Origin: Mesorhizobium sp.
Lineage (GTDB): Bacteria > Pseudomonadota > Alphaproteobacteria > Rhizobiales > Rhizobiaceae
Assembly: GCA_004020545.1 (NCBI GenBank)
Contig: SAQE01000010.1
Coordinates: forward strand, 1-64,000
DNA: 64,000 bases
Direction: 5' to 3'
A model generated the notes under the pieces. The model saw only the letters and a program-made list of their open reading frames with translations, did not search any database and was not told the origin of the DNA. Within the stretch, counting starts at the first letter, position 1, and every line of letters begins with the position of its first letter. The position numbers were made by a program, and so were the translations under genes. Below, piece by piece: positions 1-64,000 of this stretch.

Positions 1-178
1 CCAGGTCGAGTTGGCGATGCGGCCCCGGTTTCTTTGACCGAGGCCGCGATCGTTTTGGGCTAACAACATGCGAAGACGGTGGTTCAGCGCCCGGACTCGC
101 TGAGACTCGCTCGCAGCGCGGCCATCATTGCTGCCGCAGGATCCTCCCGCAAAACAGGCAATTCGATCGGAGTTCAGC

Positions 179-553
179 ATGGAAGAAGCGTTCAACCGGC
201 TTGCGGAAATTGTCGCCCATGCCGCCGGGCGTGCATGGGCCTTCGCGCTGTGCCTGGTTTCGGTGACTCTCTGGGCCGTTACGGGTCCGGTTTTTCACTT
301 TTCCGAAACCTGGCAGCTGATCATCAACACCGGAACAACCATCGTTACTTTCCTTATGGTGTTCCTTATCCAAAACACTCAGAACCGCGATGGCGCAGCC
401 ATCCAGGCAAAGCTCGATGAGCTCATTCGATCGGGCCGTGCCAAAAACGACTTCATCGGCATCGACCATCTTACGGAATCTGAAGTTCAAGAATTCAGAG
501 ACAAAGGTGCAGAGGCCAAGGCTGCCAGCGGCGGGCTGGCTGCGCGTTCCTAG
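179..553 (+). CDS. Low-affinity iron permease family membrane protein
   Basis: A 124-residue protein with two hydrophobic stretches, at about residues 18-37 and 42-61, followed by a charged soluble tail. The segment FLMVFLIQNTQNRD and the following amphipathic AKLDELIR helix are typical of bacterial members of the low-affinity iron permease (Fet4-like) family. Bacterial members are much shorter than yeast Fet4, and their transport role is mostly inferred from family membership. The ATG at 179 is preferred over the upstream start at 128 because CGGAG lies about 6 nt before it. It stands alone; no operon partner is seen. Confidence 0.75.
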   Translation: MEEAFNRLAEIVAHAAGRAWAFALCLVSVTLWAVTGPVFHFSETWQLIINTGTTIVTFLMVFLIQNTQNRDGAAIQAKLDELIRSGRAKNDFIGIDHLTESEVQEFRDKGAEAKAASGGLAARS

Positions 554-794
554 AGCGATAGAGCGTTCGACGGAATTGCCGCCGAACTCCGAAAATTGCA
601 TCGCGCTTTTCCTGGCTCCTACGGAAGGCGGTCCTACTTGGAGCGACGATTCTTATTGTGGGCGCTTTCTTGATTTTACCGCGAAGAATATTGCGATCGT
701 CCGGGTCGACGAGGTCGGGCGTGTCGTTCCTGAGGCTCGAAACCTTCCGCCTCGCCTCGCGCTCCACAGCCGACCGCTTTAGATCCGCCATGGG

Positions 795-878
795 TTAGAA
801 TTCCTTGGGCGCGTTCTTCGTGTTTTCACGCTCTTCGAGGATGCGCATCTGCTGATCGTGGGTTCTTCGTCCAGTCAT
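795..878 (-). CDS. Very small conserved-looking hypothetical protein
   Basis: A 27-codon reading frame beginning MTGRRTHDQQMRILEERENT, with an excellent ribosome site (AGGAGA, 5-6 nt before ATG). Short Rhizobiales proteins that start MTGRRTHEQQ are familiar, but they are usually longer, so this may be a truncated copy. The flanking stretches 554-794 and 879-1061 show no convincing gene. Confidence 0.4.
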   Translation of the reverse strand: MTGRRTHDQQMRILEERENTKNAPKEF

Positions 879-1061
879 CGCTGTCTCCTGTGCTTCTGTC
901 GGTACGGCAATTGGACTCGATCGTTTTCGGCATGCGAAGGTGCGCCGGCACTGGCGATGATCAACGAGGCCCCGCGCCATCGGAGTAGAGCCAGGCACAT
1001 AGAATGCCCTTGGGCCGAGGAACCGCTCGGCTGGAACCACCTAAGCTCAGGGATTCCAGTA

Positions 1062-1694
1062 CTACTGCTCGCGCTCCGCTGCTTCCTCAGAAGGGGAAAG
1101 CTTCCGGCGCACCGCCTCGTCGGTCTTGTCGGCCGTGGACCTGACGACGTCGCTGACCCTATCGGCCAGCGTGCCTTCGCTCGAGGCTTGCCGCCCGACT
1201 TCCTCGCTGGCTGTCCGATAGACGTCGGCTGCAACCTGTTTTGCCTGATCGATGCCCTCTTCAAGTGCGTCTTCGGCCTTGTCCTGAAGCTGTTCGCGAT
1301 AGCGGCCCAATTGCTCGTCCTCGACTTGCGTGTGGGGCAGCATCGCGCCGATCGCGGCTCCGATGGCGAGGCCGACGGCGGCCGCTGCAAGAGGCTGGTC
1401 CTCCATCAACTGCTGCGCGGAACGGCCGGCCTTCGTCGCCATGTCAGCCGTGGCGGCCGCAGAGTTCGTCAGCGTCTGCGCTGTGCCGCTCGCGATGTCG
1501 GATACGGTGCCGGCTGCGCCGCTCGCCGCGCCGGGATTCTGGCGTCCGAAGGACTGAACGTCCTCCAGCACCTGCCCTAACGGTTTTTGTTTCAACGAGG
1601 ACGAAAGGCTTTCCAGTCCGCCGGCGGCATCCAGCATGAATTTCGAGGCCGCGCTTTGCTCCTTCTTGGCCAGATGATCGCTTGCGGCGCGCAA
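1062..1694 (-). CDS. DUF3618/YqjD-like stress protein, N-terminus probably lost
   Basis: Ala- and Ser-rich protein of 210 residues. It has a predicted amphipathic N-terminal half (AASDHLAKKEQ..., as in rhizobial nutrient-deprivation-induced proteins), a glycine-zipper-like hydrophobic patch AAAVGLAIGAAIGAML near residues 105-120, and a charged helical tail. It probably associates with membrane or ribosome, as proposed for the YqjD/DUF883 group (inference). The only usable start is TTG at 1694. Family-like sequence (SERAEETQRDIGSSLAAFGG) continues upstream in frame to a stop near 1801 without any ATG, GTG or TTG, so the natural start seems to have been lost at the junction with the neighbouring gene. 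Confidence 0.5.
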   Translation of the reverse strand: MRAASDHLAKKEQSAASKFMLDAAGGLESLSSSLKQKPLGQVLEDVQSFGRQNPGAASGAAGTVSDIASGTAQTLTNSAAATADMATKAGRSAQQLMEDQPLAAAAVGLAIGAAIGAMLPHTQVEDEQLGRYREQLQDKAEDALEEGIDQAKQVAADVYRTASEEVGRQASSEGTLADRVSDVVRSTADKTDEAVRRKLSPSEEAAEREQ

Positions 1695-1802
1695 CGCGCC
1701 GCCGAATGCCGCCAGGCTCGATCCGATATCGCGCTGCGTTTCCTCGGCTCTTTCGGATAGGGCATCCTGTGCTTCCGACGACGTAGTCGACTGCCCTTCG
1801 GG

Positions 1803-2165
1803 CTATTTCATCACGCGCCTCCTGAAGCGCCTCGCCGGCGCTTTGGGTTTCGTTCTGGAGTCGATCGGAACGCCGTTGTGGTAGGCGAACGTGATCTCCA
1901 TTGAGTCGTCGTCGAGCAATTCGGCGTGGCCGTCGCCGCTGACTTCATCCATCTCGTCGCGTCCGCCCCAGATGAAGAAGACCATCGATGGGCTGTAGCT
2001 GACATCGAGGCCGGCTTGCAGAGCACCGAAGGCAATCTCGCCGTTGTTGTCGGCCCCGATGGTGATCGTGGCTGGCCCGTTGAGGTCGAGATAATCGCGA
2101 CCCCACAGATCGGCCTCGACGATGCGCCAGTGGCCGACCAACTGGCAGCCCGCAGGCGCGGTCAT
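1803..2165 (-). CDS. Conserved hypothetical protein (about 120 aa)
   Basis: Starts MTAPAGCQLVGHWRIVEADL and continues with alternating hydrophobic/polar segments such as FGALQAGLDVSYSPSMVFF, an acidic stretch DGHAELLDDDSMEI and a basic C-terminus. This suggests a small beta-rich soluble domain, like the rhizobial 'VGHWRI' hypothetical proteins. No function is known to me. The longer frame upstream is tail sequence of a transposase, so the ATG at 2165 is chosen. It overlaps the transposase stop (ATGA). Confidence 0.55.
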   Translation of the reverse strand: MTAPAGCQLVGHWRIVEADLWGRDYLDLNGPATITIGADNNGEIAFGALQAGLDVSYSPSMVFFIWGGRDEMDEVSGDGHAELLDDDSMEITFAYHNGVPIDSRTKPKAPARRFRRRVMK

Positions 2166-2419
2166 GTCGGCACCGCCACCAGCTTCGGCAGCCGCACCAG
2201 ATTGTAGGCCGCGGCTGCGAAGGTGAAGGCCCATCCGAGACGGCCACGGCCGCGGAACCTGGTCTTGTTTTGGCCAGCGACCGTCTTGACCCAACCGAAC
2301 GCCTCCTCGATGCGCTTGCGGATACGCTGGCTAATGGCATAGTGGGGAAAGGTCTTCCCAGACCCCGCCATGACGCTCGCCGCCGTTGAAGCGCCGCGAC
2401 AATCAACCTGACAAAGCAC
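2162..2419 (-). pseudogene. IS5-family transposase, C-terminal remnant
   Basis: The peptide ISQRIRKRIEEAFGWVKTVA followed by KTRFRGRGRLGWAF and AAAAYNLVRLPKL is the characteristic end of an IS5-group DDE transposase. It contains the last catalytic glutamate (RIEEAFGW). Only about 80 residues remain. No upstream D-D portion is present in any frame and no terminal inverted repeats were found. It marks an old insertion followed by deletion. Confidence 0.75.
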
Positions 2420-2703
2420 TTGCGCGCGTCAATCAAAGCCGCAATCATCACACCCGCCGCGACGCCGGATTCTTATCCAGATTGTCGCGCTACAGCTCCC
2501 CGCGCGCAACGACGGATGAGGCAATAGAGCAAACGGCGGAATGCCGGGCCAGCCGCCCGGCGCGCTCGCCTGATCGAGCTGATCGAGAGCTTTCTGCAAG
2601 GCGTCCATCACGCGGTCCCCTGAGGCTTGGCTGCGACCTTCTTCTTCGTATTCTCTCGTATGGTCTGGCGAACCTAAAGACACTGAATGATGTGACCAAG
2701 CAC

Positions 2704-2829
2704 TCACATACAGTGGCAAATCCTCGCAAGGAAAAACACGCCCACACCATAAGGGATGACGAGAAGTCCGAAGGCAATCCAATAACCCGGCTGCGCTATT
2801 GCCGCGAAATCTGAGAGAAGCTGTTTCAT
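2704..2829 (-). CDS. Possible 41-aa single-span membrane peptide
   Basis: MKQLLSDFAAIAQPGYWIAF leads into a strongly hydrophobic run GLLVIPYGVGVFFLARI, which would span the membrane once. The ribosome site is weak (GGTGG). Nothing else supports expression. It sits in degraded DNA between the transposase remnant and a broken XRE gene, so this is a tentative call. Confidence 0.25.
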   Translation of the reverse strand: MKQLLSDFAAIAQPGYWIAFGLLVIPYGVGVFFLARICHCM

Positions 2830-2978
2830 CGCCACCGAACGATGGGTGATCATCGTTGTTCCAAGTGGCAGCGGTCGGAGGGGCATTTGGCCTGCGATTT
2901 TTGCCGGCAAGGGAACATGTTCTTGAACTTCCAGTTCGAGGCGGGATCAAGAAACAGTGGAGATGTTTGGTGGCTCCT

Positions 2979-3275
2979 CTAACGCCAGAGCAGGTAATGG
3001 CCGCCAGGGCCTTGTTGAACTGGCCGCGGGTGCGGGCTTGGAGCAAAATGTGATTTGAGCGGGGCGAGTATTCGCCAATTCGAGCGTGGGGGTCGGATGC
3101 CACCGGCGGAAAAACCACTTGCGATGCGCCAGGTTTCCAGGCCGCCGGCGTCGTGTTTTTCGGACAGGACGCCTCCGGTAAGCCGGTCGTCCGATTGCAG
3201 GCGTCGAAAGCCGCGCACATCACCAATCTCGCCGAGGGCGAGCAGGGACAATCGGCAACAGCGAAATGTGACTGA
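2979..3275 (+). pseudogene. Small XRE-type regulator, broken by frameshifts
   Basis: Three consecutive frames together spell a typical small rhizobial helix-turn-helix protein: LTPEQVMAARALLNWPRV (2979 on), then LSGASIRQFERGGRMPPAEK (3055 on), then FQAAGVVFFGQDASG with a stop near 3275. The family normally reads these parts in one frame of about 80-100 residues. Two frame breaks mean no functional product is expected. Confidence 0.6.
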
Positions 3276-3278
3276 AGG

Positions 3279-4331
3279 TCAAGGAAGCTGCGCCAGTTCT
3301 TCGCGTGGCAAACTGCGGTCGTTCGGCAGAAGCGGCGCAGGCGGACTGCCCAGATGACGCGACAATGCTTCGACAGTTGGGGTATAGCGTTTCCTGAGCG
3401 AGGCTAGTCGATCCAAGCCATGACGTTTTGGGCCTCCGTAGCCTGCCCTTGCCGCACGTTCCAGGACCCGGTGCAACACCCTTCTGTCGGTTGTCGGGCG
3501 GTCGATGTCGAGCCGCAGCAATTTGCTCAGCTCGTCAGCAAGGTGGGTGCCTTCCTCACGCAGCAGAATAGCCTTGCCGCGCAGGTTGGGCTCATCGATC
3601 GCCTCGATAACGGCGGCGAGGTCCAACAGTGCGGCGAGCGTGGCAGGCCACCCCGCACCCGTTTCCAGAGACCGGAAATAGATCAGGAACGGGTGCGATG
3701 CATGGCTCTGCAGCACCTCGGCGCACCAGTCTCTGCCCTTTACGAGCACCTGTTCCAGCTCATCCTTGCAACCGAGTGAAGCGTAGCGTTCCAGCAACGC
3801 GACCGCGGATGGCGGATCGCCTGAGGCAGTGGTGATCTTGAGGATGCCGGAGTCACGCCTGCCGATGCTGGTCTGTACCTGAAGCAGATAAGTTACGGCC
3901 ATCGTCATGACCGACAGGCCGCAAAATCCCGCCGTGATGTTGACCCAACGGGCAGGACCGGTCGCGTCCGTTTCGCTGAGGCCGACCGTCACCAGGCTGC
4001 TTCCCGCAACGAATACCGCCTGGGAGAAGGTCGGGACCGCGGGCCGGTACCAACCGCTCAGCGCAGCCACCATCAGCCCGAAACCGAAAATGAGGAGCAG
4101 CATCCACCCGATGAAAGACGCTACCAGCACGAAAGGCGCGAACGCCGCCGGAATGGCGGCGTCGCGTCCGCGAACATGCCTCAGCCCGAACAAGCCGGCG
4201 AAAACCATCCGGCTTGCAAGACGGAGGGAGGCTCGGCTCTCGCCGGGCACAACGACGGTGTCAAAAACGTCGCGAAGCGTGAACCAGACGAGGAGGGTTC
4301 CGACGAGGAACTGCAGGATATCGACGAGCAT
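3279..4331 (-). CDS. Two-TM potassium/ion channel family protein
   Basis: About 350 residues. A first membrane segment (VDILQFLVGTLLVWFTLRDV, ending in the conserved RDVFDTVVVP motif of rhizobial two-pore-domain-like channels), further hydrophobic segments near residues 60-95, a pore-loop region FVAGSSLVTVGLSETD, a last membrane helix, and a long helical cytoplasmic domain. In ordinary K+ channels the filter is TVGYG; here it reads TVGLS, so selectivity is uncertain. The start is unclear: ATG at 4331 has AGGAG directly adjacent, and the frame stays open upstream to 4478. It stands alone. Confidence 0.65.
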   Translation of the reverse strand: MLVDILQFLVGTLLVWFTLRDVFDTVVVPGESRASLRLASRMVFAGLFGLRHVRGRDAAIPAAFAPFVLVASFIGWMLLLIFGFGLMVAALSGWYRPAVPTFSQAVFVAGSSLVTVGLSETDATGPARWVNITAGFCGLSVMTMAVTYLLQVQTSIGRRDSGILKITTASGDPPSAVALLERYASLGCKDELEQVLVKGRDWCAEVLQSHASHPFLIYFRSLETGAGWPATLAALLDLAAVIEAIDEPNLRGKAILLREEGTHLADELSKLLRLDIDRPTTDRRVLHRVLERAARAGYGGPKRHGLDRLASLRKRYTPTVEALSRHLGSPPAPLLPNDRSLPREELAQLP

Positions 4332-4661
4332 CTCCTGTAACGGCCAGATCGGCCTTGGGTTCAGAAAACCCTGGCCTCCCCCTGCGTCGGACCCGCAGGG
4401 AAGCGGAAAGCGTAAGCTCCCCGAGCCGCCGATCGCTCGTCTCGCCCCGAAGCCGGCAAGATCGCAAACCGGCGACAATTACAAACGGGCGCGCGTATCA
4501 AACAGCCGTGATGGCAAAAGCGATCTGCTGCGGACTCGGCTCCGTCCGATTGCTCTCCCGATCCAGCTGCCTCGGCCAGCCAACCTCGTCAGTGCAAACC
4601 TCCACATGTTCGAGGAACAAAGCAGCCATTTGTCATCAACAAACGTTTTCGGGTCATCTCT
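4332..4661. other. Intergenic region without recognised gene
   Basis: Separates the minus-strand channel gene from the plus-strand dehydrogenase fragment. Possible divergent promoter space. I see no convincing reading frame, hairpin or repeat. Confidence 0.4.
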
Positions 4662-5066
4662 CCGCCTGCCGCAGCCGCGCCGCCCGATGACGGGCAGTGG
4701 ACGATGCCGGCCAAGAACTACGCCTCGACCCGCTTTGGCGAGCTCGCCGAAATCAACGAAGCCAACGTCAAGAACCTACAGGTCGCCTTCACCTTCTCGA
4801 CGGGGGTGAACAAGGGCCAGGAGGCCGCGCCCCTGGTCGTAAGGAGCACGATGTACATCGTGACGCCCTTTCCCAACACCGTCTATGCGCTCGACCTTTC
4901 CAAGCCCGGGGCGCCGATGAAATGGAAATACGAGCCCAATCCCGAGCCAGCGGCGCAAGGCGTCGCATGCTGCGATGTCGTCAATCGCAGTGCCGCCTTC
5001 GCCGACGGGCACGTCTTTTTCAACACGCTCGATGCCCACACCATCGCGCTCGATGCGAACACAGGG
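4662..5066 (+). pseudogene. XoxF/MxaF-type PQQ methanol dehydrogenase, N-terminal fragment
   Basis: The frame reads DDGQWTMPAKNYASTRFGEL, then VAFTFSTGV, PLVVRSTMYIVTPFPNTVYA, GVACCDVVNR and DAHTIALDANTG. This is the first roughly 135 residues of a mature lanthanide/PQQ methanol dehydrogenase, including the adjacent-cysteine motif. There is no signal peptide or start codon in front. Homology stops abruptly at about 5066, where full-length enzymes continue for some 450 more residues. A different frame after the break encodes a short hydrophobic tail (NIAAAFVLAGITVATLWVD). It is a non-functional relic. Confidence 0.8.
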
Positions 5067-5323
5067 CAGCCATCTGGAACACCCACATCGGCAACATCGC
5101 CGCTGCCTTCGTACTGGCAGGCATCACTGTGGCTACGCTGTGGGTCGACCGTCGCGACCGCGTCCGGCACGAGTCGGACGTGGCAACCGAGTGATCGCGG
5201 ACCGCTTGGCCATGCATGCAAGCACGCCGGATGCGGCAAGGATGCCGGTTGGGGCTTCGCCCGGCCAAGGCAGCCGTCGCATTGGTTCTGCTTCGAGCAC
5301 CGCAGCGAGGGAGAGAGGTTCCT

Positions 5324-5569
5324 GTGATCAGCCCGCCTAGACGCACCACTGCTTACCCCGACCGCGAGGTCGATTGTCAGGAAGCGATGGAGCCCGGCTT
5401 TCAGGCAATCGTCGACTGCATGCTCGATGTCGGCTGGCAGCGCGGCGAGGTGATGCGGGCGTTACGGCGTCTGATCGCCGCCGACAACATGACGCAGAAG
5501 GAAAACGCCAAGGTTGAAACCGAGCTGGCAATGGCGAGGGCGACGATGCGCGCCGGGAAACGCTTATAG
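5324..5569 (+). CDS. Conserved small hypothetical protein
   Basis: 81 residues from a GTG start with GAGAGG upstream. The N-terminal motif ISPPRRTTAYPDREVDCQEA followed by a predicted helical core (FQAIVDCMLDVGWQRGEVMRALRRLIAADN) recurs in Rhizobiales small hypotheticals. The helical part could form a helix-turn-helix-like unit, but no function is known. The preceding 5067-5323 stretch holds only a short hydrophobic reading frame out of register with the dehydrogenase piece. Confidence 0.55.
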   Translation: MISPPRRTTAYPDREVDCQEAMEPGFQAIVDCMLDVGWQRGEVMRALRRLIAADNMTQKENAKVETELAMARATMRAGKRL

Positions 5570-5644
5570 CTCAGTTCCCCTCCCTCTCGGCAAAACTCGC
5601 CAGGCAGGTGCCCTTCAAAATGGGACGCGATATATGCTGCTCAG

Positions 5645-5818
5645 TTAGCCCGTCTTAGGTTCGGGCTCCGGAGGCGGCGTGTTCGGGCCGGGGCAATCAG
5701 ACAATTGCTCACATGGACGGGACCGATCGCCAACGCCGCCATAGCGTTCCACGAGTTTTGCAAATCCCAAGGCGAAGGCGGAAAGAAGCGCCAGGACAAC
5801 CACGATTCGGACGGCCAT
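5645..5818 (-). CDS. Small single-span membrane/secreted hypothetical protein
   Basis: 57 residues from an internal ATG: MAVRIVVVLALLSAFALGFA forms one hydrophobic segment (signal anchor or cleavable signal). A short tail follows with two cysteines (CEQLSDC) and a Pro/Glu-rich end. An in-frame ATG further upstream (5893) adds a non-conserved-looking leader. Function unknown. Confidence 0.4.
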   Translation of the reverse strand: MAVRIVVVLALLSAFALGFAKLVERYGGVGDRSRPCEQLSDCPGPNTPPPEPEPKTG

Positions 5819-5950
5819 TCGGGACTGTAGCAGAACCTCGATCCGAGTTTGACCAGCTACAGGTAGAAGAGCGAATTCCGCGGCGCGAGCCAAGGTGTCC
5901 TTCGTTGTGGACGGATGGCAATTTAGAATGGGTGAAGCCCCGCGCGGCAG

Positions 5951-6175
5951 TCACTCGGATTCGTAATCTGACGGGCCTTTTATCGCCGCAAGTATCGCTT
6001 CATAGGCACTGCCGATTTCCTCTTCGATCTCGTCCTCGGAAATACCTGCGGCCTTCGCATCGGCGAACAGCTTGGTCGTCAGCTCCGCCACAGAAATGAT
6101 GTCGGCGCCGACGCTGCCGCGCATCACGTTGTCGGTGATCCACTTCCCAAAGAATTCTGCCCCGCGTTCGCTCAT
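5951..6175 (-). CDS. DUF768 domain protein
   Basis: 74 residues starting MSERGAEFFGKWITDNVMRG, with the conserved stretch GADIISVAELTTKLFADAKA and the acidic motif EDEIEEEIGS. This is the DUF768 family, which is strongly characteristic of Mesorhizobium and relatives and has many paralogues per genome. The molecular role is unknown. Its ATG overlaps the stop of the upstream DUF3606-like gene, so the two are probably translated from one mRNA. Confidence 0.85.
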   Translation of the reverse strand: MSERGAEFFGKWITDNVMRGSVGADIISVAELTTKLFADAKAAGISEDEIEEEIGSAYEAILAAIKGPSDYESE

Positions 6176-6354
6176 AGGCGGTGCCGCGCCTTCAGGGAAT
6201 GAGCCTCTCGAAGCAGGGAATTCCAATCGGTCCCGATCAACGTGATCAGCTCGCGGGCTTGCTCTTCGGTAATGTCTGCCTCTCTGACCAGGCGATCGGC
6301 CAAAGCCTTCATCGCCCCACTTTGCGAACCTGATCTGTTGTTATCGTCGCTCAT
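6172..6354 (-). CDS. DUF3606-like small protein
   Basis: 60 residues. The core ITEEQARELITLIGTDWNSL resembles the ITxEQARxLIxxxGxD motif of DUF3606, a small basic rhizobial family of unknown role. A well placed AGGAGGT-type site precedes the ATG (reverse complement of the region around 6362-6368). First gene of a two-gene unit with the DUF768 gene. Confidence 0.65.
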   Translation of the reverse strand: MSDDNNRSGSQSGAMKALADRLVREADITEEQARELITLIGTDWNSLLREAHSLKARHRL

Positions 6355-6575
6355 GAAACGACCTCCTAATCGTTAGAACGATCTAGAGTGCGGACTGTTC
6401 AGGTCATGCAAAAAATTCGGCGTCGACTGAGCCAGGGGATCATCCGCGGACCCGGGCCGCTGGCGATCGGGCCAGAAGACGCAGAGGATTGACTCACCGC
6501 CGACAGACCCCCCTTTTTTCTTCGCGCCAGGCCTGCCGTGTGAGATAATTCGGAGCGGCGTTGAGGGCGTCGACA

Positions 6576-6788
6576 ATGTCTTTGTCCCGCTACAGTGGTG
6601 TTTACGAACCCGCTGATCTGGCCATGCTCCAGCGGGTCTTTGATCGGCTATGCGACGAACGACGCCTAGCCAAGAAAGACCGTGAACAGCGGGAATCCCT
6701 GGCTATGGAATTGTTCCAGGTTTTCGACAACGGCACCATCGACGAAGCTGACCTATTGCGCGCCCTCTCTAAGCATCGACGGCAATAA
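6576..6788 (+). CDS. Conserved hypothetical protein (70 aa)
   Basis: Starts MSLSRYSGVYEPADLAMLQR and is entirely helical and charged (RVFDRLCDERRLAKKDREQR, MELFQVFDNGTIDEADLLRA). Similar proteins occur widely in Rhizobiales without known function. The EF-hand-like wording DNGTIDEADLL lacks a full calcium loop. It is followed 16 nt later by a rho-independent terminator, supporting a monocistronic unit. Confidence 0.6.
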   Translation: MSLSRYSGVYEPADLAMLQRVFDRLCDERRLAKKDREQRESLAMELFQVFDNGTIDEADLLRALSKHRRQ

Positions 6789-6803
6789 TGCAAAGCGCTC
6801 GTT

Positions 6804-6842
6804 AAAAGCCCGCCGCCTCAGGGAGAGAACGACGGGCTTTTT
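6804..6842 (+). terminator. Rho-independent terminator
   Basis: AAAAGCCCG at 6804-6812 pairs with CGGGCTTTT at 6833-6841, with a T run at the 3' end. It lies just after the 70-aa gene. The A/T flanks would also let it act from the other strand. Confidence 0.8.
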
Positions 6843-7220
6843 GCTTGGGTATAAATGCTGGCGGCCTAAGGGGGACGACGACCGCCACTCCCAATAATGG
6901 CTGTGCTAGGCATTCAGTTCCGAACAGTTTTGCGAAATCTGAATGGCAAAAGAGGGCTGGTGGGAACACCTCGGCCCGCTTATCATTGTAGTGACACAGG
7001 ATTTCGCGGGCCAGGCCGCGTCCTGGAAGCTGGGTTCCAGGGCAGGCTAGATTGCAACACGGCCAATGGTCTATTAGCCATTTCTTGACTAAGTCGGCCC
7101 GAGCCCGCACTTATGGCTGATGGCAAAGCGCAGCATCAACGTTGGCGACGAGGTCCAAGCATACGACGCCGTCGGTGGTGGCAGCCGGAGCATTTTTGAG
7201 ACATTGAATGTTCCACACCT
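6843..7220. other. Intergenic stretch, no firm gene
   Basis: No conserved product was recognised. A 45-codon frame near 7124 (MAKRSINVGDEVQAYDAVGG) has some coding character but no known relatives that I can name. The region leads into a truncated XRE gene. Confidence 0.3.
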
Positions 7221-7367
7221 ATGGACAGCCGAGACCAACTCTCAGCAGAACGATTAAGAGCCGCACGAACTCTCTTGAACTGGTCGCGAGTGCAATTGGC
7301 TGCCAAGGCCAAACTCAGCGAATCGACGATCTGCGAACGTGATCCGTTGAAGGGACCCCATCATTAG
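7221..7367 (+). pseudogene. Truncated XRE-type regulator (48 aa)
   Basis: LSAERLRAARTLLNWSRVQL followed by AAKAKLSESTICE is the DNA-binding helix-turn-helix of the small rhizobial XRE family. Complete members continue with a second half ending in an AGVEF-like motif. Here the frame stops after PLKGPHH, so only the N-terminal half is left. It is a second, independent relic of the family broken at 2979-3275. Confidence 0.55.
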
Positions 7368-7453
7368 CGCGATCTGAGGGTCAGAATAGTAGTCGCCACG
7401 CTGACAACAGAAACTGGCGCCGCCGCGCGCGGTAGCAGCTGTTTGACTAAGGC

Positions 7454-8329
7454 TTATTGCTCCCAAAAATCCTTCAGCGTGGCGTGACGCAGCTTTTCCT
7501 CGCCTTTCAGGAATTTCACCAGGCCGACCAAGCCTGGGTTCAGCCATTCGGCCTTTTCCTTCGCCAATCCCTTCGGCGGCGGCGCGCCGGCCCTGCGCTG
7601 CACGCGATCCCATAGGGCCTGCCGCTTGTCGGCTTTGAACGTCACGAAAGCGCCGCCCATATAGCGGCCATTATCGGCCATGAGCACCATCGCAGGCTTT
7701 CCGGTCTCGCGCTTCACGCCGATGATGTCCATTTCCTTCTGGACGTAACACTTCACCTTGCGCCAGTTCATCGTCGAGCCGCTGCGATAGCCACTGTTCA
7801 GCCGCTTCGAGACGATGCCTTCCAAGCCCGCCTCGCATGCCAAATGGTAGACGGCGTCGCCGGCGCCAGGCAGCGCTTCGCTGAACTGGATACGCCCGCC
7901 GGCAGGGATAAGGGCCTGCAGCACCTCCCGCCGGTCTTTTAGCGCCATGTCGCGCAGATCGTGTCCGTTGAGGTGCAGGAGATCGAACGCGACCAGATAG
8001 AGATCCTGTGGTCGCCTGGTGATGGCCGAGCGCAGCGCGTGGAAGTCGGACAGCCCGGCTTCGTTGGTCACGATCGTCTCGCCTTCAATGATGAAACTTT
8101 CCGCCTCGAGCTTCCTTGCCTCCGTAGCCAGCGGCCGATATTTGGCCGTCCAGTCGAAACCAGTCTTCGTGTAGAGGCGGATGCCGTCTGCGTCCTTGAC
8201 GAGCTGGGTGCGGTAGCCGTCGAATTTGACTTCGTGGCTCCATCCGTCGCCCTTGGGCGGCTGTTCGACGAGCTCCGGCTCCATCGGGCGGATGAAGGAC
8301 AGCCGGGCGCTGCCGGCAGGTTTACGCAT
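7454..8329 (-). CDS. ATP-dependent DNA ligase (LigD/LigC-type ligase domain)
   Basis: 291 residues comprising adenylation and OB-fold domains only. Motif I is KFDGYR with the adenylated lysine at about residue 35. Further nucleotidyltransferase motifs are visible: FIIEGETIV (motif III region), EGIVSKR (motif IV) and NWRKVK (motif V). It joins nicked or broken DNA with ATP. Bacterial NHEJ ligases (LigD) carry polymerase and nuclease domains too; here only the ligase core exists, as in stand-alone LigC-like proteins, and no Ku gene is nearby. The start at 8329 (MRKPAGS) is chosen; 8362 is also possible. Confidence 0.9.
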   Translation of the reverse strand: MRKPAGSARLSFIRPMEPELVEQPPKGDGWSHEVKFDGYRTQLVKDADGIRLYTKTGFDWTAKYRPLATEARKLEAESFIIEGETIVTNEAGLSDFHALRSAITRRPQDLYLVAFDLLHLNGHDLRDMALKDRREVLQALIPAGGRIQFSEALPGAGDAVYHLACEAGLEGIVSKRLNSGYRSGSTMNWRKVKCYVQKEMDIIGVKRETGKPAMVLMADNGRYMGGAFVTFKADKRQALWDRVQRRAGAPPPKGLAKEKAEWLNPGLVGLVKFLKGEEKLRHATLKDFWEQ

Positions 8330-8455
8330 TGGAACCCCACGCGATACCCGAATTTGATTCAATATCGCACGGCGGTAAGCGTTCCGTTAGCATCTACTAA
8401 AGGATCAGGGAACGTTCCCGCCCCGCTGCGGTTTTCTCGACCAGGAGGAACGGCC

Positions 8456-8641
8456 ATGGCAGACGATAGGACGAAACGCGATTTCCGGGACCGCGACCGT
8501 GTGTCAGCAGACGAGGATTATGAGGTCCGCTACTTCGCCAAGCAGCACCGTATCACGCCCGAGCAAGTTCGGGAGTTAATCGGCCAGCACGGCAACGACC
8601 GCAAGACCTTGGAACGCGAGGCCAGGAAATTGCGCGGGTGA
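8456..8641 (+). CDS. DUF3606 domain protein
   Basis: 61 residues with the textbook DUF3606 pattern: RVSADEDYEVRYFAKQHRIT, then PEQVRELIGQHGNDRKTLER. AGGAGGA lies 6 nt before the ATG. It is divergent from the ligase gene, sharing about 125 nt of promoter space. The family is small, basic and common in rhizobial accessory DNA; function unknown. Confidence 0.85.
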   Translation: MADDRTKRDFRDRDRVSADEDYEVRYFAKQHRITPEQVRELIGQHGNDRKTLEREARKLRG

Positions 8642-8900
8642 CGAAGCTTTCGGAGCTTGGGCCGCCCATCACCGGGCGCCGATATGGGGGCGATTCTGCC
8701 TGCGAGCAGGATCACTTCTACAGTTTGCAGGAAATGCGGTCAGCCGATCGACCGGCGTTATCTCCAGCAAGTCATTTAGCATGACGGCCGGACCGTGAGC
8801 CACTTGAGTTGGACAGTTGATCCCATAGATTCTTTCGGGGAGCAGCGGAACCAATTTCGAGCATCGAAGTTAGCAGGCGCTGCTACGGGGGACACTCGCG

Positions 8901-9182
8901 ATGCTGCTTGCTCTGGACGATGCGATCTCGTCGGCTGTTTTGGCCGGCAGAGCCGCAGACGCGGAAATCTTCGGAGTTATCGATCTCACCAGCAAGATTG
9001 AAGCCCGGATCGGCGCCATCAGCTTAGGGCGCGCCATCCAGTTCGTCGCCAATGCGTCGGTGCTTGGATACGACGTTCGCGGTGCAATGGTCTTATATGG
9101 GGATCCAGGAACACCAAGCTTGAGGATATGGGACTGCGAACACCTTTGGGCGCAATACGCAGGCGCACTTCTCGAACCATAA
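8901..9182 (+). CDS. Hypothetical protein (93 aa)
   Basis: MLLALDDAISSAVLAGRAAD then FGVIDLTSKIEARIGAISLG and WDCEHLWAQYAG. No family is recognised. GGGGGA is upstream of the ATG. Composition matches the surroundings, and the closely spaced next gene is on the same strand. The preceding 8642-8900 stretch holds nothing recognised. Confidence 0.45.
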   Translation: MLLALDDAISSAVLAGRAADAEIFGVIDLTSKIEARIGAISLGRAIQFVANASVLGYDVRGAMVLYGDPGTPSLRIWDCEHLWAQYAGALLEP

Positions 9183-9305
9183 TGCGAGATGTCCTGGCGA
9201 CTGGTCTTGGATCTTCGCGTGCATTTGCATTGCAGCGTAATAGAGTTCCCCTAGAGGCGCCGCTGGACGTCAGTCGTATTTAAGAGCATCCTCCGGAGCG
9301 GGGGA

Positions 9306-10145
9306 ATGGGCTTGGATAGGTCTCGGCACGACAATCAATCTGATCAATGGAGCAAGCGCACCGGCGCCAGGCGCTCGCGCGCCCTGCGGTGCGCAAGCGT
9401 GCCACGGCGTCTGATTTTCGTGACCGTCGCCGCAGCCGGCGCGCTGGCCGCCCAAACGGCCATGAAGCACAGCGACCGCCTGCCCGAAATCAATCTGCAG
9501 AATTTGATTGGCCCCAACCCGCAGCGGATCACCGGCGTCGCATCCGTCATCGACGGCGACACGATAGAGGTTCATGGACAGCGGATCCGCTTCAACGGCA
9601 TCGACGCGCCAGAGAGCCACCAATATTGCGACGACGCCAAGGGGTTCGAGTATCCCTGCGGCCGGCGATCGGCCGAAGCGTTAGACAGCTTCCTAGCCGC
9701 ATCGAGGCCGGTGCAGTGCACGTTCGTGACCTGGGACCGCTATCACCGCTATGTCGGCGACTGCCGGCGCGCAGACGGCACTAGCGTGGCGGCGTGGATG
9801 GTCGGGCACGGTCAGGCGCTCGATTGGCCTCGCTACAGCCATGGCGCCTTCGCAGCACAGCAGGGGGAATCACAAGCGGCGAAGGTCGGTCTGTGGGTCG
9901 GCAACTTCCAGGCACCGTGGGACTGGCGCGCGTCGCATGCCGACGGCGCGGCGCCGTTGAGACAACCGCTTGGGGCCGTCAGTCGCAAGCTGATCGCGCA
10001 GAGTGGCGGTTATTCATGTGAGCCGCGGCGGTACTGCTCGCAAATGAGCTCGTGCGACGAAGCCCAATGGTATCTCCACAACTGCTCTTGGGGCAGGAAG
10101 CTCGACCGCGATGGCGATGGCGTGGCGTGCGAGACGCTTTGCTAG
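9306..10145 (+). CDS. Secreted thermonuclease (SNase fold) with Excalibur domain
   Basis: 279 residues. A basic N-terminus and hydrophobic segment (RLIFVTVAAAGALAAQTA) near residues 35-52 act as signal or anchor. The nuclease core has VASVIDGDTIEVHGQRIRF (calcium and active-site Asp/Arg region), GIDAPES, RYHRYVGDCR and AWMVGHGQA, the classic staphylococcal-nuclease motifs. The C-terminus has an Excalibur calcium-binding module (CSWGRKLDRDGDGVACETLC) with the DxDxDGxxCE motif. It probably degrades extracellular DNA/RNA in the periplasm or outside. GGAG precedes the ATG. Confidence 0.88.
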   Translation: MGLDRSRHDNQSDQWSKRTGARRSRALRCASVPRRLIFVTVAAAGALAAQTAMKHSDRLPEINLQNLIGPNPQRITGVASVIDGDTIEVHGQRIRFNGIDAPESHQYCDDAKGFEYPCGRRSAEALDSFLAASRPVQCTFVTWDRYHRYVGDCRRADGTSVAAWMVGHGQALDWPRYSHGAFAAQQGESQAAKVGLWVGNFQAPWDWRASHADGAAPLRQPLGAVSRKLIAQSGGYSCEPRRYCSQMSSCDEAQWYLHNCSWGRKLDRDGDGVACETLC

Positions 10146-10201
10146 TATCCGGGGACAGTCGACTCCTGACGGAAATCTGTGCGTGCCCTGCTGGAATAGG
10201 C

Positions 10202-11164
10202 CTAACGATCGCGTGCGCTGTGCGAGTATTCTTGACTTGGAATCATATTCGCCATGTTTCTGGCGAGGCCAATCAGCCGCAAAACCGCACGCTTTGGATT
10301 CGTTTCAAGCCAGAAGGCTTTGATCGAACAGAGGCTGTTGTGGCCATCAAGAGGTCTCCATGCCGTCGCAGCAATGGTGACGGTTCGCGCGAAGCTCTCC
10401 CCTGCCAAAGTAAAGCCTTGGCCGAGCTGTACATTGAAGATGACCGTTGCTTGGCCAGCTTGGCATATCTTGACAGTTGGGCGGCCGCCGCCGGCGACGA
10501 TGCCTTCCAGCATATGGAAATCCAGCAGCGGTCCGCTCGTTCCGACCGGCACGAGCAGTTGCACATCCGCAAGATCTGCCCATGTGACGACCCGCTTTTC
10601 GGTGAGCGGATGACCAGCAGGCATTAGAACGAAGACACGCTCCTGCCAGAACGTCTCTGCGCGGCACGACGTGACGGTGCGAAGCTCTGGCGCAAAGACG
10701 ATGTCGAAGCGCCGATGGCGTACGGCCGTTTGCCATTGTTCACGCGGTATATCCTCAATGGCCAAACTGACATCTGGACAGGATTTCCGGAAGCGATCGA
10801 TAAGGCGTTTGAGGAATTCTCCTCCGGCCACTGCGCACAGCCCAATCCTGAGCGTCTTTGCGTCCCTATTGTCGCGGGCGGTGTCCCGGAAAGCTTCCTG
10901 CAAACCTTCGTAATGGGTCCGAACGACGTCGGTCCATGCTCGGCCTGCCTCGGTCAAACGAACGCCGCGAACATCGCGCTCGAACAGTTGCATCTCCAAA
11001 AGCTGTTCGAGCTTAACGACGTTGCGACTCACACTCGATTCACGCACTCTCAGCTCTCTGGCCGCCTGTCTCAAGCTGCCATACTCCATAGCCGCAAAGA
11101 CGTACGTCAGCCGCCTCAGCGCGTTGCCGTACGCTTCATGGCTGATGGGCTTTGCGGATATCAT
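10202..11164 (-). CDS. LysR-family transcriptional regulator
   Basis: 320 residues. The N-terminal winged helix-turn-helix lies at about residues 15-75 (AMEYGSLRQAARELRVRESS followed by VSRNVVKLEQLLEMQLFERD). The periplasmic-binding-like effector domain starts near residue 103 (KTLRIGLCAVAGG). It overlaps the end of the alpha-oxoamine synthase gene by 29 nt on the same strand, so it is co-transcribed with that enzyme rather than divergent as is usual for LysR proteins. Feedback on the pathway is likely; the ligand is unknown. Confidence 0.88.
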   Translation of the reverse strand: MISAKPISHEAYGNALRRLTYVFAAMEYGSLRQAARELRVRESSVSRNVVKLEQLLEMQLFERDVRGVRLTEAGRAWTDVVRTHYEGLQEAFRDTARDNRDAKTLRIGLCAVAGGEFLKRLIDRFRKSCPDVSLAIEDIPREQWQTAVRHRRFDIVFAPELRTVTSCRAETFWQERVFVLMPAGHPLTEKRVVTWADLADVQLLVPVGTSGPLLDFHMLEGIVAGGGRPTVKICQAGQATVIFNVQLGQGFTLAGESFARTVTIAATAWRPLDGHNSLCSIKAFWLETNPKRAVLRLIGLARNMANMIPSQEYSHSARDR

Positions 11165-12392
11165 CGCGGACCACGTCGATTTCAGAGCAAAGCGCCCGGA
11201 TCTGTTCCTCGGAATGGCCCGCGGTCAGACAGACGCGCAAGCCCGCCTGGCCGCGGGCTACCGTCGGAAAGAAGATTGCCGATGCATAGAAGCCTTTTTG
11301 CAAGAGGACCCTGGCGGCTGCGACCGCCATCAATTCATCGCCAAGATGAACCGTGCGGATCGGAAGTGGCTTTCCGCTTTGCGCAGTAGGCATGAGCGCA
11401 TCGAAGAGGGCAATTCGGTCCTGCAAGGTAGCCTGAAGCCGACCGAGCTCGTCCGTGCGGTGCAGCCTTGCTGAGGCAAGTGCTGCTCCGATCGAGGCCG
11501 TGTTGATCGACGCCGAAAACGCATGAGCCACTGCGAATCTGCGAAACAGGTTCTCCTGGTGGACCGTCCCGAGCATCAACATGCCGCCCGATCCGCCGAA
11601 GCCCTTGCCAAGCGATGCAGCGATAATGGTCCGGCTGCCCTGCTCGTCCATCTGCGACCTGGCGAAGCCTTGCCCCCTGTCACCAAACAGCGAGATACCA
11701 TGGGCATCGTCAATGTAGAGAAAGAGCCCGTATTTTTCCTGGAGGCGGCGCAGCTCGTCGATTGGAGCACTGCCACCCATGGAATAGACGCCATCGCAGA
11801 TGTAGGCGACCGCCTCATGCTTGCGGCAAAGCCGCTCCAGACTAGCGAGATCATTGTGCGCCAACGTCTCGACCGGCGTCTCGCTGGCGATGGTACCCTT
11901 GTGGTAGGCGAGCGTCGCGTGAGCGAGCCGGTCGAAGACCATGACTGGCTTATAGCCACCGGTGAGGTGCCCAGAGGCAATCAATGGCAGGGCGCTCATG
12001 TTGGCGGCGAGCACCGTGGTGTAGGTGATCACCTTTGCGTTGAAGAGATCGGAGAGCGATGCTTCCAATTCGCCCAGGCTGGCGAAATTCAACCGGGTCC
12101 GGGCACATGACCAATGCAGCGTGCCCGAGCTTCGCACTGCGTCCACCGCGCCGGCGACAATGGCTGGATGATTGTCCAGACCAAGATAGGAGCAGCGGAC
12201 AAAGTCGACAATCTGGCGGCCGTCGTAATTCAGGACGACTGTCCGGCCCTCGGAAGGACGGACATAGACCGCCATGACACCCTGATAGTGAGCGGCCTCG
12301 AAATGCGTGTCGGCTGCCTCGATAAGACTAGCCGTATTTCGGAAGGCTGCATGCGTCTGCCCAGCAGAACAACCGGGAATATGATCTTTCAT
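11136..12392 (-). CDS. Alpha-oxoamine synthase family PLP enzyme (KBL/BioF/CqsA-like)
   Basis: 418 residues of fold-type I aminotransferase class I/II. The N-terminal SYLGLDNHPAIVAGAV and the PLP-lysine motif SLGKGFGGSGG (Lys about residue 263) with DDAHGISLFGDRGQGF are hallmarks of alpha-oxoamine synthases (BioF, KBL, ALA synthase, SPT, CqsA). These condense an acyl thioester with an amino acid and lose CO2. The substrate cannot be read from sequence. No biotin genes are nearby, so a BioF role is unlikely; a signal or modified-amine product is possible. Start ATG 12392 has CGGAG 8 nt upstream. It is followed by the overlapping LysR gene. Confidence 0.85.
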   Translation of the reverse strand: MKDHIPGCSAGQTHAAFRNTASLIEAADTHFEAAHYQGVMAVYVRPSEGRTVVLNYDGRQIVDFVRCSYLGLDNHPAIVAGAVDAVRSSGTLHWSCARTRLNFASLGELEASLSDLFNAKVITYTTVLAANMSALPLIASGHLTGGYKPVMVFDRLAHATLAYHKGTIASETPVETLAHNDLASLERLCRKHEAVAYICDGVYSMGGSAPIDELRRLQEKYGLFLYIDDAHGISLFGDRGQGFARSQMDEQGSRTIIAASLGKGFGGSGGMLMLGTVHQENLFRRFAVAHAFSASINTASIGAALASARLHRTDELGRLQATLQDRIALFDALMPTAQSGKPLPIRTVHLGDELMAVAAARVLLQKGFYASAIFFPTVARGQAGLRVCLTAGHSEEQIRALCSEIDVVRDDIRKAHQP

Positions 12393-12498
12393 GAATTGAG
12401 CTCCGAACTGTCGAATGACAGTCCGAAGCTGAATTTGCCGGGCGTCTACCTCAACGAAGGCAAAGATAATTTCCTCATAAATTCCGGTCGACCGATCG

Positions 12499-12514
12499 TC
12501 GCAACTTCTTGCGA
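12499..12514. promoter_or_regulatory. Inverted repeat between regulator and oxoamine synthase genes
   Basis: TCGCAA-CTTC-TTGCGA, a 6-bp perfect inverted repeat in the 146-nt gap upstream of the alpha-oxoamine synthase. It could be an operator for the co-transcribed LysR or the adjacent response regulator, or a small hairpin. Confidence 0.35.
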
Positions 12515-12538
12515 TAGTGAAGGTACGTAAAGCTTCGT

Positions 12539-13231
12539 TTAATCGAACTCCACCGCATATCCGCTCGATCGGACTGTGCGGATAATGGGGCGGCCGGTCA
12601 TTTGCTCGAGCAGCCGGCGCAAGCGCCCGACGTGGACATCGACCGTTCGGGGCTGGACGATATAGTTGGGTGGCCACGCGGCGCTGATAAGTTCCGACCG
12701 GCTGAAGACGCGGCCTGGCGCCTGGAGCAGGAGGCTCAGAAGTCTGAACTCAGTGGGGCTGAGTTGAGCCTCCTTGGAACCGTGCCTCACAAGACGCCTG
12801 CCTGTCTCGAGGCTGAATTCCCACACATCGAAAATGCCCGTTTCTCCCCGCGCCTTCGGGACCTTACCTCCCGATACGACCGAGTGCAGGTATGCCAAGA
12901 TCTTGCCCGGCGATGTCGGTCGGACGAACGTTTCATCCACTCCCGCCCTCAGCAGATCCAGATGCTGTTGCTCGTTCCCACCCGGCATGAGGGTTAGCAC
13001 GCGAACGTGTGCCGTTGCCCGGTTGGCCTTGATCAGGCCGCACAGTTCCAACGCGCGCTCGACATTGTTTTCGGTATCGAGAAGGATCGCCACCACCGAT
13101 GGCTGCGCCGCCAGTTGTTCCAGGTTCTCATCGCTTGCCAACACAGACTTGAAGCCTTCGGTGGCGAGGATGTGACTGAACAGAAGATACAGGTCGGGAC
13201 TCTGCGACCAGAAAAAGACCGAAGGCTTCAT
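12539..13231 (-). CDS. OmpR-type orphan response regulator with degenerate receiver
   Basis: 230 residues. The N-terminal receiver-like domain (PSVFFWSQSPDLYLLFSHIL) lacks the paired acidic residues of a normal phosphorylation pocket, although an Asp sits at the usual acceptor strand (VAILLDTEN). The C-terminal OmpR/PhoB winged helix is complete: LSPTEFRLLSLLLQAPGRVF, then TVDVHVGRLRRLLEQ and IRTVRSSGYAVEFD. No histidine kinase is adjacent, so activity is probably phosphorylation-independent. The start at 13231 (MKPSVFFW) is preferred. It is related to the regulator at 20223-20930. A GntR-type operator lies 43 nt upstream. Confidence 0.85.
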   Translation of the reverse strand: MKPSVFFWSQSPDLYLLFSHILATEGFKSVLASDENLEQLAAQPSVVAILLDTENNVERALELCGLIKANRATAHVRVLTLMPGGNEQQHLDLLRAGVDETFVRPTSPGKILAYLHSVVSGGKVPKARGETGIFDVWEFSLETGRRLVRHGSKEAQLSPTEFRLLSLLLQAPGRVFSRSELISAAWPPNYIVQPRTVDVHVGRLRRLLEQMTGRPIIRTVRSSGYAVEFD

Positions 13232-13273
13232 GCAGGATGCCCCTCCCGGCTGAATGATCATGCTTAACCCGCC

Positions 13274-13291
13274 ATTTGTTGCGTCAAAAAT
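13274..13291. promoter_or_regulatory. GntR-type operator copy (imperfect)
   Basis: ATTTGTTGCGTCAAAAAT, upstream of the orphan regulator gene. It is nearly identical to the reverse complement of the site at 25602-25620 (TTTGTTGC[A/G]TCAAAAAT). Likely bound by the GntR protein encoded at 24884-25570. Confidence 0.6.
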
Positions 13292-13394
13292 ATGGCTAGG
13301 ACTCGGGCACGTAGCGCAAAACCCTCCCTCATCGTCGTATTACGCGTAAAATCTTCACACTTTTTCCTAGATGTGTCCAGCGGCTTTGCTACTT

Positions 13395-13408
13395 TTTGTT
13401 GCAACAAA
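13395..13408. promoter_or_regulatory. GntR-type operator copy (perfect palindrome)
   Basis: TTTGTTGCAACAAA, a perfect 14-bp palindrome identical to that at 24839-24852. It lies between the minus-strand regulator gene and the plus-strand MNT-HEPN gene. Confidence 0.65.
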
Positions 13409-13498
13409 TATGTTGATTGGCCTCGCCGAATACGCCAGTCTGTGGATTCGGGGCTTTGTCTCGGTTATGCATGCCTGATGGACGACCGACCCTTGCTT

Positions 13499-14416
13499 AT
13501 GAAATCCAGCATCGACCATCTGCCGCCGCTGAAGCAGCGCGAGCTCGCGCGAACCGTGGAAGTGCTGATCGAGGAATTCGAGGACGCGCTGAAGGGCGGA
13601 ACGGCGGATTTCAAGAAGCGCGGGCGAATTCTCAAAGTCATTCTCTTCGGATCTTACGCCCGCGGCGGGTGGGTGGACGAGCCGCATACCAGGAAAGGAT
13701 ATCGGTCAGATTTCGATCTGCTGGTTGTGGTCAACAACCGCAAACTGACAGATTTCGCGGCTTACTGGCGGACAGCGGCAGATCGCCTGATGCGCGAGGT
13801 CAACACCCCGGTCAGCTTTATCGTGCACTCGCGCCGGGAGGTGAACACAGCGCTCAAGGAGGGCCAATATTTCTTCGTCGACATTCGCCGCGAAGGGATC
13901 GTGCTCTACGAACTTGATGAGGAGCCATTGGCCAATCCAAAGCCATTGACGGCAAGGGATGAATACAAGGTGGCCTTGGGACATTCCATCCGACTCCAAA
14001 GGGCCAAGAACAACCTCCAGTTAGCAATAACCGCCCAGGCAGCAGCTATGCTTAATGATAGCGCATTTCTGCTGCACCAAGCGATTGAACATGCATACGC
14101 CGGGCTATTGCTTACTCTTACGAACTATTCCCCGCCATCTCACAACATCAAATTTCTCCGCAGCCTTGCCGAGGATCAGGCTCAGCACCTCTCGGCAGCG
14201 TGGCCTCATGACCAGCAGCGCTTCGTGGCTTGGTTCAACGTCATCAACGAGGCCTATGTGAAGGCCCGCTACTCGCGCCACTTCGAGATCACCAAGGAGG
14301 CCCTTAGCTGGCTCTCAGATCGCGTCGCGGACTTGATCGGTCGGATAGAGAATATTTGCGGATCACACCTTGAGAAGCTGAATGACGAAGCCGAAAAGGC
14401 TGCCAGGCGATCGTAA
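13499..14416 (+). CDS. Fused nucleotidyltransferase-HEPN protein (MNT-HEPN)
   Basis: 305 residues. The N-terminal minimal nucleotidyltransferase has the motif GSYARGG at residues 51-57 and catalytic DFD at 71-73. The C-terminal HEPN domain (residues about 160-290) includes FLLHQAIEHAYAGLLLTLTN and KARYSRHFEI, close to the R-xxx-H catalytic signature. Separate MNT and HEPN genes form toxin-antitoxin pairs in which MNT modifies the HEPN RNase. Here both are in one chain, a known but less studied arrangement. The start at 13499 fits family N-termini; an ATG at 13478 is also in frame. Confidence 0.85.
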   Translation: MKSSIDHLPPLKQRELARTVEVLIEEFEDALKGGTADFKKRGRILKVILFGSYARGGWVDEPHTRKGYRSDFDLLVVVNNRKLTDFAAYWRTAADRLMREVNTPVSFIVHSRREVNTALKEGQYFFVDIRREGIVLYELDEEPLANPKPLTARDEYKVALGHSIRLQRAKNNLQLAITAQAAAMLNDSAFLLHQAIEHAYAGLLLTLTNYSPPSHNIKFLRSLAEDQAQHLSAAWPHDQQRFVAWFNVINEAYVKARYSRHFEITKEALSWLSDRVADLIGRIENICGSHLEKLNDEAEKAARRS

Positions 14417-15222
14417 GGGATGCCTGCCAGTCGCCGGGTCGCTGTCAGCCGCCGGCCGCAGAGCTTGCCTTGGGTACTTGCCGGCGAGAACAGAGGTGGG
14501 AGAGACGAGCAAATTGGCAATGCATCAGGACAGCTTTGCGGACATGGCAGACGCCTAGTGACAACAATGGCTTGATTCGGGCCGCATGCTGTCGGACCGC
14601 CTTTGGTGGTTCAGGTTGAGCAAGCTGCCGTTACCCTATACGAAAGCAATTCCAGACTGCCCTTTATGCGACTTTTGAGGCACAAAGCATGAACATCGAA
14701 CCGAAAAAACGTCACTCTCCCAACTCGAAATCAACTTCACCTAAGGGGCGGCAATCCATCATAGGGCATTGAGGTTCTCGGTTGGCCGCCAGCTGAAGTC
14801 CGCCATCGGAGCAAGCTCAGCGAATAGCTTCCTTTTAGCTCGGCCTAAGCGCCCATGTGATTCGGCTATCTCCCGCAATGTAAATGCTGCTCGGCGACCG
14901 AAATCTAGAATAATAATGTTGTCACTTGACTAACCGCCCCCTTTATCTCCACAGGACATACTGAGTTCGCGAGGCAACTCCCGGACGTTTCACCATTCTT
15001 GCGGGACGTGTCGGTCGAGGACCTGTGTCGGCCAAGTCCATACCCAAGCCGGCGGCATCAGAGCGGACCCTTTTCGCGAGTTTGTACAGAAATGCAAAGT
15101 CGCATGGCGATTTGAGCATGAACATTGGCGGGCATTGTCTTGGCGCAGCGCCGCCTGAATCGTAGCCGGACCTCGCCCGGAGCTTTTCGTAGTAGAGGTC
15201 AGCAAAGAGGAGAATCGGGGGC
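14417..15222. other. About 800 bp without recognised gene
   Basis: Lower GC than its surroundings in places (for example near 14660-14940). No open frame with recognisable similarity on either strand. Could be degraded mobile DNA. Confidence 0.4.
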
Positions 15223-16029
15223 ATGCCGGAATTTGAGTTTTCGGAACGCGAGCGCCAGAATGCGCTCGTGCTCATCATACACAATGAGCGCCCGCTGGAT
15301 GCAGCTGAGGTTGCGAACCTTCTGCGCGATCTTAGCGCCGACTACAAGCGTGTGACGGGAAGTCGGCTTATCTTGGCGCGTTTCGAAACCGGCTCGTCGG
15401 GCTTCCTGCTCTACGACTACCTCATCCTAGCCGGTGGCGGCGCATCGGCTCTCACCGCCATCGCGGTGGCTACCGGCCACATGACCAAATTCGTGACTTG
15501 GATGAAGGGATTCTTCAAGGGCACGCAGTCGGTGCCTCCAAGCCCGCCGATCGAGTTGCCGGATATGTCAAAGGTTGCGAAGGCAGGCCTACGACTCGCC
15601 GATACGGCCATCAAGAAAGGTGTCGAGTTCGATTTCAGCTATGAGGCCGATGCGAAGGCGGGCACCCAGAAAATCGCCTTCAAAGTGACGCCCGCGGAGG
15701 CGCTGGGAGCGAAGAGTCGGGAGAAGGCGCGGCATCTGTTGCTCGGCGGCCCGGAGACAGTGCGGCGGCTTACTGCTGCCGTTCCGCAGGCCCAAATCGA
15801 AGACTTCACCAGAAGGGTGATCTCGCACGCCCCGTCTGGCAGCTCGTTCGATCAAATTGGTAATCTTGTCGAGGCCTTCGTGCAGTTCATGAAAGAAAAC
15901 GGCAACGCCCATCAGTTGCCACAGCTTGCGCTGTCATTTGAAATGCAGGGCAGGTCGGACATCGGGCAGGTCATACGCCGACATATCGGCGACGGACCGG
16001 GCACTGTGAGCGTCAACGTAGAGGACTAG
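15223..16029 (+). CDS. Unrecognised protein with a central hydrophobic segment
   Basis: 268 residues with GAGGAG before the ATG. An N-terminal alpha/beta-looking domain (residues 1-62, ending GSRLILARFETGSSGFLLYD) is followed by a Gly/Ala-rich hydrophobic stretch at about residues 65-90 (YLILAGGGASALTAIAVATG), which probably inserts in membrane. A Pro-rich linker and a mixed helical C-terminal domain follow. I do not recognise the family. The layout (sensor-like domain, membrane segment, second domain) and the neighbours (MNT-HEPN, HNH protein) would suit a defence or effector protein, but that is only context. Confidence 0.6.
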   Translation: MPEFEFSERERQNALVLIIHNERPLDAAEVANLLRDLSADYKRVTGSRLILARFETGSSGFLLYDYLILAGGGASALTAIAVATGHMTKFVTWMKGFFKGTQSVPPSPPIELPDMSKVAKAGLRLADTAIKKGVEFDFSYEADAKAGTQKIAFKVTPAEALGAKSREKARHLLLGGPETVRRLTAAVPQAQIEDFTRRVISHAPSGSSFDQIGNLVEAFVQFMKENGNAHQLPQLALSFEMQGRSDIGQVIRRHIGDGPGTVSVNVED

Positions 16030-16031
16030 GT

Positions 16032-16898
16032 TCAATCAAGCCTTCGGGCAGCAGCTGATTTGTCCTTTTCCTTTGCATCAGCGGCAGTTGCTCGCTCTTC
16101 GAATGTCGGAAAAATGGTCTGAAGCTCCTCAAGCGGGATCCGCTCTTTGCCTTTCTCGAGGATGCCACTAGTACAGATCGTAATGAACCCGACACCGAAC
16201 TGAGAGACGGAGATCATGAAGTCCTCCTTCTCCTTGTACCCGTAACGATAGCCGAACCGCCTACCGTAGTCCTTGATATTACCCCGGCCGCCGACTTCTA
16301 TCTTAGGCAACATCCGGTTTATGTAGGCGGTAAGCTGCGACGCGCGCGGATGGCGGCTGTGAACCGTTGCCGTCCAGATGTAGTGCTTCTTCGTAAGGAA
16401 CCTGCCGCCCGCTTCCTTATAGTAGATCGCACACGCCATCTTCCGCCCGATCGTCGTGGCAGCCGCAAGAAACTCCGCAGGCACACCAGCCAACGGCATG
16501 TTCGACAGATCGGCGTCCGCAGGCACCTGAATCCCCATTTCAGCCAGCGCTGCCGCCTTGGCCTGGTTGCTGAGCTTGGTGTTCAGGAGCGCGGTCGGAT
16601 AGTTGTTCTTGATGCCGTCCTGTAGCCGCCACATCGACCACAGGTCCTTGGTGAATAGGTCTGGGTTTCCCATCTGCATATAGTAGCCGAATATCTGGTC
16701 CTCCTTCTTGGTTGAGCCGTTGCAGGCTTCACACGCGGGGAACTCAAAACCCTCCGGGAAGAATCCGCGCGGGAAGCACGCCTGGGTCGGGATGTGGTCG
16801 ACCGTGGACGACTTGGTCACGCCACCACACAGGCAGCATAGCGGATTGTCCCCCAGCAATTGCTGGTAGCGACTCTTCTTTTGTTTGGCCTGTCCCAT
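16032..16898 (-). CDS. HNH-type zinc-finger nuclease-like protein
   Basis: 288 residues. Near the N-terminus CCLCGG, then DHIPTQACFPRGFFP, then CEACNGSTKKED, form the two CxxC zinc knuckles and the DHxP variant of the HNH His-metal finger. The remainder (residues about 70-290) is a helical/beta region without recognised relatives. HNH proteins usually cut DNA. With an isoleucine-proline after DH rather than a full DHIxP...N consensus, activity is probable but unproven. It is convergent with the 268-aa protein gene; their stops are only 2 nt apart. The start at 16898 is chosen (MGQAKQKKSRYQQLL). Confidence 0.65.
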   Translation of the reverse strand: MGQAKQKKSRYQQLLGDNPLCCLCGGVTKSSTVDHIPTQACFPRGFFPEGFEFPACEACNGSTKKEDQIFGYYMQMGNPDLFTKDLWSMWRLQDGIKNNYPTALLNTKLSNQAKAAALAEMGIQVPADADLSNMPLAGVPAEFLAAATTIGRKMACAIYYKEAGGRFLTKKHYIWTATVHSRHPRASQLTAYINRMLPKIEVGGRGNIKDYGRRFGYRYGYKEKEDFMISVSQFGVGFITICTSGILEKGKERIPLEELQTIFPTFEERATAADAKEKDKSAAARRLD

Positions 16899-17143
16899 TA
16901 ATTTCACCAACCTGTGCAAAGAGGTCGTTAAGTTCGATGCTGCCATGGCAAACGCATCGGCGAGGTCATCGATAGCTGGAATTGAGAGCGGGCCGTTATG
17001 CGGCGCATAGGAATCGCGACGTTTCTGGAACTCGGTGGCTACTAGCGCAATTCATGCGGCGTCTTGCGCTTCGCCTGAATTCTGGCCACCACAATATGAT
17101 ATTCTATCTCAGACTCATCCGGCACCTTTCGCCTCATCGGCTA

Positions 17144-17626
17144 TCATGCCGGTTCGACTTCGGTTCCTTCAGACATCTCGATTTGCGCTTCGTTTTCCTC
17201 CCGAGCAGTTTTGGTGGCAAGGTACTCCTCCAATTCTGCAGCGTGGTTTTCGCAGCCTTTTGCCTGCTTCCGAAGAAGCGAGACGTGATCGGAAAGTTCT
17301 TGCGTTGTGCAGAGACCTATCGGAACCAGGGACCGTTCACCGTTCCGAAGTACAGGATACGATTTGACCAGGCGAGTATGGCCAGGAAGGACCATCTGAG
17401 GGGACGCAGGATCGTCGCTCATCCCCACGCGCTTCAACATACGTGTGACGACACCTACAAGTTCCTTCCTGGCGAACGCTCTATAAAAATCGGCATGCGG
17501 GCCTGTCAGAGGTCTGGTTTGAAATATCTCTTCAACGATTTCGCTCGGTTGTGCGATCTGGCCAGCCTCCATCCGCTGGCCGATAAGTTTATGAAGCTCC
17601 GAAAGAAGCGCAGAGTCTTTGGCCAT
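17144..17626 (-). CDS. Hypothetical protein (160 aa)
   Basis: MAKDSALLSELHKLIGQRME... followed by FYRAFARKELVGVVTRMLKR and an acidic, coiled-coil-like C-terminus (NHAAELEEYLATKTAREENE). No family recognised. Same strand as the HNH gene 250 nt downstream, so it may belong to the same acquired segment. Confidence 0.5.
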   Translation of the reverse strand: MAKDSALLSELHKLIGQRMEAGQIAQPSEIVEEIFQTRPLTGPHADFYRAFARKELVGVVTRMLKRVGMSDDPASPQMVLPGHTRLVKSYPVLRNGERSLVPIGLCTTQELSDHVSLLRKQAKGCENHAAELEEYLATKTAREENEAQIEMSEGTEVEPA

Positions 17627-18034
17627 GACATTTATCCCATCGACCGTTGACTAGAGAACCTGGCAATCCAAACGGCAGTCGACGCTTTTTCTGGACTCGT
17701 AGAATCCAATGAGAGTTGAATGACGCCGCAAATTAGTTGGGCATCATCCACCGATTCCAAGTTTTGTCAAAGCTGTTGTTCTGACTTTGTTCGCGTTTTC
17801 CGGTGGTAAGGTTGGCGGGCGAACCTCTTCCTCATGCAGGCAGAATGCTCGTCGAAGCACATCTGCAGATCGCCGACTATGCTCTGCCGCAGTTCTAGGC
17901 CGCCTGTGCGACTCTCGAAGCACAGACCATGAACACGAGGATAGGGGCTGGCATGATGCCGACGACGCATTTTTGATCTTGCATGTCTGGAAATCAGACA
18001 TTATGCTCTGACTACGTCCTAGAAAGACACGGCG
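17627..18034. other. Intergenic region, nothing recognised
   Basis: Divergent promoter space between a minus-strand hypothetical and the plus-strand carrier-like/XRE genes. Short frames in both directions lack conserved features. Confidence 0.35.
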
Positions 18035-18379
18035 ATGGCCACCGACACGCTCGTCACTCCGTTCGCCAAGACCGCGCCATTCCCTCTGGCAGCGGTAGAA
18101 GCCAAATTGCGCGACGAGCTGATCGAAGCCGTGAAGATAGAGGCGTCGATTAGAGGCATATCGCTGCCTGTCGCGTCGGCACAGATATCCAAGGCGGCCG
18201 TTCATGTGGACTCGCTGGTGGTCGTTTCCATTCTCTGCGCCGTTGAGCCGCTCATCGGCTTTGAGTTGCCTGAAAGCGTTGTGCGCGCCGGCGGGTACAC
18301 GTCGGTGGAAAGCGCGCTCGGACATCTAATGCCGGGTTTGGAAAAAGAGTGGGCCAAGAAGAAAGGAGCGAAGCCATGA
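18035..18379 (+). CDS. Acyl-carrier-protein-like small protein (DSL motif)
   Basis: 114 residues. The second half reads VHVDSLVVVSILCAVEPLIG followed by FELPESVVRAGGYTSVESAL, which mirrors the phosphopantetheine-site region of carrier proteins (D-S-L with candidate Ser at residue 60, then hydrophobic helix II and a helix-III-like segment). It is longer at the N-terminus than usual carrier proteins. It overlaps the XRE gene start (ATGA), so the two are translationally coupled. Whether Ser60 is really modified is unknown. Confidence 0.6.
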   Translation: MATDTLVTPFAKTAPFPLAAVEAKLRDELIEAVKIEASIRGISLPVASAQISKAAVHVDSLVVVSILCAVEPLIGFELPESVVRAGGYTSVESALGHLMPGLEKEWAKKKGAKP

Positions 18380-18747
18380 GCGATCTCGCACTTCATCAGG
18401 ACAGCGATGACGAGGCTCGCCGCAGCCTGGGCGATCGGCTACGCGAAGCTCGCAAGTATCTGGGTCTCAAGCAGGAGGAAGTCGCGACCTATTTGAAGAT
18501 CCCACGAACGGCTCTCACGGACATTGAGAATGGTCAACGCCGCGTTGAAGCGATAGAGCTCGCGCGCCTCGCCAAGCTGTACCGTCAGCCCGTCGGATAC
18601 TTTACTGGGGAAGACGCTGCTGCGAGCTTGCCGATCGACGTAGCACATCTCGCGCGTAAGGCTGCCGACCTCTCCGAGCAGGATCGTGACGAGCTTGGGC
18701 GCTTCGCCGAATACCTGCGCGCCCGATCGGGCGCCGCGCGAGGCTGA
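18376..18747 (+). CDS. XRE-family helix-turn-helix regulator
   Basis: 123 residues. HTH at about residues 18-72 (LGDRLREARKYLGLKQEEVA, then IPRTALTDIENGQRRVEAIE), with a short C-terminal linker. GGAG precedes the start. It overlaps the carrier-like gene upstream and lies 3 nt before an ImmA/IrrE-type fragment. XRE/ImmA pairs are usually regulator/antirepressor-protease or toxin-antitoxin-like modules. Confidence 0.85.
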   Translation: MSDLALHQDSDDEARRSLGDRLREARKYLGLKQEEVATYLKIPRTALTDIENGQRRVEAIELARLAKLYRQPVGYFTGEDAAASLPIDVAHLARKAADLSEQDRDELGRFAEYLRARSGAARG

Positions 18748-18750
18748 TCG

Positions 18751-18939
18751 ATGGTGGCTGTGGATTATCAAGGCGCAGTCCGCGCTGGCACGATGGCCGC
18801 AGCGCGGTTGCATCAGCAACTTGACCTGCGCCAGGAGATTGAGGCGGTGGGCGGCAATGTCGACGTCTTTGCCGCTATTCATACGCTCGACTTGCCGCTC
18901 CTCGTGCGCCCTCTTCAGGGGCTCCTCGGCGCTTATCTG
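18751..18939 (+). pseudogene. ImmA/IrrE metallopeptidase, N-terminal stub
   Basis: The first 60 or so residues (MVAVDYQGAVRAGTMAAARL, then GGNVDVFAAIHTLDLPLLVR and LQGLLGAYL) are the usual start of an ImmA/IrrE-family protein. The HEXXH metalloprotease core that should follow is missing: the sequence runs into the 3' end of the opposing ScpB-like gene at about 18939. A deletion or recombination joint is therefore placed here. Confidence 0.7.
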
Positions 18940-19610
18940 AGCGAGCCTGGACCAGGTAACCCCGGGATGATGCCGCCGGCGAGCAGCTTTTCCTTCGACA
19001 ACAGCCCGGCGTCCTCGAGCGCCTCGAAATCCGGCAGCTGGCGCAGCGTGTCGAACCCGAACTGCGACAGGAAAGTCTTGGTCGTCACATAGGTGTAGGG
19101 CGCCCCCGGCTGCGGGCTGCGCGGCCCCGAAGCGATGAGCTCCTGCGCGCGCAGCATGCCGATCAGATCGCGCGACACCTCCTTGCCGAAGAAGCTCAAC
19201 AGCTCGCCACGCGTGATCGGCTGGAAATAGGCGATGCACATCAGCACAAGAGCCTCCGACTGCGACAGTTCTTTTGTGCCCTGCTCCGCGGCTGTTCCAA
19301 AGGCGGCGTGGATGACGTCGCCAAAGGCTTTCTTCGTCCGGTGCTGCCAGCCGCCGGCGACCGCGACCAGCTCATAAGGGCGGCCGGCGAGCTCGGCGCG
19401 AATGTCGTCGATGATCAGGTCGATGTTGCAGTTTCTTCCCACCACCCGCGCGAGGACACTACGTATGACCGGTTCGCTGGCGGCAAAGATCACCGCTTCG
19501 ACGCGACCCATCCACTCGCGCCAGCGCAGTTCTGGCGGCAGGTGCTCGAGCTCGGTATCAAGCAACGCCGGCTGCTCGTTCAGCTTGCGGCGGGCGGACG
19601 CTTGGCTCAT
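18933..19610 (-). CDS. ScpB-like (SMC-Scp complex subunit B) protein
   Basis: 225 residues. Paired winged-helix wording typical of ScpB: WMGRVEAVIFAASEPVIRSV at the start, then LSQSEALVLMCIAYFQPITR and LIGMLRAQELIA with a YVTTKTFLSQFGF strand. ScpB with ScpA and SMC organises chromosomes. Plasmid/ICE-borne rhizobial copies like this lack a partner ScpA and may act on the element itself (inference). The start at 19610 (MSQASARRK) is chosen although the frame stays open upstream to 19781. The C-terminus abuts the truncated ImmA stub and may itself be altered. Confidence 0.75.
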   Translation of the reverse strand: MSQASARRKLNEQPALLDTELEHLPPELRWREWMGRVEAVIFAASEPVIRSVLARVVGRNCNIDLIIDDIRAELAGRPYELVAVAGGWQHRTKKAFGDVIHAAFGTAAEQGTKELSQSEALVLMCIAYFQPITRGELLSFFGKEVSRDLIGMLRAQELIASGPRSPQPGAPYTYVTTKTFLSQFGFDTLRQLPDFEALEDAGLLSKEKLLAGGIIPGLPGPGSLR

Positions 19611-20222
19611 CGCTACAGCCCAAAAAGCCGGAAGGTTGGACGGCCCGACAGCTCTCGCACGGCCTCGAGTAGGAAATCCTGCGCGGCCGGCAGTTAGTTC
19701 GAGCGTTTCGCCCTGCCATCGAAAGGCCTCAAGCGCCCCGCACTTTATCAGGCCACGCCCCAAACGCCTTGGCGCAGACAAATAGCGCTCTCAATCAACG
19801 GCTTGCAGCAATTTGTCCAGCGCAGTAGGCTGCAATTCCAAGCACATGCTCGGGACGGTGCGGTATACGCACGGCTCATCGTGGAGCACCAACGTCCGGC
19901 TTAGAATTCCTTTCCCTGCGTCGGACGCGGGAGGTTGTGCTTGTCTCGAAATCTTTATCCTCATCTTGCCCATTGTGTGCTTGGGCAATCGCTTTGCGCC
20001 CAAACAAGTGAAACTGTCGAAAGTTCGATAGTTCAACACGCGGCCGAACTTTACGGCAGTGATGCCCCTACCGCTGTAGCGTTCTGCGCTCTTGAGGCGT
20101 GGTTCGAAGACAAGAAGGACGAGTACAGCTTGTGGCTTCGGGTCTTTCGGCGCCTGCGCAATTAGGCTTGCGCCTGCTGGTGACCGAGTTCGGAACCCTG
20201 CTCGATGTGAGTGGTCCAGGCG
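19611..20222. other. Gene-poor stretch with a coding relic
   Basis: A plus-strand frame at about 20013-20165 reads SSIVQHAAELYGSDAPTAVA followed by FCALEAWFEDKKDEYSLWLR. It looks like the remainder of a small conserved rhizobial protein but lacks a good start or ribosome site. Nothing else recognisable. Confidence 0.4.
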
Positions 20223-20930
20223 TCAAGCCAAAGGGGGATCGCCAAACGGCACCTCAGCAGCGAGCGCATATCCATGCGAGCGTACTGTTCGGATCAGATC
20301 CGGTCCAAACTTCTTGAGCGCCCTGCGTATGTGGCCCATGTGGATATCGACTGTCCTCGGTTCGACTTCAGCTTCCCGCGACCAGCACGCAGCAATCAAC
20401 GCATCGCGGGACTGAACGATCTCGGGATTCTTGAGAAGGTGCCTCAGAAGCCGAAACTGCAAGGCCGTCAGCGGCACATCATGACCGCTCCGGCGCACCT
20501 TCACAGTTGTCGAGTTCATCTCCAGATCGGCAAATCGCAACAAGGTTTCGGCGGGTCTGGAGCCGCCTTTCGACACCACTGCTTCTACTCGCAGGCGGCG
20601 AAGGAATTGGATGAGGCGAGATGGGTTGAACGGCCGTGTCAGGACGAGATCCACATCGGCCGCCCCATTGCCGAATCCCGCTGTCGCGGCGGACTGGTTT
20701 GAAAGCACAATGAAGCTGATTTGCGGATGTTTGGCCCTGAGCGCATACAGATCCACGCGAATTGCGGAGCTGTCGATGACGACCGCTCTGACACCATCAT
20801 TGGAAACCAATTTCAGGAGGTCATCTGCTCCGCCAGCGAGTGAAGCGACGAAACCTTCAGTTGCCAGGACGTGCTGGAGAAGCAGGAACAGTTGCGCATC
20901 GCGAGAATAGATCAGTATGCGAAATTCCAT
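20223..20930 (-). CDS. OmpR-type orphan response regulator with degenerate receiver (second copy)
   Basis: 235 residues starting MEFRILIYSRDAQLFLLLQH. The receiver-like domain again lacks the acidic pair (IYSRD) but keeps an Asp at the acceptor strand (AVVIDSS). The C-terminal winged helix is intact (LTALQFRLLRHLLKNPEIVQ, then TVDIHMGHIRRALKKFGPDL and IRTVRSHGYAL). Both regulators share the unusual segment LATEGF in the receiver, so they look like diverged paralogues. It lies 14 nt behind the SDR gene on the same strand and is probably the last gene of that operon. Confidence 0.85.
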   Translation of the reverse strand: MEFRILIYSRDAQLFLLLQHVLATEGFVASLAGGADDLLKLVSNDGVRAVVIDSSAIRVDLYALRAKHPQISFIVLSNQSAATAGFGNGAADVDLVLTRPFNPSRLIQFLRRLRVEAVVSKGGSRPAETLLRFADLEMNSTTVKVRRSGHDVPLTALQFRLLRHLLKNPEIVQSRDALIAACWSREAEVEPRTVDIHMGHIRRALKKFGPDLIRTVRSHGYALAAEVPFGDPPLA

Positions 20931-20944
20931 CCTGCCCTCCGGCC

Positions 20945-21718
20945 TCACAGCGGAGCAAACTCTCCGCCGTTGACGTCCAGGGTCGCGCCGTTGATGAAAC
21001 CGGCGCTATCGGAAACGAGGAAGCGAATTGCGGCAGCGACGTCGTCGGGCTTGCCGAGGCGCCCGACCGGAATGCGGGCAAGCGCCGCCCTATTGGTGTC
21101 GCTGTCGGGCGGTCCAGCCATGTCAGTGGCGATGCGCCCTGGCGCCACGAGATTGACGGTGATATCCCGGCCCGCAGTGTTAGCAACGAGCACCCTGGTC
21201 AAGCCGGAGAGCGCCGACTTCGAGGTGACGTAAGCGGCCCCAGCGATCCTGGGAATGGCGCGGCCGGCAATAGAGCCCACCAGCACGATGCGACCGAATC
21301 CTCGTTCGAGCATGTGTGGCAGGACCGCCTGGCAGCACAGCATCGCACCGGTGACATTGACGGCCTGCACCAACTGCCATTCCTCAGCCGAGACCTCGAC
21401 AAAAGGCGTTGCACCGCGAGGTCCTTTGGGTGAAATGCCCGCGCTGTAGACGAGGATGTCCGGCATTGACCAAAGGCCCGCCAACTCGTCGAAGAACCTC
21501 AGTATCTGGGAGCGTTCCGTCACATCGACGGTGTGGGCAAAAATGTTCCCGGCACGAGCGTGCACCGACAGCTTCTCTTTTGCCGATTCAACATGCTCAG
21601 AACTTTGACCGAAGAAGGCGACTTTGATGTTCTCATCAAGCAGGCTCGAAACAGTCGCCAGGCCAATACCCGAGCTGCCGCCAGCCACGACGGCAACGCG
21701 TTGAGGAAGATGCGTCAT
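20945..21718 (-). CDS. Short-chain dehydrogenase/reductase
   Basis: 257 residues of classical SDR: cofactor loop GGSSGIG at residues 13-19, and the catalytic triad Ser149 (LVGSIAG), Tyr163 and Lys167 (YVTSK). The NNAG motif is varied to YSAG (residues 91-94). Oxidises or reduces a carbonyl/hydroxyl with NAD(P)(H). Its start overlaps the stop of the ThDP enzyme (ATGA), giving tight coupling in the aminotransferase-ThDP-SDR operon. The product of the preceding ThDP step is the natural candidate substrate. Confidence 0.9.
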   Translation of the reverse strand: MTHLPQRVAVVAGGSSGIGLATVSSLLDENIKVAFFGQSSEHVESAKEKLSVHARAGNIFAHTVDVTERSQILRFFDELAGLWSMPDILVYSAGISPKGPRGATPFVEVSAEEWQLVQAVNVTGAMLCCQAVLPHMLERGFGRIVLVGSIAGRAIPRIAGAAYVTSKSALSGLTRVLVANTAGRDITVNLVAPGRIATDMAGPPDSDTNRAALARIPVGRLGKPDDVAAAIRFLVSDSAGFINGATLDVNGGEFAPL

Positions 21719-23430
21719 GCCGCCTTGTCCATCTCTGCAAACAGGGACAAGGGCGGATGAGCGTCCGGGTCCGTCATTACCTCGATGAGAAGGGGTCCAC
21801 TACCCTCGATCCCGCGTCTCAAGGCCGGGGCGAGCTCTGCTGGATCATCTACGCGCACCGAAGGGCAGCCACAGGCTTTCGCTAAGCCGGCATGATCCAC
21901 CGCCGAGAAATGGCAAGCGGAGGTGTAGGCGCCGAACTTCACCGTCTCGGCGTCACGCTGAAAGCCAAGTATTCCATTGTTGAGAACGATGATCGTAACC
22001 GGCAGATTCATGCGCACCATTGTCTCGAGTTCCGCCCAGCTGTGCGCAAAACCGCCGTCTCCGACGACCGCAACGACCGGACGATCGGGATGAGCAGCCT
22101 TGGCGCCCAACGCCAGCGGCAATCCCCAGCCCAGTCCGGCCAAGCCACGCGGTGTGATGAACCGCGCGCCGACGCGCGGTGCGCGCAACTGCCCAAGGAC
22201 CCACATCGAAGAATAGCTGGCATCCGCGACGATCGTGATGTCCCTTTCCAGAAATCGCTGTAGCCCCGCCATGATGCGTTCGGGCCGGATCGGCGACTGG
22301 GGCGATGTCCGTCGAGGTTCACATGCAAGCTCGAACTGCTCCCAGAAGGCGGCGATCTTTGCCTCGACCACGGGGCGCGAGACCATTCGTTGCGTCAGGT
22401 CGCTCTTCGAAAGCGCCTGCCGCAAGGCGGCCAGTGTCTCGGCTGCGTCGCCGACCAGACGGGTTGCCTCATAGTTGCGGCCCACTTCCGTCGGGTCGAT
22501 ATCGATATGGACAATGCTGGCTGCCTTCGGAATTTGGCGCCAACTATCGGTGCCGTTCTGGTTGGTCCGTGTGCCGACAAGCACGACGAGATCGGCCTCC
22601 TGCATGAGTCGCCGGCTGTAGAAACCTAGCGAGCACGGTCCAACCAGCGCGCCCAGGACTCCGGCCGACAGCGGATGGCGTTCGCTGACAGCGCCTTTTC
22701 CCATATTGGTCGTGAAGACAGGGATGCTTGCCTCTTCTTGAAGGCGCGCCAGTTCCTCTGCCGCTCGGCTGCAATGGATGCCGCCGCCGGCAACAATCAC
22801 CGGCGAGCGCGCGCTGGCTATCTTTGCGGCGACCGGCCACAGATCGATGTCCGATGGTCTCGAGTGATCGAGCGGCCAGCGCCCCAGGCAGCTTGCGCGA
22901 GGCCGGCCTTGCTCGACCGCCGGCGATCGAAGCAAATCGGCAGGCAGAAGCAGGGCGACCGGACCGGACCGGCCGGATGTGGCGGCGGTAAACGCCGCAT
23001 CGACGTAGTCGTCTACCCGTTCCGCGACGTTGAGGCGCCTGACCCATTTCGTGCAAGACTGAAACAGGGCAATCTGATCGAAATCCTGGAAAGCATTGCG
23101 ATCGGTCTGGTCGCGTTCGACATCCTGGACGAGCGCTACAACAGGAATGCTTGCCTTGAGGCATTCGGCCAATGGCGCGACGAGCAGGGCAGCCGCAGGG
23201 CCGTTTTGTGCCGCAACCACACCGACCTTGCCGGACAGCCGCGCGTAGCCATCAGACATTGCGCCACCCATGTTCTCCTGCCGATAAGCGATTTGGCGAA
23301 TGCCCCGCGCTTCGGCCGCGAGGATGACGGCCGAGGGCAAACTCTGGGCAAAGATCATTTCCACACCGTGCCGCTTCAGCGCGTCTGCGATCCGATCAGC
23401 AACGGTGGCTTTTGTGAGAGCCGATTGCAT
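21715..23430 (-). CDS. ThDP-dependent enzyme of the acetolactate synthase family
   Basis: 571 residues with three domains. The N-terminal PYR domain carries the catalytic Glu52 (YRQENMGGAMSDGYA), followed by a central FAD/nucleotide-like domain (IVAGGGIHCSRAAEELARLQ). The C-terminal PP domain has the ThDP motif GDGGFAHSWAELETM...IVLNN. The family includes acetolactate synthase, glyoxylate carboligase, sulfoacetaldehyde acetyltransferase and 2-oxoacid decarboxylases. No regulatory subunit is nearby, so a role in valine synthesis is unlikely. It probably decarboxylates or ligates a 2-oxoacid made by the upstream aminotransferase (inference). It overlaps the aminotransferase stop by 1-3 nt. Confidence 0.9.
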   Translation of the reverse strand: MQSALTKATVADRIADALKRHGVEMIFAQSLPSAVILAAEARGIRQIAYRQENMGGAMSDGYARLSGKVGVVAAQNGPAAALLVAPLAECLKASIPVVALVQDVERDQTDRNAFQDFDQIALFQSCTKWVRRLNVAERVDDYVDAAFTAATSGRSGPVALLLPADLLRSPAVEQGRPRASCLGRWPLDHSRPSDIDLWPVAAKIASARSPVIVAGGGIHCSRAAEELARLQEEASIPVFTTNMGKGAVSERHPLSAGVLGALVGPCSLGFYSRRLMQEADLVVLVGTRTNQNGTDSWRQIPKAASIVHIDIDPTEVGRNYEATRLVGDAAETLAALRQALSKSDLTQRMVSRPVVEAKIAAFWEQFELACEPRRTSPQSPIRPERIMAGLQRFLERDITIVADASYSSMWVLGQLRAPRVGARFITPRGLAGLGWGLPLALGAKAAHPDRPVVAVVGDGGFAHSWAELETMVRMNLPVTIIVLNNGILGFQRDAETVKFGAYTSACHFSAVDHAGLAKACGCPSVRVDDPAELAPALRRGIEGSGPLLIEVMTDPDAHPPLSLFAEMDKAA

Positions 23431-24785
23431 TATTGCTTGTCTCCATCGCTTGGCTCATGTTGAGCAAGGAAATCATCGAAAACGGCGATAACCCGGTCCA
23501 TCTCCGCGGCCGTCATGGGTGTCGAAAGGCAGGCAGCTGCGCCGAACGGCAACAGGATTCCGTGGGTGAGGAAATGTCTGCTCAAAGCGCGCATGATTGC
23601 CACTTCCTGCGCCGACATCTGAGCTGACCGGTAGGTCGCCGGCACCTCCTTCTTTGGATGAATGCGGAACAACGACGCGGCTCCAGAGACCGAAAACGGC
23701 GCGCCCCTTTCTGAGATCGCCTGCGTCAAACCATTTCGCAGCCGATCGCCCAGATCCTCCAAACGGTCGAAGGCATCGGGCGTCAAAGCTTCCATCGCGA
23801 TCCGGCCAGCGATCATCGAAACAGGATTCGCGGAAAAGGTACCGCCCTGTGAGACGAGCGGCGCATTCTCGTCTGTGCCGAAGACGGCCATGACGTCGGC
23901 CCGGCCGCCGATGGCGCCGATGGGAAAGCCGCCGCCGATGATCTTGCCGGCGGCGACCAGGTCGGGTTCCAGTCCGTAGCGCGCCGAGGCGCCGGCAAAG
24001 CCCTGGCGCAAGTTGAGAACTTCGTCGGCAACGATGAGAATGCCGTGCTTGCGCGCCGTTGCGGTAAGTGCCGCAACGAAGTCGGTGGATGGGTGCAGGA
24101 GCCCCGCTCGACTTGGCATCGGATCCACCAGGATGGCGGCGATGTCAGCCGCTATCGGATCAATGGCCGCTTCGAGGCCCGAGACGTCGTTGAAATCAAG
24201 GACGATCACGCTGTCGGCAATCGCCTTGGGCGCACCCGTATAGCCGAGCTTCGGCAGGCGCCTTCCCGATACCCCACTCTCCCCGACGCCGTTCTGGCCA
24301 GCCTCGGCCCAATCGTAGGCTCCATGGTAGGCGCCTTCGAAGCGGACGATCGATGAGCGTCCGGTGAACGCGCGCGCGGCCTTCAGCGCATACATCACCG
24401 CTTCGGTGCCGCTGTTTACAAAGCGCACATGCTCGACAGCAGGGATGCGCGACACCAAAAGTTCGGCGAGCGCGATTTCGTGCTCCATGGGATTGGCGAA
24501 ACACGTGCCCTGCCGCAGCACGTCACCGATGGCTTCGACCACGGGGCCAAAGCCATGTCCGTGGACCAACGTGGTGAAATTGTTGTTGAGATCGAGGAGC
24601 CGATTGCCGTCGACATCAACAACATAGGCGCCCTCGCCTCTCTCCAGATAAATGGGCAGCGGATCTTTCTCGATAGTCGCCCGTGTAACGCCCGCAGGGA
24701 ACACCCGCTGGCCACGGCGATAGAGTTTGGACGATCGGGCACGATCAGGCGCCGGCCTTCCCGTATTGGCGTTTTGCGTGAGCAT
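23430..24785 (-). CDS. Class III aminotransferase (GSA aminomutase-like)
   Basis: 451 residues. PLP-lysine motif AAGKIIGGGFPIGAIGG with Lys about residue 281, the N-terminal LYRRGQRVFPAGVTR, and RFVNSGTEAVMYALKAARAF. The family resembles glutamate-1-semialdehyde aminomutase and related transaminases. Heme synthesis is improbable in this catabolic-looking setting; amino-group transfer from an imported amine or amino acid is more likely (inference). The start at 24785 (MLTQNANTG) is preferred over a TTG inside the operator at 24851. First gene of a four-gene minus-strand operon with a GntR-type palindrome 54 nt upstream. Confidence 0.9.
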   Translation of the reverse strand: MLTQNANTGRPAPDRARSSKLYRRGQRVFPAGVTRATIEKDPLPIYLERGEGAYVVDVDGNRLLDLNNNFTTLVHGHGFGPVVEAIGDVLRQGTCFANPMEHEIALAELLVSRIPAVEHVRFVNSGTEAVMYALKAARAFTGRSSIVRFEGAYHGAYDWAEAGQNGVGESGVSGRRLPKLGYTGAPKAIADSVIVLDFNDVSGLEAAIDPIAADIAAILVDPMPSRAGLLHPSTDFVAALTATARKHGILIVADEVLNLRQGFAGASARYGLEPDLVAAGKIIGGGFPIGAIGGRADVMAVFGTDENAPLVSQGGTFSANPVSMIAGRIAMEALTPDAFDRLEDLGDRLRNGLTQAISERGAPFSVSGAASLFRIHPKKEVPATYRSAQMSAQEVAIMRALSRHFLTHGILLPFGAAACLSTPMTAAEMDRVIAVFDDFLAQHEPSDGDKQ

Positions 24786-24838
24786 GGTTGGAACTTTCCG
24801 TGGGAATTCAGGGTCCGCCTTCGTGCGAACTTCGCAAG

Positions 24839-24852
24839 TTTGTTGCAACAAA
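24839..24852. promoter_or_regulatory. GntR-type operator (perfect palindrome) before aminotransferase operon
   Basis: TTTGTTGCAACAAA, identical to 13395-13408. A further half-site (GTGCAACAAAAAT) follows at 24872-24884. Placed between the end of gntR and the start of the aminotransferase, where it would overlap the promoter. Confidence 0.7.
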
Positions 24853-24883
24853 ATTGCGACACGTCAAGTCCGTGCAACAAAAA

Positions 24884-25570
24884 TCAGGCGCGAGCGGAGC
24901 GCCTGGCCGCGAGCCGTAACAGCCGATAACCGTCGCGAATGTCGTTTTCGAAGGCCGCCCGCAAGGCAGCACCGTCTCGCTCGGCAAGTGCCTCCATGGC
25001 CATCTGATGGTTTCGAACGCCATATCTTTCTTGGGCGAACTCGGGATAGAGGTTGTAGAGCGACGGCCCAACCCGCAGCCACAGGCTTTCGATCATCGCC
25101 ACCAGATGCGGCAGACCGGCCATCTCATAGACGTGAAAGTGAAATTCCTTGTTGTGCCATAGCGCCTCGCCATAATTGCCGGCATCGAGAGCCGCGTTGA
25201 TCCTGCCTTGAATTTCATCAAGCAGTTCAACGTGTTGCTCTGATCCGAAAGGCGCAGCCTTCTCGGAAGCCAGCCCCTCCAAGGCAATCCTTATCGTGGT
25301 CAGCTCTTTCAAGTCCTGTTCACCCAGGACAGGGACGATGACGGTCTTGGGCCCCGCGTAGACCAGCGCGCCTTCGCTTGTCAGGCGGTTGATGGCATCG
25401 CGCGCCGGCGTCGAGCTCACTCCCAAATCCTCGGCGACGGCGCGAACCGTCATTTTGTATCCGGGCCGGTATTTGCCGCGGATCAGGCGCTCTTTCATTT
25501 CCCGATAGGCGGCATCCCCCAAGCTAGCGGCCTGCCCGCCAGTGCCAGCCGCGATCTTCAGATCCAGCAC
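24884..25570 (-). CDS. GntR-family (FCD subfamily) transcriptional regulator
   Basis: 228 residues. The N-terminal winged helix (AAYREMKERLIRGKYRPGYK, then VRAVAEDLGVSSTPARDAIN) is followed by an all-helical FCD ligand domain with the metal-binding His pattern (FHFHVYEMAG and RNHQMAMEAL). The GTG at 25570 is chosen because upstream in-frame sequence runs through operator-like DNA. Divergent from the ABC importer operon. Members sense carboxylates or amines and usually repress; the TTGTTGCAACAA palindromes nearby are the likely targets. Confidence 0.88.
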   Translation of the reverse strand: MLDLKIAAGTGGQAASLGDAAYREMKERLIRGKYRPGYKMTVRAVAEDLGVSSTPARDAINRLTSEGALVYAGPKTVIVPVLGEQDLKELTTIRIALEGLASEKAAPFGSEQHVELLDEIQGRINAALDAGNYGEALWHNKEFHFHVYEMAGLPHLVAMIESLWLRVGPSLYNLYPEFAQERYGVRNHQMAMEALAERDGAALRAAFENDIRDGYRLLRLAARRSARA

Positions 25571-25601
25571 GATTCCATCCAATCTCTGTTGACAGTCCCC
25601 A

Positions 25602-25657
25602 TTTTTGATGCAACAAAAATATTGTATGAAGTTTTTGCAAAGAGATTGTCGCATCAA
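25602..25657. promoter_or_regulatory. Divergent gntR/ABC-importer control region with two operator copies
   Basis: TTTTTGATGCAACAAAAAT at 25602-25620 and ATTGTCGCATCAA at 25645-25657 are imperfect versions of the 14-bp palindrome. They lie between gntR (minus) and the importer operon (plus), so they may give autoregulation and control of uptake together. Confidence 0.65.
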
Positions 25658-25804
25658 CTTCTTTTTTAGCAGCGCTCCCGGCGTCTGTCACGAGCAGCAA
25701 GACCCGGGTTCCAGGTGGCCGAGGCGCTGTATCTCGAAGTGCCGCGCCCGGTAGCGGGCCCTGACGCAACGCCGGACCCTACGCCACCAACAGAGGAGGC
25801 AGCA

Positions 25805-26917
25805 TTGATTGGCCAGGCACTGACCCTTTCCAGCCTCCGCAAGAGCTATGGAGACATTGTCGCGGTGAACGAAACCGATCTGGAAATTCAGGCGGGCGAA
25901 TTCATCTCCATCGTCGGCCCCTCCGGATCGGGCAAGACGTCACTGTTGATGCTGATCGCGGGCTTTGAGCCTCCCTCCGGCGGAGCAATCCACATCGGCG
26001 ACAAAGACATCACCTATCTGCCACCCTATCGTCGCGACATCGGCATGGTGTTCCAGAAATATGCGCTGTTTCCGCACCTGACGGTCCGGCAGAACATCGC
26101 CTTTCCACTCAAGATGCGTCGCAGGGCCGCGAAATCGACGATCGCTGCGCGCGTAGAGGAGATGCTCGAGCTGGTCCAACTGCCGCAGCACGGGGATCGC
26201 TATCCAAGCCAACTGTCGGGAGGCCAGCAGCAGCGCGTCGCGGTCGCCCGCGCGCTCGTCTTCGATCCTCCTGTCATCTTGATGGACGAACCGCTTGGGG
26301 CGCTCGACAAGAAGCTGCGTGAGGCCATGCAGATCGAGATCAAGCGCATCCAGGAGCGGCTCGGCGCTACGGTCATCTATGTGACGCATGACCAGGAGGA
26401 GGCTCTGACGCTGTCGGATCGCGTCGCGGTCATGCATCATGGCTCATTACAGCAGATTGGAACACCGGCCGAACTCTACCGTCGTCCGAACAGCGCTTTC
26501 GTTGCGGACTTCATTGGAGCGATGAACTTCGTTCCGGGCATTCTTATCGGCAGCGAAGCCGGCAAGCATGTCATCCAAGTCGCCGAAGGCATCGTGCTGA
26601 AAGCGACTGGCGGTGGGAGACTGGCAATCCCATCCACGGGTAGCGCAGTATGCCTCGCCATCAGGCCCGAGCACATCAAGTTGGCGCCAAGGACGGACAA
26701 CGCGGCCGGGATGTTGGCCGGCACCGTTGAGGCTTCCATCTTTGTTGGACCGACGCAGGTTCTCCTTGTCCGCCCGCAAGCACTGCCAGAAATTGTGTTG
26801 CGGGTGCAGATGCCGGCCGACCAGATAGCCGGCCTCCAGCGAGGAGCGCTGGTTGCGGTAGCGCTCGACGAAGCGATGCTGCAGGCGTTTCCGGCAAGGG
26901 AAAGGCTTGCCGCATGA
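25805..26917 (+). CDS. ABC importer ATP-binding subunit (PotA-like)
   Basis: 370 residues. Walker A GPSGSGKT at 38-45, signature LSGGQQQR, Walker B VILMDEP with D-loop GALDKKLRE, and a C-terminal TOBE-type domain ([10 protein letters not shown]). This is the CUT1/POPT group that serves spermidine/putrescine, iron and opine importers. The TTG start at 25805 is chosen because GAGGAGG lies 5-6 nt upstream; the longer frame from 25715 lacks a ribosome site. First gene of a four-gene operon, overlapping the permease start by 4 nt. Confidence 0.9.
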
Positions 26918-27819
26918 GGCAGCCGCAACCCTTCTCGCGATCGTTACGAGCGAAGGGCAGGCCGCGGGCTCGCTCAATGTCCTCAATGCGAAGCTACGCC
27001 CCGGCGGTGTCCTGGATTCTGATCGCCCCTGCCATCGCAATCCTCACGATCGGATTTCTCTACCCACTGATAAGACTGATCATGCTCAGTCTCTCAGCAG
27101 GTCCGTCGGCTACCTATGGTCGCCTTTTGAGAGAGCCGCTTTATGCAACTGTTCTTGCAAGCAGTCTCGTGACTGCGGTTTCGGTTACATTTGCCTGCAT
27201 TGTTCTGGGCTATCCGGTCGCGCTCGCAATGGCGCGACTGAAGAAGCGCGCCGCGGCACTCACCACCGCATGTGTTCTCATCCCCCTATGGACGTCCGTT
27301 TTGATCCGCTCCTATGCATGGATCGTTCTCCTCCAGCGCAATGGCCCCATAAACTCTTTCCTCATCGAGGAAGGGCTGACGCAAGGACCGATCAAGCTTC
27401 TTTACACCCAAGGCGCCGTGATCCTTGCAATGACACACGTCCTGCTGCCTTTTGCCATTCTGCCGATCTTCTCGACCCTTCGGGCTCTACCCAACGATTA
27501 CGTGCGGGCAGCGCACAATCTTGGGGCCGGAAAGGTCAAGGCCTTCTTCCTTGTGACGCTGCCGCTGAGCCTGCCGGGCGTGTTTGCAGGCGCCATACTG
27601 TGTTTCGTACTTGCGCTTGGTTTCTACATCACGCCTGCTTTGGTGGGCGGGCCTGAATCGATGATGATGGCCTCACTGATCGGCCAGCAGACCACTGTCC
27701 TGCTCGACTGGCCCTTCGCGGCGGCACTGTCGACCGTCCTGCTAGTCATCACGCTTCTGATCGTGGTCGCGTTTCGCAAGTCGCTTTCCTTCAGCAAGGG
27801 ATTGTCCAGTGTTTATTGA
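26914..27819 (+). CDS. ABC importer permease (PotB-like)
   Basis: 301 residues, about six membrane helices. The first, after a basic leader, is SWILIAPAIAILTIGFLYPL. The EAA loop reads RALPNDYVRAAHNLGAGKVK before the cytoplasmic-membrane segments at the C-terminus. It pairs with the second permease to form the channel. Overlaps both neighbours, so translation is coupled. Confidence 0.9.
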   Translation: MRQPQPFSRSLRAKGRPRARSMSSMRSYAPAVSWILIAPAIAILTIGFLYPLIRLIMLSLSAGPSATYGRLLREPLYATVLASSLVTAVSVTFACIVLGYPVALAMARLKKRAAALTTACVLIPLWTSVLIRSYAWIVLLQRNGPINSFLIEEGLTQGPIKLLYTQGAVILAMTHVLLPFAILPIFSTLRALPNDYVRAAHNLGAGKVKAFFLVTLPLSLPGVFAGAILCFVLALGFYITPALVGGPESMMMASLIGQQTTVLLDWPFAAALSTVLLVITLLIVVAFRKSLSFSKGLSSVY

Positions 27820-28675
27820 GGAGTCGTCCGGACTGCCTGCCCTGCCCGTGAGCGCAGGACGATCCCAGCGCACGGCACCTTTACGGCTGCGCAGGCTGGC
27901 GGCGTTGCTCGGCGCAGGGCTGATTGTCGGGACGGTGCTGTTTTTCCTTGTCCTGCCAACGCTGCTCATCGTGCCGATGTCGCTCAGCCAGACAGATTAT
28001 CTGCAGTTTCCACCGCGCGGGTTGACCTTGGATTGGTACCGGAGGTTCTTTAGCGATCCCGACTGGATGGCTGCGACATGGTTCAGCTTTAAGATAGCCG
28101 TCGCGACGACGCTCAGCGCCACCGTCGTCGGAACCATGACGTCGCTGGCACTCGTGCGCGGGAACCTGCCCTTCAAGACCACGCTCCTGGCGGTGTCTCT
28201 TGGCCCGATGATCGTCCCGCACATCGTGTTGGGTGTCGCCCTTTACCTGGTCTTTTCGCCCCTGCAGCTCACTGGAAGCTTTACAGGCTTCCTGATGGCT
28301 CACACCGTTCTTGCGGTGCCCTATGTGGTGATTACCGTCAGTGCGTCGCTGCAGCGATTTGATCCGACGCTGGAGCTCGCCGCATTGAGCTGTGGGGCAA
28401 ACCGTGTGCAGGCCTTCTTTCGGATCGTGCTGCCTAACATCGCGCCTGGCATCTTCGCAGCTTCGGTCTTTGCTTTCCTTGCGTCCTTCGACGAAGCGAC
28501 GGTGGCCTTCTTCATTTCGGACATAAGCGGCAAATCGATCGGCCGAAAGATGTTTGAGGACATAGACTTCAACCTCACGCCGATGATTGCGGCTGCATCG
28601 ACGACCTTCGTCGGGCTTTCGCTGCTGCTCATGGCGCTGGCGCACGCGTTTGGCCAGCCGAACGACGGGCGGTAA
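27809..28675 (+). CDS. ABC importer permease (PotC-like)
   Basis: 288 residues from GTG, overlapping the previous gene by 11 nt. About six membrane helices; EAA loop LELAALSCGANRVQAFFRIV. The sequence SFDEATVAFFIS is typical of PotC-type permeases. Together with the PotB-like protein it makes a heterodimeric inner-membrane channel. Confidence 0.9.
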   Translation: MFIEESSGLPALPVSAGRSQRTAPLRLRRLAALLGAGLIVGTVLFFLVLPTLLIVPMSLSQTDYLQFPPRGLTLDWYRRFFSDPDWMAATWFSFKIAVATTLSATVVGTMTSLALVRGNLPFKTTLLAVSLGPMIVPHIVLGVALYLVFSPLQLTGSFTGFLMAHTVLAVPYVVITVSASLQRFDPTLELAALSCGANRVQAFFRIVLPNIAPGIFAASVFAFLASFDEATVAFFISDISGKSIGRKMFEDIDFNLTPMIAAASTTFVGLSLLLMALAHAFGQPNDGR

Positions 28676-28723
28676 CGCCCAATCCAATCGAAAAGCATCA
28701 AATCAAAAAGGGAGAATCGCACC

Positions 28724-29809
28724 ATGTCGTCCACTTGGATTCGCTCGTTTGCCATCCGGCTTCGGCTGCCGATATGTGCCTTCGCATGCTTGATACCGCT
28801 AGCCATGACCCCGAATTCGGCATCGGCCACGGAACAGGTGGTGATCGCTTCAACCGGGGGCGCCTATGACCGGGCGCTGAAGGCGGCATGGTTTGATCCC
28901 TTCACCAAAGAGACCGGCATCGAGGTGGTGACCGTCGTTGCCACCAACGCCGAGATGCGCGCCAAGGCGAGTGCGATGGTGAAAGCTGGAAATGTCACGT
29001 GGGACCTCTATCTCGATGGGGAAATACAGGCGGCTTCCGAGGCGCATCGTCAGGCGACCGAAGATCTGAGTGGGTTCTGCCTGCAATTCGCCAACCGAAA
29101 GGACCTCAGTCCAAACGCATGCGCTCCCGGCGGCGCGCTGCTGCAATCGACCGCCACGCTCCTCGCTTACCGGACCGGCAAGGCGGGCGACCCGGTCCCC
29201 GAAACCTGGGCGGACATGTGGGACACGAAGAAGTTTCCGGGCGGACGCGCCTTTCCGAACTTCGATGATCCCTGGCGCGTCATGGCGGCTGCCCTTTTGG
29301 CAGACGGCGTTGCCAAGGACAAATTGTTTCCGCTGGACGTCGACCGCGCACTGGCTAAGCTGGATCAGATTCGACCGGCGATCACGTTGTGGTGGAAGAC
29401 CGGCGATCAAAGCGTGCAAGGCTTCCGCAACGACGAATATTCCATGGGCCAGATTTGGCTGACAAGGGCAAAGGCGATGCAAAGCGAGGGCCTGCCGATT
29501 GCATGGTCGAGCAAGGCATCGTTTCTCGTCGGCGATCGTATTTCGCTCATCAAAGGCGCACCGCATCGCGAGAATGCGCTTAAACTGATCGCGTTTTGGC
29601 TCAACTCGCCAAAGGCACAGGCGCAGGCCTGCGAGGTGCTGTCGTGTACTCCGCCAAGCAGCGAAGCCATCGCGTTGATGTCGGATGAGGCGCGAAAGAC
29701 GATGCCTAGTGCCGACGACATCCGCAATTCGATAGTCGTGCCCGATGCCGATTGGATCAATGCGAATGCGGCCATGCTGCTGGAACGCTGGAATAACTGG
29801 ATCCGATAG
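28724..29809 (+). CDS. ABC importer periplasmic substrate-binding protein (PotD-like)
   Basis: 361 residues with GGGAG upstream. A signal peptide covers about residues 1-35 (basic start, LPICAFACLIPLAMT, cleavage near NSASA). The mature domain begins EQVVIASTGGAYDRALKAAW, as in extracellular solute-binding family 1/PotD proteins, and includes TWADMWDTKKFPGGRAF. The ligand is unknown; PotD-like relatives bind polyamines, opines, or amino-acid derivatives. Last gene of the importer operon, followed by a strong hairpin at 29862-29903. Confidence 0.9.
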   Translation: MSSTWIRSFAIRLRLPICAFACLIPLAMTPNSASATEQVVIASTGGAYDRALKAAWFDPFTKETGIEVVTVVATNAEMRAKASAMVKAGNVTWDLYLDGEIQAASEAHRQATEDLSGFCLQFANRKDLSPNACAPGGALLQSTATLLAYRTGKAGDPVPETWADMWDTKKFPGGRAFPNFDDPWRVMAAALLADGVAKDKLFPLDVDRALAKLDQIRPAITLWWKTGDQSVQGFRNDEYSMGQIWLTRAKAMQSEGLPIAWSSKASFLVGDRISLIKGAPHRENALKLIAFWLNSPKAQAQACEVLSCTPPSSEAIALMSDEARKTMPSADDIRNSIVVPDADWINANAAMLLERWNNWIR

Positions 29810-29861
29810 GTGGAAGTTCAGGTCGGGACGATAGTCCGCCGATGGATCTCTCCGAGAAGAA

Positions 29862-29903
29862 CCTCAATGGCCCGGCGCCGAGAGCGGCGCCGGGCCATTG
29901 AGG
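29862..29903. terminator. Perfect 19-bp stem, 4-nt loop hairpin between converging operons
   Basis: CCTCAATGGCCCGGCGCCG at 29862-29880 pairs fully with CGGCGCCGGGCCATTGAGG at 29885-29903 around an AGAG loop. No T-tract follows on either strand, but it sits exactly between the ends of the ABC operon and the trb operon, so it probably blocks read-through both ways. Confidence 0.7.
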
Positions 29904-29957
29904 CAATCGACTTTGCAGTTCAGCTTTGGCCGAGCGACGGGAGCAGCCTGCAGGACA

Positions 29958-30197
29958 TTAGCCCTTTGGTTTTGAACTTACCTCAGTGCGCTTCGCCTTC
30001 GTAAAGGCCCGATCCGTCGCGATGAACCGTTCGAGCATCGGGACGATCAGGCGTATCGGATCCGCAGGAGGGTTCCCCGCCTCGCGGCCGAGGATCTCGG
30101 CGTAGCCTTTAAGATCGCGATGCAGCGCCGCTGGCAGTTCCACCGTCACCTTGACCGGCCTGTCGTCCGCAATCGGACCGAGCTTCAACTTTGCCAT
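29958..30197 (-). CDS. DUF2274 domain protein, last gene of trb operon
   Basis: 79 residues, MAKLKLGPIADDRPVKVTVE followed by LPAALHRDLKGYAEILGRE, a ribbon-helix-helix-like beginning. DUF2274 regularly closes trb operons of proteobacterial ICEs. Its start is just inside the trbI stop, so it is coupled to it. Possibly a small DNA-binding autoregulator (inference). Confidence 0.85.
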   Translation of the reverse strand: MAKLKLGPIADDRPVKVTVELPAALHRDLKGYAEILGREAGNPPADPIRLIVPMLERFIATDRAFTKAKRTEVSSKPKG

Positions 30198-30198
30198 T

Positions 30199-31353
30199 TC
30201 AGCCTCCATACGGTTCAAGCGCGAGATCGCGCGTAACGAGCACGCGCACGGGGAAACCCGGGCGGATGGTCAGCGTCGGTGCGATGTCGAGCTGGCGCTG
30301 GACGATCTGCTGTCCAGTCTGGCTGATGCTGTCCGAGGCGCCGCGGCGCAGCGCACGTACGATGTCGCTCTCTTGTCCTGAAGAACCCGCCTCCGCGCCG
30401 ACGCTCAGCATGGTGGAGAGCGCAGCTGCCTTGAACAGCTCGCCCCAGTGGTAGTCGACGCCATCCTCGAGGCCGGCATAGCCTTGCGTATCGGCGCCAG
30501 GTTGGCGTTCCAGAACAATGGAGCGGCCGTTGGGGAAGATCAGCCTGCTCCAGACCAGCAGCACCCGGCGTTGCCCGAATCCGACATCACTGTCGTATTG
30601 GCCGACGATGCGTGTGCCCTGCGGCACGAGCAGGACGCGGCCGGTCGGGCTGTCGTAGATGTTCTCTGTCACCTGCGCGGTGATCTGGCCTGGCAGATCG
30701 GAACGGATGCCAGTAATGAGGGCGGCAGGGATGACCGCTCCAGCCTGAAGCACATAGGGCGATGCCGGCGGCACAACGCGATCTGGCGCCTGAGTGCGCC
30801 GATCGACGACTGCGTTGAGGAAGGCAAGCTGGCGATCCTGCGCCGTCGGCTGGCCGGGCTGGCCGGTGAGGTCGGGACTGGCGAGGTCCGAAGCAGCTAC
30901 GCGTCCAGATGTTTCGGCTGTCGTTGCCGTTCCCGCTCCAGTCTGAAAAAATACGCTCGACGTTCTGGCCGCCTCCTCTTCAGCTCGCCGGCGCTGTTCC
31001 GCCTCGTCTATCGTAGGTGTCGCAACGGCCGGCGGCACGACAGTCTGGCCCTTGTTCTGCGCGTCAAGGATCGGCCGGCCGAGATCGCCAGGCAGCGGCG
31101 GCCCGAGGATCGGGCCGGTATAGTCGCGCGGCAGCCCGGCGAGACCATCGGCGGTTTGCCGACTGGTGGTCGAGTAGAGCTCCTGGCCACTGACGCCTTC
31201 GTCGCGGACCTGGAGCGCATATATCAGCGCGCCGCCAATGCCGAGCGACGCAACGAAGCCGATGCCAGCGAGCACCTTACGCGACAGCCGGGTCACACGC
31301 GACGGCTCAGCGCGAAGCCGCATCGACTGAGCGGCGATTTCGTTCTCGTTCAT
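30199..31353 (-). CDS. trbI: TrbI/VirB10-type conjugation protein
   Basis: 384 residues. A cytoplasmic N-terminus, one membrane anchor at about residues 25-50 (VLAGIGFVASLGIGGALIYA), a Pro/Gln/Ala-rich periplasmic linker, and the C-terminal VirB10 beta-barrel domain (VLQAGAVIPAALITGIRSDL, then VLLVPQGTRIVGQYDSDVGF and RIVLVWSR-like strands). It bridges inner and outer membranes in the type IV secretion channel. Start 31353 lies 5 nt after trbG. Confidence 0.95.
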   Translation of the reverse strand: MNENEIAAQSMRLRAEPSRVTRLSRKVLAGIGFVASLGIGGALIYALQVRDEGVSGQELYSTTSRQTADGLAGLPRDYTGPILGPPLPGDLGRPILDAQNKGQTVVPPAVATPTIDEAEQRRRAEEEAARTSSVFFQTGAGTATTAETSGRVAASDLASPDLTGQPGQPTAQDRQLAFLNAVVDRRTQAPDRVVPPASPYVLQAGAVIPAALITGIRSDLPGQITAQVTENIYDSPTGRVLLVPQGTRIVGQYDSDVGFGQRRVLLVWSRLIFPNGRSIVLERQPGADTQGYAGLEDGVDYHWGELFKAAALSTMLSVGAEAGSSGQESDIVRALRRGASDSISQTGQQIVQRQLDIAPTLTIRPGFPVRVLVTRDLALEPYGG

Positions 31354-31358
31354 GACCC

Positions 31359-32411
31359 CTACCCTCCTCTCTGCCTCGGTGTGTTTAGAACTTTCGATGC
31401 TGTGCCAAAGCGTGGCATCCACGGCAGTCGACCGGTTGCCGCCCCATCACTTCGCGTGATCCTGACCGTCTGTTGCCGCTTGCCGCTGCCAAGACGAAGT
31501 TCAGCTGCGCCAAAAAGCCGGTCGATGATCAGGATGTTTCCGAAGACACGGCTGTTGGCGATCTCGGCCTCGCCATCCGGCCCAATGACAAAGATCGGTG
31601 GCATCTCGCCCTGCACGATCCCACGCGGAAACTCTACATAGACGCGCCTGCCGTCGTCGTAGACGGCGACGGGCTTCCAGGGCGGCGTATCTCCGGTGAG
31701 ACCATAGCGGAAGTTACGCGCGGCAACATGCGGGATCATTGGCGTTGATGGAACGACCTGTTCCCTGCCGGTGCGCTGAGCCGGATAAGCCCATACCACG
31801 GCTGGCATGTAAGGCTTCTGATCCGCACGCAACTCGATCAGATAGCTGCGTCGATCGGTGGTGATGACGAGATTGGTGGAGATGTCCGCGCGCGAGGGCT
31901 TAACCAGCACATGGACGCGCCGGGTGATCCCCGATCCGCTTTCGGTATCGCCGATGATCCAGCGCGCGGTGTCGCCAGCCGCGATTGGGCCGGTACCGGT
32001 CAGGCTCTCGCCGGGCTCAAGCGCGATGTCCGTTATCTGCCCGGGCGCGGCATAGACCTGGTAAAGCGCGCCTTCGCTCCAAGGATATATCTGGATAGCG
32101 TTGTAATAGCCCTCGCGCCGCGGCTGGACGCGAGCGGCCGCGTTTGCGTTCTCAACGCGCGCTATCGGCGTGTTGCCTACGGACCCACCTCGTGTTGCAG
32201 TCCAGCTTGGTGGAATGTGCAGTGGTTTCGGTCTTTCATCGACTGCGACGGATGGGGCGGCTGGCAAGGGTGGCACATACGCATCGTAGGCAAATTGGGG
32301 AGGCTTCGGGGGTGTAGCGCAGCCCGCGAGCAAAGACCCCGAAAACAGTACCATGGCGAACGCGTAGCCGCGGGAAGCCGGAGTCGCGATAACATTGGAT
32401 GCCCGGTTCAT
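31359..32411 (-). CDS. trbG: TrbG/VirB9-type conjugation protein
   Basis: 350 residues. An N-terminal signal with a lipobox-like LLAGC at about residue 31 (MVLFSGSLLAGCATPPKPPQ) is followed by two VirB9 domains (YQVYAAPGQITDIALEPGES and the C-terminal VAVYDDGRRVYVEFP). Part of the outer-membrane core complex with TrbI. The presence of a lipobox is notable because VirB7-type lipoprotein is otherwise missing. It overlaps trbF by 4 nt. Confidence 0.95.
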   Translation of the reverse strand: MNRASNVIATPASRGYAFAMVLFSGSLLAGCATPPKPPQFAYDAYVPPLPAAPSVAVDERPKPLHIPPSWTATRGGSVGNTPIARVENANAAARVQPRREGYYNAIQIYPWSEGALYQVYAAPGQITDIALEPGESLTGTGPIAAGDTARWIIGDTESGSGITRRVHVLVKPSRADISTNLVITTDRRSYLIELRADQKPYMPAVVWAYPAQRTGREQVVPSTPMIPHVAARNFRYGLTGDTPPWKPVAVYDDGRRVYVEFPRGIVQGEMPPIFVIGPDGEAEIANSRVFGNILIIDRLFGAAELRLGSGKRQQTVRITRSDGAATGRLPWMPRFGTASKVLNTPRQRGG

Positions 32412-33097
32412 TGGCTCATCTCCCGAGACCAGTTGACGGCGTTGACGTAGATGCCGAGCGGGTTGGCCCGAAGCCGTTCGGCGTCGTTTGGCGGCTGGAC
32501 CACGATTGTCAGGATCGCGGTCCAGTGCTCTGTGGTGGAGAGCTGGCCGTTTTCGTAATGACGCTCGTTCCAGGCGACGCGGAAGGAATCTGGAGAGGCC
32601 CGGATGACCGAGGAGACCTCCACCGCGACCTGCTCTCTGCCGATCTTGGCGAAGGGTTCGTTGGCGCGGGCATAGTCGTTTAGCGCCGCAGCACCCTGGT
32701 CAGTGGTCCATTCATAGGCGCGCAGCCAGTTCTGGCGCACGATGATCGGATCGGTCGGGATTGATCGGACCTGTTCGACGAAGCGGGCGAGATGCCATGC
32801 TATTTGCGGATCGGTCGGCTTGTAGTCGGTGGTCGCAGGCGCGACTGTCTGCGCCTGCCCGAGAGCATCGACTTGCACGACCCATGGCACGACCGTGCCT
32901 CGGCTCGACTGCCAAACGAGGGAGCCGGCAAGGCCGACCGACAGGATCAACGATCCAAAGGCCATGATGCGCCAGTTCCTCGCCTGCACGCGGGCCGAAC
33001 CGATGCGCTCGTCCCAAACCTGCGCTGCCTTCTGGTAAGGCGTCTCCGGTTGAGGTGTCTTGCCGTAGTGAACGGCGGGGCGTCGGAAGATGTTCAT
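32408..33097 (-). CDS. trbF: TrbF/VirB8-type conjugation protein
   Basis: 229 residues with a single membrane span at about residues 42-65 (IMAFGSLILSVGLAGSLVWQ) and a periplasmic VirB8-like domain (VPWVVQVDALGQAQTV, WLRAYEWTTDQG). An assembly factor of the inner-membrane complex. Starts 4 nt after the trbL stop. Confidence 0.93.
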   Translation of the reverse strand: MNIFRRPAVHYGKTPQPETPYQKAAQVWDERIGSARVQARNWRIMAFGSLILSVGLAGSLVWQSSRGTVVPWVVQVDALGQAQTVAPATTDYKPTDPQIAWHLARFVEQVRSIPTDPIIVRQNWLRAYEWTTDQGAAALNDYARANEPFAKIGREQVAVEVSSVIRASPDSFRVAWNERHYENGQLSTTEHWTAILTIVVQPPNDAERLRANPLGIYVNAVNWSREMSQ

Positions 33098-33100
33098 GGA

Positions 33101-34468
33101 TCACTTGCCTTCAGAAAGAGAAATGGAGGTTCCGCTGCCGTGGGCCTCGCCGGAGCGCACGGCATGGGCAGTGGTCTGGACGCTGTGGGAGAGGCGCTGG
33201 GATCGCTGCATGCGTTTGGCCCAGGCAGGCGGGCTTTGTGCAGCGGCGCTGACTTGGCCAGCGCGACCAAACGATGGATCGTTGGCAGGCTCGGCCACGC
33301 CTCCGACCGTCCCTAGTGTCGATGAACCACCGGTCGCTTCGACGGCGGAACTGACGCCGGAGGCAAAGCTCGACTTCATTGATTGACTGGCGCGCGCTGC
33401 AGCACGCTTGAGTGGCGAGGCTGCGCCGGACATAGCAGCGCCCGCGACGCCACTTAGACCGGAGGCGACGCCACCGGCGCCGGTATGGCCGGCTGACCCG
33501 AGGGCAAAAGCGGCAGAAGCGCCTCCCGCGAGAAATGAACCGCTCCGTGCCGCTCCGGAGAAGGCGGTGGCTCCTCCTCGCGTCGCAAGGCCCACGGCGC
33601 CGCCGGCGACGAGCACTGTGCCGCCAGCGGCGAGGCCCGTGCCAATCGCGGCGCCGGCACCAAGCTGCGGTCCGCCCGAGACGAGACCATTGGCAATGCC
33701 AGGGCCGAAGATGCCGAGACCAAGCAGCGACAATGCCGCCAGCACGATCGCCATGGCCTGATCTATGGTAGGGCTGTCGCCACCGAAACCTTGGGTGAAT
33801 TCGCTGAAGAGCGTCGAACCGATGCCGATGACTACGGCAAGAACAAGCACCTTGATACCGGACGAAATGACGTTGCCGAGCACGCGTTCAGCCATGAAGG
33901 CCGTTTTGCCGAAGAGGCCGAAGGGGATCAGGACGAAGCCGGCCAGCGTCGAAAGCTTGAATTCGATCAGCGTGACGAAGAGCTGCACGGCCAGGATGAA
34001 GAAGGCAAGCAGGACAAGCGCCCAGGCGAAAAGCAGGCAAGCGATCTGAATGAAGTTTTCGAAGAAGGACACATAGCCCATCAGACCTGAGATGGCCTCG
34101 AGTAACGGTCGTCCGGCATCAAGCCCGGTCTGCGCCACCTTGCCAGGCCGGAGCAGGTCCTGCACTGAGAAGCCGGTGCCGCTTGCCTTGAGGCCGAGGC
34201 CGGCGAAGCTTTCGAAGACAATCCGGGCAAGACTGTTCCAGTTGGAAATCAGGTAGGCGAAGACGCCGACGAACAGCGTTTTCTTGACGAGCCGCGCGAG
34301 GATGTCGTCATCGGCGCCCCAACTCCAGAAGAGGGCCGCGAGCGTCACATCAATGACGATCAGAGTGGTGGCGACGAACGCGACTTCGCCGCCGAGCAAG
34401 CCGAAGCCACTGTCTATGTAACGTGTAAAGGTGCCGAGGAATTGGTCGATAATGCCGGTGCTGCCCAT
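33101..34468 (-). CDS. trbL: TrbL/VirB6-type conjugation membrane protein
   Basis: 455 residues: about six membrane helices in residues 15-270 (including FVATTLIVIDVTLAALFWSW and FILAVQLFVTLIEFKLSTLA), then a long Gly/Ala/Ser-rich low-complexity tail, as in TrbL proteins. It forms the inner-membrane pore part. Start 34468 (MGSTGIIDQFLGTFTRYIDS) is the family start; the longer frame overlaps trbK. Confidence 0.94.
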   Translation of the reverse strand: MGSTGIIDQFLGTFTRYIDSGFGLLGGEVAFVATTLIVIDVTLAALFWSWGADDDILARLVKKTLFVGVFAYLISNWNSLARIVFESFAGLGLKASGTGFSVQDLLRPGKVAQTGLDAGRPLLEAISGLMGYVSFFENFIQIACLLFAWALVLLAFFILAVQLFVTLIEFKLSTLAGFVLIPFGLFGKTAFMAERVLGNVISSGIKVLVLAVVIGIGSTLFSEFTQGFGGDSPTIDQAMAIVLAALSLLGLGIFGPGIANGLVSGGPQLGAGAAIGTGLAAGGTVLVAGGAVGLATRGGATAFSGAARSGSFLAGGASAAFALGSAGHTGAGGVASGLSGVAGAAMSGAASPLKRAAARASQSMKSSFASGVSSAVEATGGSSTLGTVGGVAEPANDPSFGRAGQVSAAAQSPPAWAKRMQRSQRLSHSVQTTAHAVRSGEAHGSGTSISLSEGK

Positions 34469-34470
34469 GC

Positions 34471-34794
34471 CTATCGAGCCCCCGGCGAGTTCGCATCCGG
34501 CGACGGCGGGGTGACCGGCTGTGAAGTCGAGCTCACAAATGGCGCGTTGGAACCGAGGAAAAGGTCGCGCTGCTCGGTCCACAGGCGCAGACAGCCGCTG
34601 TCGCGCAGCGCTCCCTCACCGAGCACCTGGCAACGGCGAAGCCCCTCGCGGAGCGGGCTCTGCGACGTTGCCGGCGCCTCGAGCACTGCTGCGCCCGGCT
34701 TGTCATCCTTGCGGGTCATCTCGACAGCTGTCGCGGCGACTGCGATGGCGACGAAGATGACGGCGATGATGCGAGCAAGGGTCTTGCCATCCAC
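34471..34794 (-). CDS. TrbK-alt entry-exclusion-like small protein
   Basis: 107 residues. One N-terminal hydrophobic helix (IIAVIFVAIAVAATAVEM) and a periplasmic part with two cysteines (RRCQVLGEGALRDSGCLRLW). This is the putative entry exclusion protein (TrbK-alt) that sits between trbJ and trbL in ICE-type trb operons. Classical TrbK is a lipoprotein; this variant is not. Confidence 0.85.
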   Translation of the reverse strand: MDGKTLARIIAVIFVAIAVAATAVEMTRKDDKPGAAVLEAPATSQSPLREGLRRCQVLGEGALRDSGCLRLWTEQRDLFLGSNAPFVSSTSQPVTPPSPDANSPGAR

Positions 34795-34805
34795 TGTGGT
34801 AATCC

Positions 34806-35564
34806 TCAGCGGTTGAACATGGAGGCATTGCCGGCCTGGTAACCGGAGCCGGGGGCGAGGAAGCGGCGGCGCTGCTCGCGCCCCTGTTCCGCAGCAGCCG
34901 CACGTTCGGCTTCTGTCAGCGCCTGGGCACGACCATTGGCGGCGACGACTGCGGTAAGGTCAGCGAGCTGTTGGGCCTGGAGCGCAAGGAGCTGGTTGCT
35001 GGCTTGGGTTGCCTGGAGCGCACCCGTCGCTGACTGACTGGCGCCGACCAGAGCGGACATTTGCGCGCGATTGGTTTCGATGTTGCCGACGACGCCAGCC
35101 TGTACGCGCATGGCGTCCTGAAGACCGCCAACGGTGTTCTGCCAACGCGAGCGCGCATCCGCGACAAGCTGCTGGTCGGTAGCTGATAGCGAGACGCTCC
35201 CGTATTTCTGCTGGAATACCTTGTCGACCTGCTGGACGTCGAAGGCGATGTTCCGCGCCTGGTTGAGGAGCTGTTGGGTGCGCTGCACCGACTGCTGCAG
35301 TTGTTGAAGCGAGGAGAAAGGCAAGCTCGCGAGATTGCGGGCCTGGTTGATCAGCATCTGGGCTTCGTTCTGGAGCGAGGTGATCTGATTGGTGATCTGC
35401 TGGAGCGATCTCGCTGCCGTCAGCACATTCTGAACGTAGTTCGACGGATCGAAAACGATGAACGCATGTGCCGGTGTAACAGGGATGAACGAGACTGCGA
35501 GCGGCGGAGCGAGCATGGCCGCGGCGAGCACAAGGACGCGCAAACGGGACTTGAGGGTAGTCAT
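34806..35564 (-). CDS. trbJ: TrbJ/VirB5-type conjugation protein
   Basis: 252 residues with signal peptide (LRVLVLAAAMLAPPLAVSFI...AHAF). The mature part FIVFDPSNYVQNVLTAARSL is followed by Gln-rich helices (QITNQITSLQNEAQMLINQA). It is the periplasmic minor pilus-like component. It overlaps the trbE end by 4 nt. Confidence 0.94.
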   Translation of the reverse strand: MTTLKSRLRVLVLAAAMLAPPLAVSFIPVTPAHAFIVFDPSNYVQNVLTAARSLQQITNQITSLQNEAQMLINQARNLASLPFSSLQQLQQSVQRTQQLLNQARNIAFDVQQVDKVFQQKYGSVSLSATDQQLVADARSRWQNTVGGLQDAMRVQAGVVGNIETNRAQMSALVGASQSATGALQATQASNQLLALQAQQLADLTAVVAANGRAQALTEAERAAAAEQGREQRRRFLAPGSGYQAGNASMFNR

Positions 35565-38017
35565 AACTGGGGCTCCTCTTCAGCTTGTGGGATGGGAGTG
35601 GGCAGGTTGGGGATGAGGTGCACGGCCCAGGCAACGTTTCGCGCGCGCAGCCAGGCCGCCAGGAAGCCGTCGCGACCGTGCTCGGCGACCACACTGGCGA
35701 TCAGGGCCTGGTCGGTTTTCGACGATGCGGCGCAAAGCGCGAGGCCAACTTCGGACAGGCCGAGTTCGAAGAGACGGTTGCCGCGCCGGGACTGGCAGTA
35801 GTAGTCGCGCTTAGGCGTCGCGCGCGCCAGGATTTCGATCTGGCGGTCGTTAAGACCGAAGCGCTGATAGATCGCCGTGATCTGCGGCTCAATCGCGCGC
35901 TCATTGGGCAGAAGAAGGCGGGTCGGACAGCTCTCGATGATCGCCGGCGCGATATTGGAGTTGTCGATGTCGGACAGCGACTGAGTGGCGAAGACGACGC
36001 TCGCGTTCTTCTTGCGCAGCGTCTTCAGCCATTCCCGAAGCTGGGTCGCAAAGCCTTCATCATCGAGCGCCAGCCAGCCCTCGTCGATGATGAGCAGCGT
36101 CGGGCGCCCGTCGAAGCGGTCGCCGATGCGATGGAACAAATAGGCAAGCACGGCAGGAGCAGCGCCTGTCCCGACAAGGCCCTCAATCTCGAAGGCCTGC
36201 ACGTCGGCGGATCCAAGATGCTCGGCCTCGGCATCAAGCAGGCGGCCGTAAGGACCGCCGACGCAAAACGGACGGAGAGCCTGTTTCAGATCGTTGGATT
36301 GCAACAGCACAGCCAAGCCGGTGATCGTACGTTCCTCGACCGGCGCGGAAGACAGCGAGGTCAGCGCGGTCCAGATATGCTCCTTGGCATCCGGGGTGAT
36401 CGGAATGCCTTCACGGGCAAGGATCGCAAGGACCCAGTCGGCCGCCCAGGCGCGCTCATAGGTGTCGTGGATGCGCGCGAATGGCTGGAGCGAAACGGAA
36501 GCCTTGCTCCCCTCGGTGAGCCCGCCCCCAAGATCGTGCCAGTCACCACCCATCGCGAGTGCAGCGGCGCGGATCGAGCCGCCGAAGTCGAAGGCGAAGA
36601 CCTGGTTGTGCGCATAGCGACGGAACTGCAGGGCCATCAGCGCAAGCAGCACGGATTTTCCCGCGCCGGTGGGACCGACGATGAGGGTGTGGCCTACATC
36701 ACCAACATGCAGCGACAACCGGAACGGGTTCGAGCCCTCGGTCTTGCCGTATAGCAAGGGAGGACTGCCGAGGTGCTCGTCCCGTTCCGGCCCCGCCCAC
36801 ACGGCGGAGAGGGGTATCATGTGGGCGAGATTGAGTGTCGAAATTGGTGGCTGGCGGACATTGGCGTAGGCATGTCCGGGCAACGAACCCAGCCATGAGT
36901 CGACGGCATTGACCGTTTCCACCATGGCGGTGAAGTCGCGACCCTGAATGACTTTCTCGACGAGGCGCAGTTTCTCTTGCGCCACGCGCGGGTCGACATC
37001 CCAGACCGTGACGGTCGCGGTAACATAGGCCATGCCCGATACGTCGGCGCCGAGTTCCTGCAAGGCCATGTCTGCATCGGCCGACTTGTTGGCGGCGTCC
37101 GTGTCGACGAGCACGGAGGCCTCGTTTGTCATCACCTCCTTCAGGATCGCGGCGATCGACTTGCGCTTGGCGAACCATTGCCGCCGGATCTTTGTCAAAA
37201 GCTTTGTGGCATCGGTCTTGTCGAGCAGGATCGCCCGCGTCGACCATCGATATGAAAAGGCGAGCCGGTTCAGATCATCAAGCAGACCTGGCGTCGTCGC
37301 AGTCGGAAAGCCCACTATGGTGAGCACGCGAAGATGCTGGTCGCCAAGGCGCGGCTCAAGCCCGCCGGTCAGTGGCAGGTCGGCCAGTAGCGCATCAAGA
37401 TAGATCGGAGTCTCGGGGACGCGAACGCGGTGGCGCTTGGTCGATACCGTCGAGTGCAGGTAGGTCAGCGCCTCGCTGTCATCGAGCCACTGGCATTCCG
37501 GCATAAAGCCATCGAGCAGGGAGAGCACGCGTTCGGTGCGGTCGACAAAGGCGCGCAGGATTTCCCCGGCATCCACGCCAGATTGTTCGCTGCCCTCGTA
37601 AAGCCACTTCTCGGCACGTGCGGTGTCGTCGAGCGGGGGCAGATAGAGGAAGGTGAGGAAGTAGCTCGATACGAAATGAACCCCTTCCTCCTCGAAGTCG
37701 GCTTTGCGCTCGGCGTCGACCAGGTGAGAGGCGGGATCGGGGAACTGGCTCTCGGGATAGGTCGCCGCCTCGTGGCGCTGCGCCTCGACGAAGATGCTCC
37801 AGCCCGAGCCAAGGCGGCGGAAGGCATTGTTGATGCGGGAGGCCACCGCGACGAGCTCGGCCGCGACGGCGGAATCGAGATCCGGCCCCCGGAATGCGGC
37901 AGTGCGCTGAAGGCTCCCATCCTTGTTGAGCACTACCCCTTTCGCGACGAGCGCAGCCCAAGGCAGGTAGTCGGCAAGGCGGCTGGCGGTGCGGCGGAAT
38001 TCAGCAAGGTTCATCAT
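35561..38017 (-). CDS. trbE: TrbE/VirB4-type conjugation ATPase
   Basis: 818 residues from MMNLAEFRRTASRL. N-terminal CagE/TrbE-VirB4 domain; Walker A IVGPTGAGKS at about residue 445; Walker B in TLLIIDEGWLALDDE. It energises pilus assembly and DNA transfer. Starts 10 nt after trbD. Confidence 0.95.
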   Translation of the reverse strand: MMNLAEFRRTASRLADYLPWAALVAKGVVLNKDGSLQRTAAFRGPDLDSAVAAELVAVASRINNAFRRLGSGWSIFVEAQRHEAATYPESQFPDPASHLVDAERKADFEEEGVHFVSSYFLTFLYLPPLDDTARAEKWLYEGSEQSGVDAGEILRAFVDRTERVLSLLDGFMPECQWLDDSEALTYLHSTVSTKRHRVRVPETPIYLDALLADLPLTGGLEPRLGDQHLRVLTIVGFPTATTPGLLDDLNRLAFSYRWSTRAILLDKTDATKLLTKIRRQWFAKRKSIAAILKEVMTNEASVLVDTDAANKSADADMALQELGADVSGMAYVTATVTVWDVDPRVAQEKLRLVEKVIQGRDFTAMVETVNAVDSWLGSLPGHAYANVRQPPISTLNLAHMIPLSAVWAGPERDEHLGSPPLLYGKTEGSNPFRLSLHVGDVGHTLIVGPTGAGKSVLLALMALQFRRYAHNQVFAFDFGGSIRAAALAMGGDWHDLGGGLTEGSKASVSLQPFARIHDTYERAWAADWVLAILAREGIPITPDAKEHIWTALTSLSSAPVEERTITGLAVLLQSNDLKQALRPFCVGGPYGRLLDAEAEHLGSADVQAFEIEGLVGTGAAPAVLAYLFHRIGDRFDGRPTLLIIDEGWLALDDEGFATQLREWLKTLRKKNASVVFATQSLSDIDNSNIAPAIIESCPTRLLLPNERAIEPQITAIYQRFGLNDRQIEILARATPKRDYYCQSRRGNRLFELGLSEVGLALCAASSKTDQALIASVVAEHGRDGFLAAWLRARNVAWAVHLIPNLPTPIPQAEEEPQL

Positions 38018-38027
38018 CACCGCGCCC

Positions 38028-38309
38028 TCAAACCGACAGATGAGCGGGAATACGCAGATGCCGGCGCCCGACTTCCATGAACAGCGGATCGCGTTTCGCA
38101 GCCCAAACGGCTGTGAAGTGTCCGAGCACCCAGATGATGAGGCCGACCAGCCAAAGGCGCAGGCCAAGGCCTACAGCACCGGCCAGCGTGCCGTTCAGAA
38201 TGGCGATGGAACGCGGCGCGCCGCCGAGCAGGATGTGCTCGGTCAATGCCCTGTGGACCGCGACGGTGAACCCCGGCACGATATCGAGGTGTTCGAGCGA
38301 GGTCGCCAT
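38028..38309 (-). CDS. trbD: TrbD/VirB3-type conjugation protein
   Basis: 93 residues, MATSLEHLDIVPGFTVAVHR then the VirB3 double-hairpin hydrophobic region (GTLAGAVGLGLRLWLVGLII). It anchors TrbE to the inner membrane. Its start overlaps the trbC stop. Confidence 0.93.
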   Translation of the reverse strand: MATSLEHLDIVPGFTVAVHRALTEHILLGGAPRSIAILNGTLAGAVGLGLRLWLVGLIIWVLGHFTAVWAAKRDPLFMEVGRRHLRIPAHLSV

Positions 38310-38635
38310 CAGATCAGTGCCCCGCCGCCGAAGGAAAAGAACGACAGAAAGAAGCTCGACGCCGCGAAGGCGATCGACAGGCCGAAGACGATCTGGATCA
38401 GCCGCCGGAACCCGCCGGAGGTATCGCCAAAGGCAAGCGTCAGCCCCGTGACGATGATGATGATGACGGCGATGATCTTGGAGACCGGGCCTTCGATCGA
38501 CTGAAGGATCTTCTCCAATGGCTGCTCCCACGGCATCGACGAGCCGGCTGCATTGGCAGCGGGGACGACAATGGCGCTGACGATGAGCGTTGTGGCGGCA
38601 GTAACCAGGTACTGGCGTGAAAGCTTGCGGATCAT
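38309..38635 (-). CDS. trbC: TrbC/VirB2-type pilin precursor
   Basis: 108 residues. A long signal (LVTAATTLIVSAIVVPAANA) and two hydrophobic helices (ISKIIAVIIIIVTGLTLAF-like and FGLSIAFAASSFFLSFF). TrbC pilins are processed and, in IncP/Ti relatives, cyclised by TraF; the TraF-type peptidase at 52575-53120 is the probable partner. Confidence 0.93.
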   Translation of the reverse strand: MIRKLSRQYLVTAATTLIVSAIVVPAANAAGSSMPWEQPLEKILQSIEGPVSKIIAVIIIIVTGLTLAFGDTSGGFRRLIQIVFGLSIAFAASSFFLSFFSFGGGALI

Positions 38636-39612
38636 GAACCGTCTCCTGTGTTGTCCGGGGTGGCCTGCGAGATGCGATAATCGCCATCGGGTCCAAGCCC
38701 TTGGACGCGAGCGAGTTCGGTGAGCCGCCGTGCGGGGCCGCGACCTGACAGCACGGCAACGATATCGATGGTTTCGGCAATCAGCGCGCGTGGGACGGTG
38801 ACGACGGCTTCCTGGATGAGCTGCTCGAGACGGCGTAGTGCTCCAATGCCCGAGCCGGCATGAATGGTGCCGATGCCGCCGGGATGTCCTGTGCCCCATG
38901 CCTTCAGGAGGTCGAGGGCCTCGGCGCCGCGCACTTCGCCGATAGGGATGCGGTCTGGCCGCAGTCGCAGCGAGGAGCGGACCAGGTCGGAAAGCGTAGC
39001 GACGCCGTCCTTGGTGCGCATGGCGACAAGGTTGGGCGCCGCGCATTGCAGTTCGCGCGTGTCTTCGATGATGATGACGCGATCGGCACTCCTTGCCACC
39101 TCGGCGAGCAAGGCATTGGTCAATGTCGTCTTGCCGGAGGATGTACCGCCGGCGATCAGGATGTTGGCGCGGGTGGTGACCGCGGCACGCAAGGTCGCCG
39201 CCTGCTCGATGGCCATGATACCTGCAGCGACATAGTCATCGAGTGTGAAGACTGCGACAGCGGGCTTGCGGATCGCAAAGGCAGGTGCTGAAACGACGGG
39301 CGGCAGCAGACCTTCGAAGCGTTCGCCGGTTTCGGGCAGTTCAGCAGAGACCCGCGGAGAGCGAGGATGCACCTCCGCACCCACGTGATGGGCTACCAAG
39401 CGCACGATGCGTTCGCCGTCAGCGGCAGACAGCGTCTCTTGCGTCTCGGCCAAACCGTTGGTGAGACGATCCACCCAGATACGGCCATCAGGGTTCAGCA
39501 TGACTTCGACGACAGCGGGGTCGTCCAGGAACCGGCTTATGGCGACCCCGAGCGCTGTGCGCAGCATGCGCGAACTGCGCGCGCGGCCTTCGGGATTGTT
39601 GTGTGGAACCAC
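38632..39612 (-). CDS. trbB: TrbB/VirB11-type conjugation ATPase
   Basis: 326 residues from GTG. Walker A GGTSSGKT at 155-162, Walker B/Asp box [11 protein letters not shown], His box [19 protein letters not shown] hexameric traffic ATPase driving pilus assembly and substrate transfer. First gene of the trb operon. In related ICEs the gene immediately before trbB is copG; here it is not (copG is at 58301). Confidence 0.95.
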
Positions 39613-39631
39613 GCTTCTGTCCCCGTTTCAG

Positions 39632-39657
39632 GCGGGAACAGCTCAGACCGTTCCCGC
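39632..39657. promoter_or_regulatory. Inverted repeat upstream of trbB
   Basis: GCGGGAAC - 10 nt - GTTCCCGC, 20 nt ahead of the trbB GTG. The position suits an operator over the trb promoter. It does not match a TraR box. Confidence 0.45.
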
Positions 39658-40016
39658 TCGGGGATGATCAAGAGAACCAGAAATCTGGCCGGTTCAACAA
39701 GTTTCCGTTCCGGTCGTACTGTGGCGTGCAAATACAGGCGGGCGGCGGCGCAGCCGCTGCCGTCCTCCGGATCCAGAACGCTTCCGAGATCGAACTTGAG
39801 CCGCAGGAGCGGTAGAGCGAGCCGGCTCAGCCACCTGGATCATCGACTATCGCGGCGTCTGATTGGCCAAAGCTCTTTGCGGGGCTCCATGCTGGTGTTC
39901 GCCGTTGCGATTCGCCCGCAGTTTCCTCCGTCCGTGCGGCACATGGGCCTTGGCTGAAACCAAGATCAGCGGTTCGGTTGCGCGGAACGCACAGCAGCCG
40001 TATTGAACAGCCTATT
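39658..40016. other. Intergenic DNA at the break of the conjugation module
   Basis: No reading frame on either strand resembles the copG/traG end that would be expected ahead of trbB. Contains no recognised gene; it leads into the iteron array. Confidence 0.4.
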
Positions 40017-40126
40017 GCACAATACCCTAATTTTGGTGCAGCATAATAACCTAATTATAGAGAAGCATAATTCCCTAATGAAAGCGCGACGTAAAACCTA
40101 ACAGTTGCGCAGCACGAAAACCTGAG
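40017..40126 (+). repeat. Iteron-like direct repeats (24-nt period) upstream of fic gene
   Basis: Three close copies, GCACAATACCCTAAT (40017), GCATAATAACCTAAT (40041) and GCATAATTCCCTAAT (40065), are spaced exactly 24 nt apart. Two weaker copies follow: GACGTAAAACCTAAC (40088) and GCACGAAAACCTGAG (40112). The last ends 10 nt before the ATG of the Fic fusion gene, so the array covers its promoter and ribosome site. Confidence 0.8.
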
Positions 40127-40135
40127 GGCCTCAAA

Positions 40136-41692
40136 ATGGCACTGCCTCATGAGAAGCTGGCCGAGGCGCTCGCCGCTCTCAAGGTGCTTCAGGATCGGCA
40201 TATCGTCGCCATTCGCTCAACCGAACTATCCCGTACCCACCGCGAGCGGCTTCTCAAGAACGGCTTCCTGCAGGAAGTCATGAAAGGCTGGTACGTGCCG
40301 TCCAATCCCAACCAGCGTCAGGGTGAGACAACGGGCTGGTACGCCTCGTTCTGGGATTTTTGCGCCAACTATCTGAATGACCGCTTCGGCAAGGATTGGT
40401 GCGTTGCCCCCGAACCTTCTCTCTCCTTTCATGCAGGCAATCGGACGGTGCCGGGACAATTGCGGGTGCGATCCCCGACCGGAGGCAACAAACCCACCGA
40501 GCTTTTGCACGGCACATCGATTTTCGACATCCGGGCCAGCATGCCGGCTGCCCGCGACATCGCCGGGATCGACGGCCTTCGCCTCTACACCTTGCCGGCG
40601 GCGCTTGTCGAAGCCTCCCCCACTTTCTTCTCGCAGAAGCCGACCGACGCGCGGACGGCGCTGACGATGGTCTCGGATGCATCGGAAATTCTCGCGCGAC
40701 TTCTTGAAGGAGGTCACAGCACCATTGCTGGTCGCCTGGCGGGCGCATTTCGCAATATTGGCCGCGAACGGATAGCAGATGACGTTATCCGCAGCATGCA
40801 GGCTGCCGGTTACACGGTTCGTGAGACCGACCCGTTCGATACACGGCTTGAGTTGTCCTTGCCGCGCCGCGAAACTTCACCCTATGCCGGGCGGATCAGA
40901 TTGATGTGGCAGGAGATGCGCGGCAGGGTCATCGACAATTTCCCGGAGGCGCCCGGCCGTCCGAACGATGTCGCTGACTATCTTCGGCGCGTTGATGACA
41001 TCTATGTCACCGATGCATATCACTCGCTTTCCATCGAAGGCTACCGGGTCAGCCCCGAGTTGATAGATCGGCTCCGCAGTGGCAACTGGAACCCCGACGG
41101 CGACCCGCAAGACGGTGAACATCGCGACGCACTCGCGGCGCGTGGTTACTACCAAGCCTTCGAAGCGGTGAAGCGCAGCGTTGGATCAGTGCTGGCCAAT
41201 GAAAATCCCGGCCGCGTCGTCGATGACGATCATGGACAATGGTACCGCGAGCTATTCGCTCCCAGCGTTGCGGCCGGTATCGTCAAGCCCGGCGATCTGG
41301 CTGGCTACCGCAGCGATCGCGTATTCATCCGCAACTCCATGCATGTCCCGCTGTCGCCCAATGCCGTTCGGGATGCGATGCCCGTCTTCTTCGAGATGCT
41401 CGAGGCAGAAGAGCAACCGGGGGTGCGGGTGGTCCTCGGCCATTTCATTTTTGTCTATGTCCATCCCTACATGGACGGGAACGGTCGCATAGGGCGGTTC
41501 CTGATGAACGTCATGATGGCAGCGGGCGGCTATCCCTGGACTATCATTCCCGTGCAACGCCGCGCTGCATACATGGCCGCCCTTGAGCGGGCCAGTGTCC
41601 ACCAAGACATTGTGCCGTTCAGTCGCTTTCTAAGTGAATTGGCAGATCAAAGCATGTCGGGGAAGACAGCCGCGACCTTGCCCAGCGGCTAG
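40136..41692 (+). CDS. AbiEi-like winged-helix/Fic fusion protein
   Basis: 518 residues. The N-terminal part (residues about 1-220) resembles AbiEi-type antitoxins: a winged helix ending RERLLKNGFLQEVMKGWYVP, then FWDFCANYLNDRFGKDWCVA and SLSFHAGNRTVPGQLRVRSP. The C-terminal half is a Fic AMP-transferase domain with the complete motif HPYMDGNGRIGR at residues 443-454 and an inhibitory SLSIEG motif (S/TxxxE[G/N]) at 297-302. Fic enzymes transfer AMP to hydroxyls. The inhibitory glutamate suggests tight self-control, and the winged helix may bind the iterons just upstream and repress its own gene (inference). Confidence 0.85.
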   Translation: MALPHEKLAEALAALKVLQDRHIVAIRSTELSRTHRERLLKNGFLQEVMKGWYVPSNPNQRQGETTGWYASFWDFCANYLNDRFGKDWCVAPEPSLSFHAGNRTVPGQLRVRSPTGGNKPTELLHGTSIFDIRASMPAARDIAGIDGLRLYTLPAALVEASPTFFSQKPTDARTALTMVSDASEILARLLEGGHSTIAGRLAGAFRNIGRERIADDVIRSMQAAGYTVRETDPFDTRLELSLPRRETSPYAGRIRLMWQEMRGRVIDNFPEAPGRPNDVADYLRRVDDIYVTDAYHSLSIEGYRVSPELIDRLRSGNWNPDGDPQDGEHRDALAARGYYQAFEAVKRSVGSVLANENPGRVVDDDHGQWYRELFAPSVAAGIVKPGDLAGYRSDRVFIRNSMHVPLSPNAVRDAMPVFFEMLEAEEQPGVRVVLGHFIFVYVHPYMDGNGRIGRFLMNVMMAAGGYPWTIIPVQRRAAYMAALERASVHQDIVPFSRFLSELADQSMSGKTAATLPSG

Positions 41693-42045
41693 ACGATCAT
41701 TCGCCCCGAAAATGGCAGCTTGCGTAAACAATGGATCATGTTCCGGTGGCGACGGCATGCCCTTGTCGTCAAGAACCTGCGACCCCATCGTCGCGAACGA
41801 GCGGGTTGGCCAGCAAAAGCCCGGATTTCCGCCATTTCTTGTGACGCCCAACGGCCTTTGTTCGCGTTTGTTTCCAGCGATTCTGTGGGGTAACTGTGGG
41901 GCAGTCGGAACCGTTCTGCTTTTGTGCCATGGGCATCCTGAGGTCAAGACCCAGTCGCTCATGGTTGTTCTCCGTTCGAGGCTTGGGCCCGGCGTCCAGT
42001 CGTGAGCCTGTACTTCCATCCTATCGGGGAACAACCACCCGCTCT
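41693..42045. other. Intergenic region with no clear gene
   Basis: Between fic and the hipA relic. Short frames show no family features. Probably degraded toxin-antitoxin DNA and spacer. Confidence 0.35.
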
Positions 42046-42213
42046 TCAATATGTGACCGCTTCCGGCTCCAGGGAAGATCGATCCGAATCCTTGGGCAAT
42101 GCATCGTCATACTCAAAGAGGATCGTCTCCGTGCCGCGGTTGCGATTGGTCTTCGCCAGCCCAACCGGACGCGTGCGCCCGCCAAGATCGATATGGACTT
42201 CGAAGTCAGCCAT
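42046..42213 (-). pseudogene. hipA N-terminal remnant
   Basis: MADFEVHIDLGGRTRPVGLA followed by GTETILFEYDDA and DSDRSSLEPEA is the beginning of a HipA-type Ser/Thr kinase toxin. Only about 55 of roughly 420 residues remain and the kinase part is absent. Its start overlaps the end of the hipB-like gene, as in intact hipBA operons. Confidence 0.75.
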
Positions 42214-42542
42214 CTCGGAGCGTCCCGCCTGACCGCCAAAGGTGAACGTGCTTGGGTAGTTCAGCGCTGGCCAGTGCCTGCCCGACCTTATCGTTGCCGA
42301 TATCGGCAACCTGACTCAGACCATCAAGCAGGCCGAGTGCCTGAAGGGCGCCGGCGTAAATATCGACGCTAACGTTGGTCTCGCCGGCTTGGACCTGTTG
42401 TAGCGTCGAGCCCGAGGTGAAGGCGCGCTCCGCTAACTACGGCCATCGGAAGCATGCGGCGCCGGCGGGCATCGTGGATATCTGCTCCCAGCTTGCGCAG
42501 GGCGCGCCCAACAGCGGCTGGAGGATTGTGAGGAGTAGGCAT
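42206..42542 (-). pseudogene. hipB-like antitoxin, frameshifted
   Basis: Frame one gives MPTPHNPPAAVGRALRKLGA then DIHDARRRRMLPMAVV. The protein continues in the next frame as AERAFTSGSTLQQVQAGETN, DIYAGALQALGLLDGLSQ and ADIGNDKVGQALA. A single-nucleotide change near 42430 breaks the XRE helix-turn-helix. The intact protein would be about 112 residues. Confidence 0.75.
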
Positions 42543-42704
42543 CGGACACCTTCGCACCACATATCGGCTAAAAATGTAGCACGAAAATTACAATTTCTCT
42601 GGATGTGCCAGTGCGCATTCTCAACTCGTCTGGAAGCTCACGTGAGACCAGGGCATTCGCAAATCCCTCCAACGCCTGTGCCGCTATCGTAGTGCTTGCG
42701 GAAG

Positions 42705-43946
42705 CTATACTGTTTTTTTGGGCACGTTTCGCGGACGCGACTTGGAGACGATCGCCCGGGTGGCTTCGGCCTGAAAATCGGGGTGATGGTGCCCATAGGT
42801 CTCGATCAGCATTTCGACTGTCATGCCGAGAAAGCCAGCGGCCGCCCACCGGTCGGTACCCTGCTGCATCAGCCAGGTCGCGGCTGTGTGGCGGAAGACG
42901 TGCGGCGTGATGTCAGTGCGGAACACGCGCCGCATGCTACCGTCAGGTGCTGCAACGTAGTCATACCACCCAAGCCCGGCCGCCTTAACCACCGAGTGAA
43001 AGGCTTTCTTGATCGAGCGCACTGGTTTGCCGTTCCACTCCACGACGTAGTCGTGCGCGATCATGCGGCCGATGCTTGCGCTCTTCCCGCGGCCCTTGGT
43101 CTTGATCTCCAACGGCGTTGCCGCCCAGCGACGCACATGCGCAAGCAGCCGCTCGGGCAACCTGACCGGTGGTTGTCGCTTTTTCGTCTCGCGGCGGCGG
43201 GCGGCGCAGCGGTAGAAAATGCCATATTCGAGGTCGACATATCCGGCGCCCTCTGTTGGCCGGATGGCCGCTCCGCAGATCGCGGCCGATCGGGTGCCGG
43301 TGTATAGAGCAACCAACATGAATCGCGCGACGTGACGTGCGGTGCAACGATCGCTTGGCTTACCCTTCCATGATTGGCGCATGCGCCATGCAGCGCGCAG
43401 TAGGGCGGCTGCTTCGTCGCGTGTCAGCGAACGGCAGCGCGGTACAGGCTTCGCTGGCAGAACGATCGCAGGTGCGGACGTTATATAGCCCTCACGGTGA
43501 TAGTTGTTCAGCGCCGCGCGCAGATCCTCCAACTGACGTCTGGCAGCAGCGCCATTGCCGTGCACCTTGGCGTAGTCGCGACAGACCTTGCCATTGATGT
43601 CGCCGATTTTCGTGTCGCCGAACCACCTTAGCACAACGATCAGCCGTTCGGCGGTTTCCTTTGGCTTGGCGTGTGAGGGCGCGACGTCAGTAAGATAAAC
43701 GCTAACGGCGTCGGCTATCGGGACGGCGGCCGGATCACGACCGCACTCGCGGGCCGGCCGGTATTTCTCGACGATGTGTTGGGCGAGCCGTTTCTCAGCG
43801 CGTCCGCGGTCGCCAGTGCTACCGCAAGCGCTGATGAAGGTTGCGCCATCGCGGATGAACCAGCCAGCTCCGTTGCGCAGGCTGCCGTCCGCCCTTCTGC
43901 TTTCGGCGCGCCAGACCAGGCGCGCCCCTTTCGCCGTCCGCGGCAT
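42705..43946 (-). CDS. Tyrosine recombinase (site-specific integrase)
   Basis: 413 residues. N-terminal SAM-like/arm-binding region; catalytic domain with the first Arg in LYTGTRSAAICGAAI, the HVFRHTAATWLMQQG box (HxxR plus second His/Trp), and the nucleophile Tyr in LIETYGHHHPDF. It catalyses insertion/excision of mobile DNA. It overlaps the excisionase-like gene at its 5' end (232 nt). It sits at the point where the conjugation genes are split. I could not identify its attachment site. Confidence 0.92.
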   Translation of the reverse strand: MPRTAKGARLVWRAESRRADGSLRNGAGWFIRDGATFISACGSTGDRGRAEKRLAQHIVEKYRPARECGRDPAAVPIADAVSVYLTDVAPSHAKPKETAERLIVVLRWFGDTKIGDINGKVCRDYAKVHGNGAAARRQLEDLRAALNNYHREGYITSAPAIVLPAKPVPRCRSLTRDEAAALLRAAWRMRQSWKGKPSDRCTARHVARFMLVALYTGTRSAAICGAAIRPTEGAGYVDLEYGIFYRCAARRRETKKRQPPVRLPERLLAHVRRWAATPLEIKTKGRGKSASIGRMIAHDYVVEWNGKPVRSIKKAFHSVVKAAGLGWYDYVAAPDGSMRRVFRTDITPHVFRHTAATWLMQQGTDRWAAAGFLGMTVEMLIETYGHHHPDFQAEATRAIVSKSRPRNVPKKTV

Positions 43947-44137
43947 AGCTCTCTCATCTTAGCGATTGCTGCCAAAGTCACGTATTCCTTGCCTGCGATC
44001 AGCTCTGTCTGAAGGCGGCCAGCATCTCGTTCTTTTCGCAAACCTGCCGCGCCCATAGAGCCATCCGGAAAGGCGATCTCGGCAGCAACGTTGAGGCGGA
44101 GCGGCATATTGTCGTCCAGCTGCTCTGGAATGCTCAT
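43715..44137 (-). CDS. Excisionase-like DNA-binding protein overlapping the integrase
   Basis: 140 residues, MSIPEQLDDNMPLRLNVAAE then IAFPDGSMGAAGLRKERDAG and AGKEYVTLAAIAKMREL: a MerR/Xis-like winged helix in the first 70 residues. Rhizobial homologues sit in front of this class of integrase. The second half is Ala/Ser/Thr-rich and shares 232 nt with the integrase N-terminus in another frame. Confidence 0.6.
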   Translation of the reverse strand: MSIPEQLDDNMPLRLNVAAEIAFPDGSMGAAGLRKERDAGRLQTELIAGKEYVTLAAIAKMRELCRGRRKGRAWSGAPKAEGRTAACATELAGSSAMAQPSSALAVALATADALRNGSPNTSSRNTGRPASAVVIRPPSR

Positions 44138-44972
44138 TGCATGCCTCTTGTTTGACGCCGGATAACAAACTCGGCGTCATCGCTTGGTGTTTGAGCCTCT
44201 CAGATGATCCGGCACTGGCCAGACAGTTGCCCGACGTGACCGAAATTCTTCGCCAGTGAGCGCAGGATCCATTGATATCAAGCATCTGAAGCATAGCTGG
44301 CATTATCCCGAGGTCATTGGCACCCCCAGCTTGAAAAGTACGCACCTAAGAGCCGTATGTGAACGGCACTAGACCTCTTATGCGGTGATTAGGACACTCT
44401 GGCGCAAAAACGGCGGTGTATAGGGCAGGAAGAATTTATGAAAATTGCGCTGCCGTTCGATTCTGCGACCGTTTGAACCCACCTGGAACGATGGTGAAAC
44501 GATCTTCTTGCCTGACGTTGGATTCGGCATCGTTCTGCCTCAGGCTGGCCAACGTTCTGACCAGAGTTTTAAAAAAATTGGTCAGTAGCCAGCCAAGATA
44601 CGAGGCAGCAAAATACCCGCCTTCGAACGTCGTCACTCGGGCGGGACGCGCTCTGATCGGCCAATAAGACGGTTCACGAAGATAGCGCCAATGAGTTGCT
44701 CGTAGGTTGCGGCGTCGGCGCTGGCCGGAGATGCCGGACTGGATAAAGGTCGACCGGTAGCTCCTGCAGACCACGCCCTTGCCAAGAGCCTCCCACGACG
44801 GAAAGCCGCGCTTATGAATGCAGGGCGGGTCCCAGGTGGGGTGGCGCCGGATCAAAGCGTTGCGCCCTCTTGAAGAAAGCGGGCCCCATAAAAGTGAGAG
44901 TGTGGATTGGGTTTTCCACGACGGGTCGAAAGCTGGGGAGAGTGCTCCAGCGCCTGTCGCGGAGAAATCACG
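44138..44972. other. Non-coding or degraded stretch before ardC
   Basis: About 830 bp. The long frames here on the minus strand are continuations of an antisense frame of ardC. There is an A/T-rich patch near 44560-44580 with seven consecutive A. No gene recognised; a promoter for the ardC operon is probably near its 3' end. Confidence 0.35.
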
Positions 44973-45932
44973 ATGTCCAATCACCATCACCGACGCGGAG
45001 CCGCCGCCGGCCGGGCGAACCTCTATGGCGATATAACCGACAAGATCATCTCGGAGTTGGAGGCGGGTCGGCTTCCTTGGGTTCAGCCATGGGGGAGCGC
45101 GGCAGCCAAGGCGCCGCTTTCGCTGCCCCGGAACGCCAGCACCGGCAGGGCATATAGCGGCATCAATGTGCTTATCCTCTGGGGTGCTGTCGTCGAGCAG
45201 GGCTATACGGCCCAAAGCTGGCTGACTTTCCGTCAGGCCCTTGCGCTCGGCGGTAATGTTCGGAAGGGCGAGCACGGCACAACCGTCGTGTATGCCGATC
45301 GCTTTGTTCCTGACGATGAGAAGAAACGCGCCAGAGATACTGGCGAAGACGCCCGGGCCGTTCCATTCCTTAAGCGGTTCACTGTGTTCAACGCCGAGCA
45401 ATGTGAAGGTTTGCCGGCAGACATCGCGGTTTGCCCGCTACCGGATCCGGCCCTGATCGAGCCACGGGTCGAAGCCCTGATCAAAGCCACAGGCATCGAT
45501 TTCCGCATCGGTGGCGACCGAGCCTATTACTCGCCAACCCAGGACCGCGTTCAAGTACCGCCGCCTCAAGCCTACTTCGAGCCTATCAACTGGCATCGCA
45601 CGGCGCTGCATGAACTTGGCCATGCCACGGGCCATCCCTCACGTCTTGCTCGCGACTTTTCCGGCTCCTTTGGAACCAGAAAGTATGCGTTCGAGGAACT
45701 GGTGGCAGAGATCAGCGCCGCCTTCTCGTGCGCTGCTATGGGTATCGTTCCGACCGTGCGGCATGCCGACTACATCGGATCCTGGCTGGAGGTATTGCGG
45801 GAGGACAATCGCGCAGTGGTGCGCGCCGCCAGCCTGGCCGGCAAGGCGGCCGACTGGCTGCTTTGCCATCTGCCAGAAGAAGTCGCGCAGCCTATCGAGG
45901 CGGATGCCGATCAAAACAGGAGGGCAGCCTGA
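44973..45932 (+). CDS. ardC: ArdC-family antirestriction protein
   Basis: 319 residues. The N-terminal ArdC single-strand-DNA-binding domain (LYGDITDKIISELEAGRLPW, then GRAYSGINVLILW) and C-terminal zincin-like metallopeptidase with HELGHATGH (residues about 213-221) and the downstream FEELVAEISAAF glutamate helix. ArdC-type proteins protect incoming conjugative DNA from restriction. GGAGAAATCACG precedes the ATG. It overlaps the next gene (TGATG). Confidence 0.92.
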   Translation: MSNHHHRRGAAAGRANLYGDITDKIISELEAGRLPWVQPWGSAAAKAPLSLPRNASTGRAYSGINVLILWGAVVEQGYTAQSWLTFRQALALGGNVRKGEHGTTVVYADRFVPDDEKKRARDTGEDARAVPFLKRFTVFNAEQCEGLPADIAVCPLPDPALIEPRVEALIKATGIDFRIGGDRAYYSPTQDRVQVPPPQAYFEPINWHRTALHELGHATGHPSRLARDFSGSFGTRKYAFEELVAEISAAFSCAAMGIVPTVRHADYIGSWLEVLREDNRAVVRAASLAGKAADWLLCHLPEEVAQPIEADADQNRRAA

Positions 45933-46993
45933 TGTCGCGGCGCGATCTCTCCGAACTGGCTTCCTGTCTCGGCCGACAGGCCGAGGCAGTGTGCCGACGC
46001 TATCTTTCCAATGGTCGTCGCGTAGGGCGGTATTGGGTGGTTGGCGATGCTCGCAACACGTCGGGGCGCTCCATGTTTGTGCGCCTCAAGGGACCGGATT
46101 TCGGTAAGGGCGCGGCGGGCAAGTGGACCGACGCCGCCACCGGCGAGCACGGTGACCTGCTGGACGTCATTCGCGAATCACTTGGCTTGGTCGACTTCAG
46201 GGACGTTGCCGATGAGGCGCGCAGTTTTTTGTCGATGCCTCAGCTAACGCCCGGTCCAGCCGAACGCCAAAGGCGAGCACCTCGCGCTGTAGCAGGCTCT
46301 ACCGAAGCGGCGAGACGGCTGGTTGCCATGTCGCAGCCCACCTCCCGGACACTTGTCGAGGCGTATTTGCGGGCACGCGGTATAACGGCCTTCCACGAAA
46401 CTGGCAGCCTCCGCTTTCATCCGCGCTGCTACTATCGGCCAGACGAGGACGGCCCGACCGAAACCTGGCCTGCGATGATCGCGGCCGTTACCGACCTCAA
46501 CGGGAAACTCACCGGCGCACACCGTACCTGGCTCGATCCGAACGGTTTCAATGAGACCAGTCTCGGCCGAGCTCCAATCGACACGCCGAGGCGAGCCCTG
46601 GGCGAACTGTTGGGGCACGCGGTCCGCTTCGGCGTCGGCTGCGACGTGATGACTGCCGGCGAAGGCATCGAGACCATGTTGTCGCAACGCACGGTGCTGC
46701 CCGCCATGCCGGCAATCGCAGCCCTGTCCGCGGGACATCTGTCAGCCATCCTTTTTCCTGACACGCTGCGGCGTCTTTACATCGCCCGCGACAACGATCC
46801 GGCGGGCAATGGGGCAATGGCGACCCTCATGGAACGCGCCAGCTCGGCCGGGATCGAGGCGATCGTGCTGACGCCGCAACTCGGCGACTTCAACGAGGAT
46901 CTGCGTCTGCTCGGTCCCGATGCCCTCAGGGCAACCTTGCGGGTTCAGATCGCACCGCAGGATGTAGCCCGTTTCATGGTGCTCTCGGCCTGA
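45932..46993 (+). CDS. Toprim/primase-like protein (DUF7146-Toprim)
   Basis: 353 residues. An N-terminal primase-like region (RYLSNGRRVGRYWVVGDARN, then FVRLKGPDFGKGAAGKWTDA) and a Toprim domain with Glu in MTAGEGIETMLS and the DxD in YIARDNDPAGNGA. Such proteins accompany ArdC in ICEs and are thought to prime or process transferred DNA. GGAGGG precedes the start; coupled to ardC. Confidence 0.85.
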   Translation: MSRRDLSELASCLGRQAEAVCRRYLSNGRRVGRYWVVGDARNTSGRSMFVRLKGPDFGKGAAGKWTDAATGEHGDLLDVIRESLGLVDFRDVADEARSFLSMPQLTPGPAERQRRAPRAVAGSTEAARRLVAMSQPTSRTLVEAYLRARGITAFHETGSLRFHPRCYYRPDEDGPTETWPAMIAAVTDLNGKLTGAHRTWLDPNGFNETSLGRAPIDTPRRALGELLGHAVRFGVGCDVMTAGEGIETMLSQRTVLPAMPAIAALSAGHLSAILFPDTLRRLYIARDNDPAGNGAMATLMERASSAGIEAIVLTPQLGDFNEDLRLLGPDALRATLRVQIAPQDVARFMVLSA

Positions 46994-47091
46994 CGGAGCG
47001 ACAGGCGGCATGCCGCCGTCGTTGCGCTCATGGCGTCTCCTTCGTCGGGAAAGGACCAGCCCACGGCCTTCCAGAGGGCGATCGGGCGACA

Positions 47092-47213
47092 GCCGGTCCG
47101 GACCGGCAATGGCTTCGCCTGGCTATTTTCCGGCGGCTCTTTTCCACCCCATGCGGCGGGCCGCATGGGACCCCGTCTTCGGGCCTTTCCATCGCGAAGC
47201 AAAATAGCCAGGC
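47092..47213. promoter_or_regulatory. Nested inverted repeats in 344-nt intergenic region
   Basis: Three elements are nested. GCCGGTCCGGACCGGC (47092-47107) is a perfect 16-bp palindrome. GCCTGGCTATTTT (47117-47129) pairs with AAAATAGCCAGGC (47201-47213). Inside this loop CCCATGCGGC (47148-47157) pairs with GCCGCATGGG (47160-47169). No open frame here resembles a protein. The whole interval 46994-47337 is otherwise non-coding. Confidence 0.65.
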
Positions 47214-47337
47214 TTCGCCATCCTCCACTCCCGTTCCGGCCCTGCGCTGATGCTGCGGGTGCAAGTCCGGACCGTCCGCCGCCTTCGTCGCCATGAAGGC
47301 CGCGATGGGCGCGACCGATCCGCCGAAGGAAGCCGCC

Positions 47338-48273
47338 ATGAGCAACCAGCACGACACCGACTTCGAACCGCAACACGCATCGTCCTCAACCGATCACGTC
47401 CTCCAGGAACTCCAGCTCTACGGTTACCGTCCGTTCGAAGACGAACCAGATCCGCGATCGCTTCCGGATGTCCATGTCATCGCAGCCAGCATCGCCGACA
47501 TTTTCGACGCCCTGGTAGTGGCGCTGTCCGACACGCGCCTTGAGCCCGACCTTGAGGAACTGCTTTGGGGCACAGTAAACCTGTTCCATCGCGCAACCGA
47601 TCGGATCGAACACGAACTCGATGACAACGAACTCTCCCAGCGGCGCCTGCAGCGCGAACAGGACGGCTCCGAGGTCAAATCCTTGGAGTTGGAGCTCCTT
47701 ACCGCTCAGGGACAGACGTTCATCGAACGCCGCAACGCATTCGAGCTGATGCGCGACCAGGCCGCCGAGCACTTCGAGCGCCACACCCACTCGATCTGGC
47801 GTCCACGTACCGGCTCCATGGTCAACCACCGCAACCTGACAGCTGCGATGATCGACAGCCGCAAGTTCCTCGCCGCCAAGAAGCACGCTGACAATCAGGT
47901 CTTCCTGCCACCTGGCCCGAAGGTGGTCTTCACCGGCGGCCTCGACTTCAACGACTACGCTCTGATCTGGGCAAAGCTCGACCAGGCCCGTGCCAAGCAT
48001 CCGGACATGGTGCTGTTGCATGGCGGCTCGCCGAAGGGCGCCGAGTTGATCGCCGCGAAATGGGCCGACAATCGCAAGGTGCCTCAGATCGCCTTCAAGC
48101 CCGACTGGGCAAAGCATGCCATGGCCGCCCCCTTCAAACGCAACGACGCGATGCTAGACGCAATGCCGATCGGCGTTATCGTCTACCCAGGCACGGGCAT
48201 TCAGGACAATCTCGCAGACAAGGCCCGCAGGCTCGGTATCCCGGTATATCGATTTGAGTCGGGCGGTGCATGA
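47338..48273 (+). CDS. DUF2493 domain protein (SLOG-like)
   Basis: 311 residues. An N-terminal helical region with an acidic stretch (ELDDNELSQRRLQREQDGSE), and a C-terminal DUF2493/YpsA-like SLOG domain with KVVFTGGLDFNDYALIWAKL, MVLLHGGSPKGAELIAAKWA and GVIVYPGTGIQDNLADKARR. SLOG domains bind nucleotide-derived ligands. The gene is a constant member of ArdC/DUF736 ICE clusters, but its job is unknown. GAAGGAAG precedes the ATG. Confidence 0.88.
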   Translation: MSNQHDTDFEPQHASSSTDHVLQELQLYGYRPFEDEPDPRSLPDVHVIAASIADIFDALVVALSDTRLEPDLEELLWGTVNLFHRATDRIEHELDDNELSQRRLQREQDGSEVKSLELELLTAQGQTFIERRNAFELMRDQAAEHFERHTHSIWRPRTGSMVNHRNLTAAMIDSRKFLAAKKHADNQVFLPPGPKVVFTGGLDFNDYALIWAKLDQARAKHPDMVLLHGGSPKGAELIAAKWADNRKVPQIAFKPDWAKHAMAAPFKRNDAMLDAMPIGVIVYPGTGIQDNLADKARRLGIPVYRFESGGA

Positions 48274-48446
48274 GCGCCACCCACTTCAGGAGCCGGACCG
48301 ACCCAGCAACCTCGGCAATGACGTGGCGGTCGAGATCGCAGCCTAATCTAGTCCGGCCAAGCCCTCGTATCGGCAAGCCCGAAGGCGCTTCGAATACTAT
48401 GCAGCCGGATGGCAAAGCGGTTTGCAACAATTCTGAATTAGCTGTA

Positions 48447-48467
48447 TTTTACAGCAACTCTGTAAAA
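48447..48467. promoter_or_regulatory. Operator-like inverted repeat before antitoxin gene
   Basis: TTTTACAG-CAACT-CTGTAAAA, 8-bp perfect arms, 12 nt ahead of the ATG, with an overlapping GCTGTA-TTT-TACAGC at 48441-48455. A typical place for autoregulation by a Phd/YefM antitoxin. Confidence 0.65.
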
Positions 48468-48479
48468 TAGGAATGGCTC

Positions 48480-48749
48480 ATGCCACGATTTGACAACTCC
48501 TACTCGACCAGCGACCTCTCCCGAAAGTCAGGCGACATCATCGCCGAAGCGCTCCGGCATCCGGTGGCGATTACCCAGCGCAACAAACTACGTCTGGTAT
48601 TGCTCAACATCGAAGATTACCAGCGCCTGCTGCGGCAATCCGATCATCGGATGTCGGGAACAATTGACACAATGTCAGATGCCCTGTTCAGCGAATTCGA
48701 GAATGCCGTCGACAGTTATGCTCAAGATGACGAAGGCGGTCGGTCTTGA
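48480..48749 (+). CDS. Phd/YefM-family antitoxin
   Basis: 89 residues: FDNSYSTSDLSRKSGDIIAE then ALRHPVAITQRNKLRLVLLN and IEDYQRLL, the beta-alpha-beta DNA-binding half of Phd/YefM proteins, with an acidic C-terminus that would wrap the toxin. Coupled to the next gene by a TTGA overlap. Confidence 0.85.
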   Translation: MPRFDNSYSTSDLSRKSGDIIAEALRHPVAITQRNKLRLVLLNIEDYQRLLRQSDHRMSGTIDTMSDALFSEFENAVDSYAQDDEGGRS

Positions 48750-49158
48750 ACTACGACCTGATCCTGACTGCGACCGTCATCCGCTACCCATACCTGTGGG
48801 CACGGCAAGCGAATGCTGTGAGACCGAGGGGCGCAAGCAACGGCCCGTAGCCGTCGGCGTGCGTCTCGCACGACCCGACGGCGATCTGATCCTCTTCTTT
48901 CCCATCACGACCAAGCAGCCTGAACCTAGCCGTTACAGCGTCGAAATTCCCGCCATAGAGAAGCGGCGAGCTGGCCTCGATCAGGATCTCCGCCTCTGGA
49001 TCATTCTCGACGAGTTCAATACCGACATCGTCGGACGGTCGTTCTACCTTGAACCCGATCCTCCAATTGGCCGTTTCAGCAAGGCATTCTTCCTGCCGCT
49101 GTTGCGCGAATTCATTGCTCGGCGAAAATCATTTACGGAAGTGAGCCGCTTCCGATAG
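48746..49158 (+). pseudogene. Antitoxin partner gene, one-base frameshift
   Basis: Starts at TTG overlapping the antitoxin stop and reads LNYDLILTATVIRYPYLWAR then QANA. It then leaves frame. The next frame continues ETEGRKQRPVAVGVRLARPD, GDLILFFPITTKQPEP and FSKAFFLPLLREFIARR to 49158. Adding one G near 48817 restores a continuous protein of about 138 residues (ANAGETEGRK). It is not RelE- or Doc-like in any obvious way; the family is unknown to me. It may be the toxin of the pair. Confidence 0.65.
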
Positions 49159-49787
49159 CCCGCATCCGGATTGAGCCGACGAAACGATGGGGCACTTCAT
49201 TCATCGTTGCTTGGCACGGCGACGGAGGACCGCGGGCATGGAACGCTACCTCTCTTCAAACGCTTGCAGGCACGTCGAGCAGTGCACGATCGGCGCAAAC
49301 CCCTTTGGAACGCGCACGTCGGAATGATGAGGGAAGTGGCAGCCGAAAAGCCGCAGCCGGACACCTCACGATGAGGATGCCTCGTATGTTGGCAGCCCAG
49401 TTCAGTGACGCGAGTGCAAGGGATCGGATGCATTGAGAGCGGACGATCGGCTGGGTACCCGCTTGCCGGTTGGTGACGGTTGCGTTGAGGGCGCCATGGC
49501 GGATCACCCTGATCCTGGTCCAGTAAGCGCACCCAAGCGGTCTCATTGATGGGTGTATCTGGCCGAAGGACGGCTTCGCCTCGATCGCCTTCGACGCAAC
49601 GGCGTGTGACAGCTTTCTTCCCCTGACGGCTGCGCCGTCATTCCTCGCGAAGCAACAAAGTCGTCCCGCGCCGTCCTCCGCTGACGCTTCGGCCCAAGGG
49701 TGCGTCGGCGATCGCCTCCGGCCTATCGATCACCATCGAGACCGCAATGGTGCGGGCTCGAGACAGACAGGATCAAGGAGAAATGCA
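49159..49787. other. 629-bp gap with short hairpins, no gene
   Basis: Contains GACGGC-TGC-GCCGTC at 49625-49639 and several GGCTTCGCC-like short inverted units near 49570-49640, recalling the region before the DUF2493 gene. No protein-coding frame is convincing. The promoter of the DUF736 gene is expected near its end. Confidence 0.4.
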
Positions 49788-50114
49788 ATGGCTACGATCG
49801 GCAGCTTCAAGAAGTCCGGCAACAACGAGTTCGCTGGCGAAATCGTCACCCTCAGCGTCCAGGCCCGCGGCGTCCGCATCGTCCCCGAAAACCGCGCCAA
49901 CGGCGAAAACGCTCCCAGCCACCGGGTCTTCGTCGGCCGAGTAGAGATCGGCGCAGCCTGGGCCAAGCAGTCCAACGAGGGTCGCAACTATCTGGGCCTC
50001 AAGCTCGACGATCCGAGCTTCACCGCCCCGATCTTCGCAAACCTCTTCGACGACGAAGACGGTGAAGGCTACAGCCTGATCTGGTCCCGCCCGAGCCGCC
50101 GCAACGCAGAATAG
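49788..50114 (+). CDS. DUF736 domain protein
   Basis: 108 residues: MATIGSFKKSGNNEFAGEIV then LSVQARGVRIVPENRANGEN, VEIGAAWAKQSNEGRNYLGL and a FANLFDDEDGEGYSLIWSR end. This is the DUF736 (OB-like) family found next to conjugation genes in rhizobial ICEs and plasmids. AAGGAG is 7 nt upstream. Function unknown; possibly ssDNA binding. Confidence 0.9.
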   Translation: MATIGSFKKSGNNEFAGEIVTLSVQARGVRIVPENRANGENAPSHRVFVGRVEIGAAWAKQSNEGRNYLGLKLDDPSFTAPIFANLFDDEDGEGYSLIWSRPSRRNAE

Positions 50115-50125
50115 GAGGCAAAACC

Positions 50126-50156
50126 AGGTTCCGCTCGGGCCAACCGGGCGGAACCT
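50126..50156 (+). terminator. Hairpin after DUF736 gene
   Basis: AGGTTCCGC (50126-50134) pairs with GCGGAACCT (50148-50156), and CGG/CCG in the loop extends the fold. No T run follows, so it may attenuate transcription or fold the leader of the DUF2285 gene. Confidence 0.5.
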
Positions 50157-50294
50157 CAAGTGACAACTGGAGTGCGGCGCACAGCCGGAGCGATGCCAGC
50201 ACAGTATCGCGGGACGCTCTTTGAGCTCGTCCACCGACCAGGCGACATCTGTAAAATTCGTGTTGTAGGCCTCGCTTGTTGGGGAATGAAAATC

Positions 50295-50549
50295 ATGATC
50301 GAGCCGTTCGACGACACCGCTCCCACGGGGGACAAACTCACAGACTATGATCGCAGCCACGTTAAGCTCTATATGCGCTTGTTCGACGCCGATGCCGACG
50401 GTGCCGATTGGCGTGAGGTGGTCAAAGTTCTCTTCGGCATCGATCCGGCCAAGGAGCCGCAGCGCGCTCGACATGTTCACGATAACCACTTGGCGCGGGC
50501 GCGCTGGATGACGCGCAATGGTTACCGCCACCTTCTGCGCCAAAAATGA
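50295..50549 (+). CDS. Short DUF2285 protein, QseM-like candidate
   Basis: 84 residues from ATG 50295 with GGGGA 9 nt upstream (the frame stays open to a GTG at 50160 without a ribosome site). LTDYDRSHVKLYMRLFDADA, DWREVVKVLFGIDPAKEP and HLARARWMTRNGYRHLLRQK are the DUF2285 consensus. In ICEMlSymR7A a short DUF2285 protein, QseM, is the antiactivator that binds TraR and FseA. Size and place beside fseA fit, but many ICEs carry a short DUF2285 gene here whose role is untested. Confidence 0.75.
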   Translation: MIEPFDDTAPTGDKLTDYDRSHVKLYMRLFDADADGADWREVVKVLFGIDPAKEPQRARHVHDNHLARARWMTRNGYRHLLRQK

Positions 50550-50676
50550 CACCTAGCGAATATTTCCAGGATGATGCTTTTTCAGCATCACTCGATGCCT
50601 CTTAGGGGTCTTCTGCCAGTCACCAGAGTGGGGAATCGATTCGTGCACAACTTGCAGTTTAGCGAGGAGCTGCACG

Positions 50677-51442
50677 ATGAAGCCCGACACGTCGCGTTGG
50701 CGAGACAACAGCAGCTACGAGTTCTTCGACGACCTGCCAATCGAAGGTCTGGCCTGGGAGTGTCTGCGCCGCTCAGACTCTTATCAGCGGCATTATCTGG
50801 CCCTTGTGCGTGAGGGAATTGAAAGGGATCCCTTCCCAACCGAAGCCCAGAAACGCTGGGGGTTGCGATTTCGCGGCCCGACCCGATCTGTCCGCATTGA
50901 TGCAAGACGTTCTGTGGTCACCTCTCGCCAACCCCGCAGTGATGACCCTGATGGCATCGCCAGACTTCCTGTCAGGCGAATCTTCCACAGCCTCCATTGA
51001 GGTTGGCATACAGCACGAGAGCCCACAGGGATTTCATGCCATCCACGATAGTAGGATCGCGACACAGCTACTCCTGCTTCCGGGCAGCGCGGCGAGCCGT
51101 TCCCTCACGGCCCTGATCCCGCTCGATCCCCAAACGCTCGGACGGGTCGAGGCCCTCGTTCGTTTCTGGCGCTCCTGTCATGGGCGGCCCGTGCCGCCGG
51201 ATACACGAATGACAATTCAGCAGAGGCGCCGCCTGCGCCTCATGATGAAGGCCGCCGATGGCCGCAAGAACGGCGCCAGCTACCGTGAAATCGCGACTGC
51301 TTTCTATGGGACAGGGCGTGTTGCCTCCAATCCGTGGAAAACCTCGTCCCTTCGCGACACCGTGATCGGTCTCGTCAAGGGCGGCGGCGCCATGATTTGC
51401 GGCGGCTATATGCAACTCTTGCGCCACCGCAGCCGGGCCTAA
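50677..51442 (+). CDS. fseA: FseA-type excision activator, DUF6499-DUF2285 joined by +1 frameshift
   Basis: Two overlapping frames. Frame 0 (50677-51000, Msi172-like) begins MKPDTSRWRDNSSYEFFDDL and has the DUF6499 motif KRWGLRF. Frame +1 (to 51442, Msi171-like) continues ARPDLSALMQDVLWSPLANP and ends in a DUF2285 domain (RRRLRLMMKAADGRKNGASY). In ICEMlSymR7A the two are fused by programmed +1 slippage of tRNA-Phe from UUU to UUC within this motif; the fused FseA activates rdfS. Here codon 65 is TTT (50869-50871) followed by C, giving CGA-TTT-C, the same arrangement. The fused product would be about 254 residues. AGGAG precedes the ATG. Confidence 0.88.
50869..50872 (+). promoter_or_regulatory. 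Programmed +1 ribosomal frameshift site (UUUC)
   Basis: TTTC at the F of the WGLRF motif: slip from TTT (50869-50871) to TTC (50870-50872) joins the DUF6499 and DUF2285 frames without adding or losing a residue. Confidence 0.8.
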
Positions 51443-51547
51443 AGCGCGTCGCGATCTTTCAGATTCGCTCATGCGCTTCAGGTTTCTGATTTTACGCAAG
51501 TCTTTGTCCCGAAACCGGTTTCCACTTTTTTGGAGACATGCTTTAGC
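51443..51547. repeat. RIME-like rhizobial intergenic repeat
   Basis: From AGCGCGTCGCGATCTTTCAG through GATTTTACGCAAGTCTTTGT and CCGAAACCGG to GACATGCTTTAG: the roughly 105-bp mosaic element with two imperfect palindromes dispersed in Rhizobium and Mesorhizobium intergenic DNA. Here it separates fseA from rdfS. Confidence 0.75.
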
Positions 51548-51675
51548 GCCCTTGGGGTGGCAATATCAGGCCCCCCAATCTTCCCCATCCCTCACGAAAC
51601 CTCCTTTCCGCCACCGTGATCGCCGTCCACCGCTGAGCGCCAGCGGTTCACCAAAGCCCCACGGAGGCCCGACAA

Positions 51676-51957
51676 ATGCGACCTGATCTAGCCGTTTTGC
51701 CGCCGCGCTTTCTGCGCACCAAGGAAGCGGCCGAGTTCCTCAGCCTGTCGTCGCGCACGCTCGAAAAACACCGCACTTACGGCACTGGTCCCGCCTATCG
51801 CAAACTTGGCGGCCGCGTCGTCTACGCCGTTGACGACCTCCAAGCCTGGGCTCAGCGCGGCGCGGTGACTTCGACTTCTGACCCGCGTGGCTCAGTGCTT
51901 CCCGCCAAGCGCCATCCCCCTGCAGCCTCCACGCCGACCGGGCGCTACGCGCGTTGA
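51676..51957 (+). CDS. rdfS: RdfS-type recombination directionality factor (excisionase)
   Basis: 93 residues. A winged-helix AlpA/Xis-like fold: PRFLRTKEAAEFLSLSSRTL then EKHRTYGTGPAYRKLGGRVV and YAVDDLQAWAQRG. In ICEMlSymR7A RdfS stimulates IntS-driven excision and is switched on by FseA. GGAGG is 8 nt upstream. The gene directly follows the fseA-like genes and heads the DUF2840-traF-DUF736-LT-rlxS run. Symbol given on similarity and synteny. Confidence 0.85.
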   Translation: MRPDLAVLPPRFLRTKEAAEFLSLSSRTLEKHRTYGTGPAYRKLGGRVVYAVDDLQAWAQRGAVTSTSDPRGSVLPAKRHPPAASTPTGRYAR

Positions 51958-52059
51958 GCTGCGCTCAATCTGCGCAAAGAGCGCCGCAGATCCAACACAC
52001 CGGCGCCAATCAACCATCACGTATCGCGGTCGTTTTCCGCAAGATCAGGACACAGGCCA

Positions 52060-52578
52060 ATGGGCACTGTTGTTGACTTCCGTTCAGGCCGATCGGCGCC
52101 GGCCGCCATTGCCGGAGAAGGTTTAACTCATGTCGAGTTGACCTGGGTCGAGAAGAAGATCGAGCACTGGATCCGCTTCGGTTCGATCGCTCTTGAGAAG
52201 ATACTCGATCGGCGCCGGCGCATCGTCTCCTTTCGTCCCGATGACATCTTCGCCTTCGTCCGATGGGCAGCAAACGACTGCGACACGATCGTCTCCCGCG
52301 TCGATATCGTGCGCGCGGTCGCCGAGGGCGAAGCCCATCAGACGCTGCCTTTCGTGCGGCCCGGCGGTGACATTCTGCTCACGGCTGAAGGCTTGCCCAA
52401 GGTCGAGCGCGTGCTGCACACGATCGATAGCATCGCGCAACTCGGCGTCGATCCAGGAGCGGTCTCGCCCGATCACTGGCGGCACGTCCACAACCGAATG
52501 ACGGTTGGGCAGGCGCCTCGTACTTATACGCTGGACCTTCACCGAGCCTACCTCCTGCGTCGGCGGGTCCAGCCATGA
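52060..52578 (+). CDS. DUF2840 domain protein
   Basis: 172 residues: LTHVELTWVEKKIEHWIRFG then RRRRIVSFRPDDIFAFVRWA, WRHVHNRMTVGQAPRTYTLD and LHRAYLLRRRVQP. DUF2840 always sits just before traF in this ICE type; role unknown. Its stop overlaps the traF start. Only 102 nt separate it from rdfS, a place where many related ICEs carry rep and parA genes. Confidence 0.88.
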   Translation: MGTVVDFRSGRSAPAAIAGEGLTHVELTWVEKKIEHWIRFGSIALEKILDRRRRIVSFRPDDIFAFVRWAANDCDTIVSRVDIVRAVAEGEAHQTLPFVRPGGDILLTAEGLPKVERVLHTIDSIAQLGVDPGAVSPDHWRHVHNRMTVGQAPRTYTLDLHRAYLLRRRVQP

Positions 52579-53120
52579 TGCGGTCAGCGATTTTGCTCGT
52601 GATGGCACTGGCGACCATGGGAGCGCTCTGCCCGGTTCTCAAGCCAGTCCCGCCGAAGTTTGTCTGGAACGCGTCGGCCAGCGCAGCGATTGGTCTTTAT
52701 CGGATCGATGCCAGGGGACCGTTTGGAGCCGATGACCTGGTCGCCGTCGAGCCGCCTGCAACGCTTAAAACGTTCCTGGCTGACCGCGGCTACCTGCCGA
52801 AGGGCGTGCTGCTTTTAAAGCATATCCTTGCAGTTTCCGCTCAAACCGTTTGCCGGAACAAGTTCACGATTTCGGTCGATGGCTCTGACGTGGGCGTTGC
52901 GCTTGAACGCGACCGCGCAGGGCGTGAACTGCCAGGCTGGCAGGGCTGCCGACCCATCCCGGTCGACGCCGTTTTCCTCATGAACCGCCAGGTCCGCGAC
53001 AGCTTCGATGGGCGCTACTTCGGCCTCATCTCCACCGATCACATCATTGGCCGCGCAGTCCCGCTGTGGACCGACGAGCAGGGCGACGGCCGCTTCCAAT
53101 GGGGCGCTTCAGCGCGGTGA
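52575..53120 (+). CDS. traF: TraF-type S26 signal peptidase
   Basis: 181 residues. One N-terminal membrane anchor (LLVMALATMGALCPVLKPVP). The catalytic Ser lies in NASASAAIGLYRI and Lys in GVLLLKHILAV, the S26C/TraF dyad. In IncP and Ti-type systems TraF processes and circularises the TrbC pilin, so the trbC product at 38309-38635 is the likely substrate although its gene is 14 kb away. Confidence 0.9.
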   Translation: MMRSAILLVMALATMGALCPVLKPVPPKFVWNASASAAIGLYRIDARGPFGADDLVAVEPPATLKTFLADRGYLPKGVLLLKHILAVSAQTVCRNKFTISVDGSDVGVALERDRAGRELPGWQGCRPIPVDAVFLMNRQVRDSFDGRYFGLISTDHIIGRAVPLWTDEQGDGRFQWGASAR

Positions 53121-53189
53121 GCGCGTCACCGGCGGCGCCCTTTCGTGTCGCCCATTCGTCACAGCGCACATCAAAGACGGAGAAAGAAC

Positions 53190-53525
53190 ATGCCACAGAT
53201 CGGAGAATTCGTCCGCCATCAGACCGGCTATTCTGGACGGATCCAGACGCTCAGTCTCAACCTTGAGGTCGCGATCGTCGCGGTTGAAGCGAGCGATGCG
53301 GACAATGCGCCCGACTATCGTGTACATGCCGACAGCGAAGACGGCGCCACGATCGGGGCCGGTTGGAAACACTCCAGCGAGAAGGCCGGCGAGTTCGTAT
53401 CACTGCAGATCGACGACCCGACGTTCGCGCAGCCGATTCGCGCTTATCTGTTTCAGAACGGCGACGACAAGAAGTCCTGGTCTTTGCAATGGTCGCGCCA
53501 GCGCGACCGCGCCGAGAAGGACTAA
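53190..53525 (+). CDS. DUF736 domain protein (second copy)
   Basis: 111 residues, MPQIGEFVRHQTGYSGRIQT then LSLNLEVAIVAVEASDADNA, GAGWKHSSEKAGEFVSLQID and SWSLQWSRQRDR. Diverged from the copy at 49788. In ICEMlSymR7A the gene in this place (msi107) is needed for conjugation; equivalence is an inference from position. GGAGAAAG before ATG. Confidence 0.88.
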   Translation: MPQIGEFVRHQTGYSGRIQTLSLNLEVAIVAVEASDADNAPDYRVHADSEDGATIGAGWKHSSEKAGEFVSLQIDDPTFAQPIRAYLFQNGDDKKSWSLQWSRQRDRAEKD

Positions 53526-53528
53526 GCG

Positions 53529-54302
53529 ATGTCGGCGCGCCGTCGGCCAGCGGGCCAAGCGGGAACGCACGCGTTGCCTCGCGCGATCTGGCGCTCGGCC
53601 CTCATTCTGCTTGGCGGGCTTTGCATCACTTGCGTGGTTCCCGCCGCGGCGCCGGCGCAGAGCTCGTCGGCCGTCATGCCGCCGGCGCGCGGTCGTTACG
53701 ATACTCACATCGCGGAAGCCGCGAAGCGCTTCCGCCTTCCGCCGACCTGGATCCGCGCCGTCCTTGGCGCCGAAAGCGCAGGCGACGAACGCGCCACATC
53801 GCGCAAGGGCGCCATGGGGCTGATGCAGATCGTGCCCAACACCTGGTCCGACCTGCGCGTTCGCTACCATCTCGGCGCCGATCCCTACGACCCGCACGAC
53901 AATATCATCGCTGGCTCGGCCTATATCCGCGAATTGGTTGATCACTACGGATCGCCCGGCTGGATTGCCGCCTACAATGCTGGCCCTCGGCGCTACGAAG
54001 CGTCGCTGCAAGGCAGGCGGCTGCCTCGGGAAACGCTTGCCTATGTCGCGATCGTTGCGTCCGCCATTGGCAACGCCGGTACGACGAAAGCTAACAGCCC
54101 GGCATTGTTCGAACGGTATGGCTGGAAGCACGCGCCGCTGTTTGCCGCGCAGTCGAGCGGCAGCCCGGGCGACCGTTCGACACAGCCGGAACGCTCCCGC
54201 GATGACACTTCAAAAGCTGCGACTAGGCGAGGATTGGCCGACGCCGCACGTCGATCGAACGGCCTGTTCGTTCCCAACGCGAACAAGAAGTCCGTGCCAT
54301 GA
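53529..54302 (+). CDS. Lytic transglycosylase of the conjugation module (VirB1-like)
   Basis: 257 residues. Signal peptide (IWRSALILLGGLCITCVVPA). SLT domain with catalytic Glu in LGAESAGDERATS, then GAMGLMQIVPNTW and IAAYNAGPRRYE. It opens peptidoglycan for the secretion channel. The C-terminal 70 residues are an unstructured Ser/Arg-rich tail. Starts 3 nt after DUF736. Confidence 0.92.
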   Translation: MSARRRPAGQAGTHALPRAIWRSALILLGGLCITCVVPAAAPAQSSSAVMPPARGRYDTHIAEAAKRFRLPPTWIRAVLGAESAGDERATSRKGAMGLMQIVPNTWSDLRVRYHLGADPYDPHDNIIAGSAYIRELVDHYGSPGWIAAYNAGPRRYEASLQGRRLPRETLAYVAIVASAIGNAGTTKANSPALFERYGWKHAPLFAAQSSGSPGDRSTQPERSRDDTSKAATRRGLADAARRSNGLFVPNANKKSVP

Positions 54303-54370
54303 GCCGCCCCGACGCTCTTCGCCCCATCTCGTGCTTTCGCGTGCCATGGCGTATGGAAAGGGCGGATGCA

Positions 54371-54535
54371 GGCAACCTGACCGAGCGATGGCAGGATAAA
54401 AGGGCGCACATTGCGCGCCGGCCGGACGCTAGGATTTGCCAGGTTGTCAGGCCCACGTCGCACATTGCGGCCCCTGTGGGCAAGGTGCGACGAACGCCAG
54501 AAGCCTTGTGTTCGCGTCGTCTTTTCCACATTGCG
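54371..54535. other. Candidate origin of transfer (oriT)
   Basis: A 243-nt non-coding gap directly before the relaxase gene. The minus strand carries TATCCTGC (54398-54391), the nic-site core of IncP/MOB-P origins (YATCCTGY). Three direct repeats CACATTGCG lie at 54407, 54461 and 54527. A nearly perfect inverted repeat CAACCTGAC (54373-54381) / GCCAGGTTG (54438-54446) flanks the putative nic site. Position, core sequence and repeats together suggest oriT. Confidence 0.6.
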
Positions 54536-54545
54536 GGACAGCGCC

Positions 54546-56285
54546 ATGGCCGATGAGCGCCCGTTTTGCATTCGGCCAGGTCGCATCCGCTCGACCCGCG
54601 CTCAAGCTGCACGGCCCTTCATCGCCCAGGCGCTAGCGGCGGCGAAAAGAGCTGGCGGTGGCGTCTCGCGCTCGGGAAAAGTCGTCTCCGGCAACCGCTC
54701 CCGGTTTGGTCGCGGACAGCGCGCCAGCATCCAGGCCAACCGCCTTATCACCTCCCGATCGCGCGGAGCAGTCGTGAAGGCTCGCGTTGTCCGTCGTACC
54801 GCGAGCGCTGCCTCACTCGCCACGCATCTCAGCTATTTGCGTCGCGAGGGCGTGACCCGGGACGGCGAGAAGGCAGGGTTGTTCGGACCGCAGACGGGGG
54901 ATGCCGACGGCGCGGCCTTCGCCGCGCGCGCCAAGGATGATCGGCACCATTTCCGTTTCATCGTCTCTCCCGACGACGCCCTCGAGATGGCGGACCTCAA
55001 ATCCTTCAGCCACGATCTGGTGGGGCAGATGGAGAAGGACCTCGGCACTGGGCTCGACTGGGTCGCAGCCGATCACTGGAACACCCAGCATCCGCACGTT
55101 CATCTGATCGTGCGCGGCGTGCACGACGACGGCCAGGATCTGGTCATCTCGCGCGACTACATCAAAGAAGGCATGCGAGACCGGGCGCGCGACCTGATCA
55201 CCCAGGAACTGGGGCCGCGAACCGATCTCGACATCCGCCGCTCACTCGAAAGCCAGCTCCAGTCCGAACGCTGGACCCAGCTTGATCGCCAGTTACTTCG
55301 CGACAGCCGCGACACTGGGGTCATCGATTTGGCCCAGCGCCCTCATTATCGGCCCGGCGAAAATCATGCGCTCAAGATCGGCCGTCTGCGGAAGCTTGAA
55401 GCGCTTGCTCTCGCCGACCAGGTCGGCCCGGGCCAATGGGTCCTCGACGACCAGGCCGAAGCGAGGTTGCGCGAGCTCGGCGCGCGTGGCGACATCATAA
55501 AGCGCATGCATCGCGCACTGACCGAGCGAGGCATCGAGCGGGGTTCGGCCAGCTATGTGTTGGCCGCCGAAAGTCTCGATACACCCGTTGTCGGCCGGCT
55601 GGTCGATCGCGGGTCCGATGATGATCTGAGCGGTGCGGCCTATGCGGTTGTCGACGGCATTGACGGACGTACCCATCACGTCAGACTTTGCGCTCTGGAT
55701 GCCGCCGGAGACGGTCCGCCGGGATCGATTGTCGAGCTGCGCAAGTTCGATGATGGCCGTGGCCAGCGTCGGGTCGCGCTTTCGGTGTGCTCCGATCTTA
55801 CTGTGGATGAACAGGTTACGGCACCGGGTGCGACCTGGCTCGACCGCCAGGCAATCGCTGGCCGGCCTGCCGCACTGGCGCAGGGGGGCTTCGGCGCTGA
55901 GGTCCGCGATGCCTTGGACCGCCGGGCCGAACATCTGGTCAACCAAGGGCTCGCTGAGAGGCAAGGCAACCGGATCACCTTCACTGCGAACCTGCTCGAA
56001 ACGTTGCGCCGCCGCGAACTGGAGATGATTGGCGACAAGCTCGCGGCCGATAGCGGACGGCCCTTCAAGCGTGCCGCCAGCGGCGACTACGTCGCCGGCG
56101 CCTATGGTCAACGCCTGTCTCTCGCCTCTGGCCGTTTCGCCATGATCGACGACGGATTTGGCTTCCAGCTTGTACCCTGGACGCCCTCCCTCGAAAAACA
56201 TCTCGGCCAGCATGTTTCCGGTGTCGCTCGTGGTGACGGCGGTATCGACTGGAGTTTTGCCCGCAAGCGCGGGCTCGGTCTGTGA
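54546..56285 (+). CDS. rlxS: RlxS-type relaxase (DUF3363)
   Basis: 579 residues. N-terminal relaxase domain: a possible catalytic Tyr in ATHLSYLRREGVTRDG, HHFRFIVSPDDALEM, and the metal-binding HxH in DHWNTQHPHVHLIVRG. The C-terminal DUF3363 region follows. It nicks oriT and stays bound to the transferred strand. ATG 54546 fits the family start (MADERPFCIRPGRIRSTRA). Neighbours traG and candidate oriT fit. Confidence 0.93.
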   Translation: MADERPFCIRPGRIRSTRAQAARPFIAQALAAAKRAGGGVSRSGKVVSGNRSRFGRGQRASIQANRLITSRSRGAVVKARVVRRTASAASLATHLSYLRREGVTRDGEKAGLFGPQTGDADGAAFAARAKDDRHHFRFIVSPDDALEMADLKSFSHDLVGQMEKDLGTGLDWVAADHWNTQHPHVHLIVRGVHDDGQDLVISRDYIKEGMRDRARDLITQELGPRTDLDIRRSLESQLQSERWTQLDRQLLRDSRDTGVIDLAQRPHYRPGENHALKIGRLRKLEALALADQVGPGQWVLDDQAEARLRELGARGDIIKRMHRALTERGIERGSASYVLAAESLDTPVVGRLVDRGSDDDLSGAAYAVVDGIDGRTHHVRLCALDAAGDGPPGSIVELRKFDDGRGQRRVALSVCSDLTVDEQVTAPGATWLDRQAIAGRPAALAQGGFGAEVRDALDRRAEHLVNQGLAERQGNRITFTANLLETLRRRELEMIGDKLAADSGRPFKRAASGDYVAGAYGQRLSLASGRFAMIDDGFGFQLVPWTPSLEKHLGQHVSGVARGDGGIDWSFARKRGLGL

Positions 56286-56306
56286 CATACAGGAAAGGAT
56301 CCCGCC

Positions 56307-58295
56307 ATGTCCGCCACGAAAATCCTGTGGGGTCAGATCCTCACCGTCTTCCTGATCGTCCTGTTGACGACCTGGACGGCGACGCAATGGACTGCATGGC
56401 GGCTTGGGTTCCAGGCGCAACTCGGACCGACCTGGTTCGAAGTCGCTGGCCTGCCAGTCTACTATCCACCCGCCCTGTTCTGGTGGTGGTATTTTTATGA
56501 TGCCTACGCCCCTACCATTTTCGTGGAAGGTGGACTGATCGCCGTGTCTGGCGGCTTTCTCTCGATCATTGTTGCAATCGGCATGTCGGTGTGGCGCGCA
56601 CGCGAAGCCAAGAACGTCGTGACCTACGGTTCGGCGCGATGGGCCAACAGGAGAGAGGTAGCGGCTGCCGGGCTGCTGGGCGCCGACGGTGTGGTGCTCG
56701 GGCGCTATCAGCGTCATTACCTTTGCCATGATGGGCCTGAGCATGTGCTATGCTTCGCCCCGACCCGCTCGGGCAAGGGCGTCGGCCTGGTGGTGCCTTC
56801 GCTGCTGACCTGGCCGGGCTCAGCGATTGTCCACGACATCAAAGGCGAGAATTGGCAAATCACCGCCGGGTTCCGTGCTCTGCACGGTCGTGTCCTGCTT
56901 TTCGACCCCACCAATTCAAAATCGTCGGCCTACAATCCTTTGTTGGAGGTGCGCCGTGGTGAATGGGAGGTCCGCGACGTGCAGAACATCGCCGACATTC
57001 TCGTCGATCCGGAAGGCAGCCTGGAAAAACGAAACCATTGGGAAAAGACTAGTCACGCACTGCTTGTCGGCGCGATCCTTCACGTCCTCTATGCCGAGAA
57101 AAACAAGACGCTCGCCGGCGTCGCCGCCTTCCTTTCGGACCCGAGGCGCCCGATCGAGTCCACGCTGGCGGCAATGATGAAGACCGCCCATTTGGGAGAA
57201 GCAGGCCCGCACCCGGTCATCGCCAGCGCGGCGCGCGAACTGCTCAACAAATCTGACAATGAGCGGTCAGGCGTGCTCTCCACGGCGATGTCCTTCCTCG
57301 GCCTCTATCGCGACCCCGTCGTCGCCGAGGTAACGAGCCGCTGCGATTGGCGGATCAGCGACATCGTCGGCGGCATCAAACCAGCGACACTCTACCTGGT
57401 CGTGCCGCCTTCGGACATCAATCGGACCAAGCCGCTCATTCGCCTTATCCTCAACCAGATTGGACGTCGCCTGACCGAGGAGCTTCAGGCGAAGAGCAAT
57501 CGGCACCGGCTTTTGCTCATGCTCGACGAGTTTCCTGCGCTCGGCCGCCTCGACTTCTTCGAAACTGCCTTGGCTTTCATGGCCGGCTATGGGCTGAAGA
57601 GCTTCCTGATCGCGCAGTCGCTTAACCAGATCGAGAAGGCCTACGGCCCGAGCAACTCCATCCTCGACAATTGTCATGTGCGCGTGAGCTTCGCAACGAA
57701 TGATGAAAGGACCGCCAAACGTGTGTCTGACGCGCTCGGCACTGCAACCGAGATGCGGGCGATGAAGAACTATGCCGGCCACCGGCTTTCGCCCTGGCTC
57801 GGACATTTGATGGTGTCGCGGCAAGAGACCGCCCGCCAATTGCTGACGCCTGGCGAGATCATGCAGCTTCCGCCGACCGACGAGATCGTCATGGTGGCGG
57901 GCACACCACCGATCAGGGCGAATAAGGCACGCTATTACGAGGATATACGCTTCCAGGAACGCGTCCTGTCGCCGCCCGAACGGACCCGATCCGAAAAAGC
58001 TCGTCCTGACGATTGGAGCAGCCTGCCGATCCTGAAACAGCCCCAGGTCGACGAAGCTCCCGGCACGCTCCGCGGGCGCGATGAAGATCCGACCGAGTCC
58101 GAGCAGCGCCAACAACCCGAACTGAACCGCGTGAGCCCGATCGAGAAAGCGGCCCCTATCGAGAACGAGTTCGGTATCGACGCGGCCGACGATACCGACG
58201 ACAACGAAGTCATCAGAAATCGCCGCCTGGCGCGCCTCATGCAGGGGACAGCGCGGCAGGCCTCGCTCGACCCCGATGACGGCATGGGGTTATAG
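56307..58295 (+). CDS. traG: TraG/VirD4-type coupling protein
   Basis: 662 residues. Two N-terminal membrane segments (LTVFLIVLLTTWTATQW and LIAVSGGFLSIIVAIGMSVW). Walker A APTRSGKGVGLVVPS at about 150-160; Walker B LLLMLDEFPALGR. It links the relaxase-DNA complex to the Trb channel. AGGAAAGG before ATG; 21 nt after rlxS. Confidence 0.95.
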   Translation: MSATKILWGQILTVFLIVLLTTWTATQWTAWRLGFQAQLGPTWFEVAGLPVYYPPALFWWWYFYDAYAPTIFVEGGLIAVSGGFLSIIVAIGMSVWRAREAKNVVTYGSARWANRREVAAAGLLGADGVVLGRYQRHYLCHDGPEHVLCFAPTRSGKGVGLVVPSLLTWPGSAIVHDIKGENWQITAGFRALHGRVLLFDPTNSKSSAYNPLLEVRRGEWEVRDVQNIADILVDPEGSLEKRNHWEKTSHALLVGAILHVLYAEKNKTLAGVAAFLSDPRRPIESTLAAMMKTAHLGEAGPHPVIASAARELLNKSDNERSGVLSTAMSFLGLYRDPVVAEVTSRCDWRISDIVGGIKPATLYLVVPPSDINRTKPLIRLILNQIGRRLTEELQAKSNRHRLLLMLDEFPALGRLDFFETALAFMAGYGLKSFLIAQSLNQIEKAYGPSNSILDNCHVRVSFATNDERTAKRVSDALGTATEMRAMKNYAGHRLSPWLGHLMVSRQETARQLLTPGEIMQLPPTDEIVMVAGTPPIRANKARYYEDIRFQERVLSPPERTRSEKARPDDWSSLPILKQPQVDEAPGTLRGRDEDPTESEQRQQPELNRVSPIEKAAPIENEFGIDAADDTDDNEVIRNRRLARLMQGTARQASLDPDDGMGL

Positions 58296-58300
58296 GCGCC

Positions 58301-58756
58301 ATGACCAATCGAAAGAAAAAAGTACAGATCTCTGTCTATCTTGATCCGGCCGTCATGAAGATGCTTCAGGACTACGCGGCGCGGCGCGAACAATCCCAGT
58401 CCATGATAGCGGAGGCAGCGATCGCGTCGTTCTTGTCGCCGGACGCGGATGAGCGTCGCGAGGCGGCGATCGCCAAACGCCTCGACCAGGTCGATCGGCG
58501 GCTGGCCAGGCAGGAGCGCGATACAGGCATCGCGGTCGAGACACTTGCGGTGTTTGTCCGCTTTTGGCTGGCTACCACTCCCGCCTTACCGGAACCTGCG
58601 GCCCACGCGGCTCGCGCCAAGGCGGCCGAACGCTATGAGGCTTTCATCTCTGCCTTGGGCAGGCGTTTGGCCAAGGGACCGAAACTGCGGCAGGAGATAT
58701 CGGAGGATATCGATTCAGTTGGCGACAAGAGAATGCCGTCCCCAGCCGGAACGTAG
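58301..58756 (+). CDS. CopG/ribbon-helix-helix protein of the tra-trb junction
   Basis: 151 residues. Ribbon-helix-helix start (VQISVYLDPAVMKMLQDYAA, then REQSQSMIAEAAIASFLSPD), helical remainder with DRRLARQERDTGIAVETLAV. In the common ICE order this gene is followed immediately by trbB. Here the next genes are unrelated, so this is the right-hand end of the broken tra-trb run. Confidence 0.88.
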   Translation: MTNRKKKVQISVYLDPAVMKMLQDYAARREQSQSMIAEAAIASFLSPDADERREAAIAKRLDQVDRRLARQERDTGIAVETLAVFVRFWLATTPALPEPAAHAARAKAAERYEAFISALGRRLAKGPKLRQEISEDIDSVGDKRMPSPAGT

Positions 58757-58944
58757 GCTTGTTCGCGCCAGTTGCTCGCGGCGTTGCACCGGAATGACGG
58801 CCCAGGGATAGCCACCGGCCGCCATCAAGAAGCCTGAACAGCTGTTGCCGATCATTGTCCTCGACGAGGAGCCCTTATCTTGGCCTAATGGCGTCCTGCC
58901 CTGACTGAAAGAGGGCGATTGGGACAGCGAGATCAGGTGAAAAT

Positions 58945-59268
58945 ATGAAATTCACGCCGACGACTATCTTGCCGCTGACCGCGATGCTGCTTCTCGCAGC
59001 TGGCTGCTCCTCGACCGTCGCATCGATCGATCCGGGGAAATACGACAAGATGAGCTGCGCCGAACTCAACAGCGCGCTTGGGGACACGGCAACCGACATT
59101 TCGCGGACGGCGATCGCCCGCGGCAAGGTCGCCAACACCAGCGTGCCGCGCTGGCTGCTGGGCGGCGAGCGCGTCAAGACTGTGGTCGCCAATCGCGACA
59201 CCGCCAGGATCGAGAAGCTGCAACAACAGCAGCAGGCAATTGTCGCCGCGAGGAGGCAGAAATGTTGA
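58945..59268 (+). CDS. Small lipoprotein, hypothetical
   Basis: 107 residues. Signal with lipobox LLLAAGCSS (Cys about residue 21), then DPGKYDKMSCAELNSALGDT and an amphipathic helix rich in Gln (EKLQQQQQAIVAARRQ). Seen in Rhizobiales without known role. Probably host DNA beyond the ICE genes. 59269-59461 holds nothing recognised. Confidence 0.6.
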   Translation: MKFTPTTILPLTAMLLLAAGCSSTVASIDPGKYDKMSCAELNSALGDTATDISRTAIARGKVANTSVPRWLLGGERVKTVVANRDTARIEKLQQQQQAIVAARRQKC

Positions 59269-59461
59269 TCCTGTGAAGCTGAGCTCGGCACCTGCATCGC
59301 AGGGAAAGCGGGCGCCGGCAGCCGAATTCAGCTCACTTCAATCCTCGTCGACCAGGCACCCAAAGCGTTCTGTGAAAGCCACTTCCGCCGTCAGCGCTGC
59401 CTACGTCTCCCCTTTTCTGGCCCGCCAGAAAGCGAGCGGCGATACCGCGTTGGCGCAGCCC

Positions 59462-61078
<1,617 letters not shown>

Positions 61079-61095
61079 GTCAGCGATCCCCATCT

Positions 61096-62220
61096 TTATC
61101 GATCCTTCGGGTCGAGCGCGTCGCGCAGGCCGTCGCCGACGAAGTTCAGCGCGAACAACGTCGAGACGAGGAAGAAGGCCGGGAACAGGAGCAGCCAGTT
61201 GGCGTAGCCGATGTTCTTGGCGCCGACCGAGATCAGCACGCCCCAGCTTGTCATCGGCTCCTGCACGCCGAGGCCAAGGAAGGACAGAAAGCTCTCCAGG
61301 ATGATCACCTGCGGCACCAGCAGCGTCATGTAGATGACGACCGGGCCGAGCAGGTTCGGAATGACGTGGCGCACGAGGATGCCGCGTTGGCCGACGCCCA
61401 TGGCTTCCGCCGCCTGGACATATTCCTGCCTGCGGATCGAAAGCGCCTGGCCGCGCACGATGCGCGCCATGTCGAGCCACAGCACCGCGCCCACCGCCAA
61501 AAACATCAGCACGAAATTGCGGCCGAAGAACACCACCAGCATGATGACGAAGAAGATGAAGGGCAGCGAATAAAGCACATCGACGATGCGCATCATGACC
61601 TCGTCGACCCTGCCTCCGGCAAAGCCGGCGGTCGCGCCGTAGATGACGCCGATGACGCCGGCCACCACCCCGGCAAGCAGGCCGATGGCTAAAGAAATGC
61701 GCCCGGCCATCAGCGTGCGCGAGAGCAGGTCGCGTCCGGTGTTGTCGGTGCCGAAGAAGAAATATTGCTGCTTGATGGCGGAACTCATCGTCATCTCGAG
61801 CCCGTCGGGCGACTTGCTCTCGATCCTGGTGTCGTCGAAGGCATCGGAGCGGTCGAGATAGCGGATGTTGCGGTCGTCGACCGGCTTCTTGGACGTGACG
61901 GTCACGATCACGCGGCTGCCGTCCTGATGCCATTCCTTGATGTCGACGCGCATGCGCTTGATCGCATCGGTCAGCGCGCCCTGGATCATGTCGGGTTTGG
62001 GATAAGCCGAAAGGCTCGGCGGCGTGCGCACATAGTCGCCGTAGATGGTCGTGTATTCATGCGGCACGGCCCACGGGCCGAACACGCTGGTGACGGCGAT
62101 GAATGCCAGGTAATAGAGGCTGAACATGGCGGCGCGGTTGCGCTTCAGTCGCGCCCAGGCATTGCCCCAGAGCGAGCGGCCGGCGATCGGCTCGGGAACG
62201 GCGACGGCAAGGTCAGTCAT
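61096..62220 (-). CDS. Oligopeptide ABC transporter permease (OppC/YejE-like)
   Basis: 374 residues. The N-terminal OppC-type segment (WARLKRNRAAMFSLYYLAFI), a long periplasmic loop (about residues 45-140) as in YejE-like permeases, then five helices and the EAA loop RQEYVQAAEAMGVGQRGILV. Start 62220 has GAGGG upstream; the stop of oppB overlaps. Confidence 0.92.
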   Translation of the reverse strand: MTDLAVAVPEPIAGRSLWGNAWARLKRNRAAMFSLYYLAFIAVTSVFGPWAVPHEYTTIYGDYVRTPPSLSAYPKPDMIQGALTDAIKRMRVDIKEWHQDGSRVIVTVTSKKPVDDRNIRYLDRSDAFDDTRIESKSPDGLEMTMSSAIKQQYFFFGTDNTGRDLLSRTLMAGRISLAIGLLAGVVAGVIGVIYGATAGFAGGRVDEVMMRIVDVLYSLPFIFFVIMLVVFFGRNFVLMFLAVGAVLWLDMARIVRGQALSIRRQEYVQAAEAMGVGQRGILVRHVIPNLLGPVVIYMTLLVPQVIILESFLSFLGLGVQEPMTSWGVLISVGAKNIGYANWLLLFPAFFLVSTLFALNFVGDGLRDALDPKDR

Positions 62221-63136
62221 AGCGCACCCTCGGATCAACGACCGCGTAGAGGAGATCGACGATCAGGTTGAAGACGATGGTGAAGAGCGCGATCACCACC
62301 ACTGTGCCCATGACCAACGTGTAGTCGCGGTTGAGCGCCGCATCGACGAAATAGCGGCCGACGCCCGGGATGGAGAAGATGGTCTCGACGATGATCGAGC
62401 CCGTCAGCAGTGCGGCCGCGGCCGGACCGGTGAAGGAGACGATCGGCAGGACGGCGCCGCGCAGCGCGTGCTTGACCACCACCGACCAGTCGGAGAGGCC
62501 GAGGGCGCGGGCCGTGCGGATGTGGTGCGAGCGCAGGCTCTCGATCATCGAGCCGCGCATCAGGCGGGCGACGATGGCGATCTGCGGCAAGGCGAGCGTC
62601 AGCACCGGGCCGACCTTGTTGATTAGGGCGCCGTCGCCCCAGCCGCCGATCGGCAACAGCTTCCAGGACAGCCCGAAGGCGAGTTGGATGACCGGCGCGA
62701 TGACGAAGGTCGGGATGGTGCTGCCGGCGGTGGCTAAAGCAATCACGGAATAGTCGGCGAGCCTGTTCTGATTGAGCGCCGCGATCGTGCCGAGGATCGA
62801 GCCCAGCAGCAGTGCCAGCACCAACGCCGACGAACCGATCTGCACGGAGATCGGCAGGCCCTTGGCGAAGAGTTCGGTGACGGTGAAGTCAGGCAGGTTG
62901 TAGCTCGGGCCGAAATTGCCGCGCAAAAGATTGCCGAGATAGTGGACATATTGCAGCCAGAGCGGATCGTTGAGGCCGAACTGGGCTTCGAGATTGGCTC
63001 TGATCTCGGGGCTCAGGCCCCGCTCCTGGTTGAACGGGCCGCCGGGAGCGACGCGGATCAGGAAGAACGCCACCGTCACGATGACGAATAGCGTCGGGAT
63101 GGCGGTCAACAGCCGCCGGAAGACATAACGCAGCAT
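62213..63136 (-). CDS. Oligopeptide ABC transporter permease (OppB/YejB-like)
   Basis: 307 residues: MLRYVFRRLLTAIPTLFVIV, the usual OppB start, about six helices, EAA loop ESLRSHHIRTARALGLSDWS. Overlaps oppC by 8 nt. The gap to the binding-protein gene holds a hairpin. Confidence 0.93.
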   Translation of the reverse strand: MLRYVFRRLLTAIPTLFVIVTVAFFLIRVAPGGPFNQERGLSPEIRANLEAQFGLNDPLWLQYVHYLGNLLRGNFGPSYNLPDFTVTELFAKGLPISVQIGSSALVLALLLGSILGTIAALNQNRLADYSVIALATAGSTIPTFVIAPVIQLAFGLSWKLLPIGGWGDGALINKVGPVLTLALPQIAIVARLMRGSMIESLRSHHIRTARALGLSDWSVVVKHALRGAVLPIVSFTGPAAAALLTGSIIVETIFSIPGVGRYFVDAALNRDYTLVMGTVVVIALFTIVFNLIVDLLYAVVDPRVRYD

Positions 63137-63265
63137 CGGCGCCCCGCTTCAGCCAGGGCGACAGCTCTCCGGACGAGACCGTGGCGCGCTGGCATCTCTG
63201 ATCTTCGCACCGGATAGCCTGAAAATCCAATCCGACTTTCGGCCCGGTACGACGACAGACCGCGA

Positions 63266-63293
63266 CCGCCGCTGCTCAAAATGGCAGCGGCGG
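63266..63293 (-). terminator. Intercistronic hairpin after the binding-protein gene
   Basis: CCGCCGCTGC (63266-63275) pairs with GCAGCGGCGG (63284-63293), loop 8 nt. It lies between the substrate-binding gene and the permease genes of one operon, where such stems usually raise the binding protein's mRNA relative to the permeases. Confidence 0.6.
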
Positions 63294-63311
63294 CACGGCC
63301 AAGGTTACTTG

Positions 63312-64000
63312 TCAGTCCTTGGAGATGAAGCGGGACGGATGGATATCCATCACATTGTCGTCGAAGCCATGCAGCTTCGAGGAAACGATGTCGTGGTAGC
63401 TGTAGTAGAGAAGCGGGATCTGGCCGACGTCGTCGACGAGGATGCGCTCGGCCTCGGCGAGGTCCTTCATGCGCTCCTCAGGCTTGCCGCCGGCGGCGGC
63501 TGCCTTGTCCATCGCGGCCTCATAGGCCGGACTGTTGTAGTTCGAATAGTTGTTGCCGCTTGCCTTGCGGGAGATACCGAGGAAGGTCTCCGGATCCTTG
63601 TAGTCGGCGATCCAGGCGGCGCGGGCAACGTCGTAGTTACCCTTCTGCTCGAGGAAGCTGTAATGGGTCTTGGTGTCGGTGTTGAGCAGCGTCACCTCGA
63701 TGCCGAGCGGCTTCAGCTGCTCCTGGATGGCGACCGCCGTGTTCTTATGGTTCTCCGAGGTGTTGTAGCGGATCTCCATCTTCAACGGATGCTCGGGTGT
63801 ATAGCCGAGTTTCTCGAGGATCTTCTTGGCAGCGTCCTCGCGGTCGATCTGCGGCATGTCGGCGTATTTGGCCAGTGCCGGCGTGTAGCCCTCGATGCCC
63901 GGAGGCACCATCGAATAGCCGGGCAGCATTGAGTTCTGCCAGACCTTCTCGGCGAGGAAGTCGCGATCGATCGCCATCGAGATGGCGTTGCGCAGCTCGA
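63312..64000 (-). CDS. Oligopeptide ABC transporter substrate-binding protein, partial (5' end outside window)
   Basis: The last 229 or so residues of an SBP family 5 protein: AISMAIDRDFLAEKVWQNSM, GYTPEHPLKMEIRYNTSENH, LKPLGIEVTLLNTDTKTHYS and a C-terminal DNVMDIHPSRFISKD. The frame is open at the right edge, so the start lies beyond 64000. It heads the oppB-oppC-oppDF operon. Confidence 0.93.
   Translation of the reverse strand, partial: ELRNAISMAIDRDFLAEKVWQNSMLPGYSMVPPGIEGYTPALAKYADMPQIDREDAAKKILEKLGYTPEHPLKMEIRYNTSENHKNTAVAIQEQLKPLGIEVTLLNTDTKTHYSFLEQKGNYDVARAAWIADYKDPETFLGISRKASGNNYSNYNSPAYEAAMDKAAAAGGKPEERMKDLAEAERILVDDVGQIPLLYYSYHDIVSSKLHGFDDNVMDIHPSRFISKD

What the first reader, a model, noticed from the sequence alone, without database searches (positions are those of the whole stretch)
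40017..40126. Five iteron-like repeats with 24-nt period in front of a Fic fusion gene
Three strong copies of GCAYAATWMCCTAAT are spaced exactly 24 nt apart and two weaker copies continue the register (23 and 24 nt) up to 10 nt before the ATG. Such regular arrays suggest cooperative binding. The encoded protein has an AbiEi-like winged helix that could bind them. I know of no description of iterons for an AbiEi-Fic fusion.
Basis: partly seen in the sequence, partly recalled or inferred. Interest (0 to 1): 0.85.

Follow-up and report, generated by a model that had tools for sequence, protein, structure and literature searches.

The report
Self-recognition repeat array before AbiEi-Fic gene
A widespread bacterial gene for a DNA-binding protein fused to an AMP-transferring enzyme carries, just in front of it, a row of evenly spaced DNA repeats whose letters change in step with two amino acids of the protein, so the protein very probably reads the repeats to control its own gene.

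Summary
The array is real: five 24-nt units at 40014-40132 (spacings 24, 24, 23, 24), 3 nt before the ATG. It is a family trait: the window and all 79 relatives scored (of the best 80 kept from 208 found) carry it before the same gene; 250 of 258 spacings are 24 nt, 8 are 23. The protein is a two-domain AbiEi-like head (predicted fold nearest Rv2827c) fused to a FICD-like, class II Fic domain. Unit base 13 is uniform within a locus but differs between loci, and follows hairpin residues 117 and 119: Arg117 with G; else Lys119 with C; else Asn/Gln119 with A. Where the rule makes a call and the register is clear it is right in 76 of 76 training rows, then 20 of 20 and 9 of 9 later rows; in rows of unclear register it does no better than half. 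A -35-like element lies inside units of 52 of 80 loci, weakly in the window. Best explanation: a head-to-tail operator array through which the fusion represses its own promoter, unlike AbiEi (inverted repeats) and CccR. Binding, repression and the Fic target are not shown.

The parts
40014..40037 (+). array unit 1 (base 13 = C at 40026)
   Evidence: unit chain
40038..40061 (+). array unit 2 (base 13 = C at 40050)
   Evidence: unit chain
40062..40085 (+). array unit 3 (base 13 = C at 40074)
   Evidence: unit chain
40085..40108 (+). array unit 4, spacing 23 (base 13 = C at 40097)
   Evidence: unit chain
40109..40132 (+). array unit 5 (base 13 = C at 40121), 3 nt before the ATG
   Evidence: unit chain
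40014..40042 (+). weak promoter-like pair inside units 1-2 (ATTGCA, TG at 40034, TGCAGC); much clearer in many other family members (TCGACA ... TG-N-TACAAC)
   Evidence: in the window itself only a weak match, not counted as a -35-like unit
40136..41692 (+). AbiEi-like/Fic fusion gene, 518 aa
   Evidence: relatives
40136..40315 (+). winged helix-turn-helix, residues 1-60
   Evidence: predicted model and fold matches
40325..40810 (+). second domain, nucleotidyltransferase-like fold as in AbiEi-type antitoxins, residues 64-225
40481..40492 (+). specificity hairpin residues G116-G117-N118-K119, co-varying with unit base 13
40895..41668 (+). FICD-like Fic domain, residues 254-511
41024..41041 (+). 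inhibitory motif SLSIEG, residues 297-302 (111 of 112 rows)
41462..41497 (+). Fic motif HPYMDGNGRIGR, residues 443-454 (pattern kept in 112 of 112 rows)

Best explanation
The five repeats are the operator of the gene behind them. The protein is an AbiEi-like DNA-binding head joined to a Fic AMP-transferase of the autoinhibited class. Monomers bind side by side, head to tail, one per 24-bp unit; the winged helix contacts the conserved parts of the unit, and a hairpin of the second domain (residues 116-119) reads base pair 13. Because promoter elements lie inside the units, a filled array shuts the promoter, and the protein represses its own gene. Shown here: array, strict period, conservation, linkage to this gene, residue-base code, embedded promoter signature in many members (weak in the window), predicted fold. 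Inferred: physical binding, one monomer per unit, cooperativity, repression, and that the Fic domain is active.
Confidence: 0.86

Rival explanations
1. The array is bound by some other regulator, and the fusion protein does not touch it.
For: No direct binding data exist for the fusion.
Against: Array and gene travel together in genomes of many phyla with no recurring neighbour (largest neighbour family in 6 of the loci compared), and base 13 follows residues 117/119 of the adjacent protein. With this unit model no second array was found in about 511 kb of fetched flanks or elsewhere in the window.
Confidence: 0.05
2. The array acts in the transcript: the protein binds repeats in the 5' leader and blocks translation.
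For: The array reaches to within a few nt of the start codon in many loci.
Against: Where a promoter signature is present it lies inside the array, so the units upstream of it would not be transcribed; the AbiEi relatives bind DNA. No transcript data.
Confidence: 0.05
3. Replication iterons or a centromere of a mobile element, with the Fic gene beside it by accident.
For: Direct repeats of about 24 bp; several relatives sit on plasmids, some next to repABC or repC genes.
Against: At least two copies lie in genomes held as a single contig of 6.3 and 3.6 Mb (G021; G310), i.e. on a chromosome; for most draft contigs the replicon is not known. The code ties the repeats to the Fic fusion.
Confidence: 0.02
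4. The repeats are a product of replication slippage without function.
For: Some arrays have nearly identical units, e.g. L130.
Against: Pooled over 79 loci, many non-core positions are no more alike within a locus than between loci while position 13 is; the period is held in very divergent members.
Confidence: 0.02

Closest known systems
AbiEi / Rv2827c antitoxins of type IV toxin-antitoxin systems (PMC7319586, abstract and passages)
   Same: Two-domain fold (winged helix plus second domain); monomers that bind 23-bp repeats in their own promoter and repress it.
   Different: There the repeats are inverted (two or four), and the toxin is a separate nucleotidyltransferase protein; here 2-6 head-to-tail units of 24 bp, and the partner is a Fic domain in the same chain.
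CccR of Yersinia pseudotuberculosis (PMC9755527, abstract and passages)
   Same: Class II Fic protein with a DNA-binding domain that represses its own promoter.
   Different: HTH at the C-terminus, dimer, one pair of 10-bp inverted repeats 26 bp apart; no N-terminal AbiEi-like head and no array in the passages seen.
CbFic2 of Coxiella burnetii (PMC10628234, abstract and passages)
   Same: Class II Fic with a DNA-binding domain; DNA binding changes enzyme activity.
   Different: C-terminal HTH, tested there with random DNA, host histone as target; no array in the passages seen.
SoFic anti-phage Fic proteins (PADLOC model; PMC12249575, passages)
   Same: Fic domain; best PADLOC match (E 8.3e-18).
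   Different: The match covers residues 290-506 only, not the AbiEi-like head.
FICD / HYPE
   Different: Eukaryotic enzyme of the ER (recalled); only the Fic half is matched.

Membership tests
Fic AMP-transferase, class II | Fic motif HP[FY]x[DE]GNGRxxR | tested here: met
   112 of 112 rows; Pfam Fic above cut-off
Fic AMP-transferase, class II | inhibitory helix [ST]xxxE[GN] before the Fic core | tested here: met
   SLSIEG in 111 of 112 rows
Fic AMP-transferase, class II | AMPylation or deAMPylation activity | not testable with these tools
   needs an enzyme assay
AbiEi-type antitoxin | winged helix plus second domain of AbiEi fold | tested here: met
AbiEi-type antitoxin | recognisable by sequence family models | tested here: not met
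   no Pfam or NCBIfam match for the window row, and only single or double weak ones (best E 0.015) among 58 members
AbiEi-type antitoxin | separate AbiEii nucleotidyltransferase toxin gene next door | tested here: not met
   no neighbour family in more than 6 of the loci compared, within the flanks held; the partner is a Fic domain in the same chain
AbiEi-type antitoxin | inverted 23-bp repeats in own promoter | tested here: not met
   direct repeats of 24 bp
AbiEi-type antitoxin | neutralises a toxin | not testable with these tools
   needs an experiment
CccR-like Fic autorepressor | C-terminal HTH and one inverted repeat pair | tested here: not met
   DNA-binding head is N-terminal and the sites are direct repeats
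Replication iterons | bound by a Rep initiator at an origin | tested here: inconclusive
   no replication function tested; in 80 of 80 loci scored the array precedes the Fic fusion

The most novel reading that the evidence does not exclude
A one-gene toxin-antitoxin unit in which the DNA array is part of the switch: fusion proteins lined up on the array are held in an inactive or deAMPylating state, and loss, damage or titration of the array (plasmid loss, phage attack, conjugative entry) frees them to AMPylate a target. DNA-dependent switching of a class II Fic has a precedent in CbFic2 (PMC10628234, passages).
Probability: 0.2. Interest if true: 0.92.

Novelty: new variant of a known kind. 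Interest (0 to 1): 0.74.

Why it matters
It gives a widespread family of AbiEi-Fic fusions, for which the searches made here found no description, a defined operator and a simple predictive residue-base code, found by covariation alone and checked on later sequences. It suggests that the second domain of the AbiEi fold, described as the antitoxin domain, can carry DNA specificity, and it makes the link between DNA binding and Fic activity directly testable.

Tried and rejected
Rejected: iterons, slippage, a third-party regulator and RNA-level control (see rivals). The promoter reading for the window itself is weak and is not claimed as strong. The AbiEi kinship does not show in sequence profiles; the profile search of solved structures found mainly artificial helical-repeat proteins matching the helical end of the head, taken as chance. 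A pattern scan of three AMCCTA words at 24-nt steps found matches in 7 of 398 genomes: G313, whose two overlapping matches lie before its Fic fusion; four genomes (G330, G218, G144, G158) whose matched letters look like tandem-repeat sequence; and two (G391, G235) that were not looked into. The reversed control pattern also matched in several genomes, so the pattern is too loose to find arrays. The protein query in viral contigs gave one locus.

Rows dropped: the genome scan found 208 relatives and returned the best 80, so the main set leans to close relatives. L076 (match begins at residue 24, start codon not set) is left out of all counts. L017 (open frame of 141 aa) is kept in array counts but left out of protein counts: 80 array rows, 79 protein rows. 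L091 (broken copy) is left out of protein counts, so 33 of the 34 loci enter. L092 and L093 (fragments) were not used. Several later rows duplicate earlier ones: of the 20 called rows, 15 are less than 95% identical to any training row, and some of these are close to each other; of the 9, 7 are less than 95% identical (first 260 residues) to any earlier row. The rule was put down in outline in the notebook before the later sequences were looked at, but its final wording was set after the first of the two later sets had been printed; the set was fetched after that, although its L296 has the same head as L087.

Literature: searches in an open-access PMC library without preprints. (AbiEi, Fic, fusion) lists 4 papers, seen as listing only except PMC9755527; one search lists none; of the other searches only the top 10 to 20 rows were seen. 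No description of this array was seen there; most subscription journals are not covered.

Full report
OBSERVATION. Two weaker copies follow at 23 and 24 nt. Taken as full units, the array runs from 40014 to 40132, just before the ATG at 40136.

CONSERVATION. A scan of bacterial genomes found 208 stretches encoding relatives and returned the best 80. For 79 of them (L076 left out, start not set) and the window, a model of one 24-nt unit found a chain of 2 to 6 units upstream in 80 of 80; 250 of 258 spacings are 24 and 8 are 23. Record titles name Alpha-, Beta-, Gamma-, Delta- and Zetaproteobacteria, Acidobacteria, Chloroflexi, a Puniceicoccaceae bacterium and Melainabacteria-type genomes; many are metagenome-assembled, so some assignments may be wrong. 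The lowest chain score (32.0 bits) is above every control (at most 12.6 in distant upstream stretches of 73 loci, 20.3 in Markov resamplings). The model was trained on these same loci, so the lag test, which uses no model, matters: lag 24 is best in 64 of 80 and among the top three in 80 of 80, against 2 of 77, 4 of 80 and 2 of 80 (top three: 3, 11, 10) in control stretches. Upstream of 20 other Fic genes of related genomes, located by their Fic motif, lag 24 is never the best lag, though it is among the top three in three.

In a second group of 34 loci (plasmids, one viral contig, other genomes), down to about 41% identity, lag 24 is best in 28, lag 23 in 3 and lag 48 in 3. In a third group of 14 it is best in 9, lag 48 in 4 and lag 47 in 1. 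Some of these duplicate loci of the first group. The unit sequence drifts strongly (CCTAA, GCTAA, GCGAA, ACTTG, ACGTG, ACGAG) while the period holds. In a draw of 398 genomes of the phylum, 14 (own included) carry a relative at E 1e-60 or better.

THE CODE. Unit base 13 is alike within a locus (0.89) but mixed between loci (0.41 pooled), whereas eight other positions differ by 0.02 or less; positions 15, 17 and 18 show smaller excesses of about 0.1. Slippage should make neighbouring positions alike too, so this points to selection for sameness at that base. Against 367 variable protein columns, residues 117, 119 and 116 stand out (z 19.2, 11.4, 10.1 in 51 non-redundant rows; 15.9, 10.7, 9.0 in 57 rows). 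Arg117 goes with G in 26 of 26; without Arg117, Lys119 goes with C in 42 of 42 and Asn or Gln at 119 with A in 8 of 8; three of 79 rows fall outside the rule. These are majority bases; single units depart now and then (G class 96 of 108 units, C class 176 of 183, A class 32 of 32). With the register set while ignoring base 13, later rows agree in 20 of 20 (33 rows, 5 without a call, 8 with unclear register) and 9 of 9 (14 rows, 2 without a call, 3 with unclear register). In the unclear-register rows agreement is only 4 of 8 and 1 of 2 (the third has no call), and the GSGQ hairpin disagrees (L087, same head as L296). Arg with G and Asn/Gln with A are usual side-chain preferences (recalled). Among Arg117 rows, Asn119 goes with G at unit base 15 in 4 of 5, other residues in 1 of 21.

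On a tree built only from the Fic half, base and residue class each need 15 changes, so the match is not one inherited state; but only 4 independent pairs lie on well-supported branches, all agreeing for Arg117 and G, and Lys119 alone is inconsistent there because it also occurs beside Arg117.

PROMOTER. Units that begin like a -35 element (T[ACT]GAC[AG]) are followed at the right distance by TG in 37 of 55, by a -10-like hexamer in 35 of 55 and by both in 24, against 26, 18 and 5 of 195 other units; such units occur in 52 of 80 loci. In the window the pair is weak. The rows are related, so the tabulated p values are not exact.

CONTEXT. In the window the gene stands beside genes matching Pfam T2SSE (VirB11-type ATPase), TraG P-loop and TrbL, and an integrase. 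On plasmids it sits between traH and traM with a small HTH gene, beside trbI, or near repABC or repC. No neighbour family recurs in more than 6 of the loci compared, within the flanks held, and in 101 related genomes the head was found in 9, each time at a place where one search also finds the fusion or pieces of it. The unit of inheritance seems to be array plus gene.

READING. The simplest account is a self-repressing fusion that coats its promoter one monomer per unit. AbiEi and Rv2827c give the nearest precedent, with inverted repeats (PMC7319586, passages); CccR is a Fic protein that represses itself by another architecture (PMC9755527, passages); CbFic2 shows that DNA binding can change Fic activity (PMC10628234, passages). 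A 24-bp step is about 2.3 turns of B-DNA (recalled geometry), so successive monomers would wind around the helix rather than lie on one face. Binding, cooperativity, repression and enzyme activity remain to be shown.

Noticed in passing
L120, L125, L131 and L301: Best lag is 23 (47 in L301) instead of 24: possibly sub-lineages with a 23-nt period.
   Followed up: partly
L033, L034, L037, L081 (L064 is the exception): With Arg117, Asn119 goes with G at unit base 15 (4 of 5 rows), as if residue 119 then reads another base.
   Followed up: partly
L138, L139, L299, window 33101-39612: The gene recurs beside conjugation genes (traH/traM, trbI, VirB11-type), hinting at a role in conjugative elements.
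   Followed up: no
L017, L091, L298; fragments in G007 and G053: Several broken copies of the gene in the genus; arrays persist upstream of L017, L091 and L298, the last two with the same unit letters.
   Followed up: no
window 40011-40017; L004, L005, L008, L009, L057: A CCTATTG stretch at the start of unit 1, shared by these Mesorhizobium loci (variants in L006 and L007), out of the 24-nt register.
   Followed up: no
window 58769-58855: Weak match to residues 451-479 of the Fic domain (E 2.9e-4); no frame of 60 aa or more listed there looks like a Fic gene (by eye).
   Followed up: partly
L024: The chained units lie 166-214 nt upstream, with further unit-like words nearer the gene in another register, as if displaced by an insertion.
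   Followed up: no
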